From: Phorcus lineatus
Taxonomy: Eukaryota > Mollusca > Gastropoda > Trochida > Trochidae
Direction of reading: 5' to 3'
NCBI GenBank assembly: GCA_921293015.1
Contig: OV121096.1
Location: 9,117,000 to 9,180,999 of the forward strand
DNA length: 64,000 bases
Shown one piece after another: positions 1-64,000 of this stretch (position 1 is the first letter of the stretch; each line of letters starts with the position of its first letter). The notes under the pieces were generated by a model. The model saw nothing but the letters and a program-made list of their open reading frames with translations. It had not been told where the DNA came from and ran no database searches. The position numbers and the translations under genes were made by a program.

Positions 1-1841
1 AAAACTTGTCCTGTACATTTTAGTCGAACCTTTAACAAGTTCCATCTTTTTCTCTTCATACTGGCGGTAATTTTTGCTTTTCAATAATCAAGACTCAGTG
101 TATGATAAGTGTACAGTTATTCACCGTCACGGTCGAGGGGTTGTTGACTTGGCCCTGACCTCTCATTCTCCCACCCAGGACTTTGAAACAGTGATGTTTC
201 GGTTGGTTGACGGTTTCCGCTAGACTTTATAGAGTTTATACTGCACGAAACACCTTATGTCACTAAGGTAGCCTTGAATAGTGCAATGTTAAAGAATGTA
301 TTTAAGGTTAACCTTATTGTAAAGTTGCTTTTGAACAACGACCCCCTGATACATAAACAGATTTGCATATATATACTCTATAATGTTTTTCAGCTAAGAG
401 GTGACCAAGCGGCGTTAAAGGTAAATAGCCCTCACTCTGTCAGCTGAGGATGAAGAGGGGGTGAAAATAGCAACATATAGGTCCCAAGGTCAAGGTCATT
501 ATGTACTGTCGTACTAAATTTGTGTTATATCAAACGACTTGTTTCCGGGATGGCTGAAAAAACACGAATAACGGTATGTAAGCATACTTTTAAGTATGAT
601 TTTAACTGTTGTTACAACTAGATGAGATAAACAACCTGTTCATGGAGAATATCATGTTAATGAATCGCTATTAACTGTGCTTTGGGGTTGGTACATCAGT
701 GTATAAAAAACGATATCTCAACCTTTCATGCCCAAGCAAAGAAAAGAAACAACTCACTCATGATAACATTTCGGGAAAGCTGAGTTTCTTTCATACAAAG
801 ATACTCGCATGAATTTCATATAAAAAGCACGTAAATTATGTAATTCTTTGACTGGAAAGGCGTTATTAAAACTCTGCACACTTTCTTAAAATGACCTAAT
901 GCTAAAGTCTCAAGACGATATCAAGATTGTTTGTTGCAGTAAATTCTTAATTTGCTAGTTTTTGGGACCGGCTGTCGATAGGACGGATCACTGAACACGT
1001 TTCACCTATAATGCATAAATGTCTCCTTTTCATTTACGATTCATGGTTCGCAGCTCGTGTTAATTTTGTAACAATGTTTTACATGAGTATCTATAAGCAT
1101 GTTGAACGCTAGTGGGTAAAATATGGGAAACGAACGATAGTCTTTGACCAATCTATTGAGGATTTATAAGAAAGATAAAATACAAAGCCCATGCCTGTGT
1201 CAGTGTACCGGGTAAGAACTGTGAAGTGCTCATGCACGTGCTGCCTAATAACTCATTGATGACAGAGGTTAAAGGCACTCGTGTACACCAATATAACAAT
1301 GGCTAATCAACCATATTAGTAATTTAGAAAAATGTAAGTATTCTGGCTATATGAAGTTCAAAAGATCGGAGGTAAATAATGCAACGTTGATAGATGAACT
1401 ATGATATTGGCATTGTTGAAAATTTTGCATCCAGCCTCAGAAAACAAAAATATATAGCAATGCTTACACTGTGTATAAGAAATGTGTGAAGTTGCAGATT
1501 AATATTGATAAAGAATAATTCATCTTCTGTCCTCAATTAAGCGGTTATAATAGATTAAAAAACTGAACATTCAATATTTACAATTTTTGCACAAACGATA
1601 TTTATGATTTTTTACGTCTATTGGAGTCTTCCTCATTGATGGCGGTTTATTTGTTAGGTAAGTATATTATTTCATTTGTAGAAAGCTAAAGTGAGTGCAT
1701 ATATATATGCAGCGCAACTGGTTAAACGTTTGGGATAGGTTTCTTGACACAAAGGATTTGCAGGAATTGTCCCGTCATTTATGGAAAGAATTACGAATTG
1801 ATTTTCATCTTATCATCGACAAATGTACCTTTTTATCATAG
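1..1841. other. 5' flank of sulfotransferase gene; no coding exon established
   Basis: AT-rich sequence with no recognisable protein-coding exon. The missing first exon(s) and promoter of the sulfotransferase should lie here or outside the window. One short candidate is an ATG at 1640 followed by six codons and a strong GTAAGT donor at 1659, but its phase does not fit the best acceptor at 1841. A solo transposon end lies at 1269. Confidence 0.5.
1269..1300 (+). repeat. Solo terminal repeat of TTAA-type MITE family
   Basis: TTAAAGGCACTCGTGTACAC matches the ends of the element at 13152-13741 and, inverted, the right end of the copy at 61389. No inverted partner was found nearby, so this is a solo or decayed end. 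Confidence 0.4.
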
Positions 1842-4800
1842 ACGGACGGCAAAGCGGATGATCGGAAAAACGAAGAAGCTGACATCGTTTACTTCACTGA
1901 TAGGGGAGGCAACTCTCTCAAACTACAACAGTTTAATGGCAGGTATTATCTCCCCTTTGCAAGGCCAGCCGATTTGAAAGGCATCCGCAGCCTCGAGATG
2001 AGACAAGATGATATATTGCTGGTTACATATGCCCGAACAGGTAATAATTATGTTTTGATGAGGCAGGTGTTACCTCCCTTTAAAAATAAACTAGAAAACT
2101 AGAGTTATTCCTCTTTGCAACCTTGCGTTATGGATAATAGGAGATAAATGATTATGATAGTAGCTTTATATGTTTAGATAGTGGATTTCGAATATCCTCA
2201 TTCATACTTAAATGAAACGAAATATTTGGATTTGAAAAAAATGTGTCATTTTATGGTTTCAAATTAGCAAATATTGCACCTAGAGGACCGTCGCATGGGA
2301 AGCAGGCCGGTTTCTGTAATATGATATACTTCATCGGGTAAAAATCACTATATTTTCTTCACATTTTGCGTATTGCAGGAACGCACTGGCTGTTCGAGAT
2401 GATATCTATGTTGATGAGTGGGAAGGCAGAAACTGTCCAAAAGTCCAAAATCAAGCACCAGCTAGAGCTGGCTACCGCAAGTGACCTCTCTGACCTTCCC
2501 TCGCCACGTGTCCTCAATACTCACGTTGGCTTTCCCGAGCTGCCGACTCAGCTGGTCGAGAAGAAGGTCAAGGTCATCTACTCCTTCCGGTAAGTAACCA
2601 TGGTAACCAAACCTGACCGTAACTTCGTTTACGGTTAATTTAACGTCTATTTGAATGCCATATCTGGTCGAAGTTGAGCGTTTCCCTACCAATAAGGGAA
2701 AAGGAGATTATGCCAGTTCATGTAACTCGAGTATTCATGAGGGTAAAAAGTAAATCAACGCCCGTTTCTGACATTGTTATTTTTCTGGGACAGTTTCAAA
2801 GAAGATCAAACCAAGAATCAAACTAGATCAATGATTGAGAGACATGATATTTGATAATTAATTTCCTTAATTTAAATATTATATTGTAACCATAGATATA
2901 CTGGATAATAGATACATGAGTAACGCGTATTATGATGTTGCAGGGACCCTAAGGACGTGGCCGTGTCTTTGTACAACTGCTACCTGGGCTACCCGACCAT
3001 CTGGGAGTACAGCGGACACTTCAAGGACTTCCTCTACCTCTTTCTCGAGGGCAAAGGTGGGAGCATTTCCAAAGGCAGTTTATAAGAGAATACTAACCTT
3101 GTGTAAAGGAATATAGTTCGTTAAGCAAGAAGATTGCATATATTTCATATAGATTTTAAAATGTCTCTTTTATTGCGCCAATAAAAACAAATATTTACGA
3201 TGATTCACCGATATTGTCATGCGGCTTATGAGTTAATTGGGATCCTGTACCATTAATGTCCACACCCAAGATGATCACAGAAATGTTCAATAGGATTCAT
3301 ATTCAGCGACCAAGCTGAGCATGATAGTATCATAAAACGTTTCTAATTGTCAACAAACTGTTATTGGCAATGTCTTGAATCATCATATTTGAATATCACA
3401 TTATTTGCTGCGTCTTTAGGGATTTAGCAACATCAGGTTTTATGTTGACAGTCCTATCGGTGTATTTGCATGTCAATGAATGGGGCCATTCCTATTAAAC
3501 ATATGTACTATGAATACAGAATACACGAATACATCCAAATACAGTTAAAACACGTCACTGGTGGCTTGGTTGTTATATTTTGATTCGACAGCTTGATGAA
3601 GAAAATCACCTTTCTTCGATGCTACGATTATGTGGTATTTTAATAATTCAATATTTGCAAATTTGTGGACATTTTATAAATGTATGTATTTGGACAAAAC
3701 TTAGTTGTGAATTGGCAAAAATACAATCGTGAAGAAAAGGAGGTCACCGTGAAAGTCGCTTTCTCTTCCCACAGGGGTAGCTCAGTCATAAATTCTTATG
3801 TTAACCTCTGATCTAATACGAGCTCTTCTCGGGATTCCTGTAGGGTTCCTCCAGCGGTAAAATATCGCTAAACAAACTATCTGCAAAATTTCAGCATATG
3901 GAAACATCGCATGCATTGATATCATTTTAGTTGTTACCGAGGCAGTTGAATGACTGTGTCTGTAAAGGAGACAGACAGAAGTGCACATTCGAATGAAGTT
4001 TACCTTTCCCGAAGCATACTATTATAACTGAGGCTTTTCGAATGGTAACTTTCAGCGTCGCTGATTGCACAACTAACTTCCATTGCATCCTATCAGGCTT
4101 CTTCATATCTAGACCGAGAAACGCTTGTATTGGGACAGAAGTTAGTATAGGGGTGTATGAAGGAGCTACCCCTGTTGAGAAAGAAGATTATAGAACTGTT
4201 CCTTTAAGAGTATCGATGTAGGGAATATCTCTTAAGAGACAAACGAATATAAATGAATTGTAAGTTCAATATTTGATTCAAACCCCAATAATAATTATTA
4301 TCATTAAAATATTCATTTCCTTGTAGTTGACGGTAACGGTGTGTTTCTACATTACCGAGACACGGAAAGGTTCATGGACGAGAACCCGGATGTCCCGTTC
4401 CATATAAAAACATATGAGAGTATGTCCGAGGTAGGTCATAAACAAAGTTTTAGGAAATCAAAGGTTTTTTTTCCCAAACGATAAAAATGTCTAACAAAAA
4501 TACACTTTGCATGGACTTAACTATGTTGACTATTATGAATATGATTTATATAACCTACATATTTCAAGTTCATTTAGATGAACGTTTGTTAGAAATTAAT
4601 ACCATTTATACTGAAAGTGAACTTATGTAACATTGTTGAATTATGGATTAAATTACCTGTAATTTAACAAGTACTTGTACTTTAACCTTTATGTGGTTGG
4701 TACAGACATTCGTTATTGCCGGATGCTGACACTCATACGTGAAATTCCTACTTGTGTTTTGCATAATTATAAATGTATCAATTTAACAATTATGAATTGT

Positions 4801-5905
4801 GTTTCAATGTTTCCTAAAAGCCCATTTCACTATCACTAATTGTTGTAACTTTCCTTTTTTATAGTGATAGGCACAAGTCTAACCAAAAGATTTTGTTCAT
4901 AATACTTCAACCTTAAATTTACACTAAAACATTAACCTTAACCTCTTGAAAAGCAAATCTAGATTGGGAATCAACAAGTGAAAATTTAGTGGTCCCTTAC
5001 TAGATTTGATGAAATATTTTATTCAAGCCTTTAGTGATAGTTTAGGTCAATACCGCAGTGCATCTGCTTTAAAGTTTAAGTTGTTTTGACTCTGAAAAGT
5101 TCCTATGTAAAATCATTTTTGTTGAACTCTGAAAAGTTCCTATGTAAAATCATTTTTGTTTAACTCTGTAAGAGTTCCTATGTAAAATCATTTTTGTTTA
5201 ACTCTGAAAAGTTCCTATGTAAAATCATTTTTGTTTAACTCTGAAAAGTTCCTATGTAAAATCATTTTTGTTTAACTCTGAAAAGTTCCTATGTAAAATC
5301 ATTTTTGTTTATCTCTGTAAGAGTTCCTATATGTAAAATCATTTTTTTTTAACTCTGTAAGAGTTCCTATGTAAAATCATTTTTGTTTAACTCTGTAAGA
5401 GTTCCTATGTAAAATCATTTTTGTTTAACTCTGTAAGAGTTCCTATGTAAAATCATTTTTGAACTCTGTAAGAGTTCCTATGTAAAATCATTTTTGTCAT
5501 TTTTTAATTCGTTTACATTTTTTTACGAAAGTCGTTATAGTTAAAACCTTCGGATAATTTTTTTAAAAAAAGGGAACATTTTTTTCACTACACAACTTCA
5601 CTATACAAGGAATAGATAAATGGTATGTCTGAAACGATTTCGTCGTTTTTCAGAAGAGGCATTGGGCCAAAAAGAAACATCTTATTTTCTTATATCTGCA
5701 ATAAACGTTCATTACAATATATTTGCGGCAAATCTTCGGTCGAAGAAGAAAACTTTGGTTACAATTATGATATATGTTTTGTCCTTTACAAAATGATATT
5801 CGAAATGACATTTTTATGAGATAGTAATTTATATTGCATTCTTGAACCTAGTGTTGAATAAAACCCAGCCACAGGGGCGTAGGAACAGGGGGGGCGGGGG
5901 GGTGA

Positions 5906-5946
<41 letters not shown>

Positions 5947-7522
5947 CTGGGGCCCCCACTTTTTTTAAGCCCCCCCCCCCCCCCCACACTTTCTTTTTAA
6001 GCCCCCCCCCCCCACTTTTTTTTTCGAAATGTTTTTTTCAAATTGATTATTTTCCCCTTTTTTACTACATATTTCCCAATAACTGGTCTAGTATTGTTAC
6101 AAAACAGTTACTATGCACTACTTTGAGGGTAGTTTCTAAAACTACTCTGAGCGTAGAACTAAAAAATCCAATCATCCTAATTGACGATAAGATGGGGTAA
6201 GCAGTAAGTGTCCTTTTTTTTTTTTTTTTTTTTTTTTGGTTACAAAATTTCAATCCAAGCCCCCCCCCCCACTTTCAAATTCGCTCCTACGCCCCTGAGC
6301 CAGATATGCTGCTGCAGTATTATGGGAATCATCTTTAAGTATGTGATAGGAATATGACTTTTCTTCATCTTCGAAAAATGTTAACCTTTATTTGCAGGAT
6401 GGCTGAAAAAAAGTCGACCTTTATACATAATATTTGGACTTATTTCAAAATTAATAAAACAATTTTTTTAGCAGCTGTACGCATATCATTGGTTAAAACA
6501 TTCCTATAAGGGTGACAAAGAGAAGCGGAGGCGAGTAGCTTCAAACCTACCACGGTATTGACATGTCCCTATGTCACCCTTGACGGAATGTTATAACAAA
6601 TTTATTTTACTGAATGTTTTAATCGACAAATATAGAAACTGAGATGTACCAAAACCTCTTGGTGAGTATAACCACTGGTTCAATGGTTAGACACGCTCAC
6701 TATTCCTGCTTATTTCTTCGAGGGGTAAAAATAATTATCACCCAATCAAGAGGGTGGTATCAGTAGTTACCCATGTTCACGTTGACCAATCAGCGATCGG
6801 TAGGATGAGGTAGGATAAACGTCTTTTGATGCTACATGTATAACTGAGCTCTACGACCCGCCATGCATTATTTGTCTCCAGAACAGGCTGCTGGAGGTTC
6901 AGAAACTATCGGACTTCCTTGGTCTGGAGAGAAACGATAAGCTGTGTCAGGAAGTGGCCGACAAGTGTGAGTTCAATCGGATGAAAAAGGACAAGTCTGA
7001 CTACACCGTCAAGTTTGATGACCGGAATCCTCTCTACAGAAAAGGTATTTTTCTGCCATAAGAATTTAAACCATAAGAATTGAAGACTTGTTAATAGATA
7101 TACTCTCAGACAATAATTTATTCAAGTTATTTAAAGAATTCGGAAAAAGCATAATAACATTTACGTTATTACACAAAAGCTAAGCATTCTATGTTTTATA
7201 TGTAAATGACGAGTGCTCACGGTCGCGTCGTACATGCCTTCATTTCTCAATACGTACATCATTACTTCACTGGAAGCACTATGGTATCAGCTATTTCAAA
7301 TCAGAATCAGTTTGTCCACCTCCTTGTCCATGTTGCTATTGTTTAACATTAACAGTCTATTAGTTTTTAAATCTATTTTAAAAATTAAAATCCGTAGGTA
7401 TAGTAGGTGACTGGAGGAACTACTTCACAGGGGAGATGCTGGAGGACTACTACCGTGTCTATGAGGAGAAGATGGCGGGGTCAAGGTTTTATAATCTGTA
7501 TTCAAGGGACAAATGTCAATAA
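1842..7522 (+). CDS. Cytosolic sulfotransferase (SULT family), six exons, start exon missing
   Basis: Transfers sulfate from PAPS to a small acceptor in the cytosol; the acceptor cannot be read from sequence. Coding exons: 1842-2040, 2379-2589, 2944-3056, 4327-4430, 6882-7044, 7398-7522. All junctions are GT-AG, phases agree, and they total 915 nt (304 residues plus TAA). Visible motifs: the PAPS 5'-phosphosulfate loop VTYARTGTHW (exon 1/2 junction), the catalytic-base motif RVLNTHVGFPELP, the 3'-phosphate motif YSFRDPKDVAVSLYN across exons 2/3, and the C-terminal RKG..GDWRNYFT motif across exons 5/6. The length is typical of the family (about 290-300). The frame is closed by TAG at 1839-1841, which doubles as the splice acceptor, so the start ATG must lie in an upstream exon. 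Intron 4 carries a minisatellite and a hAT-like element. AATAAA signals lie at 7518 (overlapping the stop) and 7808; the latter is the likelier site. Confidence 0.9.
3771..4175. mobile_element. MITE, family with ACAGGGGTAGCTC ends (copy A)
   Basis: Lies in sulfotransferase intron 3. The left end ACAGGGGTAGCTCAGTCAT is inverted at the right as ATGAAGGAGCTACCCCTGT, and similarity continues about 50 bp inward through CTTCTGTCCCAATAC-type sequence. The interior shares a stretch ending in TTGTTACCGAGGC with the copies at 15128-15549 and 28810-28980. No coding capacity. A target-site duplication is not clear. Confidence 0.65.
5089..5499 (+). repeat. 37-bp minisatellite, about 11 copies, two variants
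   Basis: Tandem array in sulfotransferase intron 4. Each unit holds TCCTATGTAAAATCATTTTT preceded by either CTCTGAAAAGT (variant A) or CTCTGTAAGAGT (variant B). Reading left to right the order is A A B A A A B B B B B. Copies are almost identical, so the array is young or homogenised. Confidence 0.95.
5888..6028. repeat. Homopolymer tracts: long poly-G then poly-C
   Basis: A nearly uninterrupted G run around 5908-5946 is followed by C runs around 5981-5995 and 6003-6013. Length is likely unreliable in any assembly. The G run could form G-quadruplexes on the + strand, and the G and C runs could pair as a hairpin. Confidence 0.9.
6213..6237 (+). repeat. Poly-T tract
   Basis: Uninterrupted T run of about 25 bases inside the transposon at 5872-6297. 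Confidence 0.85.
6492..6597. repeat. Short inverted repeat (fold-back element)
   Basis: The left arm with AACATTCC..AAGGGTGACA is inverted at the right as TGTCACCCTTGACGGAATGT. Arms are about 25 bp with a few mismatches around a spacer of about 55 bp. Probably a tiny MITE in sulfotransferase intron 4. Confidence 0.5.
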
Positions 7523-8089
7523 AAATGGAAAAACTCATACTAATCAAAGCTCCTTTCCCGAACCAACCAACAATTTTACCAATCTCGATAAATTAAGATC
7601 GTTATCAATCCTTTGCATTGTCACGTATTGCATCAAATGAGCTCATTTTAATGAGATTGAATGTTTTAGTGATGACTCCAAATTTCTCAACACGCCACAT
7701 ATACAATGTACGAATTATCATCATAGAGTAGAATTTTATATTTAAGGTTTGTCTATTTTAACCGCATAGTCAAACATTTATGTGATAACATATGAATGAA
7801 CATACTGAATAAAATTGAAAAAATGTATATCTGCTTTTTCATTACATATACAACCATTTTCTTTATCAAAGCAGTGCTTACATTTTATGTAAAACTACTG
7901 AAATACTTCTTTTGCGTAATCATAAAGTCTAAATGTTAAGGTATCTAATTTCTACTAAGAGGATAGAAAATGGAGCCATTGGCTCTGCAGCTCATCAGAC
8001 TATCCATAATTTATTTTAGAAAAACCAAAAAACAAACAAAAAAACAACATAAACCCAAAAGGGTCGCCATTTGGGGCAACAGAATAACA

Positions 8090-8375
8090 AAATTTATAAG
8101 GGGTAATATATAGGGGGTCACTGGGTCACCAAATCAATAGATTAGAATCCTCTTTAGCCATGGATTAGAATCCTCTTTAGCCATGGAGTCTGTACACAAG
8201 GTTTCGAGTTGTCCAGGTGGCCCTTATTAGAGGTCATGGGGTCGTCAAATCTAAAAATTAGAATACCCATCAGCTTAGAAGTCTGTACACAACTGTAACA
8301 CAAGGTTTCAGCTTTCTATGTCTCTTTTTAGGTCGTAACCCTTGGGGTTCAGTTAGGGGTCACAGGGTCATCAAG
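8090..8375 (+). repeat. Degenerate tandem repeat of about 110-130 bp, with a nested 23-bp duplication
   Basis: Roughly two and a bit units, each starting GGGGTCACNGGGTCA-like and containing ATTAGAAT and GTCTGTACACAA followed by AAGGTTTC. Within the first unit, ATTAGAATCCTCTTTAGCCA is directly repeated. It lies between the convergent genes ending at 7522 and 8848. Confidence 0.6.
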
Positions 8376-8847
8376 AAGAGCCAGATGAGCTAAAAATGAA
8401 ACACACCGAGTTTTTTTTATGACTGATGTAAACTACTGTAAAAGCAGTATCCTTGTAAATACATGTTTACATTGCCCGGGAAGAAAAACTATTAATGTTG
8501 TCGAGACAACATTTAATAAAAGAGGCAACACAACATTGAGAAGAAGTAATTTAATAAGAAAAAGGTGCAAAAAAGTCTGGAAGGCGTTCAGTGAGATTAG
8601 TCACGTCATCGTACCAGCTTTATACCGTAAGAAAGATCCGTGCAAAGATTTTACTACCGCTTCACATTTTGCCCATAACTTTCATTGAATAACTCCCGCA
8701 TTGTCTCCAAGAGCATGGAATAGTTTTTCAGTCGATCATCTGAAATTCACCGAAATTTCAAATTTGAATTAGCGGCGTAAATGGTGTCAGCTACAAAGGC
8801 TTAATAAATCCATACGGTGAACTTAAAATTCTGAAACTTCTTTGGAA

Positions 8848-11811
8848 TCACCCTCTGTGTACCAGCATAACCAGAAGGAACATAGCACAGTTGAGTATCA
8901 TCATCACAGCCGGCGCCCCGCACCCTGCAAAATAATGAAATCATCGTATACTGACTGCATCATTACTTAAATATCCTACCACATTCTCTCAAAAAAGTTT
9001 TAACTCAAAAATTTTCTTTCCACATTCGATCACCAAAATGCAACGCATAATTTATCTTACCACATTCTGTCACAAAAGCGGTAACCCAATACATATCTTT
9101 CTGCATTTCTTAACAAATGAGATAATTCAAAACTAATATTTCCATAGCCGTTCACAAAGTAGGCGACTCAAAATTCATCTCCTCACATTCTTCCACAAAA
9201 GAGGAAATCAGTTTTTATCTTTCCACATTCACAAAAATGCTGGTTACCCAAAACTTTCCATATTCGTTCACAAAAATACAACTCAAAATGTATCTTCACA
9301 TATTCTTTCATAAAAGAGATTACGCAAAATGTATCTCTACACATTCGTTGACAATGGAAACAACTAAAAATTCCCCTCCCCACATTTATTCACAGAAGCG
9401 CTAATCCAGTTCATATCTCTCAACATTCTACCACAAAAGAGATTGCGGAACATTTATCTTCTTTCATAAATGTAGTTACGAAAGATTTATCTCCTCAAAT
9501 TCTTCCAAAGACTGGTTACAAGAACCACATTCCAAATTTCCACGTTCGTACACACAAACGTAACTCAAAATTTATCTTCCCATTTTATTTCATAAAACAG
9601 GTTACTCAAAATTAATATTCCCACATTCTCTTAACAGAGGTTACTCAAGACAAATTCCCATGTCTCCCAAAAAGGGACGCTCAAAATCGATCTTTCCACT
9701 TTCTATAACTGCAGAGATAACTCAAAATTCATCTTTCACATTCTTTCATAAAAACAGTTATGGAACATTTATCTTCCCACATCCGTTCAAGCGAATACGA
9801 TTTCCAAGATTTTCTTCAAAGACGTTTCTAACGTCAAATCCTCTTCCGAAAACATTACGTCCAATATCATCATTATATAATATCATTATTCTGTTAAGAG
9901 CCAGTGGTTTGGTATCTGCCGAGCGAAAGCGAGTAAGCTACCGATACCATCTACGATTTTTTTTTCAAGTAGTATAAAATTTACGGAAACCTGTTGGGTA
10001 TTGTTTATTCAGTATCTTTTCCTTTCTGGATAATCTATCAAATAAAAAAAACGTGAATAACGTTGCCTCTCTGTTTGTTCCGTTTTACTCACCGCTGTGG
10101 TGTGTGGTTGATTCCACGTGCCCGCCGCCACCTGCGGCCGCTGTCGTCTCGCCGTTAACCTGGGTACCAGCGAGGATGAGGACAACTGCGTAGATAGGAA
10201 GGAAGATATATCAATGATCATGTACGCGAAAGAATGCTTTGAGGGTCATTTAGAAGTTGTTTGGATGAATGATTTCTATTCATTTTGGTATTGACAGTGG
10301 TGTTATTACCTCAACCGAAGCATGGTGTAATGAAGGAAGTAAGATTTTATAAAACTAGTTTTCATTTCAATGAATGACTTATAGATAACAAATATTACCT
10401 ATATATGTTTAATAAACATAATAGTAAATGCATGAGTTATGAATAATTTAATGAATTATTTATTTAGGTACAAAGAAGATTTTGTGAACAACAATGCCTA
10501 ATGTTAAAATTCACGTTTCGGAGTATATGCTTATTCCTTCATCAGGTGGGATGTAGGGAATATGATAAGGGATACATATAAACCATTGAAAAGAAACATG
10601 AAACCATTGAAACGTTAACACAGTCGGAAGTTAAGTTGGTTTGTATGTACGCGTTGCAATCAAAGTGAGGCTGAAAAAGACACTCCTTAATTTTCATGAT
10701 AATTTATTGGCTTTAGTAAGTGTCAAAATGTTAATTCTTTTATTCATTCATTAAAAATTACTACATGACAAGTATTAATTTTCATTAAAAATAGTAAACA
10801 CCTGTATAAATGTGCCAAAGCTTAAACACATTACAATGTACATTGATGCTATTTGCATAATATTAAGATAATTTCAAGTCATTTTTTTTCTCTTTGCTGC
10901 TTTAGATAAGTTTTCAAAATGCCTTGACTTATAGGCGCGCGCCATTACCTTTTTAATCAAAACAGCATCTTTCTACATTTATATCGTAACTCTACTATTC
11001 GATACAAGGATGTTTATCGTTATTTAAATGTCAGTATTTCTCGATAGAATGACACCATCAGTAAAATTTGGCAAATCTTACTCAAGGAATGTCTCTTTAA
11101 AACACAAATATGCATTAAAACAACAACATCAGAAACAAAACCTGAGCATACTGTTGCTACTAATTCAGAGACCACAACGTTATACCAACTGATAACCGCA
11201 ATTCAAAAAGAATATCTTGTTCGAAATTAAATAAATTTCTCTAAACTTTATAAAAATTGAATAATTATGAAATTATATTTAAACTTTACGGCTTCGGGAG
11301 AAGTAAAAAACTGCAGTTTACCATTTGTGCCGTGCTTATTTCTAATCCTTTTTTACATGTTGTACAAACATGGTTCTCACATTGTGCCGATATTAGTGAA
11401 AGTCGTGTGCCTCCGATGTATATATTCGTCCTTTTTTCAGATGTTTTTTTGAAAAAAAAGTTAATTTTGACTAATTCTGGAAACTAATAACGATCAACAA
11501 TGCCCCGTTCTTCTTCAGCGAGGCTTTCCACACTAGTAGCGGCGGTGAATGACTTCTCTTTTTGTTTGCTATTTTTGTTTTGTCATTGATATGCGTCATT
11601 CTTTGTAAACTTAATAAACCTCTAAGCAACCGATAAATTATCCTAAAGTGTTTAGCTCATTTTGTTAAAATCATTTTTTATAACATAGATGGGAAAACCA
11701 AAATCTCCCCTCAACTTTTGTTTCGATAAAAAATACCCAGATAGAATTATAGAATTCATAAATAGTTTTACTGTACTCACCAGCACTGAAAAGTAAACAG
11801 GCAGTCTTCAT
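8848..11811 (-). CDS. Small secreted/anchored peptide (66 aa, signal peptide plus hydrophobic C-tail), three exons
   Basis: Not recognised as a known family. Coding exons on the minus strand: 11811-11781, 10185-10093, 8924-8848. All splice sites are standard (two GTGAGT donors, acceptors CTACGCAG and TTTTGCAG), phases agree, and the total is 201 nt (66 residues plus TGA). Residues 1 to about 22 form a classic signal peptide starting MKTACLLFSAVV. Residues 23-41 are a short polar stretch with ETTAAAGGGGHVESTTHHS. Residues 42-47 (GCGAPA) are small residues suited to a GPI omega site, and residues 48-63 are strongly hydrophobic, ending in VHRG and TGA. This layout is that of minimal GPI-anchored glycopeptides (CD52-like in general form) or a tiny membrane protein. 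The second exon is GC-rich, unlike its surroundings. A TATA box lies 60 bp upstream of the ATG. Alternative: a chance assembly of three open segments, made less likely by matching phase, splice quality and coherent topology. Confidence 0.62.
8970..9805. repeat. Degenerate minisatellite, about 45-bp unit, about 18 copies
   Basis: Fills much of intron 2 of the small peptide gene. The recurring core reads roughly CCACATTC..TCACAAAA then GTTACTCAAAATTTATCTT. Units differ strongly from one another, indicating an old array. Reading frames across it are an effect of the repeat, not genes. Confidence 0.85.
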
Positions 11812-11870
11812 GTTGGTTCGAATTCGTCTCCAGAAATCTCCAGAAGAAATGTTGTCGTCAGGCCAAACGA

Positions 11871-11880
11871 ATATTTATAA
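11871..11880 (-). promoter_or_regulatory. TATA box of the small peptide gene
   Basis: On the minus strand the sequence reads TTATAAATAT, an excellent TATA box, 60 bp upstream of the ATG at 11811. It implies a transcription start near 11840-11850 and a 5' UTR of about 30-40 nt. Confidence 0.55.
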
Positions 11881-11881
11881 T

Positions 11882-13151
11882 CACTGATGTTACCATGGAC
11901 TTCACACAAACAAACAAACGAACAAATACTACCTCTTTCATTTTCAAATTATCATCTAAATTAGTTGGGTATTTCTCATATCGGCAATAACACAAAGAAC
12001 AAATGTGTTCCGACTTGACAAATTAAATGTAGATCCGATATGAGGTAAAGGATTGGGTTGAGCGGGTGCAGAATTCAATGTACCGATATTGTTGGAACGC
12101 GTTAGAAATTGGGTTTCAATCTTCTTTAATATTCATGAAAAGATTAGCTTTTCGTCTAATGCAGAGTCAGATTGAAAATTTGATTAAATATAGTGAAAGG
12201 TGGTTTGTATTTTTCCAATGAAAATCTTACCTATACGAATGCATTAAGAAGTGTCAAGAAAACATATATTGGTTTTGGAAAAAAATATCAATATGTAATC
12301 TACATTTGATAAGATGCTCTTTACCTAGTATTATGTTGGAGCGCATTACGAATAAGTTCTTTCTCTCGAATGCTATTGGTTAACTTGAATTAGATTCTGT
12401 TGAATTGAAGCCTTCATAGTTATATAAATCTTTTGAAAACTAGCTATAACCTAGTTCATGACTACATCTAGCTTTAACTATATTTGAATTTGATATTTTA
12501 AACTTGTGACAGAAAATCTATAAATTTTTCTGATAAAAAATAGATGAGAATTTATATTATTTTGATCTTTGGTATTTTGGTATATTTCAAAACTTTCCAT
12601 GCTAGTAACATTGAGTTCATACATTTTCGTTTTTGTTAAAATTCAGTCTGCAAAAGTTTTGCTTCTTGAGCCACGATACCACGAGTTCTCATAGAGGGTA
12701 CGGATATGGTTTGTTTTTTCCAACATAATACCTACATATGCAATATCAAATATAAAACAATTCCAGGGTAGAATGTGATTTTCGCTTACGTTAATTGTCT
12801 CCTTTAAATTATATATTTCATACCGATGATCACAAAATAAAACATGGAAACATGGAAAGCAGATTTTTTTTAACAAACAACGTTCACATATATATGCTAT
12901 GTTCTACACTAAAAATAAGAACAACAGTTGAACAACATTTGTAACGGAGGTTACCTCAGAAATAAAAATTGTTTTCCCAAGTAACATGTTACAAGTGGGG
13001 CATTTTAGGATAGATATTTTTTTGTGGTAAGTTGATGAACTTTCGTCTAAATGTTCAATCAGCGAATTTCTCTCAAACTTACCATTCCGCATTTTCTCGT
13101 AATCTTTATTGAATTCAATTACGAAGCACGGGCATGTTGAAAGATAACGAT
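11882..13151. other. Intergenic AT-rich sequence, nothing recognised
   Basis: Upstream flank of the small peptide gene. I see no exon, RNA gene or clear repeat before the transposon at 13152. Confidence 0.5.
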
Positions 13152-13741
13152 TTAAAGGCACTAATGCACGCTTTTTTTTCAAATTGGTGATTTCAAGGCA
13201 TATGAGGATATAGATATTAGGCACTCACTTTAGCTTTCTATCGATGCAATGTAATACTTTTTATTCTTTAGAACTAATATACATGTAAACATCAATGAAA
13301 AACTTAAGATGACTGGAGTCAGCTTAGAGATATAAAATATCTATGGTGACCTGTGCACAATGGATGATGAAAACGGCTGAACAAGTTATATGTGCAGCTT
13401 TTGAACTGAGAACAAAGGATGAAATATTGTTTATCTTGTAACATAACCGAATTCAAAATGTTATTAAACCATCGTTTTTGGATTATGATAGGGGCTGCCG
13501 TTTTAGTCCTTCTAGCTGTGCGCAAAATTATCGTAGTTCATGCGGATTTAATTATACGATCCATTTAATACATCCGGGTCTTTTAGAAACAACTTTATAT
13601 TCACAATACTTACATATTTGGTAAATAAGTTACGAGATAGATTACCTGGTTGGGGATTGTTAGTAAAATCGCGAGATTCGCATTATCTGTTCATTTTTTT
13701 ATATATATATACGAAATAGTGTTGTACACTAGTGCCTTTAA
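13152..13741. mobile_element. MITE, TTAA-type with TTAAAGGCACTA ends
   Basis: Inverted ends TTAAAGGCACTAATGCACG (left) and ..GTACACTAGTGCCTTTAA (right), both bounded by TTAA, the target used by piggyBac and Kolobok-like elements. The interior segment around 13390-13430 (GAACTGAG..AACAAAGGATGA) recurs at 61030-61080. No transposase frame. Confidence 0.6.
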
Positions 13742-13910
13742 GCACAGGAAATTGGAAAAAAAATCAATGTTTAATAGTATACTAAGTATAGATAGGATCC
13801 GAATTATTCTCAAGAGCGCCTTTGTTAGCATCAAAAAAGAATGTTTAGAAATGGATGTTATTTAAGTTTGCATTTTATAACTACTGGCTACTGGTATTGT
13901 CGCAGGGTGA

Positions 13911-14235
13911 GGTGAGGTGATTTGGGGGTTTAACGCCGCTTTCAGAGTATTTCACTTATATCGCGGCCGCTAGTATTATTGCAGGGAGAAAGCCCGCTAC
14001 ACAATTGTGGTTATGCATTGCGGTGAAACCTGCGAGCATCGGCTGGAACTAGCGAACCATGGGAGGTACTGCGCTGAAATTCAGTGTAGCATTGCATCCA
14101 AACCTTACTGCGTGTAGAACAGTTCTCTACTGCAGACCAAGTTGCCGAGGCCCTGGCGGGATTCGAACCATAATGTTGCAGGGAGAAATTCCCGAACCTA
14201 TGTGCTATACATTCCCAGGAGCGACTGAACGAGCA
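13911..14235 (-). mobile_element. tRNA-derived SINE (copy 1)
   Basis: On the minus strand it begins with a tRNA-like head carrying a B-box GGTTCGAATCCC (around 14158-14170), runs through a conserved body containing a CTGCAGTAGAGAACTGTTCT block and TGCATTGCGGTGAAACC, and ends in a TTAACGCCGC-related tail with GTGAGGTGAGGTGA. A second copy in the opposite orientation is at 59605-59817. Confidence 0.7.
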
Positions 14236-14275
14236 AACCATTCAAAGAGTAAAAAAGAAATATCTTGACATTTGT

Positions 14276-14281
14276 TTTATT
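14276..14281 (-). terminator. Polyadenylation signal AATAAA (candidate)
   Basis: AATAAA on the minus strand, 542 nt past the stop of the candidate exon 14951-14823. It would close a 3' UTR covering 14282-14822, which is otherwise featureless. Confidence 0.25.
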
Positions 14282-14822
14282 ACAGATCACAGTGAAAAAT
14301 CAAGGTCTCACAAGAAGACAAGATCGACTACATCTGACTGAATTGATTCATCTTCATAACAATTCCGTGTTTTATCCTCCCACAACTAAAAGTATACTCT
14401 CATCCATCCAGTAATAATCAGTAATATATACATAAATACAACAAACGTGTACAACAATGATAACAAAATAATGATAAAAGATTACATGGACGTCATGGTA
14501 AAACACTTTAAAATATTCTCACATGGCAGTGGTAAAATGACACTTAACTCAAGCATTTCACTGAAAGATATTTCAAGATAACCTGATGGTCGTCTTTGTC
14601 CAATCTTTAAAATAAAATCTGTCTGTTTTAAAGTAATGTTATGTATCTGTCTATCAACCTCCAGGTGACATTCTCAAAGTTTCAGATAATTCGGGCATTA
14701 TATATTTTTTAGTTTGAAATACCAAATATTTGGATATCATATTTTAAAAAGTGTTTGACAAAACATAAAATAAAATGGATAAATCTTTCATTATGAACTG
14801 CTTTTATCCTAAAATCCGAAGT

Positions 14823-14951
14823 TCATGTTAGAAATGCAAACTTCTCCCGCAAAGCATAGATCTTACCAGACTCAATCTCTTGCTGATTTAGCCTTGCTGC
14901 TCCATGTATCCTTTTCTGTGCCAGCTCTTCATCTATTGTAGCTGAACTTAA
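14823..14951 (-). CDS. Candidate 3'-terminal coding exon of an unidentified gene
   Basis: On the minus strand an acceptor (GATTGGACAG) at 14953-14952 opens a frame of 42 codons to TGA at 14825-14823. The peptide contains SATIDEELAQKRIHGAARLN, then QQEIESG and ALREKF: charged, helical, low in rare residues, and unlike translated noise from this AT-rich DNA. A GTAAGA donor inside it would allow an alternative end. I do not recognise the protein, and no neighbouring exon was found between 15 and 18 kb. It could be an exon of a gene that starts upstream of or overlaps the SDR gene, an alternative SDR 3' exon, or chance. Confidence 0.3.
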   Translation of the reverse strand, partial: LSSATIDEELAQKRIHGAARLNQQEIESGKIYALREKFAFLT

Positions 14952-15127
14952 CTGTCCAATCAGAAATCACTGGAGGTTGCTAGTTTATATGACGCTACAC
15001 TCAAACCAGAAATATTGGTAGAATAGCCAGTGATGAAGACTCACACTCCATGCCCTTACGGGAGAGTTGTAGACTGACTTACAAATAGTATTTTTGTTAT
15101 TAGTTAGTAAACAGCCATTCTCTCCCC

Positions 15128-15549
15128 ACAGATAAAGCTCCATCATTAACTCCTATACAACCTCTGTCTTAATACAAACATTCTTGATCTAGAAATGTAG
15201 AACGCTGATTGGATGCAATCAAAGTTAGTTGTGCAATCAGGGACGCCGTTTCAAAAGTTATCATTTAAATCACCTAAGTTATTTCGGCAAGCTTTCCAAA
15301 AGCTAAAATTTATTCGAACATGCACTTTGCTCTTTTTGTCTTCTTTACAGAACACATATGCCTCATTTCACAACTGCATTGCATCATTGCATAGGCCTGT
15401 GTGACAACAAATATGTTATCCGTGCATTTGGTGTTCTCATTGGTCATAATATTGCAATATTGCGCTGGTAGGGGAAACTGCCGGAAGCCCAAGAAACCTT
15501 TGTATTAAGACAGTGGTTGTATAGGAATTAATGAAGGAGCTACCTCTGT
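15128..15549. mobile_element. MITE, family with ACAGGGGTAGCTC ends (copy B)
   Basis: Long imperfect inverted ends (about 50 bp): left ACAGATAAAGCTCCATCATT, right AATGAAGGAGCTACCTCTGT. The inner part of both ends carries the CCTCTGTCTTAATACAAA sequence or its inverse. Same family as 3771-4175 and 28810-28980. No coding capacity. Confidence 0.7.
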
Positions 15550-16424
15550 AAAAAGCACGATAAAGACTTGGTTGAAAATAATCAATTGAAAAACAATTTC
15601 TTGGTAACAACTTCATTAACCTAAAGAGGGAGAAGTATGGAAATCTAAAACATCATGGTTCTTATAACAAAGAGGTTGTAAATACAGAAATATTGTATTT
15701 TAATTTGTATCTCATTTCCAAATGCCCATTAAAGATTTTATGACATGAAATGAAAATAAATAAGGGTGAAAGATGAAGAGTTGTTTTCCTTATGTAGACT
15801 TTATGAAACCAATCTCTGCTCAAATTGTTTAAAGAATTTACAAAATAAAGTAAAATTTTAGGTATTCAATGATAGGTTATATTATATATTCAAATCATTG
15901 AAGAAAATTTAATCTCACTGAAAGCAGTCTTGTCTTGTGATTTCTACAATAATTTATAAACACATTGATAGATATTAAACATTGCTCAATTTTCTCATGA
16001 TATTCATATAATTGCACAAAAACCGAGAAACACGTTTTATATTCAAAGAAGGAGAAAATGCATCACCACACAAAACACTTCTTTCAAATTTTCGTTGGTG
16101 CCAATTCACATTTTGTTTGACAAGTGACGAATTTTCTCTCATAAATACATAAATTAAATATGACCTTCTGTGTCTTGATAAATTGGAAGTCTAAAAAGAT
16201 AAAGAATTCAAGATTGGTTTGAAATTCAAACTGCTGATTATTTGACCAAAGAGCCACAACCGTAACATAAATCCATAAAACATGAACATTATTATGCTCC
16301 ATACAGCGAACCTTGCAACACAAGCTTAAACAATGACTTTTGATATGATACAAATAAATCTCAACAAATGACTTCATATGTCTGGGACGATACGCTTTGC
16401 TTGATGTGTTAAAGATGTGTAGTC
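15550..16424. other. Intergenic AT-rich sequence, nothing recognised
   Basis: No exon, RNA or clear repeat boundary seen. Open frames here lack splice context and protein-like composition. Confidence 0.45.
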
Positions 16425-16757
16425 AAAAAGGGACACTTTTATCGACTTTGAGAGAAATTGGCATAACAATTTTTCATTAATTGAAAAGCAAAATATACAC
16501 TGAAATTTAACACCTGACTGATGTTTGATAGATTATCCAGAACTTAACAAATAACAAATAAAAATCGCTTTCCAGTCTAAGAGTTGATAAAAGGTTTCAC
16601 ATTGTTCTTCATTTTGAATGAATGTGAGCAAAACATTATCATTAACATGTTTCAAAAGGATTGCGTGACAAACGCATAGTAGTAACAATTTTAAAAAAGT
16701 AATGTCTCCTCAAAAAAAGTTTTGAAAAAAATAAACGTGATAGAAATGTCCCTTTAA
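16425..16757. mobile_element. MITE with AAAGGGACA ends
   Basis: The left end AAAAAGGGACACTTTTATCG is mirrored at the right by GTGATAGAAATGTCCCTTT. About 330 bp, AT-rich, no open frame of note. Confidence 0.45.
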
Positions 16758-16882
16758 GATAGGAATGAGAGAAATTGAACACATGTCCAGCAAAGAGTTT
16801 GCAAATTATGTCAGTCAACCTGTATCAGTTATTAGCATCAGTCGTAGTGAAGAAAGACTACCGGTACTTCTTTTGCGTGTGA

Positions 16883-17278
16883 ATAAGGGTGTGCGATATA
16901 ACGGTATATTGCAATACAGAAACAACACGATACATACCAGTACACTCTTCTGAAAATATCCAATATTGAAAGGTTTTTAAATTAACAATTTCCGTATGAA
17001 ATTGTAGAAAACATAACCAAAAAACATGATTTTACTGAAAGTGTTAACTCGAAGAGTGAAAATAGCACAGACATGTAAAAGTCTGAAAGCAGCCACTGAA
17101 TTATCTCTCTTACAAAACGATGGGGCAGTTGAGCATTGGTCACTGTTCTAATTGCTGTTATTTAGTCGAGAGAGCATGAGAAAAATAAAATAGAAAAAGT
17201 ACCAATATATATAGCAATACGTTTTTCTGTATTGCAATATATTGCAATTTGAAAATGAGGAGCGATACCCATCCTTAC
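16883..17278. mobile_element. MITE with inverted GGGTGTGCGATA-type ends
   Basis: The left end around 16885-16940 contains GGGTGTGCGAT and ATATTGCAATACAGAAA. Its inverse (TTTCTGTATTGCAATATATT, then GCGATACCC) closes the element at 17225-17276. Similar ends belong to hAT-like MITEs. No clear duplication of target sequence. Confidence 0.5.
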
Positions 17279-18013
17279 ATATGACATCAAATAAGGTGGG
17301 TGTGACATCATGTATTAATATGCTGTTCAAGCAACTACCATCTTCCCCCGCATACCTTTAAACTGCACCATCTCTATCACTGGCTAATTTAAACCTTGAT
17401 GCCAACCAGTCAAAATTCGTGTTATGAGTGCAGCTCCCTCTTAGACAAAAATTTTCAATTCTCATGATTTCTCATTGGACTATTGAGATCTGTCGCAGCT
17501 TGCTGACAAACACAGAAAAGTACACAGAATGCAGCCAGGCCTATCTGAGCAAGTCTTTTGGGCTGGTGAAAGTATAGGCCATACAAGAGAAGATGAGCAA
17601 GTACTAGCAAGTTAAAAAAAATAATAAAATTTATCTAAAAAGATTTGCTTTGTGAGGGATCCCTAGATAAAAAGATTCACACTACGCCTGAGACCAAATA
17701 ATGGTAAATAAATGCAAATTGCCTGCCCTTGAATACTAATTAGACTAGCAGCCACTTAAATCATGTGACTCAATATTTTACTCAAGAGCAAATAATTTCA
17801 ACAAAAAAAACCAATTTGATCACTGGGAAAGTGCCATTCCTTGGCAATTTTCAACTCGATTAATTCATCACCTGCCAAAAGTGTGCAATGAATGAATCAA
17901 TTATTAAAATCTTAAGGACATAGAGGCTTACTAATCGCTTTTATACTAAACATTTGTATCGTCCCAAACATATACAGTCTGGACTTAATGATTCAATAAC
18001 AATGACTTTTTGA
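17279..18013. other. 3' flank of the SDR gene
   Basis: AT-rich. Nothing coding recognised. It probably includes the 3' UTR of the minus-strand SDR gene; I did not find an obvious AATAAA signal close to its stop. Confidence 0.4.
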
Positions 18014-21000
18014 TTATTCCTTGGACACTAATGCTGCTGGGAGTATTGTCCGAGGAATTATTCCTATCGCCTGCGACACACGATCAGCCAACCAGACTGG
18101 AAAGAGAGGGTACAAGTTCAACATAATGTCTGCTCCGGTCCCACACGGGTACCGCTCTCTGGGACGCTTCGAGAGAAGTCCACTTCTCATACACCTGATG
18201 ACCGGAGTGAGGTCAGTCGGGTATCGTGACGCGGATCCAAGGATATGAGAATATGTGTTGTTTAAATAGTCCCGTCCGTATGTTTCCCGAGTTTTCTCGT
18301 CAATGGTATCCCAGATCTCTTCCTTTCTGCCTTTTATGACGCTTTCCTGCATATTCCCTGCAATGATACAAAAGTGTGCAAATCTGAATGTATCAGAACA
18401 ATACAATGGCTATGTAACTCAACAGGCTTTGTATGGTTGAAATCTTTACAATGAAGCTATTAATTCAGAAACATATCAAGAAAGATATTTTGTCACTAAC
18501 CAAATTTTAAATATATAACTTTTAACAACAATAACTGATAAATGAAAATGTTTGACAGTGCTCTAATGAACTGCTAGTGCTCAATCAACCACTCAATCAA
18601 AAGACACCATTCGCAAGATACACATGGACTAGACACTCAAATCAAAAATTTTCCCCAAAACCCATTTCTTTTAATCAATAGTATTATGAGGGATTTTTTT
18701 AAACTTGTTTGAAAAAATCACAAACCAGTAAAGAATCCTGTTGGTTCAATGATGGCAACATGGACTTCCCACTTCTTCATCTCCTGACGCAGTGTGTTTG
18801 AGTAAGCAACCAGCGCATGCTTCGACATGCTGTATGCTCCATTTCCTTCCATGGATATCCTTCCTGAAACAACAGAATATACTTTCAAGGTTTCCAAAAT
18901 TTGATTTTATAAAAAAGGTCTTATAAACATTTAATGTGGTCATTGATCTGTCACACATTCACAGTAATCTTATTGCATTCAATATACACAACCACATTGC
19001 AAGACTTTGGTCTAAGTATACAACTTGGCAGTGACTAGTGGGGTCAGATTAACAATAGTTATCATCATAACTGTGAGCAGAGATTAGATAATAATATCCA
19101 AATCGCCTCTATTTCCCTATGTCGTGGCGCTACAGACATGAAATTAACCAAGTAACACGACAGACAAGACCAAAATGAAGACATTAAATATTTGATCGTC
19201 TTTCACAGCTTGTACCACAATAAATTTCACCCCTGTCATGCCCTTATTTTAGGAATTTAACAAAACAAATTCAGAGACATTGGTCTTCATTAGCCTTCTA
19301 GGCCAGATGAGCAAGTGGTAAAAATATCTGAAATATACTATCAAAGAAAATTTATATAGGAGAGGACATTTCTGGAATTGTCAGGGAGGTGGTGAAAGAC
19401 AAATTCTATGAGTGCTCACCTAACAAACTTGACACATTGATAATACGACCCTTGGCTTGTCGGATCAGTGGAAGCACAGACTTAGTGACCTTGACCGCTC
19501 CAAACAGATTGACGTCCATTACTCGACGTAAAACTTTCTCTGACGTCATTTCAAGTTCAGAAAAATACCAAACTCCAGCATTGTTGACAACACCCCATAA
19601 GCCTGTAAACAAACAAAACGTTTATCAACGGACAAATATCAAAATATTGGTTGGACACCATTGGGGTTCCTCCAACGCACACAAGCTAATGCAAGTTTCG
19701 AAGTGGACATAACAATGTTATCTCCTAACAGTAAATAATTGACATTTCTTCCTGAAGAAAAAAATCTAAGTTAATGTAGCTCGAACATACAATTGGTTGA
19801 ATTTGAGGATGACTGTAAGACAATGAATCATTTTCTACTTACCTTCCTCCCCTATTTTTGTCTGTATATATTCAGCCGCAGCATCTATGCTTTTAGAATC
19901 TGTCACATCGAGCTGAATAATTGATACTCTGAAAAAATATGAACACAGTGAATTATTTCGAAAGATGAATATGTCTATCAACATACACATGGGAAAGGTC
20001 TTTGTCAGGTGTGGTATGTTACATGCTGTTATGAGGTCAAAATTAAGCAAATATTGTGGGAACATTGAGTGCTTGGCCCCCATACTTCGCTAGAGTGGCG
20101 AATAATTTCATAATTGATGCAAAACATGCTAATCTAATGTCTAGTGGTACAGCCTTATAACCTGAGAAAAAACTTCTACGATGCAGTATAGGTGATGTTT
20201 TTGTGTTCTTATTTTGAGTAATTAAGACTCTGTTCACATAACGTGTCTTCAGAGTCAATAAATAAAATATTTAGGAGTAAAAACCTGCATGTAATTAGCA
20301 AATTGCCAACTGCTGTGTTTGATTCTCAACTTGACTAATAATTGGGGAAATAGAGTTCTTTTATCATGGGTCCAAAATGTACATAGTGGAGCAGCATTCT
20401 CCACCCTGATCAGACTGATACATGTTGATTTACACAATGTCCATTGCAAGAGTCCCTAAACCTCTTTTATCTTTGACTTCAAACAACAATTAAACCTAAA
20501 ATCACTGAATAGTAACTACCTGTGAAAAAAATCAAGACTTTAATGGGTTAAAAACAATTTAAATTTAAATGCTATTTCACTTTTAAGAAACTCTATTGTA
20601 TAACAGAAGGGAAGAAAGGAAGAAATTCATGTGTTTCATGAAAAGTATTGATAAACTTTTGCATGTAATTATTATATTAATCATACCTCTGGGAACATTT
20701 GTTCCGAAGTTCAACAGAACCTATGCTATAAGTATCCAAACACCCAGCAAATACTCTCATCCCAATACTGTCCAACTTTCGAACCAGAGCATGACCAAAT
20801 CCAGTGTCGCAACCTGAAACATTACACATTTATTAACCATAGCAGCAAAATTTTGTTTCAGGAATGATAGGAAACATTTATTATCCCTTTGGTTGTGAAA
20901 AAGTATACATGTGTACATGATATGATTTCTACCACATTATCAGTGTTTCTGCTGGTATTTTTTACAGCCGACGGCTTTTGAAAATAACGGATATTTACAT

Positions 21001-21612
21001 TTACATTTTTTTTTACCAGTACAGGAAATCTAATCAATAAATAAAACTTTAAAGGAGTTTTCCAAACTCAATTATTTTAAATCACTCATTGTTAGAATTA
21101 TTTCCATAAAGTTAAACAACAAAATGGTTACAAATAATTTTTGGAATTACAGAAAAAACTATTAATAGGGTCATGGTATAACATTGAATCAATCCAAGAT
21201 AAAATTACATCGACACTACTCTAATGGAATAGGTGTTTAACTGTTAAAAGTGGTATCGACTATGTTCGTGTTTTTGATGATAACAAAAAATAACACGCCT
21301 ACCTGTAATCAGCACTGCTTTGTTTCCAACTGGTAAATGACTAGCAGGAAGTATAGAATATACAATTAAGCAACCCACAGCAAAAGTGACAACACCGCCA
21401 GGTCCCTTGACAAGAAACTGACAGAGGGGTTCTCCCAAAAACAACACGATTAGACTTAGAAACGATCTGAACCCAAATCGGAATTCATTTGTTAAAAATT
21501 TTGAAAGAACTGCCATTGCAAACACAACTGTAACACTCGAGTAAAGGACTGAGTACACGACAATGTCGTCCTGAGTAAACTCGCTTGTCGCATCCATCGT
21601 AATTACATTCAT
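18014..21612 (-). CDS. Short-chain dehydrogenase, SDR9C type, 17-beta-HSD2-like
   Basis: Membrane-bound NAD(P)-dependent oxidoreductase acting on steroid or retinoid alcohols; the true substrate is unknown. Minus-strand exons: 21612-21303, 20813-20687, 19928-19843, 19602-19420, 18863-18726, 18357-18014. The total is 1188 nt (395 residues plus TAA), all GT-AG with matching phases. Residues about 18-90 hold two to three hydrophobic segments, as in HSD17B2 (387 residues in human). Then come the cofactor motif TGCDTGFG (103-110), NNAG (181-184), catalytic Ser233 in INVSSLLG, and Tyr246 and Lys250 in YSMSK; the 13-residue Ser-Tyr spacing is the normal one. The C-terminal part has TDLTPVIRCM as in the BDH1/HSD17B2/retinol dehydrogenase clade. 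Start: first ATG at 21612; a second Met five codons on (21597) is also possible. Alternatives are BDH1-like or retinol dehydrogenase-like; the N-terminal membrane region and VFAGCL context favour HSD17B2-like. Confidence 0.92.
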
Positions 21613-21817
21613 AATATGGCTGATATTGCTATGCTACATATAATTGGGCGCTAATTTCAGGCACCTTCAGAGCGTGTCCGCCATTTTAAAACAAGTGCTC
21701 AGCATGATACTGTTACAACGTTGCCAATTGGCTAAAAGAATGTGCATGTGCTGTAACGGCAATTTCTATTGGTAGATATGGCAATATAGGCCATCCCACA
21801 ATTCCTAATCAACCAAG
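21613..21817. promoter_or_regulatory. Probable bidirectional promoter between SDR and EMC10
   Basis: Only 205 bp separate the two divergent ATGs. The stretch contains CCGCCATTTT (21678-21687, YY1-type), a CCAAT box with an overlapping inverse at 21724-21731, and a second inverted CCAAT (ATTGG) at 21768-21772. No TATA box. These are typical of housekeeping bidirectional promoters. Confidence 0.55.
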
Positions 21818-24800
21818 ATGTCTGCCCCCATGGATTCTAAAATGCTTTGCTATATTTTAGGATTGACTGTCCTATTCTTCTTCAAAGAAACATATTCCGT
21901 ACGTTTCAAATGCTAAAATTATTTGATTTGTAAACCTTTAGCTTTACACAATTAGCTACTACAACAAACCTATTATGATAAAACATTTAAGACACATTTT
22001 ATTAAGTCCTTTGGTTTTCGCGCACGTGCAATTTATTGAGAACCTATTTGAATACGAGAGAACACAGTTCATAATAAATGAAATTCTTGACCTAAATGAT
22101 ATTTGAATTTGGATGTCACTCAAAATATACCCTTTTAAGTCTGAACCCCACAGGTTAAAAATTACCTAAAAACCCTCAACCCTTGATAAACCATGATTTC
22201 TAGAAAAAGAAATTCCTGACAGGGAACCAAGAGTAAAAACAGAAAACAAAGACATAAATAGTACATTTAAAGTGTTATGAAGCATCAGGCAAATCCTTTC
22301 CCAGTACACGAGTATGCATTTTCTCTGTGCAAGCTACACTCAGGGCATATGCCAATGGCAAATGATGTGTAACGCTATTAAACAGAAGGCTCTGTCAGTT
22401 ATTGGTATCTGTTTTAGGGCATATTTTCAAGAAATTAAATATCTTTTAAATGTGTTTTAGATCAGCATAGAATCAATATAATTGTGCTTAGTGTTGATTT
22501 GATAGAAAATCGAAAAACAGTAAAGTGACAAATTGGAGTCTTGAAAGCTTTTTATGTAAATATTATTCATGTCTGATCTTGGCTTATGTGCTTGTGTATA
22601 TACATAGCTCTTTGATTTTTATTGAAAACATTCATTTAGATTTTTTGATGAATACATGTTAATTATTTGAATTTATATGAGCATCTGTGGTATTTTGGCA
22701 CATATCAGATTCAAGATAATGTCCTTTTAATCCTGGAGTGTGTCTTTATGAAGGAGTCTAACTTATGATAAGCAAAATTACCTGTTTCTTCTTCAGGGTG
22801 AATGGTTTTTATTTTTTTTTCAGTTTGAGGATGAGTTTGAGGGATCAAGAACACTAACTGTTGAACATTCCTTTGATAGAGGTAAAGGCATTATCACATT
22901 TATTTATAGATTCATAAATTTGGTATATTAAATGTACAACTAATTTTTTGTGCATGTTGGTAACAGATTATTGACTCCTGTCACAAATAGTAGGAGGACT
23001 AAAGGTTTGAGCTCTACTCAATTTGTACAACGTTTTTACCCTGTTTGAGTAGGCACATTTAGATAGTGACTCAAATTCTGAGCTTCTGTTTGGAAGAATT
23101 CACGTCGCTTTCCAAGACACATGCTGCCTTTTGGTGCACAAATGTAGAGCCGCAATGCTCTGGTTAAACTAGCTAAGCAATGTAAACAACTATATTGTAG
23201 GAGAGACAAACGGAATTCAATCTAGTAAAAGTGTACAATATAGTTATCACATAGTATTTGTCAGATATCTTTATATGTTGCATATTGTTTCAGGTTCAAA
23301 CCCAGTGTATACGAAGAAAGGAACCATCGTTATTCACTCTCTGAAGGGAAATAGAGCCAGGTTCACACAAGCTGCTCCTCTGTCTTCAGACGAACGTGCA
23401 CAGCTACAGGTACGTTTACTCTTCTTTCCTCACAAGAGAAGCTGCTAAAGATCCCCAAGTGCAATTCAATGTCAGCAGGAAAACGCTCCTTCATGTACTC
23501 TGCACCCTTTGCTTGGAACTCCCTTCCAGCAACCCTGAGAGATGCACCAACCCTTGAAAACTTTAAAACTAGCCTAAAGACACATCTTTTCAGCCAAGCA
23601 TTCACTGACTGATTTCCACCTAGTCAATCAGAGCTGAAAGCGCACTGAGTCCAATTATGGAGATTTTTGCGCTGTACAATAACTTTTTATTATTATAATC
23701 ATAAATTAGGAATTTATTGACCAATAGTTTCAGTGTTCTTGCCCTTGGATTTTATTCTTTAGGATCTTACACATTTTGATTTAGAAAACATTAAGAATAG
23801 AATTTGTTTGAAATAAAAAAAAAAGACTAATTGTGACTAAAAAGAATAGGACAAAATTTAGATATTACTTAAATTCAGCCCAGGAGTATAGTTACAAGTT
23901 TTTGTAAAAAAAAACAAAAATCTGACAAGAAATATGACCCATAGAAGTAAAAGCTAAGGAAGGAATAATCAGATGTTTGTTATGATTCTGAAGATTATTA
24001 TGCCTAAGAAGATTAAATGTGAGATTATTCTGGAATAATCTCAAACAATTGATGCTCTTCTTAACTCCTGGGTAGTTTAAAACACAACACCTGTGGCTGA
24101 AATGTTTTTAATTTCTGAGTTTTATTTCAAATAACACACTTTGAGAGAAAATTGTTGCAACTAGTTTAACTTGAATATATTTCTAAAATTTTTGTCTTGT
24201 ATATTGATTATAATCAAGATTTGCATGTTGGAACTCTTTTATAGGAGTGTTTGAGTTTCTGAGGGAAAGAAAGTGATCTCACAAATGTGAAAACAAAATG
24301 CCATTCAGTTACAAGACAATAATTTTATTATATATTTATCACATTATTTTTTGGCATTTTAGAGATAAAGATGTAATATTAAGAAAGTGATTTGAACTTA
24401 ATTAACCCAGTATATAACATATTTTAACTCTTATTTAAGCCACATACAAAATTTATGAAACATACTCTCTTTAAGAAAATATTCCAAAAAATTCCAATAC
24501 ATAAAGGCAAAGTTTCAAGTGATACTTTCCCAAGACATTTTGATTACGATTAATGGGTTTAGCTGTTAGGATGGTTGTGCTAAACATTGATCGTTAAACA
24601 TATTGTTAGTTCATCTGATAGCTAAGGTGTTGATGACCCCTGGGCTCTAAGGTCAAAGGCTAGAGCGTGACCCACAAGTACTGAAAAGCGTGAAAGATTG
24701 TGTTTTGATAACACCCTCACCTTATTAGTACTGTCATGTCCATGTAAATCTTGACAATGATTACGAGGAAAAGTTTTATACAAAATAAGTTCTAGAATAA

Positions 24801-27800
24801 TATGTTAGCTTTACATGCTTGAAAGGGAAATAGGCAAAGAGAGAGGGCCTGATTCTTATATTCTGTGACAAACTTTTTATTTACTGTGATAATGATTTTT
24901 TCAGATTGTCTATGTTCCACAGATATAAATAATTCATACCACGTACTGTATATTCCTTATTTACAATCTGTAATATATCTTTTAGTTCTAACATTGCAAA
25001 TGTATACTTTATGATTGGCTTAATATGTTTAACTGTATCTTTGTCTGGCGTAAACCTATATATTGTATATAACCTATTCCTATATACAATTTCAAGAAAG
25101 CCATGTTTTTGTGTAGGTGAAAGTGTTACTATGGGCATTGTCCTTTTACTTAAGAAAAGGAATTCACTTTTTGCAGTATTTGAATACAGCAGCCGCTCAC
25201 CTGAAATCATACTGTGTATTCTTGAATCAACCTGTAATTTACAAAAGGGACAATGACCTTATTTTAAAATACAACACAAAAATTTTCAGATGATGAATAA
25301 TTAAATCCATGCTTGCACATCAGAGTACCTGCAAATTGTTACACTAAGTAGGATAACAGTACTTCTAGGTAACTCTTATGTTTTCCGCATAAAAAGCAAG
25401 AACTCCATATTGCTTGTTTGTTGATGTCACTTTAAAGTCGTTTGCTACAGTGTCTTCTTGTGATATTACTCAACAAGAACATTCTATCCGTTGTTTTTAA
25501 CATTTTCAAAACCATCTTGGGAATTACCAAGCTGCTATACCAAAGACCTTTATGGTCAATTGTCTAAAAGTTTTGCCTCAAAGCTACCAGTATACATTAC
25601 ATTAAGAGGCAAATTTAAACACTATTGACAAAAAAATAATTGGTAATTCTTGATTATGTTGAAGCTCCTAACAATAAAGTTATACCTAGGACTCTTACTA
25701 CATAAATAGGGATCATATATTTCTGATATTAAGACTAATATTCACATTCCTTTTTAATCATTCTATATCAGGGTTTTATAAAGGATCAGCTAACGCTGTC
25801 GGTTGATGTGCGGATGTTGAATGACAATGAATCCCAGAAATTTTACTAACACAACTATTTATCTTATAAATAATGCAACAATTACTAAAGTAGTTTGATT
25901 TTTTAAATATTGAACTTCTTTTTTAATAAAAGACTTTTTTTAAATGGAGGCTAACTTGGTTATTAATCGAGTAATAGTTTATTATGTCATACAAGCATTT
26001 ACCCTTGTTTTATACAGAATCTAGCTCATGATGACGGCATCTACAGGATTCGAATCCCTGTGGCATCTCAGGACAACCCCAGTGTGAACAGCGAGGTGTA
26101 TGTTTCCACATTCACTAAAGCTGTGAGTATGAATTACTAGTACAATTACAAACATAATGAAATGGTAATCATATGATGCACACATGCAATCATTATCTTT
26201 GTCTCAGGACAACACCAGGATTGACAGTGAAGTTTATGTCTCCACATTTACTAAAGCGGTGAGGAAGAATTACTACAATTACAAACATGTTGCGGAAGAT
26301 AGTAATCATATGTAGCACCCAGGCAATTATTTTGTCTTTTTCAGGATATCACTAGTTTCTTAGGATATTGCAAGTGTAAATATCGGGGATTATATCTCCA
26401 CACTACCGTAGACTCATTTCTTTCATAACTTCTGTTTTAATTCAAGTTTCTTGTGCAAGCAAAATATATTTCTGATTGTAGGCAATCCATTACATTTTTC
26501 TAAAAAAAACAACAGTGGAACAGAACTATTTACTACTTTGGTAATTCAATGATTTTATGGCATTACAACATAGAATATTTCTCTTCAGTGCACAGTGTAC
26601 GAATCCGGGCTGTCCGACCTTTTGACCCTGAATTTCGACCAATCAGGCGAGGTTTTGGGCATGTCTGTGGCCTCGTTCCCAGGTCTCTGTGTAGGACTGG
26701 ACGTTCCCGCAGCAAACCTCACCAACTGGAAGACCTCGGTTGAAGTCGTGCTTACTGTGTCTGGACCCTCGTATGTAACCCCAGCACTTTCATTTTAAAA
26801 CCCTGTATATCTTTCTAAATATCATTAGAGCTGTGACGACACAGACATTTCCCAATATGATAGGTATCACGATATCTCGTATGGATATGATACATGTTGT
26901 TTTGATGATAAGAAATGTTGATTTTTAAGAACACCTTGGTCTCAGGCAAAAAACAATTTTAGTCTGTTGCACGATATCATCAGATTAAGGATCTCGATCT
27001 TCGATACCACACTACTGTAAAGTCATTACCTTTCGCAGGGGTTTAATCTTTCGCGCTTTTCGCGCAAAGCCATTATGCACAAATAATAAAACATTGCGAA
27101 ATATTATGGTTATGAACATGAAGAAAAACAATAACAGACAAATAAATTGGTTGACACATTTTATTACTCACAGGAATGTTTGATTCGTTCATTAATGACT
27201 AGTCACTAATTAGAGTTCTCACAAGTGGTTACGCCGATATGCCTGTTGTTTGTTGTGCCAACACAGTCATCATAAGTCACAGTCATCACAATAATCCGGC
27301 CTGGCAGAATTCACTCTTGATCGTGATTCAGCTCTTACATGTATAGATGGGCTTTAGAATTAAAGCTTTGTACGAAGAAGATCAGTATCACTTGGCGTTA
27401 AGGTGATTGTGCAGCTATGCTGTCTTCATTGGTTAGGATACCCTTAGTCCAGTTTATCTGCTCCTAATCAAGAGATGCCGCTACCGGCTGAAATATTGCC
27501 AATAACTCTTCACTCACTCTAATCAAGAGATTAAAGATTGAAATTCTGCCATGGAGCTGAACTACTTTGTTTGCTGTAAACCAGTGTGCTACATACAGCA
27601 GTGTTATGCTACAGTATGAAGACACTGTCTCACGTTTAATCAGGGAATAAAATAAATCTAACGAAAAGGAAAATAAATTTACCAATTGCTAATATATGTT
27701 TTTTCATACAGATCTGCCAAGTTAGGTTAAGATTTGCAAATCAATTTCCCAAGCTCAAGTCATTTGAAGGTGTTTACACGAAAATGGCTGCTTGCAGTTT

Positions 27801-28596
27801 TTGCTTGATATATGACATCTTATTGTATGACGATGAATAATGGGATTGACTAATGAGATGATTTACCCTCTGTAGAAAATATATTTGCGAATGCACTAAT
27901 ATTTGATGGGACACATTAGGAAAAAAAATAAATTTAAAAAAACGTGATATTGTGCCTTTTAGTTCTTTGTCTATGTGTTAAAGTTCGGTAGTTCAAAACA
28001 ATGCTAGCAGGTTTCACCATATAGCTTGCAGGCTTTTTTCTCTCATGAGTGCTAGACAGAGATATAAATGAACTTCTTTTGAAACACTCTTAAGTAACTC
28101 ATGTCATCACATTTTCTGAGCTCATTCATGTTGAATAGAAATCCACTATACCACTGTGTCTCTGATCCGAGAACTGTTCTATAGGGTTCGTGTCAGGTAG
28201 CCTTGTCAGTCCCCTTTCACCTCCCTGAAGTTCAATGAGAGGCCTTCCAAATCAGAGTCCTGCTAAAATATCAAAACATGCCCATGATTTTCTAGCCTTG
28301 TTACTGACCAGCAGTAAAGAGTAGTATTTAGATTGGAAACAAAATGAGGTACGAGTGATATGTTTCAGTGAATTCAAATGAGATTGCACATTTTCTAACT
28401 TGGTAACCAAGAAACCATCCCTCACTTAAAGAATAAATTTTTTGTCTATACATGTATTATTACCAACTATATCACTGAGTCTCTGTTTCCTCTTTTCAGA
28501 CCTGACACCCAGACTTACATCGAGAAAATGAAAAGAGAAGAAGCTGAAAAGGCCAAAGGTCAACAAGGAGATAACAGGTCATTTTTTGGAAAATAC
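21818..28596 (+). CDS. EMC10: EMC10, ER membrane protein complex subunit 10 (last exon not found)
   Basis: Subunit of the ER membrane complex, which inserts tail-anchored and multipass proteins; this subunit is mostly luminal. Exons: 21818-21898, 22824-22881, 23294-23409, 26018-26122, 26589-26770, 28500-28596, all phase-consistent, 213 residues. Residues 1-27 form a signal peptide. Then EHSFD, a SLKGNRARFTQAAPLSSDER segment, LAHDDGIYRIRIP and EVYVSTFTKA match the family's beta-sandwich domain. Cys121 and Cys154 are the likely conserved disulfide pair, and N163-L-T is a glycosylation site. EKMKREEAEKAK and SFFGKY lead into the membrane anchor. The expected WMYI-type anchor and Gly-rich tail (about 40-50 residues) are not found in the remaining window. 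Without splicing, the frame runs 11 more residues to a TAA at 28630. A 17-codon copy of part of exon 4 lies in intron 4. Confidence 0.88.
23441..23700 (+). mobile_element. 5'-truncated non-LTR retrotransposon (LINE) 3' end
   Basis: The frame to TGA at 23610-23612 encodes the usual end of a LINE reverse transcriptase protein: SAPFAWNSLPATLRDAPTLE then FKTSLKTHLFSQAF. After the stop come GCGCTGTACAATAA and a short TTATTATTAT tail, the normal 3' end of such elements. Only the last 55-60 codons remain. It begins within about 30 bp of the EMC10 exon 3 donor (23410). Confidence 0.8.
26072..26400 (+). repeat. Tandem triplication (136-bp period) of EMC10 exon 4 end plus intron
   Basis: Three units, with comparable points at 26072 (inside exon 4), 26208 and 26345. 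Each unit carries the last 17 codons of exon 4, its splice donor and about 80 bp of intron. Unit 2 is well preserved and unit 3 is badly decayed (TCAGGATATCACTAG still visible). Confidence 0.85.
26208..26258 (+). CDS. EMC10: Candidate duplicated mini-exon of EMC10 (17 codons)
   Basis: Preceded by TTTGTCTCAG and followed by GTGAGG, so it has both splice sites. It is 51 nt, phase 0 to 0, encoding DNTRIDSEVYVSTFTKA versus DNPSVNSEVYVSTFTKA in exon 4. In the last 11 codons there are six differences and every one is synonymous; the first six codons hold four amino-acid changes. Inclusion would insert a repeated strand between residues 120 and 121. It may be an alternative exon, a recently silenced copy, or a decoy splice site. 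Confidence 0.45.
27013..27323 (+). mobile_element. Partial copy of the CTGTAAAATCAT MITE
   Basis: Starts TA-CTGTAAAGTCAT and shares about 300 bp with the first part of the full element at 30198-30950, including CGCGCTTTTCGCGCAAAGC and AATATTATGGTTATGAAC. The right end is missing. It lies in EMC10 intron 5. Confidence 0.75.
27700..27960 (+). repeat. Dispersed repeat (family shared with 30960 and 50595)
   Basis: Contains ACACGAAAATGGCTGCTTGC and TTTTTGCTTGATAT followed by a diverged GACTATGAATGATCGG-like segment, as in the other two copies. Probably a MITE; ends not clear in this copy. It lies in EMC10 intron 5. Confidence 0.5.
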
Positions 28597-30197
28597 GTAA
28601 GTTTGAATCTTATTCATTTTCATTTGTTATAATGCACAGGGATCAAAATTAGCCGGATCAAATTCAAGCAAGCCAAATTCATCTCCCATATATCATCATA
28701 TCATCTCAAATTTGATTAGTCCTTGGACTACCGACATACCTTGGACTACCGGTTACTACTACCTAAGCCACTTTATTATTTCAAAAGACATATGATACTC
28801 ATTCTCTCCACACAGGTAGCTCTATCATCAATTCATGTACCAACCTCTGTTGTAACTCAAGCTCCTTTGGGGCTTCTGGCAGGTTATCAATTCCTCTGCA
28901 AAATTTGCGCCAATCAAAACACCACATGCATGGAAAGCATTTTTGTTGTCACCGAAGCATATGCAGTCGCTCAATAAGGTGACTGTGTGTATTGTTTTGG
29001 AGGCACTGTCATAAAAAGTTCATTTGAAAGATTTGATCTCTGTGGTTCTAGCTGGAAATGTATTCTCATATTGGGTCGTTTTTCACAAGGTCGGAAGCTG
29101 AACGGATTCCCAAACAAAAATGTAAGAGTTTTAATACGACAGTATTGGTGTCTGAATGTGTGATCTGTAATTTGTTACTATTGTAATGGTCACATTATGA
29201 GTGCAATCTCATTAAAATGAGATGGAACCGAATATCCCTAGTGTAACTATCTCTCATTTGATTACTTCTCGTCTCAGGTGATCTTTTGCTCTCCCACAAA
29301 TCAGCGCCGAGGCTAAAAGCCATGGGTGCCATTTGATATTTTAGAGGCCCTCAGATTTTTTAATTTGTGGAAGGTCAAAGGCATAGACAATGCCACCTTA
29401 CACAACCCCTATGGAGCATAGACAGATAAGAAACACAATAAGATATAAGTGGTATTGGCTCTCTGATTCAAAAAGATTGGTTATGGCTGTGGAAAAGTAA
29501 CTGAAACACTAGTAAAATATTTTCTGTCTTTGTCATGGGAATAATATTGCTGATTTAGCGAGACAGAATTCACCATCATTAATTGGTTCGATCCCTGCTA
29601 TCCACTTTTATTTGAAAATATATTTTATATTAGTTTTTGATTGATTGACATCAACTCATAAAAAGTCCTTAATAGTGAAATCTTAAATTGTGTCTCTCTC
29701 ACATAGCCATTTTGTTTCTGAAATCTGAATTGAAAATTTTTGAATATTTGAAATTTAGCCAGAGCAAATATTGAAGGGAATTCAGATATCATGAATAAAG
29801 AGGTCTGTATTTTTGGTAATTGATGAAAATATATTATTCGAAAGATTTTTGTCCAGATCATATCTTGAAAAATGTAAATATTACAATGGAATGTGTGCAG
29901 AGTAAAAGAGTATCTGATTCCTTTTGCTATTGAGAATATTTCAAGATTGAACATTTTGGTGATCATAACGAGCCTACCCTATTTTGTTTTTTACCAAATT
30001 TATATAACAATTTCAGTGACATGCCCATTGCTTACTTTATTATGAGTATGCTAAGTAAGATATCTCTTCATAAAGGGCTAAGCGCATATTCCTTTACGTA
30101 AAGGGATCTTACTATAACACAAATTAATGTTTTGTAAGAAAATGTTTTTTAATCAAAGGAAGCAGTTTGAAATGAATGTACCATGATAAGTAATGTG
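28597..30197. other. EMC10 3' side; no terminal exon recognised
   Basis: Apart from the MITE fragment near 28.8-29.0 kb, nothing coding is seen. I looked for an acceptor followed by a Trp-rich hydrophobic anchor and found none. Confidence 0.4.
28810..28980. mobile_element. MITE fragment, family with ACAGGGGTAGCTC ends (copy C)
   Basis: Contains ACACAGGTAGCTCTATCATC at its left end, and GGGCTTCTGGCAGG, CAATCAAAACACCACATGCA and TTTTTGTTGTCACC, which match the inverse of copy B (15128-15549) and parts of copy A. The right end is lost. Confidence 0.6.
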
Positions 30198-30950
30198 TAC
30201 TGTAAAATCATAATATTTCGCGGGGGTTTAATTTTCGCGCTTTTCGCGCAAAGCAATAATGCGCGAATATTAAAACATCGCGAAATATTATGGTTATGAA
30301 CGTGAAGAAAACCAATAACAGACAAATAATTTGGTTGACACATTTTTCTACTCACTGGAATGTTTGGTTCGTTTATTAATGACGAGTCACTAATTAGAGC
30401 TCTCACAAATGTGTACATCGTACGCCGATATGCACCTTGTTTGTTGTGCAAACACAGTCATCACAATAATCCGGCCTGGCGGAATCCTCTCTTGATCGCC
30501 AATATGCGTGTCCTGATGTTTTGATTGCGGTACGCTTGAGCTTCGATTCGGTGCGTATATTTTCGGTTCAGTATGATATTTCTTTGAACGAGATCTCGAG
30601 AGGTCACATCATTCAAACACTATTGTTTGGAGTTAAAGATCAAACTAAACCGTTCCGAATGTTTACTTCCGGGAAAACTTGGCGACAGGTATCGTTACCA
30701 CTTCAAAACTTGAAGACGTTTAATGACAATAAATAAATAAAAATTTGATCATTGACTTTTTGAATAAATATTGTTTTTATAAGTAAATTACTACTAGTTT
30801 CAGTGTAATCTTTGCTGCACAGTGCATGAAGTTTTCCTCACCAAATTGCTATTGCTTAGTCGATATGCGCGAAAATTAAACCCCGCGAATCAGTCATTTT
30901 TTATGTTTGCGCGAAAATAACACCCCACGAAAATAAATGATTTTACAGTA
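30198..30950. mobile_element. MITE, Tc1/mariner-type with CTGTAAAATCAT ends
   Basis: The left end TA-CTGTAAAATCAT followed by CGCGGGGGTTTAATTTTCGC is mirrored at the right by CCCCGCGAA..ATGATTTTACAG-TA. TA at both borders (30198-30199, 30949-30950) fits a TA target-site duplication. About 750 bp; a 71-codon open frame inside has no protein-like features. Confidence 0.8.
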
Positions 30951-30959
30951 TCTATTTCC

Positions 30960-31146
30960 CTACCTCAATCATTAGAATGTGTTCACACAAAAATGGCCGC
31001 CGGTGTTTATGCTTAATATTTGATTATTTCCTCTGTGGCTTAGAATGATCGGCCTAGAAATGAGATATTTTAACACAGTGAAGAAATACATTCGGCTTAA
31101 ATGTATGTTAATTGTATTAATCCTTCTAAAAGGTGCTCCTGCCCCT
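30960..31146 (+). repeat. Dispersed repeat with TGCCCCTTTAA right end
   Basis: Shares ACACAAAAATGGCCGCCGG and GATTATTTCCTCTGTGGCTT with the copies at 27700 and 50595. Its right end CTCCTGCCCCTTTAA is the inverse of the TTAAAGGGACAGTAGCA left end at 50595, suggesting TTAA-bounded ends. It abuts the element at 30198-30950. Confidence 0.55.
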
Positions 31147-31608
31147 TTAAGCTGTAAGATAGCTATTTTTAGGCAGATACTGTATTTCTTAAGTCTATGT
31201 CATCAACAGGAGTTTGATAATATTCTCTTGTTGTCTTTCAAACACCATTTTGAACCATGCATGTATTTAGTGTCTTGACATTTGGTGACAGAATATAATT
31301 TGCAGACATGTATTGGAGATTATGTAGACACTAGCCAATTATTGAGATGCTGACTTTCTTCAAGATCACCATGGCACTATGACTACTTGAATGTAGTGTT
31401 GCACCGGATGACTTAAAATTTGGTGGCTGCCTACAATGGAGAATTGTCTAGACACTAGCCAATTTTTTATGTTGACCTTGTTAAGGTCATAATGTCCTTA
31501 GCACTTATTGAACTCTTTTTTTGTGATACCTCGTTATCCATTGCACCAAATGTCTTCAAACTTGATGACAGTATCAGGGATTTTACTGGATTCTGAATGG
31601 ACCATTGT

Positions 31609-32547
31609 CAGTGTAGGAAACTACCGCCCGCCTGAATGCCCGAGACGGGTTAATTTTGTTGAGGGCTGGCAAAAAATAATCTTACCCATCCGATGGTCGG
31701 GTTCATATAATCATTAAATGCAATCTATGTCTAAATGAATTTCTGCATTGCCATTTGAATAAATATTTTAGACGCAAAGAAACCCTAAAGTGTTTATCAG
31801 TCGCGATTCGAGTTAAGTCAATTTCTTTGAGTTTGTATCAAGTTGATTGCATTCATAAGAGATGCATGGTTAACAATAATTAATCAGCCAATCGTAGCAA
31901 GGCTTGCAACTGGCTATGGCTGTATTAAATGACATCGCTCAGATGCTGAAAGTTCGTATGTGGTACAACAGAAGAGCTAACTTAAATAACAAATTAAGAC
32001 TTTCAGTGTGCAGTAACATACAGAATTTATTTTTGGAAGATTGTAATAGAAAAAGCATAGCAGATTTTTAATTCAGATTTCTAAATCGACATTGGGTATT
32101 TATTGTGTTTATGAATCTCGCAAAATGTGCTTCTGTAAATTTGAAGCTTTGAGCTTTACATCTAAATTTAGTGAGCGCACGTCTCAGTTGTGCTGACTTG
32201 ATTTCAGAAAGATAAACTTCTGATGCAATAAATAAAATCCGAATAGAAATTTACACAGGTTGATGACGATATTTCATTGAAACCAGTCTTGACGGTAAAT
32301 ATCTTTACATCCCTGTTTGAATAGCTGAATAAAATATTTGGTATTACCTACATAATATATATACATTTATATTCGAAGTCATGGTTTTAAAGTAGGTATG
32401 AAAGCCTGATATTTACTTCATTATTTATTATTGCTGGGGTAAAATATTCAACTAAAATAGGACTGGCAACTTTAATGGAGGGCTGGTTAGTTTTCAAAGT
32501 TACCAGCCCTGGTGTCTGATAGTCTTTTCTGGTAAGTTTCCTACACT
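31609..32547. mobile_element. Non-autonomous hAT-type element with 8-bp target duplication
   Basis: Left end CAGTGTAGGAAACT, right end AGTTTCCTACACT. The flanking 8-mers are ACCATTGT (31601-31608) and ACCATTGC (32548-32555), 7 of 8 identical, the hAT signature. Near both ends GAGGGCTGG-type subterminal repeats occur. Interior about 940 bp, AT-rich, no transposase. Confidence 0.75.
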
Positions 32548-32555
32548 ACCATTGC

Positions 32556-34012
32556 CTTTGTAGCAATAGTAAAACTTGTTATTTGGATGAAATGTGACCC
32601 AATGTGAAAAATGGCCCATTTCACCTGTAAATCTCAATCCCTGCAGGATATTTTGAGGTAAAACAGATATGGACAACTCTGATTTCTTGACATCTGATAG
32701 AAAATTCGTATTAAAGTGCAGTAGAAATTTTCACAGTCACTCTTTTTAATAATCAAGTTATTAAAACCAGCATATGTAACTCCTTTGTTTATTAATAAGT
32801 GTAGAGGAAATTATGATGTTGGCAAACACTTGTTCTTCCTCTTATAAGTACCTTTGCCACAGTTTCTGCTTTGATGTAGATAAATACCTTTCAGGCTTAG
32901 TACCATACCAAGCTATTTCATGTGGAGACAAAATTCCTTGGATATTCTCATTTGTTAAAATTGTTTCTTTGAAGAAACACTTCATTTTGGATATCTCTTG
33001 TTTGGGGAAGAAATTTGTGCTTATCTTTTGTTTTGTTTAATTCAGCTGAAACGTATAACAGAGAATTATTTGTGGTGGCAAAATTTCAATGAGTAGAGTT
33101 TTGCACATTCATCATTTCACAAGTTTAAAAGAAACTTGCTAAAGCTTGTCAAAATTTTGCTCATTTTTTGGCTTAAAGGTTTTAAATTAAATCAATGTGT
33201 ACATTATATTTATTAAATTGTTTTGCATTTCTTATGAAAAGACAAAACCTTCAAATCTGCGTCTTTAAGATCTGTGGGAAAAGGGTAAAGATAACCTTAT
33301 ATATGAGGAAGATAAAACAATCGTTGCTATGCAAACGTGTCATGTGCTCATATTGAACATATGTCACCACTTATGATTAACCATATGGGTTATAAAACCT
33401 TATATACGAGGAAGATTCAAGATAAACAAAGAGTGCAAATGTTTGGGTAACTTTATTTTCTATCACAAAATACACACATTTTATACAAGTACATAATTTT
33501 TTACAAAACAATTCCATCTTTTTTATCACTCAAGGACAAATTTGTATCTAAGCACTTAAATGTTTTGTTCTTAATCATTTGCATCAACATTTATGCGAGA
33601 AAAAAAATTCCCATGCGAAGTTGAAGTGGATTGTGGTTAAAATTCATTCATGCATACGAAGTCCTTGCATTTAGCAATAATCTAATTATTATGATAACAT
33701 CATATCGAACACCATTTTAAAACCAACAGAATATGGAACCATACTATCAAATTTAACAGAAACTATAATTTTTTGAGAATCTAAATTACAACACTATATC
33801 ACACCATGAATGGTATCATGGAGAGTTGTTTATCTCATTGGAATCTGACTGTGACTAGTCAATCATTGACAAGGGCAGGGAATTGATGCAAATGTATCAG
33901 GGCATATGATTGGTCAAAATAATGACAGGTGAAAGTGGCTCTTGAAATAGTCTCTACTGCGAATGATTACATCTCAACATTGCAACTGACGAGTGTTTGG
34001 TTGAGCTGAATT
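32556..34012. other. Intergenic AT-rich sequence, nothing recognised
   Basis: No exon or RNA gene seen. The open frame at 32813-33040 has no family resemblance and no splice context. Confidence 0.45.
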
Positions 34013-34085
34013 TATTGAGATTAACATCTCAACAACTTTTGAGATTGACATCTCAACAACTTTTGAGATCTACTTCAACAACTTT
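34013..34085 (+). repeat. Short tandem repeat, 25-26 bp unit
   Basis: TTGAGATTNACATCTCAACAA-like unit repeated about 2.7 times, partly palindromic (GAGAT..ATCTC). Confidence 0.75.
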
Positions 34086-34453
34086 ATTAAACTAAGAAAA
34101 ATATTTTCACTTTTATAAATACAATGTATTAAGATTATCATTTCCATAAGAAATCTTGAATAACAACTTTCAATTTTCAAATTAATATGAAACGAAATAA
34201 CAAAAGGAATTAGTTTTCAAAGACAATCAAATTTCCTTTACGTCTCTGTGTCCTAACATGATAGTAACATGTGTCGTGTTCGTTATTTCACAAAAGCAAG
34301 AATGTTTGAGAGACATAGAGCTGCTGGAGACAAAGTGATAAGTCCTCACTGCACAGAAGCGACATGTACTTCGAGCATGATCATGGCATTACGGCATTAA
34401 GTGTATGTCCTTAAGTACCTGTGATTTCAGATGTCATTTAAAATTTCAACTCT

Positions 34454-34459
34454 TTTATT
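34454..34459 (-). terminator. Polyadenylation signal AATAAA of the GPCR (candidate)
   Basis: AATAAA on the minus strand, about 955 nt past the GPCR stop at 35413. If used, the GATATC-rich repeat lies wholly in the 3' UTR. Confidence 0.3.
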
Positions 34460-34494
34460 GAATCTTTCTACCTTGTCTGATTTCAGCTGATATC

Positions 34495-35345
34495 ATTTTT
34501 GATATCCATCACTTTCCAGTGATATAACTTTCAACATACAACACTAAGTGTTTGTATGTCAGTGATATCATGATATCACATGCTTATCATCGTCAACATC
34601 TTGTGAGATAATCCATTAAATATCACATGAGGTTACGCAGAGATAATCTCAATGTCAGATAGCTCACAGATAAGAGGTAACACTTTGTTCTTTTTATGAT
34701 GATATCTTTAACATGGCATTGAATATTGTTTTTGTCCTGCATCTATATTTGACAAAATCCAAACATAATGTCTATGTTTATGAAATCACACTTTGAAAAG
34801 TCATTCATGTTAAATCTCACCATCCAGTGATATCATCTTTATCACTGTCGCCCCGGTCTCACCATCAATTGATATTGTCTATGGCACCTGTTATCATTCA
34901 GGGTTGTGGTCCTTATCTCACCATCAAGTGATATCATCTTTATCACTGTCGCCCCTGTCTCACCATCAATTGATATTGTCTATGGCACCTGTTATCATTC
35001 AGGGATGTGGTCCTTATCTCACCATCCAGTGATTTTGTCCATATCACATCTCACTATCCCACAATATCATCTTTATCACATTTCATCTTTCAGTGATTCA
35101 TGTCATATGTCGTTTTCCCAAGTGAATCCTGTATCACACCTCAACATCCAGAGATATCTTTGTCAAATCACCATTTCATGATATCATTGATATCATATCT
35201 CACCTCCAGTTAACCATCTGCATTTCACCAGTCAGTGATATCACCAATATGTCATCGCATTATCACATGATATCTCCCATCCAGTGATATCACCAATATG
35301 TCATCGCATTATCACTTGATATCTTGCCATCCAGTGACACTATTA
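34495..35345. repeat. GATATC-rich compound tandem repeat
   Basis: Dense GTGATATCA / TGATATCAT palindromes with CACCATCCAGTGA linkers. A 100-bp unit containing CTATGGCACCTGTTATCATT occurs twice (from about 34829 and 34929), and a 52-bp unit with ACCAATATGTCATCGCATTA occurs twice near 35230-35320. It lies immediately downstream of the minus-strand GPCR. Confidence 0.85.
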
Positions 35346-35412
35346 TCTTCATCATCTTTGTCATTTTCAGTACTAAACTTTCTGTTTTCATTACATCTTT
35401 GAGACACAATAT

Positions 35413-36759
35413 TTAGCTGTATTGTATCATACTAATCTCACTTTCACTGGAGGCTTGTTTGCCTTTAGCACCAAGTAGTTTAATACTCTCCATATCGAAG
35501 CTGGATACTGCCGAGCACCTATTCATCCCAAACTGGTGTCTTCGTCTGTCAGCCAGTTTAACCGTCATTCGAAAGTCATGAGAACTTCCCTGACTGCCAG
35601 TAGAAGCAGTTGACATAAGGGGACGGCGGGAGAATTGATATGTCTGCCGCGATGACTGTTTACTAATTGAGGGTCTTTTGCAGCAAAAAATCTCTTGATA
35701 TGTCCGACAGAACTTCGCACTGAACGCCATGTAGATGACAAAGTTTATTGACGAGTTGACAGTCTCGAGAAAGTAGGTGACACAGGAAATGCAGGCGTAG
35801 AGGTTCCTCTTGGCGCCCATCCTAGAGTAGTGAGGCCAGATCTTGGAGGCGATGCTGTGCAGCGCACCAGGAAGGATGCAGCCCAGGAACACACAGGACA
35901 CTATGAGCAGCATGATGGTAATCCGGTTCTGCTCCGAGATGTTGCAGTGGTTCCCATTCTTGCTCATGATGCGTCTCAGGTTCCAGGTCCGTCTGATCGC
36001 CTTGACGATGAGGATGTTCAGGATGATGAGGAGTCCGATTGGAAGGAATCGGAAGAGGACATTCAGGATGGTGCCATAGATTGCACAGAATTGTTTGTTC
36101 TCACCGAGAACTGTCTTCTTCAGTTTGACCATTGTGATGTTGTTGTTGACGATTGTCACAGAGTAATATTTGAGAGCATGAGGAATGAAGGCGACCATTG
36201 CGAGGAGGTAGATGAGGATGATGCTCACAACGGTATGCCTCTTACCACAAATAGTCCTGGCTTTGATTGGGCAGTACACAGCAACAAACCTCTCGATGCT
36301 GAGCAATGTCGTCATCCATGTTGTTATTCGAGCGGTCACAACACTTCCATAAGCACCGATCCACGGATATGTCAGTCGACGCAGGTTCTCGGCAGCTATC
36401 CGATCACGTGACTTGTAGATGATGATTGTAGAATACCACAGACTGGCTGCCAGGAGAAGAAAGTCTGACATGGCTAGAGCAGCCAAACAATAGTTTGTTG
36501 TGTTCCGCATACGATGATGCACGAGAACCAAGAGGCTAAGGACATTGCCAATACACCCAAAAGCTGCAACCGGGATGATGAGTATAGCGAATATGAAGAC
36601 AACCTTCTGGACAATTTCCTGGGGTATGATTGGCTCCTGTCCAAAGGGGTGTCGTATGATTGGTAGAGCAGTCTTGTTGAAGGCCTCGGTCACTGAGACG
36701 TCACCCAAAGTCATGTTTGTATGATTCATTGGTATTGCAGGTTCTATATTGTTTATCAT
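35413..36759 (-). CDS. Rhodopsin-class neuropeptide GPCR, FMRFamide-receptor-like
   Basis: Plasma-membrane receptor, probably for a neuropeptide, encoded in one exon (448 residues). In-frame TAA five codons before the ATG fixes the start. N-terminal glycosylation sites at N12, N15 and N28. Seven membrane segments at about 53-80, 90-113, 131-158, 176-198, 227-252, 279-303 and 318-345. Family marks: GN at 71-72, S-D99 in TM2, ERF (156-158) in place of DRY followed by AVYCPIKARTICG as in FMRFamide receptors, FLGCILP in TM6 with no Trp toggle residue, and NSSINFVIY in TM7 (NPxxY with Phe for Pro). C351, C359 and C360 are possible palmitoylation sites, and the tail is Ser-rich. Odd: the usual Cys at the top of TM3 is absent although C225 is present in loop 2. 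The ligand cannot be assigned. Confidence 0.93.
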   Translation of the reverse strand: MINNIEPAIPMNHTNMTLGDVSVTEAFNKTALPIIRHPFGQEPIIPQEIVQKVVFIFAILIIPVAAFGCIGNVLSLLVLVHHRMRNTTNYCLAALAMSDFLLLAASLWYSTIIIYKSRDRIAAENLRRLTYPWIGAYGSVVTARITTWMTTLLSIERFVAVYCPIKARTICGKRHTVVSIILIYLLAMVAFIPHALKYYSVTIVNNNITMVKLKKTVLGENKQFCAIYGTILNVLFRFLPIGLLIILNILIVKAIRRTWNLRRIMSKNGNHCNISEQNRITIMLLIVSCVFLGCILPGALHSIASKIWPHYSRMGAKRNLYACISCVTYFLETVNSSINFVIYMAFSAKFCRTYQEIFCCKRPSISKQSSRQTYQFSRRPLMSTASTGSQGSSHDFRMTVKLADRRRHQFGMNRCSAVSSFDMESIKLLGAKGKQASSESEISMIQYS

Positions 36760-36823
36760 TTGGTCATCCTCTTACGATTCGATGTCCAGAATTCAAACTG
36801 CCTGGTTGGCAGAGATTCTTGAT
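36760..36823 (-). other. GPCR 5' UTR part, spliced to an upstream exon
   Basis: On the minus strand TTTGCTTTCTCCACAG at 36839-36824 is a strong acceptor 64 nt before the ATG. The first, noncoding exon and the promoter are therefore further upstream (higher coordinates). Confidence 0.55.
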
Positions 36824-37223
36824 CTGTGGAGAAAGCAAAACATTATTAACTTTCTATTTCTTATTGAAAATTGATTTACACAGAAAATGTTTTATAATGT
36901 GTAATGACATCATTATGCATCATACTTATAAATTCAAATATCATCTATAAAGCCTCAGCTGTTTGATGTTAATCCAATTTGCTTTTGGAATCAACCCATG
37001 AAATTAACAATTATTTATACATGGCCAGTGACACACAATTTGCTACCACAAAGCCCCTTGATAGCACTAAGCCAAGGTTAAAGAGAAATTCAATGAGTTG
37101 TTGGAGTCACATGTGCAAACCTTTATGAATGGTGTCATTTTATTGAGAAGTACTGAATGGTGCTGAAAAGTATCATTTAAAGTCAGTACAGTACCAATGT
37201 GAATGTACAAGTTGCAATGTGGT

Positions 37224-37373
37224 CAGTGGCTGATCTAGTTGGAGGGGGGAGATCAAACCCCCCTTGGGAAATTAAAAAAAAATCAGCTTTGAAATAAGTG
37301 GCCCCAATGAGTGAATCCCCTTTTTCAATGGAAAATCCCCTCCTTCCTTTTAAAATTCATGGATTCACCACTG
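37224..37373. mobile_element. Short hAT-type MITE
   Basis: 150 bp with ends CAGTGGCTGATCTAG and (inverted) CAGTGGTGAATCCAT. Flanking 8-mers AATGTGGT and ATTGTGAT match at 6 of 8 positions. Just inside are G6/C6 tracts and CCCC-rich segments. Confidence 0.65.
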
Positions 37374-40300
37374 ATTGTGATTTAAAACCAGACATTCAAA
37401 CTCGTCAATTGGTAAAATTTGTCTGATAGTGTTAGAGTGGTTATTTAACTGGTTTTCATGTTAAATGGTAGTTTTGTGTTATTTTCAATGAAAACTGATG
37501 TATTAAGCTCATCGTAATTGGTAGTTTGACATGTACGAAAGCCAAATGAAAAACCGTGAAGATCACAAAGTCTTTCTTGAAGGGATCTCTGTGAAAGTAG
37601 TCCCCTTAATAAAATTACCTCTTATTAATATATACATTGCAGAGACTTCCAGTCACAGGAAGCTTTGGAAATGATTGTTAGATACATGACACGTAACAGT
37701 GATTTTCAGTTTAAGAGCTATCACTGCTGCTTTAACCTGACATTGAGATACCTAATCAGCTGGTTCAAATCCCAAATCTACAATAAGGTCATGAAGCTAA
37801 TGATCAACAGCATAAAAGCCTTTACACGAGCAATTTACACAATATGGAGATCAACAGATTGTTTACTTCATCTTTAGCAGCTAATGGCTGAAATATTGCC
37901 CAAGCAGTGTTAAACAACAACCCACTACTTCATCTTTATGCATAGATTTTGCCCGGAATAGACAATAACATCTCCATTTATTGGCATCAATTTGTAAACA
38001 TAATGCACTGTCAAGTAATCGCTAGTCGGTAAATGATGTCTTGTGGAAATCTGGCACTTTCTTGCCAGAGTTCATCACTGTCAAATACAAGTCAAATGAT
38101 ATTCTTCTCTGGGGGATTGACAAGTTATTTTTTACTTGGATTGCAGGATTTGCTTTATTTGAGGATTGATGAGTTTGATGTTATTTTCTTCATCAGCTAT
38201 TTTCATGGTGGTGTCGTTAAATAATTCTCACAAAGAATGCAAAAAAATGTCCCAGTGTTTCGACACTTTTGATTTTCAAATTCTTTTAAGTCATTTTGTA
38301 CCCTGGATTTTTTTTGGAAGAAACTATAGGATCAAAGATTGTACTATTGGTATCAACCCAAACAAACAGGGTAATGAATAAATGACTTGGTCTCTGAAAA
38401 TGTTAGGCAAAGAGAGTGTGAGTATTGAGCACAACTCGGAAGCGAGGGTCTAAGATTATACTATTGTTTTGATGCTCCTTTGAATATGTTTGTATGCTGA
38501 TATTTTGAGTTCAATAACTATGTTCTCTGACCGCGTGACGCATCATTGTACAATGTTTAATAGAATTTTGACTTCAACAAGCTGATAAGTCCAGATACTT
38601 CTCTTGCATCTTGTATCATTGTATAATTTTCTTGATGAACTGAAAATCCCTGCACATTTTTACAAAATGGTTGTTCAAAAGTGATGGTTTGATTTATGTT
38701 GAATTTATTCACATTGAAGTATATGTAGATATAAGTAAAATCGAATATGAAAAATTTCTATTATACTTACTAATCATTCATTTAAGCTTCATTACTTTCT
38801 ATCTAGATGTAAAATTACTTTCATTTGTCTTAAGAGGTAAGAATCTTTGAAATGGGTCAAGGGTGGTGAAAATATAAAATGATAAAATCTATCTCATGTA
38901 TTAGTCTAATTTATTTGAGTCAAAGGATAATCTTTTCAGTTATAATGTCAACTGGCTACATTTTGCATTTTTCCCCTTCAATTTGATATTTCTAGGTTAT
39001 CATATAATATATTTGACAGTGTAGCTTTACTATTGACTCAGCTGTCATTATTGATAATACAGATCTGATTGAACTAACTTTGTTTTGTTAGGAGGGCATC
39101 TATCTTTTTGTTGACGTAAGGGGCATATTTGTTATGTTGTAAGGGGCAACAAGATTGTGCAGAAAATGGCATGTGAAATCGACAAGTGATAATGCGCTGT
39201 GTAACTGAATACAAGCAAAACATATACACATTACATATACTGCATTAGTTATCTGGCAAAATGTCATGTGTTTAAGACATCTTGTTAAGACGCCAAAGAT
39301 TTCGGAAAAACAGAATTAATTGCAGACAATACCTTGCAGAAATGAGGTGGTTTTGCAAAATTATAGCTTATTTTCAACCTGTTAGATCGTAAAACTCTAT
39401 CATTGATGTCATAGGAGTAGTTTTAAGAAAAATAACCTGAAGAATTGATTATCTTACAAATGCTAGCTGATATCTGAACTTGATTTTGATTATATATTTT
39501 TGGAAATATGTTGTGACATTCAGTTGCTTTATGACAAGTATATTATGATAATGAGGATACTCATATTGAAAACAGTATGCTTGAGCTTCAGTTCAATATG
39601 TATTGCGGTACAGACGCCTCGGTTCTGTACCGTTTCGGCTCACTACAGATCAAAAACCACAGCATGAAACATACACTGAGGATTCATTGACCAAAATGTC
39701 CAACAAAAGATTAAACACACTTTTATAAAATATGTCCATTATTTTGTTTTGTATTTTATCTCTTTGTCATTTTGAACCTATCCTCTGTATTTTTGGCTTA
39801 TGGGGTTCATTCAGTAAGTTTTATTAATACCGTATCAATAATTTTTTCCGTCTTATGTGATTTATTCTTTTGATAAAACTAAATCTACCTCTTACATGTT
39901 TCATTGAAATGAATGTCATGTTTTCAAGATACATGTTGTTTATTCTTATATTTATAGGGACATTTCTTTAAAAAAACATTGAAAATAAAGATTTATAATT
40001 GTTATTATATCCTCTCTTTTGCGCAGTAAAATTATTAAAAAAATATCTTCTTGAATATAAAGGACCTATTATCCATTTTATTTAACAAGCATGTTTTAGT
40101 TATAAATAAGTAATTTCCACAACGTAAATCTTAAATCTGTTTTGCGTAGTAGAAATTGATGGAAGAAATCTCTTTTCTATTTTATGATTAACGGAGGCAA
40201 TTATGACTCCATGGTTATTGACAAACAGATAAACCTTAAAATCATGTCTATTGGTCGGGAAGTGTATTTACTCATGCGGAGAGGCCATTAATAGTCCATT

Positions 40301-41204
40301 GATTTTGTCTCCCAAGATAATGCGAGATTGAGGCAATTCTGAAGATTGAAAGTAGCTCTCTATCACCTGTGCTGTATGTTAACTTGAAGCAATGCCCATT
40401 AAGGCAAAAGGCATTGGGGAAATATCTGTCTAATTTCTTTCCTGATGTGAGGTGCAAAATAACGTGTCAATCATGACTCCACTGACAGTGAACTTGACTC
40501 GAGCAACTCCTAGCACTTCCTGTTGTTGTCGTACAGCTGGTTTGAATCATTGTTATTGTGCAATTTGCTTAGTAACTTACTGATCCCTGGTAGGCAGTTC
40601 CCTTTGTCCTGAATAATGTCGTATGATAATGATAATTACAATCATACTGATGATGGTAATGAAATAAATTTGAATATTCATACGGCACGAAGTTCGAAAT
40701 GTATAACAAGTAAACCGGACAATGTCTAGCAACCGGCAAGTATCAAGAAGTCGAACTTAGATTTCGAAAAAAATGTTTCAAGCTATGGGATGGTAGTGTT
40801 TAATAGGTCACATGAATATATTGCATGGAAATCTGACTTAAAATTTGGCCAATGAACAATATATGAATTAATTTGAAAGTGGTATCTAAACCATTGTCCA
40901 TAATGTCATCAACTATATTATTTGGCTTAGTGCTGTAACTATAATAGTTCTGGCAAAACTGTACTTGATTGTGAAATACGTAATGGTTGAGGCTGGTCTA
41001 TTTCTAAACCATAATTACCCAATTATTGCCCACTCCCTTATAGGTAACCCACCCTCCATTGGAAGCAAGAAAATTGCTCCCCCGTTCTCTACCACTATAC
41101 AATTACTGTATCACATAAACAGTGATAATAGGATCAGCAGTTATCAAACTGACTTTCACAGTAGATATTGTTTGTGTGAGATAAGTGATATCTACATTTA
41201 GGAG
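37374..41204. other. Intergenic AT-rich sequence
   Basis: No convincing exon. A SINE-tail remnant (GGCTGAAATATTGCCCAAGC then TGTTAAACAACAA) is at 37885-37920, and a small hairpin is at 39606-39632. The rest shows nothing I can name. Confidence 0.45.
39606..39632. repeat. Perfect small hairpin, 9-bp arms
   Basis: CGGTACAGA and TCTGTACCG separated by nine bases. Probably a remnant of a transposon end, since the GC-rich neighbourhood differs from the flanks. Confidence 0.55.
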
Positions 41205-41665
41205 GGGCAGGATAGCTCAGTGGTTAGTATGTTTTCCCAATTTGATTAAAATCGACCGTGTTCAGAGGAATAAAAGTTTTTTTAAATGACTCTAGCGGGG
41301 GGGGTGGCTTTCCTCATCACAATGGTCTGAAGGCAGCCTCACTGGTCGCACGTGCTGACACCAGTTTGGCGCAGATAAACTCTAGTCATTAGCAAACCAA
41401 TCACATCATCGTGTTTAAAATAAGGATAGCGGCGATCAAGGTTAACCAATGGTAAATGGGAGTTACTTGCCCCTAGCTACTGATATCGAATGCTTTTGCC
41501 GCACGCATTGTGATTGGTTGGCTGAGTTTCTGTAAGAACGTGCGCTACAGTAGGCTGTGGTCAGACCGATATGGAGAGGATAGCCTAGACAGATAGAGTT
41601 TGAATCTCGGTAGAGTCAATATTTTGAAACTTTGATTCCTCGGAACACTTTGGAGATGGCATATT
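41205..41665 (+). mobile_element. tRNA-like / fold-back composite element
   Basis: The left side carries an A-box-like GATAGCTCAGTGGTTAGTA, and the right side a B-box-like GAGTTTGAATCTCGG at 41600-41615. In addition GTTCAGAGGAATAAAAGTTT (left) is inverted at the right as AAACTTTGATTCCTCGGAAC (41626-41645). A G8 tract is at 41297. It looks like a SINE head joined to a MITE-like inverted repeat. Confidence 0.5.
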
Positions 41666-43449
41666 TGAAATGGCCATTATGCTTTAGATTCCTCTGTGAA
41701 TAATCTCACAATGCTTTAGCTTCACTGAAAACACTGTTGGCAATGCTAAGACGTCATAAGCTGATGACCTAACAAGGCTTTTATGTCATAATACTGATAT
41801 TGTCACAATGCTATGACCTCAAGATGCCCAGTTTTATGGCCAGAGACTCATTTCATATGTTATTGGATGATAAAAAGAAGTCCCAACCGTTTGTATCAAA
41901 TATATCAAAACTCATTGATTAAAGTAGAATTTTTTTTTTTGTATTACATTAATCATTTTGTGTAAATATGTTTGATATCAGAAGACTCATGGGCAATGTT
42001 CCTTATCATATCCAAATTTCCTGTTTCATGCCCATTTCACTATTTGTGAAGTCCTAACCTGTAAGTTGGTCACTCAAGAATGGTTTTTAATTAATTCAGC
42101 AGATGAAAAAGAGGAATGCAGATACAGATGAATGATGGCCAATCTCTTTTCAACAGATAAAACCTCCGAGCTATGGTCCAATTTGATCTCTAATGATAAC
42201 CTCCAAATGTACTATACCCCCTCAAAGTGATGCGATTGAAACTCCTGATTTTGGTCCATGTTAAGAACATAATTGCCTCAAAGACATCAATATTCTTTTT
42301 TTCAGCAACTTGATTAAAGTCTGAAGAATAAGGCACCGATATAAAAATGTCTGGTAGCATTACAGAAGAATCCTGATTGGAATCCTTTAATCCTTGAGCT
42401 CTTGGTGGGATTCCGAATGAATATTAACACACTGCATCTGGTATTAAAGACTTTTGAAAAAAGTTCAATTTCTGATGTAAAAGATCCTTAAATGCCTTAG
42501 GACCTAATTCTTGGACAAGATAATTGGGGGTTGAAGGATATGCTATATGAATACTTGAAATGTGTCAACTACATTTTCTTCATTTTTACCTGTGAAATAC
42601 ATGAGTTTATTTTTTGAATTGATATACTTTGTAATATTCCAAGACCAAATGAGTTGTAAATATTTTTAAATTTATTTTGATCTTATGTCTAACAACAATC
42701 AAACTATCAATTATTTTTTGAGATAGCATGAAATTTGTGGATGAAAAATGAGGCAAAAGATATCCCAAAATGTTATATTCAGGATGAACAATCATCCGTC
42801 CAAAATTTGAATGATGACCTTTAATAATTTATGTTGATTTATATTACTGTAATAAATCTAAAGCATGATTCACATTTATTAATCAGGATAAAGCAATCTT
42901 AAAACCATTTACATCTTTTTGAGATATCTGAAAAAGTAAGGTAAGACAACTACCAGTAGTAAGTATAAAATCTGCAGCCTCAATCTAAAAAACATTGTTT
43001 TAGAATCTCATATCTTCGTCACATGTCATGGGACATGCAGACGTGATGCAACGTAGGACATCAGAGCCTGTGGGAATCTAAGCATCTGATTGGTCCAATT
43101 AGTGCCATTGATGCTGTGTTGATCAGTAGTCTCTGTAAAAATAGCAAAGAATCTTCCTTTGGTCCAATTTTGAGTGCGCTTCTTGAAGGGTTGCCGCAAA
43201 ATGAGACAACATAACCAATTTGTCTTTGAAAGACACTAATGAATTGGGTGCTTATAAGAATTTAAGGTTGCACATACAAAAATACAATGACACTAATAGT
43301 CCTCTGAATATGAAATCAATTGCTAGGATTATTTGATCTCTTTATTTGTCGGAAATGCGTAATGTTTGGCACCTGGGACAACTTTGTTGACAATTTCTTC
43401 TTACAGTAGCCTTTGTGTCCAAGACAACCTTAGGAAATGAATTTCCATA
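41666..43449. other. Intergenic sequence, nothing recognised
   Basis: AT-rich with no exon-like segment. It contains a 20-bp word at 42016-42035 that recurs inverted at 51454-51473. Confidence 0.4.
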
Positions 43450-43530
43450 ATGGTGTCTTCAGTGACCAAGATTTGAACACAGACCTTCCATATGCTGAGT
43501 TATCATCCTTCCACTGAGTCAAGCAATGCC
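43450..43530 (-). mobile_element. tRNA-like SINE remnant
   Basis: On the minus strand TTGACTCAGTGGAAGGATGA resembles an A-box region and GTGTTCAAATCTTGG a B-box, at the right spacing for a tRNA-derived head. No acceptor stem, so not a tRNA gene. Confidence 0.4.
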
Positions 43531-46500
43531 CAAGATAATTTACTTAAAAATTTGAAAAAAAGTTATTGAAAAAATAAAAATAAGATAGTAAGGAGCATTT
43601 TAGATCTCTTCATTTTCATATTGAGTTTTCTAGACTTGCTAAAGCGTTAAGACCTGCTTATGATTTTTAAAAATTATAATCTGAACGCAATGTTCCTTCT
43701 TTCCAAGCATCCAAACAAATTTCGAGTTATGACAAGGCAATACAAGGATCTTGGCTTTATAAGTAGAATGAAAGGAAAGATAGTTTTTTTCTAGACTTGC
43801 TAAAATGTTAAGACCACCTTATGATTTATTTACAATGGTCTAAACAACAAACTCAAGGTTCCCCTCCATTCAAAGAATCCAGACAATTCTTTATTTGACA
43901 AGACAATAAACAGAATCTTGGCTTTTTAAGTGGAACCTAGGAAAGATAGTAGTTTTCAGCACAGGCAAATGAGATGTGACTATATCGAGGAATGTAGTTT
44001 ATGTTAATTTGAAGCTCTTAAGAGTAGAATGAAGTCCGCTGTTTGCAGATTGCAGATGTCTGTTCTGATAACGGATCCCAACTGAGCGACTAGGAACACG
44101 CAGGAAGATAATTATGTCCTTCTCACAGAGATTCACTCTGATTCCTTATCATATCAAAATTCAAAATAGTATTCTTGATATTGTTCCAACACCTGAAGAT
44201 TTTGCCTGCAAGAGCAACGGTATGAACAGATCATGTTCTTTGTGTTGCTAAGATTCCAAAATGAGTGTCCTTGATAATTCCCAGACCTTAATTAATTAAG
44301 ACAAATGTGTATAAAGATATGATATGAATATACTGATACGTTTGTTGTATTTATATCGGATCCATAATTCTTAAATTAAAGATCTTTGATGTCTTTGTTG
44401 AAAATATCATCTTATTTGATCCAAAAAGTTGATTGTAGAATGGGACTTGTTGGACACTAGCATTTTATTTCTTTCTCTCGAATTCCTTAAGGGTAACCCT
44501 GATACTGTAACCTGATCAAGTGCAAAAGATCTTTAATCAATGATGTAATTAGAGGGATCTTGACATTGTACATATCAAGGTACTTCCACGATTTTTTACT
44601 TTTAAATTGGATATACACTAATAAAGACTTATACTTTTTTGGAAAAGTAAAAGTAGATCTGAAAGAGACAGTTTATATATTTATAAGCTATTCATTCTTC
44701 TAGATATATACTTGCAAGGTTCAATTGAATTTAGAACCTAATTTTTTTTAAATATTTCATAACGTAATTTTTCTTTTTTATCAATATGAAAAAATTATTT
44801 ATAAATCAATATTATTAATATTTCATGTATTTCTATCTCTCAAATTTAGCTCTGTATTACTTTAAAGCATTTAAGTATTGTGTCATCAAATTTTTATTTT
44901 TGAATTCAAATCATTTAGCTTATTCTCATATCAATTACATGATATGAGAATTTAGACATTTTATATTTCTAATTGATAGTTTCAACCCATTTTACTCTCC
45001 AACTAGATAATGTTTCATAAATCTAAAAAGTAATTTTGTCTGAAAAATTATCAGAGATGCATGTCATAAAAACAGCTGTTTTCATTTTACCTAAAAAAAT
45101 TCCAACCCTTCAAGAAAAATCTATAGATTTTAATTTCTTTAACAAAATATGACAAGACCGACTTAACATGTCACTCAGCAAAGGGTTGCGTCATCAATGA
45201 CACTATCATATCAACAGACAGCCACAAGGTCAAGGTTTTTCTATTTTCGAACTTGATTTGCCATCCTATAAATGTTTTTCCTGTCTGTCACTAAATTTAT
45301 TTTTATATTACACAAAAAAGCGGGCAATTATATCTGAGATACGTCCAGCCTTTCACATTTCTTGATATTGCCATTTCATTACAAGAAGTTGATGATATCA
45401 CTGGTGCAACCTTTCATGCATCGCCATCAGACATTCCCTGTGGGTTGAAGATAAGAGCATTACTGTGTGGCACTGTCTCAAATACTCTAATAGTGCTTCT
45501 CATATTTTTGTCCAGGTATTGAATGGAGCTTGAGATTTATTTTGTAATGTTATGTTATCACAAATATGGTTCAGGATTACAAATAATCTTAGTAACCTCT
45601 TTTTCTATTGATGGAACATTACAATTTGTGTACTTTTTAAAGTTATGGATACTTTTTGTATTTACCTTATTGTTATTTATTTTGTTCAAGTTTTTATTTC
45701 ATTGGCACCTTTGAACCAAATTGAAAATGTTTTTCGGCTATTCAGTGTTTCGGCTGAGCAAATTGTCAATCCCCCCTTCATGAAACACAGGCCGGAACAT
45801 GCATAATTGGATCTCTTAATGACAATGGATGGACTGTCAGTGTCCAGTGGCCAATTTAAGATTACAATGCATTTTCTTTGAATGGCATTTTAGAAGCAAT
45901 GCATGCTTGACAACATGCTTGACAACATGAGTTACTATGTCAAAATAAATGCTAAAGAATCTGCTGTTAAAATGGTAACAGAACATGCGCTTTTACTGAG
46001 TGCCATCAGACCATGTAGAGAGGAACCCTACAAATCAGTTCCTATACTGGTAGAGTCAAAATTGGGAAACTATATCTTTAAGAGGTGTATTATTCTAGAA
46101 AAATACCACATATCCAAATTACCTCACCTCGTATTATTTGCCACCTTTCAGTGTTCATGCTGTTAAAATAAATTATTTCTGGCTTTCAAATTGAGCCCTC
46201 TGATTTGTTTTCTTTCAATTCAAAATATATTTGTAGTTATTGATTTGGTCCAATCGTTTGACGTAATGTAGAGGTGAATCGATTGGTCTCCATAATAAGA
46301 TCAAAGAAATAGTTATTTAAAGCAGCGTTCATTTTATTCAAGTGAAAACTATTTAATGAATATTCGTTGCGTTGGTGGATGCTTTGAATCTGGAATCAGA
46401 TTTTAGTTAACCCTTTTACTTTGGAGGCAAAATACAACAATATTGTTCTAAACACATTCATTCATTTTTAGATTCACGCACGATAACTGCCTAAAGAATG

Positions 46501-47300
46501 ATGATTTCATCTTGTTTTGGAAAAACATAATTGCAAATATTTCATTTGATATCTCATCAAGTGTAATACTTTCTGAAATACTTGTTTGATTCCATTTGAA
46601 ATACATTGCCAATACAAGTTCTTTGTAGCATCCTGCAGTAGAGATTTTATGAACAATACTTTTATGTCACAGGTGACAAAATAGTGGAACTATAGCTGAA
46701 ACTATTGTTGCTAGGCAAAAGATCCAGTGGTTATGTGAGTTCTGGGTTCGAATCCGGATTGATGTTTTATGTCTTTGTTTAATAAGGAAAACACCTAAGG
46801 ATGCACAAACTGGTTAAGAAACTTTGTCAATTATTGGCCACTGGCTTAAAAGATATTCTATCCAGGAATATTCCGTCACCTGTGTGTTAAAAGTTCAGAA
46901 ATAAGGTCTCCAGGCACAAATTACAGGTGGTTATAACATTCAATATCCTGCAAGAAATGTTTTCATATTCCTCTTCATTTAAATACCTGTTAGGTCTTTG
47001 ATCAGCTGCCAACCAATTTATATGCATCTTTTGGCCACATTAGAAACCTTAACCAATTTCATTCCAGGCAATTATTCCCGCTGTTACCATTAGCATGTTA
47101 GGGAATCCATTGAATACAATACATGAGGACTGCAACTACCGTATCAAACATATTAAGCGCATTAAGAACATAAAAGAACAAATTCTTGACAAGTTGATTT
47201 GTTAGCGCTTTATGTCTGAATAGACTTACGCAAGTTGTCATACAGTTTTTTTTTTATTGAAGATGGACTCCTAACAAATTTACATACCGTTTATCATAAG
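43531..47300. other. Intergenic AT-rich sequence
   Basis: No convincing gene. A B-box-like GGGTTCGAATCCGG at 46743-46756 preceded by CAGTGGTTATGTGAG is another tRNA/SINE remnant. Open frames here have no recognisable protein character. Confidence 0.4.
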
Positions 47301-47310
47301 TCCTATATCA

Positions 47311-47855
47311 CCTGCTAAAAAGTTGATACACAGACTGTCACATCCTTAATCAGCTGCTTACAATCTGTTGTGTCCTTAATCAACTGCTAACAAGTTGACA
47401 TACAGTCTGTTATGTTCTTAATCAACCACTAACAAGTTGACATACAGTCTGTTATGTTCTTAATCAACTGCTAACAAGTTGACATACAGACTGTCTTGTC
47501 CTTCATCAACTTTAGGCAAGTTTTCTGTCTGTTAAAGCCTAAATAAACTGCTAACCATTTGACATAGAGTCTGTTCTAACCTAAATCAACTACTAACAAG
47601 TTGACATAGAGTCTGTTATAGCCTAAATCAACTGCTAACAAGTTGACATAGAGTCTGTTCTAGCCTAAATCAACTGCTAACAAGTTGACATAGAGTCTGT
47701 TATAGCCTAAATCAACTGCAAACAAGTTGACATAGAGTCTGTTCTAGCCTAAATCAACTGCTAACAAGTTGACATAGAGTCTGTTCTAGCCTAAATCAAC
47801 TGCTAACAAATTGACATAGAGTCTGTTACGGCTTTAATCAACTGCTAACAAGATA
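47311..47855 (+). repeat. 42-bp minisatellite, about 13 copies
   Basis: Unit CTGCTAACAAGTTGACATAG followed by AGTCTGTTCTAGCCTAAATCA. The left units are diverged (TTATGTTCTTAATCAA variants, some shortened) while the right six or so are nearly identical, showing growth from the right side. Confidence 0.95.
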
Positions 47856-49204
47856 TTACTGGTATAACTTAGATTGTCTTCTACCCGGGCAACTACGTAT
47901 TAGAAAAATTGAAACAATTTCGATGACAGGCAGATTCTCCTTCTGTTGTATTGGCATGTCAACAAAGCAAAGTTAATTCAGTGCATGACGTTTGCTACAT
48001 GTAACAATATGCATATCACACAAGAAGTATTTATTCTGAAGCCCTTGTGATAATCCGTGGTCGTGAATCAATACTTTTACATGAGGACTGCTTTGTGTTG
48101 CTGTGTGGAAAATGAATCAATTGATTGGAAACATGATCTTGATAGATTGTTTGTTATGAAGATATTCTCCAATTACAGCTTATCTATGCTTGTAATGATT
48201 TCACAGAGCGACAAGGTCGAACCAAGCCCTTCCCTGGATATCCTATAATCGAAATCATGCTGTCCTTTTCATTTCTTAAACTTTGCTATTCAAGAATTTT
48301 TTTTCACTCTGAATTCAACTGTGAAAGGGCAAATTATTGTAATTGGAATAAGTTGTAATTAAAAAAAAATAACCGATCTTTTTGATAGATTAGCCAAAAT
48401 GATAATATGAATAATATTCAATTTTTTATATTTTGTTAAAAAATTTATCACAAAGTATTTCCATTTCATCGATTCCCAAAGCAAAATGGACTCTGATGAA
48501 ATCTACCTTTCTCAAAAGGCACCAAACGAGGCAATTTGACTTTCAGAAATTTGTCATCAACCCAGTTTTTGTTTCACCTCCCCTGACCGCTATTGTTTGT
48601 GTTTTGCTCTCCATCAAGATACCACTTTATCCCGTGAGATCTCGCAGCCTCTCCGCCACATACACATCACAGTCGTAAAGTTAAGTTTGTTTAGCAGTGT
48701 TTACCATACCTACAGCTGATGGAGATGATTAAACACCTAGCCTTTTTGCGGAATAAAAAATTTGTATTTCCAAAAAAACCCATAACACCTCAGGCACATG
48801 GTTTATCTTAAAGCTATCATAAAAACAAGTAGTTTTATCAAAGATGGTTCCGCTAGTATCTGCTAAATAGCATGCTTGTCTGCCAACCCAAACATTCACC
48901 TTGAGCTTTTTTAATGCTTGATAACTTTTTTTTCGCCCCTTTTTGCATGATTCAAAGCATTTCAGCTATTTTCGAAACATTGTATTAAAAAAGAGTGGCC
49001 CAGAGAGAAAATGGATTGTCATTGACCCTCTGACCACAGTTGATTCCTACCAAACTGTCGTGTGTTTACAGAAAAAAAACACTCATTCAGAGGTTTTTTT
49101 GTTCCTACTATCAACTTGGTAATCTATATGATTGTTTATCAAATTCAGAAGTGAATATGTGAATTTATTTGTTGGTTTAGGAGATCATGATTTGGTCATA
49201 ATGC

Positions 49205-49600
49205 ATGTTTAAGGATTGGATGAGTGGATGGGCGGATAGGTGATTAAATGGATAGATGTATAGGTGAGTGGATGAATGGATGGATGGGAATATTTATGGA
49301 ATGATTGATGGATGGATGATGGATTGGTAGACAGATGGGTGAGTGGATGAATGGATAGTGGATAGGTGACTGGATGAATGGTGAATAGGTGGGTGGATAG
49401 GTGAGTGGATAGGTGAGTGGATAGATTCAAGGATTGGTGGATGGGTGAGTGGATGGATGGGTGAGTGGATGAATTGATGGATTTGTAGGTGGATGAATGG
49501 ATGGTGGATGGGTTAGTGGATGAATGAATGGATGGTGGAGGTGTGTATAGATGGATTGATGGATGGGTGAGGGAATTATGGATGAATGGATAGTTGAATA
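49205..49600 (+). repeat. GGAT/GATG-type low-complexity satellite
   Basis: About 400 bp of imperfect 4-bp-based repeats (GGATGGATGAGTGGATGAAT and similar), with decayed traces to about 49780. Translation of the minus strand gives a Ser-Thr-His-Pro repeat that is not a gene. Confidence 0.9.
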
Positions 49601-50594
49601 GTATTTAATGTTTAAATGATGAGTAGATAAATATATTTACAAATTGATAGAGGATAAATCGGCTGAAGTATGAACAGATTGTTCTATAAATGGATAGGTT
49701 GAGTAAAGTGTGAATGATTTACCAGGCCAAAGGAATTGATGGACTGACCTCAGGATGGATAGAAAGATGATGAGATGAATGAAAAATTTGGCTGGTCTGA
49801 AGTGTATCTCTCTGAATCTTCATTTATAAACATGCTTTGTATGGATTTTAGAACAAATTTGATTGATTTTATAAAACTTAAAAAACATTTTTATTTTACA
49901 ACATAGGTTTTACAATTTAGCTACCTTATTACTAACTGCCAAATTTATCTGACTGGCCAAATCACAGAAATCCAACTCATGTACATTGAGGAAATATTGG
50001 CTATCGAGTAATAATTGAATTTTTATTTCAAATCTAAATATTGCCCCGGGAACTTGATATTCAAGCCTGGTTGTGAACTAGAAGGGATGTTTCTATAAGT
50101 CAAGATCCACTTCAATCCCTTCAACATTTCAAGTGTCCGTCATAATTATTGACTCTAGCCAATCAATATCTAGCATTTCCTGTTTGATATGAAGCATTAC
50201 CACACATGAGATATGCCAAGGATGTTCATTATTTCACTGTTTATTTTGAGTGGGAGGGAACAAAAAATATGAAATGAAGCTTTATTCCTGAAGCTTCACA
50301 TATCACCTTTTCCAATGATTTTTTATTTCATTAATGAGATGGATTTTGAATAGGATTTCAATCCTAATAATTTGTAAATATTGATGGATTATCATTTATC
50401 CTGGTTCCAGCGTATGCAAAGGAATAACACTTTGAAGTTATAGTTTGTGAGTGGGGAAGTGCTTGTCATGATGAATAGGATGTTTATTCCCTAAATGCTA
50501 AATACTATATGGGATCAAAGAAATGATAATCATCAATATTTGAAATCATTTTCAAACATAAGTTTTTTTTATCAATATTAGGAACGACCATTAG

Positions 50595-50905
50595 ATGTCC
50601 ATGTTTTAAAGGGACAGTAGCATTTATTTTTAATGAATAAAGTTATCTCACAAAGATAAGAATAAATGTTCCCATTTGCAAGACAGTGTCACTTAATCAA
50701 AAGAAACAGTTTTAAGATTAACAACCCTTGATTGCCATGCCATTTCATTTCCCCAAATTATTCAAAGGCGCTCACACAAAAATGGCCTCTGGCAGTAGTT
50801 TTTGCTCGATATTCAATTATTTCCTCTACGACTATGAATGATCAGGTTGGGTAATGATATAATAATTGGACCCTCAGAAGATGTGGCATAAACTAATGTT
50901 GAAAG
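50595..50905 (+). repeat. Dispersed repeat with TTAAAGGGACAG left end
   Basis: Left end TTTAAAGGGACAGTAGCATT. The middle shares CACACAAAAATGGCCTCTGG and ATTATTTCCTCTACGACTAT with the copies at 27700 and 30960. The right end is diverged (GTTGAAAGGGA). Confidence 0.55.
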
Positions 50906-52565
50906 GGAAAAATTTGAAGAAATAAATTTATCATAAAACTTGCTGCTGCCTCTTAATTTAAATGCGTGTATTTGTTTTGTTTTTCTTGTTTACAAGGTGA
51001 ACACTTGGTCTGTTGAAGTAATGAATTCCTAGCAATTCTAAGTGTCCAGTTTACAGGATAGGCAACTCCTGTATATATGGGCTTAGTTGCAGATTGACTT
51101 GACTTATATTCAGTCTCTGAAATTAATTCTCAATAACAATAATTTCATGAAATACAGGAAAGGAGCCTCATAGACTTGTTTTCCAAGAGGTTATGTTGAG
51201 GTCAGAATATCATTAACTGCAGTCTGTGTGTTAGACTTCAGATTGGTCTCAGATTTGCTAAATGATAGGCTTAATTTCCAAGAATTTCCTGAATGGAAGG
51301 TAAAGGGTTAAGGATAGTGATATCCTGGCTATGGTTGAATGAGGATCTTAATTAGTTTTTTAGTAAAGTAATAATTTTGATTGTGTATAAATAATTTATC
51401 ATAAATTTATTCACATTTGATCAAGGTCATACTCGACTGTTGTGAAAATGAATATGGGCATGAAACAGGAAATGAAGCTCAAATTTGTGGAGGAAATGTT
51501 CATTGAACATGCCTATTTTGAGTTATATGTTTTGTTACTAATTACAAGCTGTTTTTCTTTCATCATTACAGTTGGCTCAAATCAATAACATCTGAATATA
51601 TGATAAATGACCAGTTGCATATATCACATAAAATCAGCATCTATTTTTTTTTTATTATGAATGTTTAATCTTTTAATTGATAATAAAATACTTAAATTTC
51701 TTAGATTCTTTACTTATTTTTTTAATATCTTCTCATCAAGTTCTGTTATTCAACAACATAATGAAATTGAAATTATCACTAATCCAAATAACTGGAAATT
51801 TTGAAATTTTGTGACGGTAGAATTGGCAAGAAACTAAATGATATCTTTTTATTTTGTAATACTGACTACATGTTGTACATGTAATAAGAATGATAAAGTT
51901 ATTCTTGTTAACTCACTGATTGATGGATAAAAAAACTTTTTTTAATTGAATTAATCTTTACTTTGATAGATGAAATATTACCAATTAACAAAGCGAATGT
52001 TATAAAACACATGTCAAGATATTTTAGAATATCCTATCATTTAATCAAATACTGAAGTAAATATAAATCATTAATTATCATAATCCATGGAATTGGACAC
52101 TTATTTTGCCAAAATCAAATAATCAATTAATAACAAAAGGAATGTCCAAACTGTCTAAAGTACAATTTATCTCTCAAAATGGATAGATTGTTTTACTTCA
52201 ATGAAATAATTAAGAAAAAAACCCAAAAACATCCAATCTGTCAAAAAGACTTAACTTAGGACTCAACATTAAAACTTTTTAAAACAATTTGTCCTTTATG
52301 AAATGATTAAGTTAAAAGAATGTCTAAACTTTCAAAAGTACCAACTAGCTCTCAAAATCAATAGATTGTATTACTTCAGTGAATTATTAAGGGAAAGAAA
52401 AAAAGACGCATACAAAGTGTCAATAAGAGAATTATTAATAACTCAACAAATAAAATCTTAACAACAACTTTGCTTTAATGTAATGATTAAGTAATCAAAA
52501 TAACATCCAAACTGTGAATAACCAATTTAGCACTCAACAAATAAAGACCAATAAAACTACTTTAC
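50906..52565. other. Intergenic AT-rich sequence, nothing recognised
   Basis: No coding or RNA signal seen. From 52080 to 52560 loosely repeated segments occur (ATGAAATAATTAAG, TCTCAAAATGGATAGATTG and variants), suggesting an old degenerate duplication. Confidence 0.4.
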
Positions 52566-52760
52566 CTTAGAATAGGATAGGCAGGTGCAAGGCAGAGTAT
52601 AAGCGGATTAGGAATCTCAGTCACTATCCAACAGAGTCTATCATAGACAGCCTACGTATTCCACCAGTTGATCCGATCAGCATCAACACACAACTGTTCC
52701 AGTGTAAAGCTGCAGCTGTGGTTTCTAGTTCCTGAGCCTGCCACCAGGTGGCAGCAGCAA
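52566..52760 (-). other. Candidate distal noncoding first exon (possibly of the GPCR)
   Basis: A GC-richer stretch ends on the minus strand with a good donor, CTATTCTAAG then GTAAAGT (52566/52565). The GPCR has a spliced 5' UTR and no other candidate first exon was noticed. The link would need a 15.7-kb intron, so this is weak. Confidence 0.2.
52741..52754 (+). promoter_or_regulatory. CTCF-type binding motif
   Basis: CCACCAGGTGGCAG matches every position of the vertebrate/bilaterian CTCF core (CCASYAGRKGGCRS). It sits at the centre of a 450-bp GC-richer island in otherwise AT-rich DNA. Confidence 0.5.
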
Positions 52761-53821
52761 TGACTTAAAGACGTTGGCCAGTCGTGTTGCGCGACTCTGC
52801 CCATTTGTCCCTTCTCCTGTTAAATCCCTACCTTGTTCAATTTCCATCTTGTTCTGGCTAACCCTGATCATGCCTAATCTCTCGTCTGTCCATATGTGCC
52901 TCTCCCTGCTTCCGATTGATTCCTCATCAGTCGTGTCGTTTTTGTTGGATCATCTCTCGTTAAGTCGTCAAATGTCTGAAAGGTGTCGGCTGTGACTCTG
53001 CGCCCTTGTGGTGACTTGTCGTGTAAATGAGTTTGGTTTGGTGGGAGTGTAAAAATGCTTTTGATATTGAGTTGTATAAAGTTACTTGATTAAACACATC
53101 TAACTTTGCAAACAGTTGATTACATGACATTTAGTGAATAGGAGTTGTATGGTTTCCCAATCACATCGAGTTCTGCTGATAATGCATTTTGTATGTTGTA
53201 GGAGAGAATTGAGAGTTGATCTAAATTTGAAGTGCGAGACGATTGTCATGTTAATAATATACTTGTGGAGATTGTTCTTGCTTTGATGGTAGTTTGGAAT
53301 TTGTGTAACAAATCTTACAAACTTCCTTTAATAGTAGTTGTACATTTTAGCATTGATGTTCAATTAGGTTTAACTTAAATCTATATCTTGAAAATGGATG
53401 AATAGCAAAGTTTCCTTGTCAACTTTCTGTTCTCAATAACCTTGTAGTGTCAGGTCAAGGAATTTTGAAGGGGAGGAGGGGGGAAGGGGGCACCCTTTTT
53501 GCAAGCTATTTAAAAAAATTAAAATCTCAACCCCCCACAGAATGGTGACTTTTGTCCGTATAAGCATTGTTCACTTATCATATTCCTCAAATCATCACAA
53601 TCCCGCCATCCTTTGTTGTAAGGACTAACAGGGACCGAAATTAAATTTATGCTTGAGCTCAAATTGGTTAAGTGAAAGGAAAGGAGTCCAAGTTCAGTAC
53701 ACAACCTAGACTGCAGGAAAACTAAAAGGATCCTTTTGAAAATAAGCTGTAATGAAAATGTATTTGTAAAAAAATCACTAAAATGATGAAGGAAAATCCT
53801 TTGAGAGAGTATGAATATATA
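52761..53821. other. GC-richer island edge, then AT-rich intergenic sequence
   Basis: 52760-53030 is visibly richer in GC and CpG than its flanks, but without a convincing reading frame. G-rich and C-rich tracts near 53470-53540 may be a decayed MITE. Confidence 0.4.
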
Positions 53822-53934
53822 CTGGACAAAAATAGTTAGGGATATACACAATTTGTATAACTTTGATTATTCCTTGATATACTGTTAAGATATCAATCAT
53901 ATAAATGTCATAGTCCCTAACATTTTTAGTCCAG
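53822..53934. mobile_element. Small mariner-like MITE
   Basis: 113 bp with inverted ends CTGGACAAAAATAGTTAGGG and CCCTAACATTTTTAGTCCAG. TA precedes the left end (53820-53821); the right flank is GA, so the duplication is decayed on one side. Confidence 0.7.
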
Positions 53935-56900
53935 GATGTATGATTGAATCTTAAAATTGTTTCAATTATTGAAAGGTGGTTAGAATTTGGTATTTCAAGT
54001 TAAAGCCAAAATATTATTGATTAAAATTGTGTTTAAACGAAAGCAAAATTTTTTCCATTCCTTGCCTCTTTATCAAGTTGGTAATTCAGTCTTTATTTTC
54101 TTTCTTTCTTTTTTAAAATTTTTTTATTCCACATTTTTTTTGTGCACATACGAATACAAATATTCATTCACATAGTTCATTCATAGTTACATATTGGATG
54201 ATGGATATAGGGTACAATTGGTATTGAGCATCGTCTTTTTAAATCTTTTTTTCTATGGACAAAAGGCAAGACAATTGACTAAGTGAACAAGTGGTGACAA
54301 CTTGACCAAAATTTAACAAACTTTATTTTCTTTTTTATATGCAAGGGACAGTCAAGGAACGTTGTCCATCCAAAGTGTCATCCAAAATGTTTTGTCTGGT
54401 ATAAAATGATCTAGATGAAGTTAATAATCAACATTATTGTTTTCATAGTAAACTCCACTTAACTGAAAACGTTATGCACTATGTCAGAGACTGGACATGT
54501 AGTATGCAGAACCGAAAGCCAATTACTTCAGTTAATGAACTAATGTTCTTATGAACCGGTTCACCCTAATGGCTCTTCTTAGATGTTGAAGTTTGTAATT
54601 CAAATACTCTACACAATCCCGACTGAGATATCATGCACAAAATGTATCTTTTTGTATGCATCAGCATTCATTTTGATATATTTGAGACTAAGGGCTCCAG
54701 AAAATTGTCTCCGCCTCTTTGGATATCAATTTCTTTGTAAAAGATTTACAAATTGTATCCTGAAACAGTGTATATAGACAAACAGTTGTGGCCAATTGAG
54801 ACATTTTCAATCTATACGAAGAGCGCTTTCCCTTATTGAGAGGAATCTTATTGTATTATCATCTTATTTTCTGTAATTTCTGTTATTTTTGGTAGGTCTT
54901 CACTGTTTTCTTTAACACTCAGAGGAAAATTTGATCAAATTTGTTGTTCATAAAAAGAAGATTATGAACAAATTTGGAGGAGAGCCTACCCTTTTCATTA
55001 TTTAAATGATATATGTCATCTGTGAACGTGATTAAGCATTTATGTGGAATCGGTCCTGCCACATCGATGCTCAATTCACAAGAATTACAACTGGGTTGCC
55101 GAGGGCTTATGATGGTCTGACAAACTGATACAAATCATCTCTGGACTTTTCATCAGAACAATATCTACCAAATAGAATCTCACCCTTGTGTCTTCTTATA
55201 CTTTTTTGTATATATATTCAACCCTCGTTGATTAAAGTAGAAATATTCTCAGCAAATCTAGAATCTTTGTAGCTTAATATCTTGATATCAGGAGAAACCA
55301 GGGGAAGATTCGCTATACAACATATTGTAACTTTGAGTATCATGTAGTATCATATGTTATTGTGTCAATTGTATCGTTTGCTTAACGAGAGCAATAGAAG
55401 GTGCTGCAACTTCAACAAAAGGTATGATCTTGTGAATGTACACCATTTGTAGACCGTCATGCTGTGAAATAAAGCTAAAGGAACTCATTATAGATATCAC
55501 AGCACTCGATTATCACCCTGCCTACAGGTAAGTAATTGATATGTAACTAGTGATACCAAAAGTAATGCTTTCACGATAAGGTCAATTCTGTGATGTATTT
55601 ATATTGAAAATATCATTTTTAGACATGGATATATGGAACTCTTCTCTTGACTTGTTTTCACGTGTTAACTTAATATGGTTGATATTTATTTTTGCATTTG
55701 AACTATATTTTATTGCAGTTATCTTGTGTAGCCTGTTTTGAGTGTGCAAGATTTCCAACTTGATAAGGTATCATGATATGCTAAATTTCTTCATGAAAGT
55801 AAAAAAGAGGTTGGTTTTATTATCAAAAATAATTTCTGCCACAGATAAAGGAAGATAATCTTTAAAGCTATCTATTATAGTTTCTCATCTCAGATGTACA
55901 TTCAAACATGTACAGAAACAAATTATTCACACAAACATTCTGGAGTTGATTCAGAAATTTTAAAAGGGAATGGTAGAGAATTACCATTAGCAGTTTTCAT
56001 AAATTTTACTACACATTTTTTTCAAATCGGTTGGTTTCAACCTCATTATGCTTTTAAGCCCCCTGAAGATAAAAAAGCCTGATAAGCTACATAGCCAATG
56101 CCTCGATATTATTTTCGATATTCATAGATGAATTTGTACACCAGGGCCTTAATTGTGTTTGTATCAGAATATTTAGAGTTAATGTTCCCATTAAAATGTT
56201 TATAGTCATGGTTTTATAGAACTATTCAAACCCTTGGATATTGATGTGACAGCTGTTTTCATATTATCAAACTAATTTACATCCTTCAAACTAAAATGAA
56301 TTATCATTCATTCATTGTGTTGAGTATAATCCAAAACTCTTAAAACAGCACTTGTTGCAACAGATGTATGAATGAAGATATGTTTTGTTCAATGAAATTA
56401 ATACAAGTTTTAATTTATCATGTCCACTATTGAAACCTCTGACAAGAGAAAATATTTGAAATATATTTAAATCATTGATAATTGAGAAATTCTGTACATG
56501 GCTGACAGATATGATATCACCCATATCAGCTTATGGGATACATTTTTTAAATTTATATTCTGTATGTAGGCTATTTTAATGTAATCTTTCAAATAGTAGG
56601 CATGTAATTGTACATAATAATATTAATTTTTAATCAACCTTCTCAGTTTTACAATAGTCAAAAAGAACTAATTCATTAAAAAAAATTTACACAAAGTTAA
56701 CATTTAAAAGAAAAGAAATTGTCAACAAAAAAACATGTATGGTCCACGACATATTTATTTGCTTTGAAATGATGTAACACATTTACTTGATACCGTCTAT
56801 TGGATCTTTTAAATTCATAAATTAACCTCGTTAGTGTCTGCATTGAAGGATATTCCACTCCAGTCCAGTCTTGCTGTCGTTGTTTATCTCCGGTGTTGAA

Positions 56901-58036
56901 TGTCTTATAGGAAGTAACTAAAAATATCTGACTATTAATACGTTATTACGTATTTTTGTTATGCATTGTCTTGGGTAAAACTAAAGGTTTTCCGCTATGA
57001 AGGCGGATGTGATAAATGTAATATTGGGGCGTTAATTTCCTGGTGAAGAGTTTGCAAATAAACTGAAGTTTATTTTGATGCGATAGATGATTTTTTTCTT
57101 AGAAAAACATAAGCAGATACTGATACGGGAACCTAGCTGTTAAGAATATTCAAACTAAAAATATTCCAGGCATCAGAGCTCCGTTTTTGAATTTTACAAA
57201 TATTTTTTCATCTGTTCAATGTCATATAAAAAAATGTGTACAAAACAATAAAAGGTTAAACTTGACCTATTAGACTTTTAAAAGATTTTCCTTTTAAAAT
57301 ATTGAATGCAACTGATGTGCCATGTTAATCTTTTTTTTAAATAGAATACAGCTTTATTATATATATATATCTTGGTCACAACATATATACATGAAAAAAC
57401 TATATCAAAGTGTGATAAAATAAGTACTAATTTTACATGTAAATCTTCTTCTAAGATGCATATTCATATTACTTCTGTCGTATACACAAATTGGTCTACT
57501 CCATCCTTCATTTGATATTATCTTTAATAAGGATGCCTTGAGATTAGAGGTTATCTCTTCGTGGTTATTAATTCTTATAGAATCAGATTGTGGTGAGGTT
57601 AGGGCTAGTTAGCACATGAAACCGATTACTGCCACGCTTAATCTGAACCATATTTATTCAAACTGTTGAAATTATCCTAATTGTACAGAGAAAAGCTGTT
57701 GACTTGAAAGATTTATTCAAATCGTCCTTTTTGAGTTGGCCATGTTCATCTCAGTGAGACACATAGAATTTAAATTCAGGTAATGTTGGAAAATCTAAGC
57801 TGCACAATTGCTAATTTGTATTTTGGAGATAAATTGGTGAATAATGGAATTTCATTAACTTTATCATTTTAAACTTTATTAAATTCACTTTATGCTCACT
57901 TCATACAGTGTGCATTGCTGTAATTCATGTCAGCAAATCAATTCATTATCATGTTCGTTAAAAATGTTTAGAATGTTTAATTTTGAATTTAACAATTCTC
58001 AATTAATGTATATGAGTTCTCTTATCATAATCCTTA
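53935..58036. other. Intergenic AT-rich sequence
   Basis: No gene recognised. A short (TA)n run lies at 57358-57371. A segment near 54685-54740 (GGGCTCCAGAAAATTGTCTC) resembles the interior of the ACAGGGGTAGCTC MITE family. Confidence 0.4.
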
Positions 58037-58611
58037 TTAAAGTCATAGTCTCATTTTTGCAAGGCAAATTGTAATGCACGCCGGAAAATAGTTTATCACT
58101 CACAGAAATATTTCCCCTGACATTTACAACAATTTTCAGAAATTTGTGTGCATTCTAGCCCTCAATAATGAAGTTCAAAACACCCTACCCTATGTCTTTT
58201 GCGAGCATTAGTACTTACCACGTGATTTCACTAAGGTCTTGACGTGGAACACATGAAATTTCTCAGCTAAATATCCAATGAATCTAGCCAATAGCTTACC
58301 TTTTTTCAAATACAGAAATAACAAAAAGGTGGTAAACTCAATGAAGAATGCGTCTGTCATACGTATCGGCGCTGCAATTACTAGATTTCAGGTATTTCGT
58401 ACTCGCGATGGGATTGCACTTGATTCGGTACCTCATTGGTCTGAAACCGCATACGACAAAAAGCAGCGTCTTCCTAAACTTTAAAACGGGCATAAAAATG
58501 AAAATCTTTGCAGACGTGACAGAAAATATTTGTGTAAGTGATCAGATTTTTGCTGGTGAAGAATAATTAGCCCAGTTTGGTTGCTTTACAAAATTGAGAC
58601 TATGACTTTAA
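58037..58611. mobile_element. MITE, TTAA-type with AAAGTCATAGTCTCA ends (copy 1)
   Basis: TTAA at both borders. The left end TTAAAGTCATAGTCTCATTT is mirrored at the right by AATTGAGACTATGACTTTAA, and the inverted repeat continues through GCAAGGCAA / TTGCTTTAC (about 28 bp). Copies at 61726-62048 and 62334-62897 share the interior. An internal 68-72-codon frame is not preserved as a protein across copies. Confidence 0.8.
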
Positions 58612-59600
58612 AGAAGTTAAGTTTTTTAAACCTTAAAGTTAAATGTTTTCACTAAATATTATTAGCATTGAGAAGTATAAGGCATATCATATAATGTCCT
58701 TGGATGTAAACTCTTATCCACTGCGTGAGCCAAAAAAAATATTATTTCAAATTTTGAATCTGACTGACAACAATTAGTGTGTGACTGCAACTCTAAACCA
58801 TCATACCTTTCTTTCCTCTTGACAAGTCACTGTCAAGAATGGTTTGCAAATGTTAAAAGCCCTAGCAAAAGTGATGACTATCAACAATTACTATGAACAA
58901 TTACTCACAAAGGTCAATCGCTTATACAAGAAAACTTGATACAAACAAGATAATCCTCAGTTTGGGAGAACACATCTGCCTGTATTAATACAAGACGGAA
59001 CACTGGAAGTAGACATTGTAAATCCAAGCTTCACTATTCATTCTGGGGAAAGAGAGTCATACAGGGTTACCCATTTAGCCTGTGGCTCTTAGTGGCTTTT
59101 GCTGAGATTTTGTTGACGTCAGATGTTATTCACTGGATTTTCTAGCTGGTCAGCGATGCTTTTAAAGCTAGATTGCTAATTGTGGATAATCGCCGTGATG
59201 GAGATGGTGGTCAGTGATCGCCTCAAGTTAAGTGGTCAATTTACATAAACGACGGAAATGTGTCTCAGCGCTCAATCTTCCTCTCTCTTAGATTGCCTGG
59301 AATATAACAAAGGACTTGTATAGAATGAAGGTTAGAAGTGGAAAGAAATTCTTTTTAATGGATGAATTTTTTTTAATAGATTCAGTTAATTTTTGTCCAA
59401 TTTTTCACACATCTTCAAATAAGAAATATATATAATTGATATTAAATGTTTTGTATTGTCATGGTTTAAAACAGGGTTTGACTGGTGGTTCAACAAGAGG
59501 AAAGGTTAAAACAGATATAAATTCATTTAGCACATTATGACTAGACAATGAAAATGACAATTTTTAAAATTAGAATATCAAGTGCCAGGACTGCTAATTT
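58612..59600. other. Intergenic sequence, nothing recognised
   Basis: No exon, RNA or repeat identified. Confidence 0.4.
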
Positions 59601-59604
59601 GCTG

Positions 59605-59817
59605 TACATCGAATCACGCCAGGGGCCAGCAACTTTGTCTGCAGTAGAGAACTGTTCTACACGCAGTAAGGTTTGCTTGCAGGTTTCACCGCAATACATA
59701 GCCACAATGGTGTTGCGGGCTTACTCCCTGCATGATACTAGCAGCTGCGATATAAGTGAAATACTCTTGAAAGCTGTGTTAAACCCCATATCACCTCACC
59801 TTCACCTTGTTGCATAG
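59605..59817 (+). mobile_element. tRNA-derived SINE (copy 2)
   Basis: Opposite orientation to 13911-14235. Shares CTGCAGTAGAGAACTGTTCT, TTTCACCGCAATACATAGCC inverted, and the AAACCCCATATCACCTCACC tail. The internal body between CAGTAAGGTTTG and GCAGGTTTCACC is about 60 bp shorter than in copy 1, so the copies differ by a deletion. The B-box has decayed (ATCGAATCACGCC). Confidence 0.7.
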
Positions 59818-60885
59818 CCAGTGAAGTGACATGGGTTTTCTCCTGACCATTTTTGTAAATAGTGTTATGAAAATGAAAAAGTTTAGTAGGCAAGTGTTTG
59901 TCCTCAAATATACAAGGTATAGCTTACATGGGTTATCTTAAAGATATTAGGATCTTTGAAAGATTTTACTGATGTAAAAGAAAGAATAGAAATAGCAAAG
60001 CGTCAATATATATATTGTTAAAAACAATAGATATTTTATATGCTATATACAGTTTTTATTTCCAATAGATGATTAACTTTACATAATACATTTTCCTTTC
60101 TATAGTTGTTCAAGACTTAAAGTTCTTTAATTTTCTTGCAATGTTCTTCACAAAATAAAAATAATAAAATGATAAAACAAGTGTTTCTCATGTGAATATA
60201 TTACCACAATCTCCTCACAGAATCAAAATGGATCCAAATCTCAAAATATTACAATCAGTTAACCCATAAAATTGGTGGCAAGAAAAACAAATATAATTAC
60301 AATTGAAGAGGAATCATTTTGACAGGAGGTCAAGACAAGGTTGTTTGTTGAGTCTTTACTTGTTCTTTACTTCCAGCTATTAATGCCAGTTTTATCATGC
60401 CTTCAAGATCAATAAGTCAGCCGAGATTGCTGTTTAAGAGAAGTTTCAACACATTTCACACCAGGAACTTGAGTATCTACTTTATCATGTTATTTTCCTG
60501 GACATAATTGAATTTTCAATCCTTAAACATTTCTTTGGAGAAGGTTTGACAGGCAAAACATTAAGCTTTGATTGAATCAGGTTTTTTGTAATGTTTAACT
60601 AGCATTTCATTATAACTTTTAAATCTTATCTGTTTAATCGTTGGTGAAAGTCTGTCCATATGAATTTTAAAGCCACTATAGCAAGCATTTTAACACTCAA
60701 ATTGGCTATTTTAAGGCGTATCAGGACAGCAAAGACACTCATTTTATGTCTCTTTTGATGCAATAAAATATGTATTATTATTTATAATGGACCTGCAATT
60801 GATAGTGAAAACATTTAGACAGTTAAAGTCAGCCCAGAGACATAAAAAATCTTATGTCAATTGTGCATCAAACGATTTAATATGG

Positions 60886-60958
60886 ACTAAGGAAGACAAG
60901 GAATTTTATGGATAATTAACTTCTTTATCTATCCATAAAATTCCTTATCTTCCTTATA
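60886..60958 (-). repeat. Near-perfect hairpin, 29-bp arms, 15-nt loop
   Basis: Arms 60886-60914 and 60930-60958 are inverse of each other except at three positions (two at the base, one internal). The internal mismatch would be a G.U pair in a minus-strand RNA. Size and shape resemble an animal pre-miRNA or a minimal fold-back MITE. Confidence 0.6.
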
Positions 60959-61009
60959 CTGACAACTTCAAGAATGCCACTCACACAGCTTAGTAAAGAC
61001 TGTTCTGAA

Positions 61010-61389
61010 CTTGAAATGTGTACAGCTTTGAATTTACCTTAATCACTAACTGAAAACAAAGGATGAGATGTTGTTTATTAAGGCAATCCTGAAACTTAAC
61101 TGATTTCATAAATACAATATTAGCATTGCTGTTGATTAACCAAAGAGCTCTGGATTTTTTGCACTTTTTTTGGATAAAAAGCAAAGATCTATTTCACTTT
61201 AAAAATTTACTGTAAATACTTCCGGTCTTATCGAATTGACTTAATAACCTGATCACATGCTCATATATTTGCTAGATACCTTTAGATTATAGATTACCTG
61301 ATTGTGGGTCATTAAATGTTGAGAGATATGCATTACCTGTGCATTGGATGTAAATAAAGTTATATTGGTGTGTGCTGTAGTGCCTTTAA
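61010..61389. mobile_element. Partial TTAA-type MITE (family of 13152-13741)
   Basis: Shares TGTACAGCTTTGAA, AACAAAGGATGAGATGTTG and the right end GTAGTGCCTTTAA (TTAA at 61386-61389) with the element at 13152-13741. The left end was not found. Confidence 0.55.
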
Positions 61390-61725
61390 GATACTTTCGA
61401 AAAATGTTTTATTTACATTGAGGTTATTCATTGCCAATGCTCTTCTGGTTTATCTCTTGTTGCATCAAAGATTCAAAGATTATAATGAACATTTTGATAT
61501 GAAAGCATCCACTTGTTTTTAAGAGATTTTTCTTGACGTTTGGATTCATGTATATATTTTGATGTTTTCATAGTCAATTTTGTTAGGAACTCTTCAGGGA
61601 AAGTTTGATGACAAAGTTTTAGGAAACTTTAAACAGGAGTTTCTAGAAAGTGTATTTAGGCTTCCATCTTCCACCCCTTGTCAATCATCTAGAGTTCATA
61701 TACTGTTCATATCCAATTTAAAGAG

Positions 61726-62048
61726 CTAATAGCTTACCCTTTTTCAAATACTGAAATAACGAAAAGGTAGTTAACTCAATGAAGAATGCATCTGTCATAA
61801 ATATCGGCGCTACAATTTCTAGATTTCCGGTGTTTCGCACTCGCGATGGGATTGCACTTGATTCGGTACCTCATCGGTCTGAAACGGCTTACGCCAATAA
61901 GCTACTTCATCCAAAATTGTAAAACGGGCATAAAAATGAAAATCTTTGCAAACGCGACAGGAAATATTTGTGTTAGTGATCAGATTTTGTTCGTGAAGAA
62001 TAATTAGTTCAGTTTAGTTGCCTTACAAAAATGAGACTATGACTTTAA
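61726..62048. mobile_element. MITE, AAAGTCATAGTCTCA family, left-truncated (copy 2)
   Basis: Carries only the right part, from AATAGCTTACCCTTTTTCAA to GAGACTATGACTTTAA. Highly similar to copies 1 and 3. Confidence 0.8.
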
Positions 62049-62333
62049 ATAGAATTTGGAATCCACAAAATTGTCCTGTTTTCAATATGCGTTGTTTTCA
62101 ATCCTCAAGCATTTGTTATTTTTTCTTTCATGCACCGCTTTAATTAACCAGTTCTGTAACTTTCTCATAGAATCTAAATCTCTTCAAATGGATTTGAAAT
62201 GTATTGGTTCTGCATCAGATCTGATGTCATTGCTTTCTTGATGTTTCCAAACTTGGACCATCCTTGACACCTTCTGAGATTTGCCCAAAATCAATCAATT
62301 CACTCTTTGATACAAGCTAGCTTCAAGTCATTG

Positions 62334-62897
62334 TCTCATTTTTGCAAGGCAAACTGTAATGCACGCCGGACAAATAGTTCATCACTCACAGAAATCTTTC
62401 CCCTGACGTTTGCAACTATTTTCAGAAATCTGCGTGCATTCTAGCCCTCAATAATAAAGTTCAAAACACCCTACCCTATGTCTTTGCCGAGCGTTAGTCC
62501 TTACCACGTCATTTCGCTAAGGCCATGACGTGGAACACATGAAATTTCCCAGCTGAATATCCCATGAAAATAGCCAATAGGTTACCTATTTTTCAGATAC
62601 TGAAATAACAAAAAGGTGGTAAACTCAATGAAGAATGCGTCTGTCATAAGTATTGGCGATGCAATTACTAGATTTCCGGTATTTCACACTCGCGATGGGA
62701 TTGCACTTGATTCGGTACCTCTTGGTCTGAAACGGCATACGCCAATAAGCAGCGTCATCTTAAACTTTAAAACGGGCCTAAAAATGAAAATCTTTGCAGA
62801 CCCGACAGGAAATATTGGTGTAAGTGATCAGATTTTTGCTCGTGAAGAATAATTAGCCCTGTTTAGTTTCCATACAAAATTGATTCTCTAACTTTAA
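62334..62897. mobile_element. MITE, AAAGTCATAGTCTCA family (copy 3)
   Basis: Near full length: left end TTCAAGTCATTGTCTCATTT, right end AAAATTGATTCTCTAACTTT then AA. Both terminal repeats have diverged while the interior stays close to copy 1. Confidence 0.8.
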
Positions 62898-64000
62898 CTC
62901 AGCATCTTGTTATTCCCAGATCTTTAGTTTTCATTTTTTGTTCTTTAGAATGAAACACGGGCTTGTACATACATAAGAATTGAATTTTCATAGGGACATG
63001 TTTCAAGGCCTGAAGGTTTTAAATGGATTTTGAAATTGAGGTTTTGATTATGCTAGATTTTGGCTGCCTTTGCTTAACAATAATGAAATTAATTGTTATT
63101 GAAAGTTGGAGTTCATGGGAAATGTGTTTGACATTTGTATGTCATATTTGCAAGACCAAACAAGAAAGTATTTTAAATCTTTTGTTATATTCTTATAATA
63201 TTATGAGATGACTATCATAGGTTGTAAGAATTAGATATGGTCATTGGATTCTAGTCAACCTTTCATCTAAGGAATTGTAAGAGAAAATCTTTCCTGATTG
63301 ACAGGCCTCTGATGGCAATTTCTCCTTTATTGTACATCCAATTTTTCTAGTGTGTTCCTTTCCCCATTGTCAATTAAATGACTGGACATGTTAGAATCTT
63401 CATCAACAAGTGTCAGTATTCAAAGTGAGTGAATCAAAGAAGATTATCTGAAACTGTGTTGGCAATTGTTTCTGCAATAAAACAAGAGAATAGATCAACT
63501 TTATTATCAATGTATTTTGTTTCATTGTATATATAAGTGATAAAAATGATAAGTGTAGTCTTTTTTTGGGGAAAAAATATAGTCAAAGTTACGACTCACT
63601 ATTATTCTGTATGCTGGTGGAGCTCTTGTTTGTGAAGTGATGCTTATTGCACTGATTACTGTTGAAGACAAATTTTTTGAGGAATAGAAATTAATTAGAT
63701 CTTACCTTGACAGTACATTTCTGCAATAAAATGACATTAAAACTTGTGTTAACATGGTGTCGCTTCTAACTTTGAAATATGAACACCCATGAACAATAAC
63801 GTCAATGTCACAACAGTCTTCAAGCTCACCCAACAGCCAGTGTTATTTTATGGTTGTTGCTAACAAGTCTTTCTTTAGATCTGACTACGTAATAAGTTCA
63901 CTTATCTTTGAAATATTGTTCATAAACGCCAGAAATTATTTTCGTATCTCCATTTTGAAACCAAGAAGACATTTATTGCAAGTATCTTAATCTGCAGAGA
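62898..64000. other. Intergenic AT-rich sequence to window end
   Basis: No exon, RNA gene or repeat family recognised. Confidence 0.4.

Follow-up and report, generated by a model that had tools for sequence, protein, structure and literature searches.

CD52 is a 12-residue GPI-linked peptide that acts mostly as a glycan carrier (PMC7917337; PMC11982460). CD24 is a small, heavily glycosylated GPI-anchored protein. The GPI pattern set out in PMC10491789 has small residues at omega and omega+2, any residue but Pro at omega+1, a hydrophilic spacer of 8–12 residues and 15–20 hydrophobic residues running to the end. We analyzed a 64-kb stretch of mollusc DNA (the window) and compared a three-exon model on its minus strand, hereafter the candidate, with these systems. 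The candidate is best explained as a real, apparently single-copy, TATA-driven mollusc gene for a minimal GPI-anchored surface peptide, a reading to which we assign a probability of about 0.6. As a prediction, the gene model is well supported, and it is of a known general kind (minimal GPI glycopeptide). Gene finders easily miss very small spliced genes.

The candidate begins with an ATG at 11811. Its three segments measure 31, 93 and 77 nt and join in phase into 201 nt including the stop codon (8850–8848), giving the 66-residue product MKTACLLFSAVVLILAGTQVNGETTAAAGGGGHVESTTHHSGCGAPAVMMILNCAMFLLVMLVHRG (Table 1). The donors of exons 1 and 2 are both GTGAGT, and the acceptors of both introns are CAG. 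A sequence-only reading had proposed the three minus-strand segments with their splice sites and a joined frame of 66 codons, and all were recovered with its coordinates exact. That reading had also held the exons to be too short for simple frame scanning; the open frames containing exons 2 and 3 were only 41 and 30 residues long, and such scanning would therefore miss these exons. The TATA box that it had placed 60 bp upstream was likewise present, at 61–68 bp. Most of intron 2 is a decayed array of ~41-bp units (8972–9824), and the repeat fragment in intron 1 (10466–10612) has at least 41 further matches genome-wide, on many contigs and with 74–92% identity.

Table 1. Positions of the candidate gene, its flanking motifs and neighbouring features in the window.
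Feature	Position	Strand	Remarks
TATA box TATAAATA	11879–11872	-	61–68 bp upstream of ATG; read from sequence
Coding exon 1	11811–11781	-	31 nt; includes start codon and beginning of predicted signal peptide; donor GTGAGT
Intron 1	11780–10186	-	1,595 nt, phase 1; contains dispersed-repeat fragment at ~10466–10612
Coding exon 2	10185–10093	-	93 nt; predicted signal peptide end at 10151, predicted mature stub from E23 (10150); donor GTGAGT
Intron 2	10092–8925	-	1,168 nt, phase 1; largely degenerate array of ~41-bp units
Coding exon 3	8924–8848	-	77 nt with stop; GCGAPA small-residue step, hydrophobic tail V48–V63, HRG, stop
Two ATTAAA hexamers	8555–8550, 8517–8512	-	motif positions; ~300 nt past stop
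Sulfotransferase exon	2375–2587	+	above Pfam cut-off
Sulfotransferase exon	2945–3052	+	no Pfam match
Tandem array	5085–5497		11 copies of 37-bp units, 94% matches; located between the 2945–3052 and 6846–7037 sulfotransferase exons
Sulfotransferase exon	6846–7037	+	below Pfam cut-off
Sulfotransferase exon, putative	7406–7474	+	placed by eye
Short-chain dehydrogenase gene	21612–18014	-	Pfam adh_short at 18733–18855; upstream of candidate, same strand
Rhodopsin-type GPCR	36759–35413	-	single open frame, 448 residues
Tandem array	47374–47852		42-bp units, 11.5 copies, 85% matches

The promoter and 3' motifs lie outside the score used in the model scans described below. The motif TATAAATA was found 50–90 bp upstream in 0.32% of 11,546 sampled ATGs, and TATAAA in 3.4%. 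A CA step has its A at 11850, 29 bp downstream of the first T of the TATA box, and transcription likely starts near this position. The two ATTAAA hexamers past the stop codon likely function as polyadenylation signals.

The precursor is laid out as MKTACLLFSAVVLILAGTQVNG / ETTAAAGGGGHVESTTHHS / GCGAPA / VMMILNCAMFLLVMLVHRG. The hydrophobic core of its signal peptide spans residues 4–16 (11-residue mean up to 3.1), and the -3,-1 rule of signal cleavage predicts a cut after V-N-G22, before E23. The resulting stub would carry Thr or Ser at 24, 25, 36, 37, 38 and 41, and no N-X-S/T sequon occurs anywhere in the precursor. No K/R pair, the dibasic processing site looked for in a neuropeptide precursor, was found in it either. 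Ly6/three-finger proteins have about 8–10 Cys in the mature domain, whereas Cys occurs here only at 5, 43 and 54.

The layout claimed in the sequence-only reading, with a signal peptide at the start, about 20 polar residues, a GCGAPA step and a hydrophobic tail, was read as such, and the stub came to 19–20 residues. The GPI topology attached to it held up in part: a GPI tail is probable and the omega rules agree at S41, but the spacer from that residue is 6 residues long, against 8–12 in PMC10491789. Under the omega residue rule as we coded it from that source, S41-G-C, G42-C-G and S36-T-T all qualified. At S41, whose codon (10096–10094, minus strand) lies inside exon 2, the omega, omega+1 and omega+2 positions agree with the pattern if Cys is counted as small, and the tail length agrees as well. 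Measured against the same range (PMC10491789), the spacer is 5 residues from G42 and 11 from S36; the latter falls within the range, but S36 has Thr at omega+2. The hydrophobic run V48–V63 covers 16 residues and is followed by HRG, and the uncharged run S41–V63 covers 23.

The same gene could instead encode a very short type I membrane protein, with residues ~46–63 crossing the membrane and a three-residue cytosolic HRG. This alternative, which we consider unlikely, would account for the Arg near the C-terminus, for a spacer below the usual GPI length (PMC10491789), and for the lack of charge over the 23 residues of S41–V63. However, only about 16 residues are strongly hydrophobic (V48–V63, with N53 among them), almost no cytosolic tail would be left, and a small-residue step precedes the hydrophobic run; all three features are nearer to the GPI pattern (PMC10491789). 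Our preference for the GPI-anchored form rests on the very small HRG end, the 16-residue hydrophobic run and the small-residue step. Counted against the GPI-anchored reading as a whole were the lack of a paralogue, the neutral codons of exons 1 and 3, the higher codon scores of two antisense frames of exon 3, the scoring plus-strand segment over exon 2, a better-scoring acceptor at 10159, the short spacer after S41 and the HRG ending of the tail.

The splice sites were scored with approximate general animal weights and were ranked among 29,191 GT and 27,552 AG sites, taken from both strands of the window and of 200 kb more of this genome. On this scale the donor of exon 1 (7.17) fell in the top 0.11% of GT sites and that of exon 2 (6.74) in the top 0.16%; among AG sites, the acceptor of exon 2 (3.39) fell in the top 2.5% and that of exon 3 (5.98) in the top 0.44%. 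Only 2 of 702 acceptors with a score of 3.3 or more open onto such a hydrophobic tail in phase, and that of exon 3 is presumably one of them.

Codon use was modelled on 2,567 codons from haemocyanin exons and the GPCR of the window. Exon 2 scored +13.5 bits in the predicted frame, whereas its other five frames were negative (several with penalised stops). Exon 1 was neutral (-0.4 bits), as was exon 3 (-0.8 bits), where higher scores came from two antisense frames (+3.6, +4.4) and from another sense frame (+0.9); codon use therefore backs exon 2 alone. The case for exon 3 lies in its acceptor and tail, and that for exon 1 in its donor and signal peptide. In a best-segment scan, in which stops need not be crossed, the minus-strand segment over exon 2 reached 19.9 bits, against 13.9 bits for a plus-strand segment at 10112–10207. 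The plus-strand segment mirrors the GC richness of this stretch or, with lower probability, marks an exon in antisense. The GC content of exon 2 was 64.5%, compared with 31% and 34% in the flanking introns, and was matched in 0.06% of 26,211 sampled 93-bp windows, including those over exon 2 itself.

The haemocyanin beta-sandwich, a mollusc family, had 16 matches in the genome, in two groups of eight on opposite strands of one contig (C12; 7646582–7661095 and 16557773–16572398, ~9 Mb apart), which indicates a mollusc that carries haemocyanin. The control genomes of this search had no match to the family and none to 7tm_1 either, and therefore give no contrast among animals. The Lymnaea acetylcholine-binding protein, used for calibration, had 56 matches, of which the best showed 41% identity over roughly half of the protein; we take this to mean that the genome is not that of Lymnaea.

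We also enumerated the three-exon models whose product starts like a signal peptide, continues with a polar stretch and ends in a hydrophobic one, and compared the candidate with them. The scan covered 264 kb of real sequence (528 kb of strands), made up of the window and 20 pieces of 10 kb each from this genome, on both strands. The topology cut-offs, the 1,800-bp intron limit and the thresholds were chosen after the candidate had been seen. At strict thresholds, 14 models on the plus strand of the window and in the 20 pieces (both strands) were reduced to none by the topology filter, and five on the minus strand of the window were reduced to one, the candidate. Over the 528 kb of strands, medium thresholds gave 684 models (19 with the topology, including the candidate), and loose thresholds gave 8,360 (219 with the topology, again including the candidate). 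In both of these scans no model but the candidate attained its splice score or its combined score (35.5 bits); the runner-up, a model antisense to the GPCR of the window, had a combined score of 23.1 bits. Its codon score was reached by 11 models in the loose scan, the candidate among them.

We then applied the medium thresholds to 400 whole-window and 400 150-bp-block dinucleotide shuffles, and these 800 shuffled windows yielded 3,423 topology models. None of the 1,496 models from whole-window shuffles and none of the 1,927 from block shuffles reached the combined or splice score of the candidate, and one block-shuffled model exceeded its codon score. Chance was a poor explanation of the three-exon structure, and the computations establish that structure, its non-chance quality and its topology.

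Relatives of the candidate were sought in its own genome and in databases. Protein searches of the genome (958 Mb, E up to 10) returned only exons 2 and 3 of the gene itself, and in DNA searches of the genome exon 1 with the promoter, exon 2, and exon 3 with its 3' flank each found only itself. When the whole locus was used as a DNA query, the matches listed (for the best 40 of 610 candidates scored) numbered 42, namely the locus itself and 41 in the intron 1 repeat. These searches suggest that the gene is apparently single-copy in the 958-Mb genome. No Pfam family was above its cut-off, the sole entry up to E 1 being New_glue (PF21827), and the PDB sequence search gave no credible relative, in line with the earlier remark that no named mollusc family is known to fit. 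Matches in PDB to an HIV envelope chain (E 0.22) and to BotH (3.5) were taken as chance. The window contained no tRNA, and no Rfam family reached its gathering score there. Among the papers listed in the literature searches, judged by titles and the opening lines of abstracts, none describes such a mollusc peptide, and the first 17 residues of the precursor were absent from the papers whose text was searched. Judged by the own-genome, Pfam and PDB searches, this is a probable orphan gene.

These searches also bear on the explanation that the locus holds no functional protein gene and that what surrounds the GC-rich stretch arose by chance or is left over from a dead gene. It would fit the finding of no paralogue or homologue in the own-genome, Pfam and PDB searches, the restriction of codon support to exon 2, the post hoc setting of the scan thresholds and the picking of the candidate out of a 64-kb window. 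Nevertheless we regard it as improbable: the combined score was well above that of every other topology model, 218 from real and 3,423 from shuffled sequence, and the TATA box, which does not enter that score, is present. The frame and all four splice sites are intact, which argues against a dead gene.

That the gene is real and its exon model partly wrong, with a first exon at 11941–11894 or 10843–10802 joined to an acceptor at 10159, or with an isoform using a donor at 10132, is very improbable: acceptor 10159 scores 4.2 against 3.4 for 10185 and both first exons join it in frame, and donor 10132 scores 3.0, but models with the alternative first exons have combined scores no higher than 18.0 bits (35.5 for the candidate) and poorer signal peptides, exon 11941–11894 sits upstream of the TATA box, and acceptor 10159 breaks the frame after exon 1 (11811–11781). 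The 10132 donor by itself may define a possible in-frame isoform in which exon 2 is 39 nt shorter.

The candidate lies between a sulfotransferase gene and a short-chain dehydrogenase gene and shows no sign of belonging to either. The sulfotransferase gene, on the plus strand, is convergent with it. The first (21612–21244) and last (18406–18014) exons of the dehydrogenase gene were placed by eye, and neither has a Pfam match. The nearest solved kin of the GPCR in the window are neuropeptide receptors, e.g. the neuromedin-U and orexin receptors.

On the GPI-anchored reading, we infer transcription, signal cleavage, GPI attachment, O-glycosylation and display as follows. The three small exons would be spliced into the 66-residue precursor, whose signal peptide would direct it into the ER and be cut off after V-N-G22. 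GPI transamidase would then exchange the hydrophobic tail for the anchor, most likely at S41 (or at G42 or S36). The remaining stub of 19–20 residues, composed of Gly, Ala, Thr, Ser and His, may bear O-glycans on T24, T25, S36, T37 and T38, and on the outer leaflet it would form a small glycan pedestal. As a guess, its role could be that of a surface barrier, or recognition or adhesion through the glycans.

Among known systems, the New_glue family (PF21827) matched residues 1–39 of the candidate with an E of 0.13 and 12.5 bits, far below its cut-off of 31 bits, and the hydrophobic tail lay outside the match. The likeness to CD24 is looser; the candidate has 5–6 possible O-glycan sites and no sequon. 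CD52 carries a large N-linked glycan (PMC7917337), whereas the candidate has no site for one and is therefore not classed as CD52. It is doubtful that a lineage-restricted mollusc orphan has independently reached the CD52 plan, in a Gly/His-rich form with a GPI stub of about 20 residues and O-glycans only. At present the locus stands as one plausible orphan gene and involves no new mechanism. Its likeness to CD52 is one of plan: both are very short, and the candidate is predicted to be GPI-linked. If the gene is expressed, surface peptides of about the size of CD52 exist in molluscs too.
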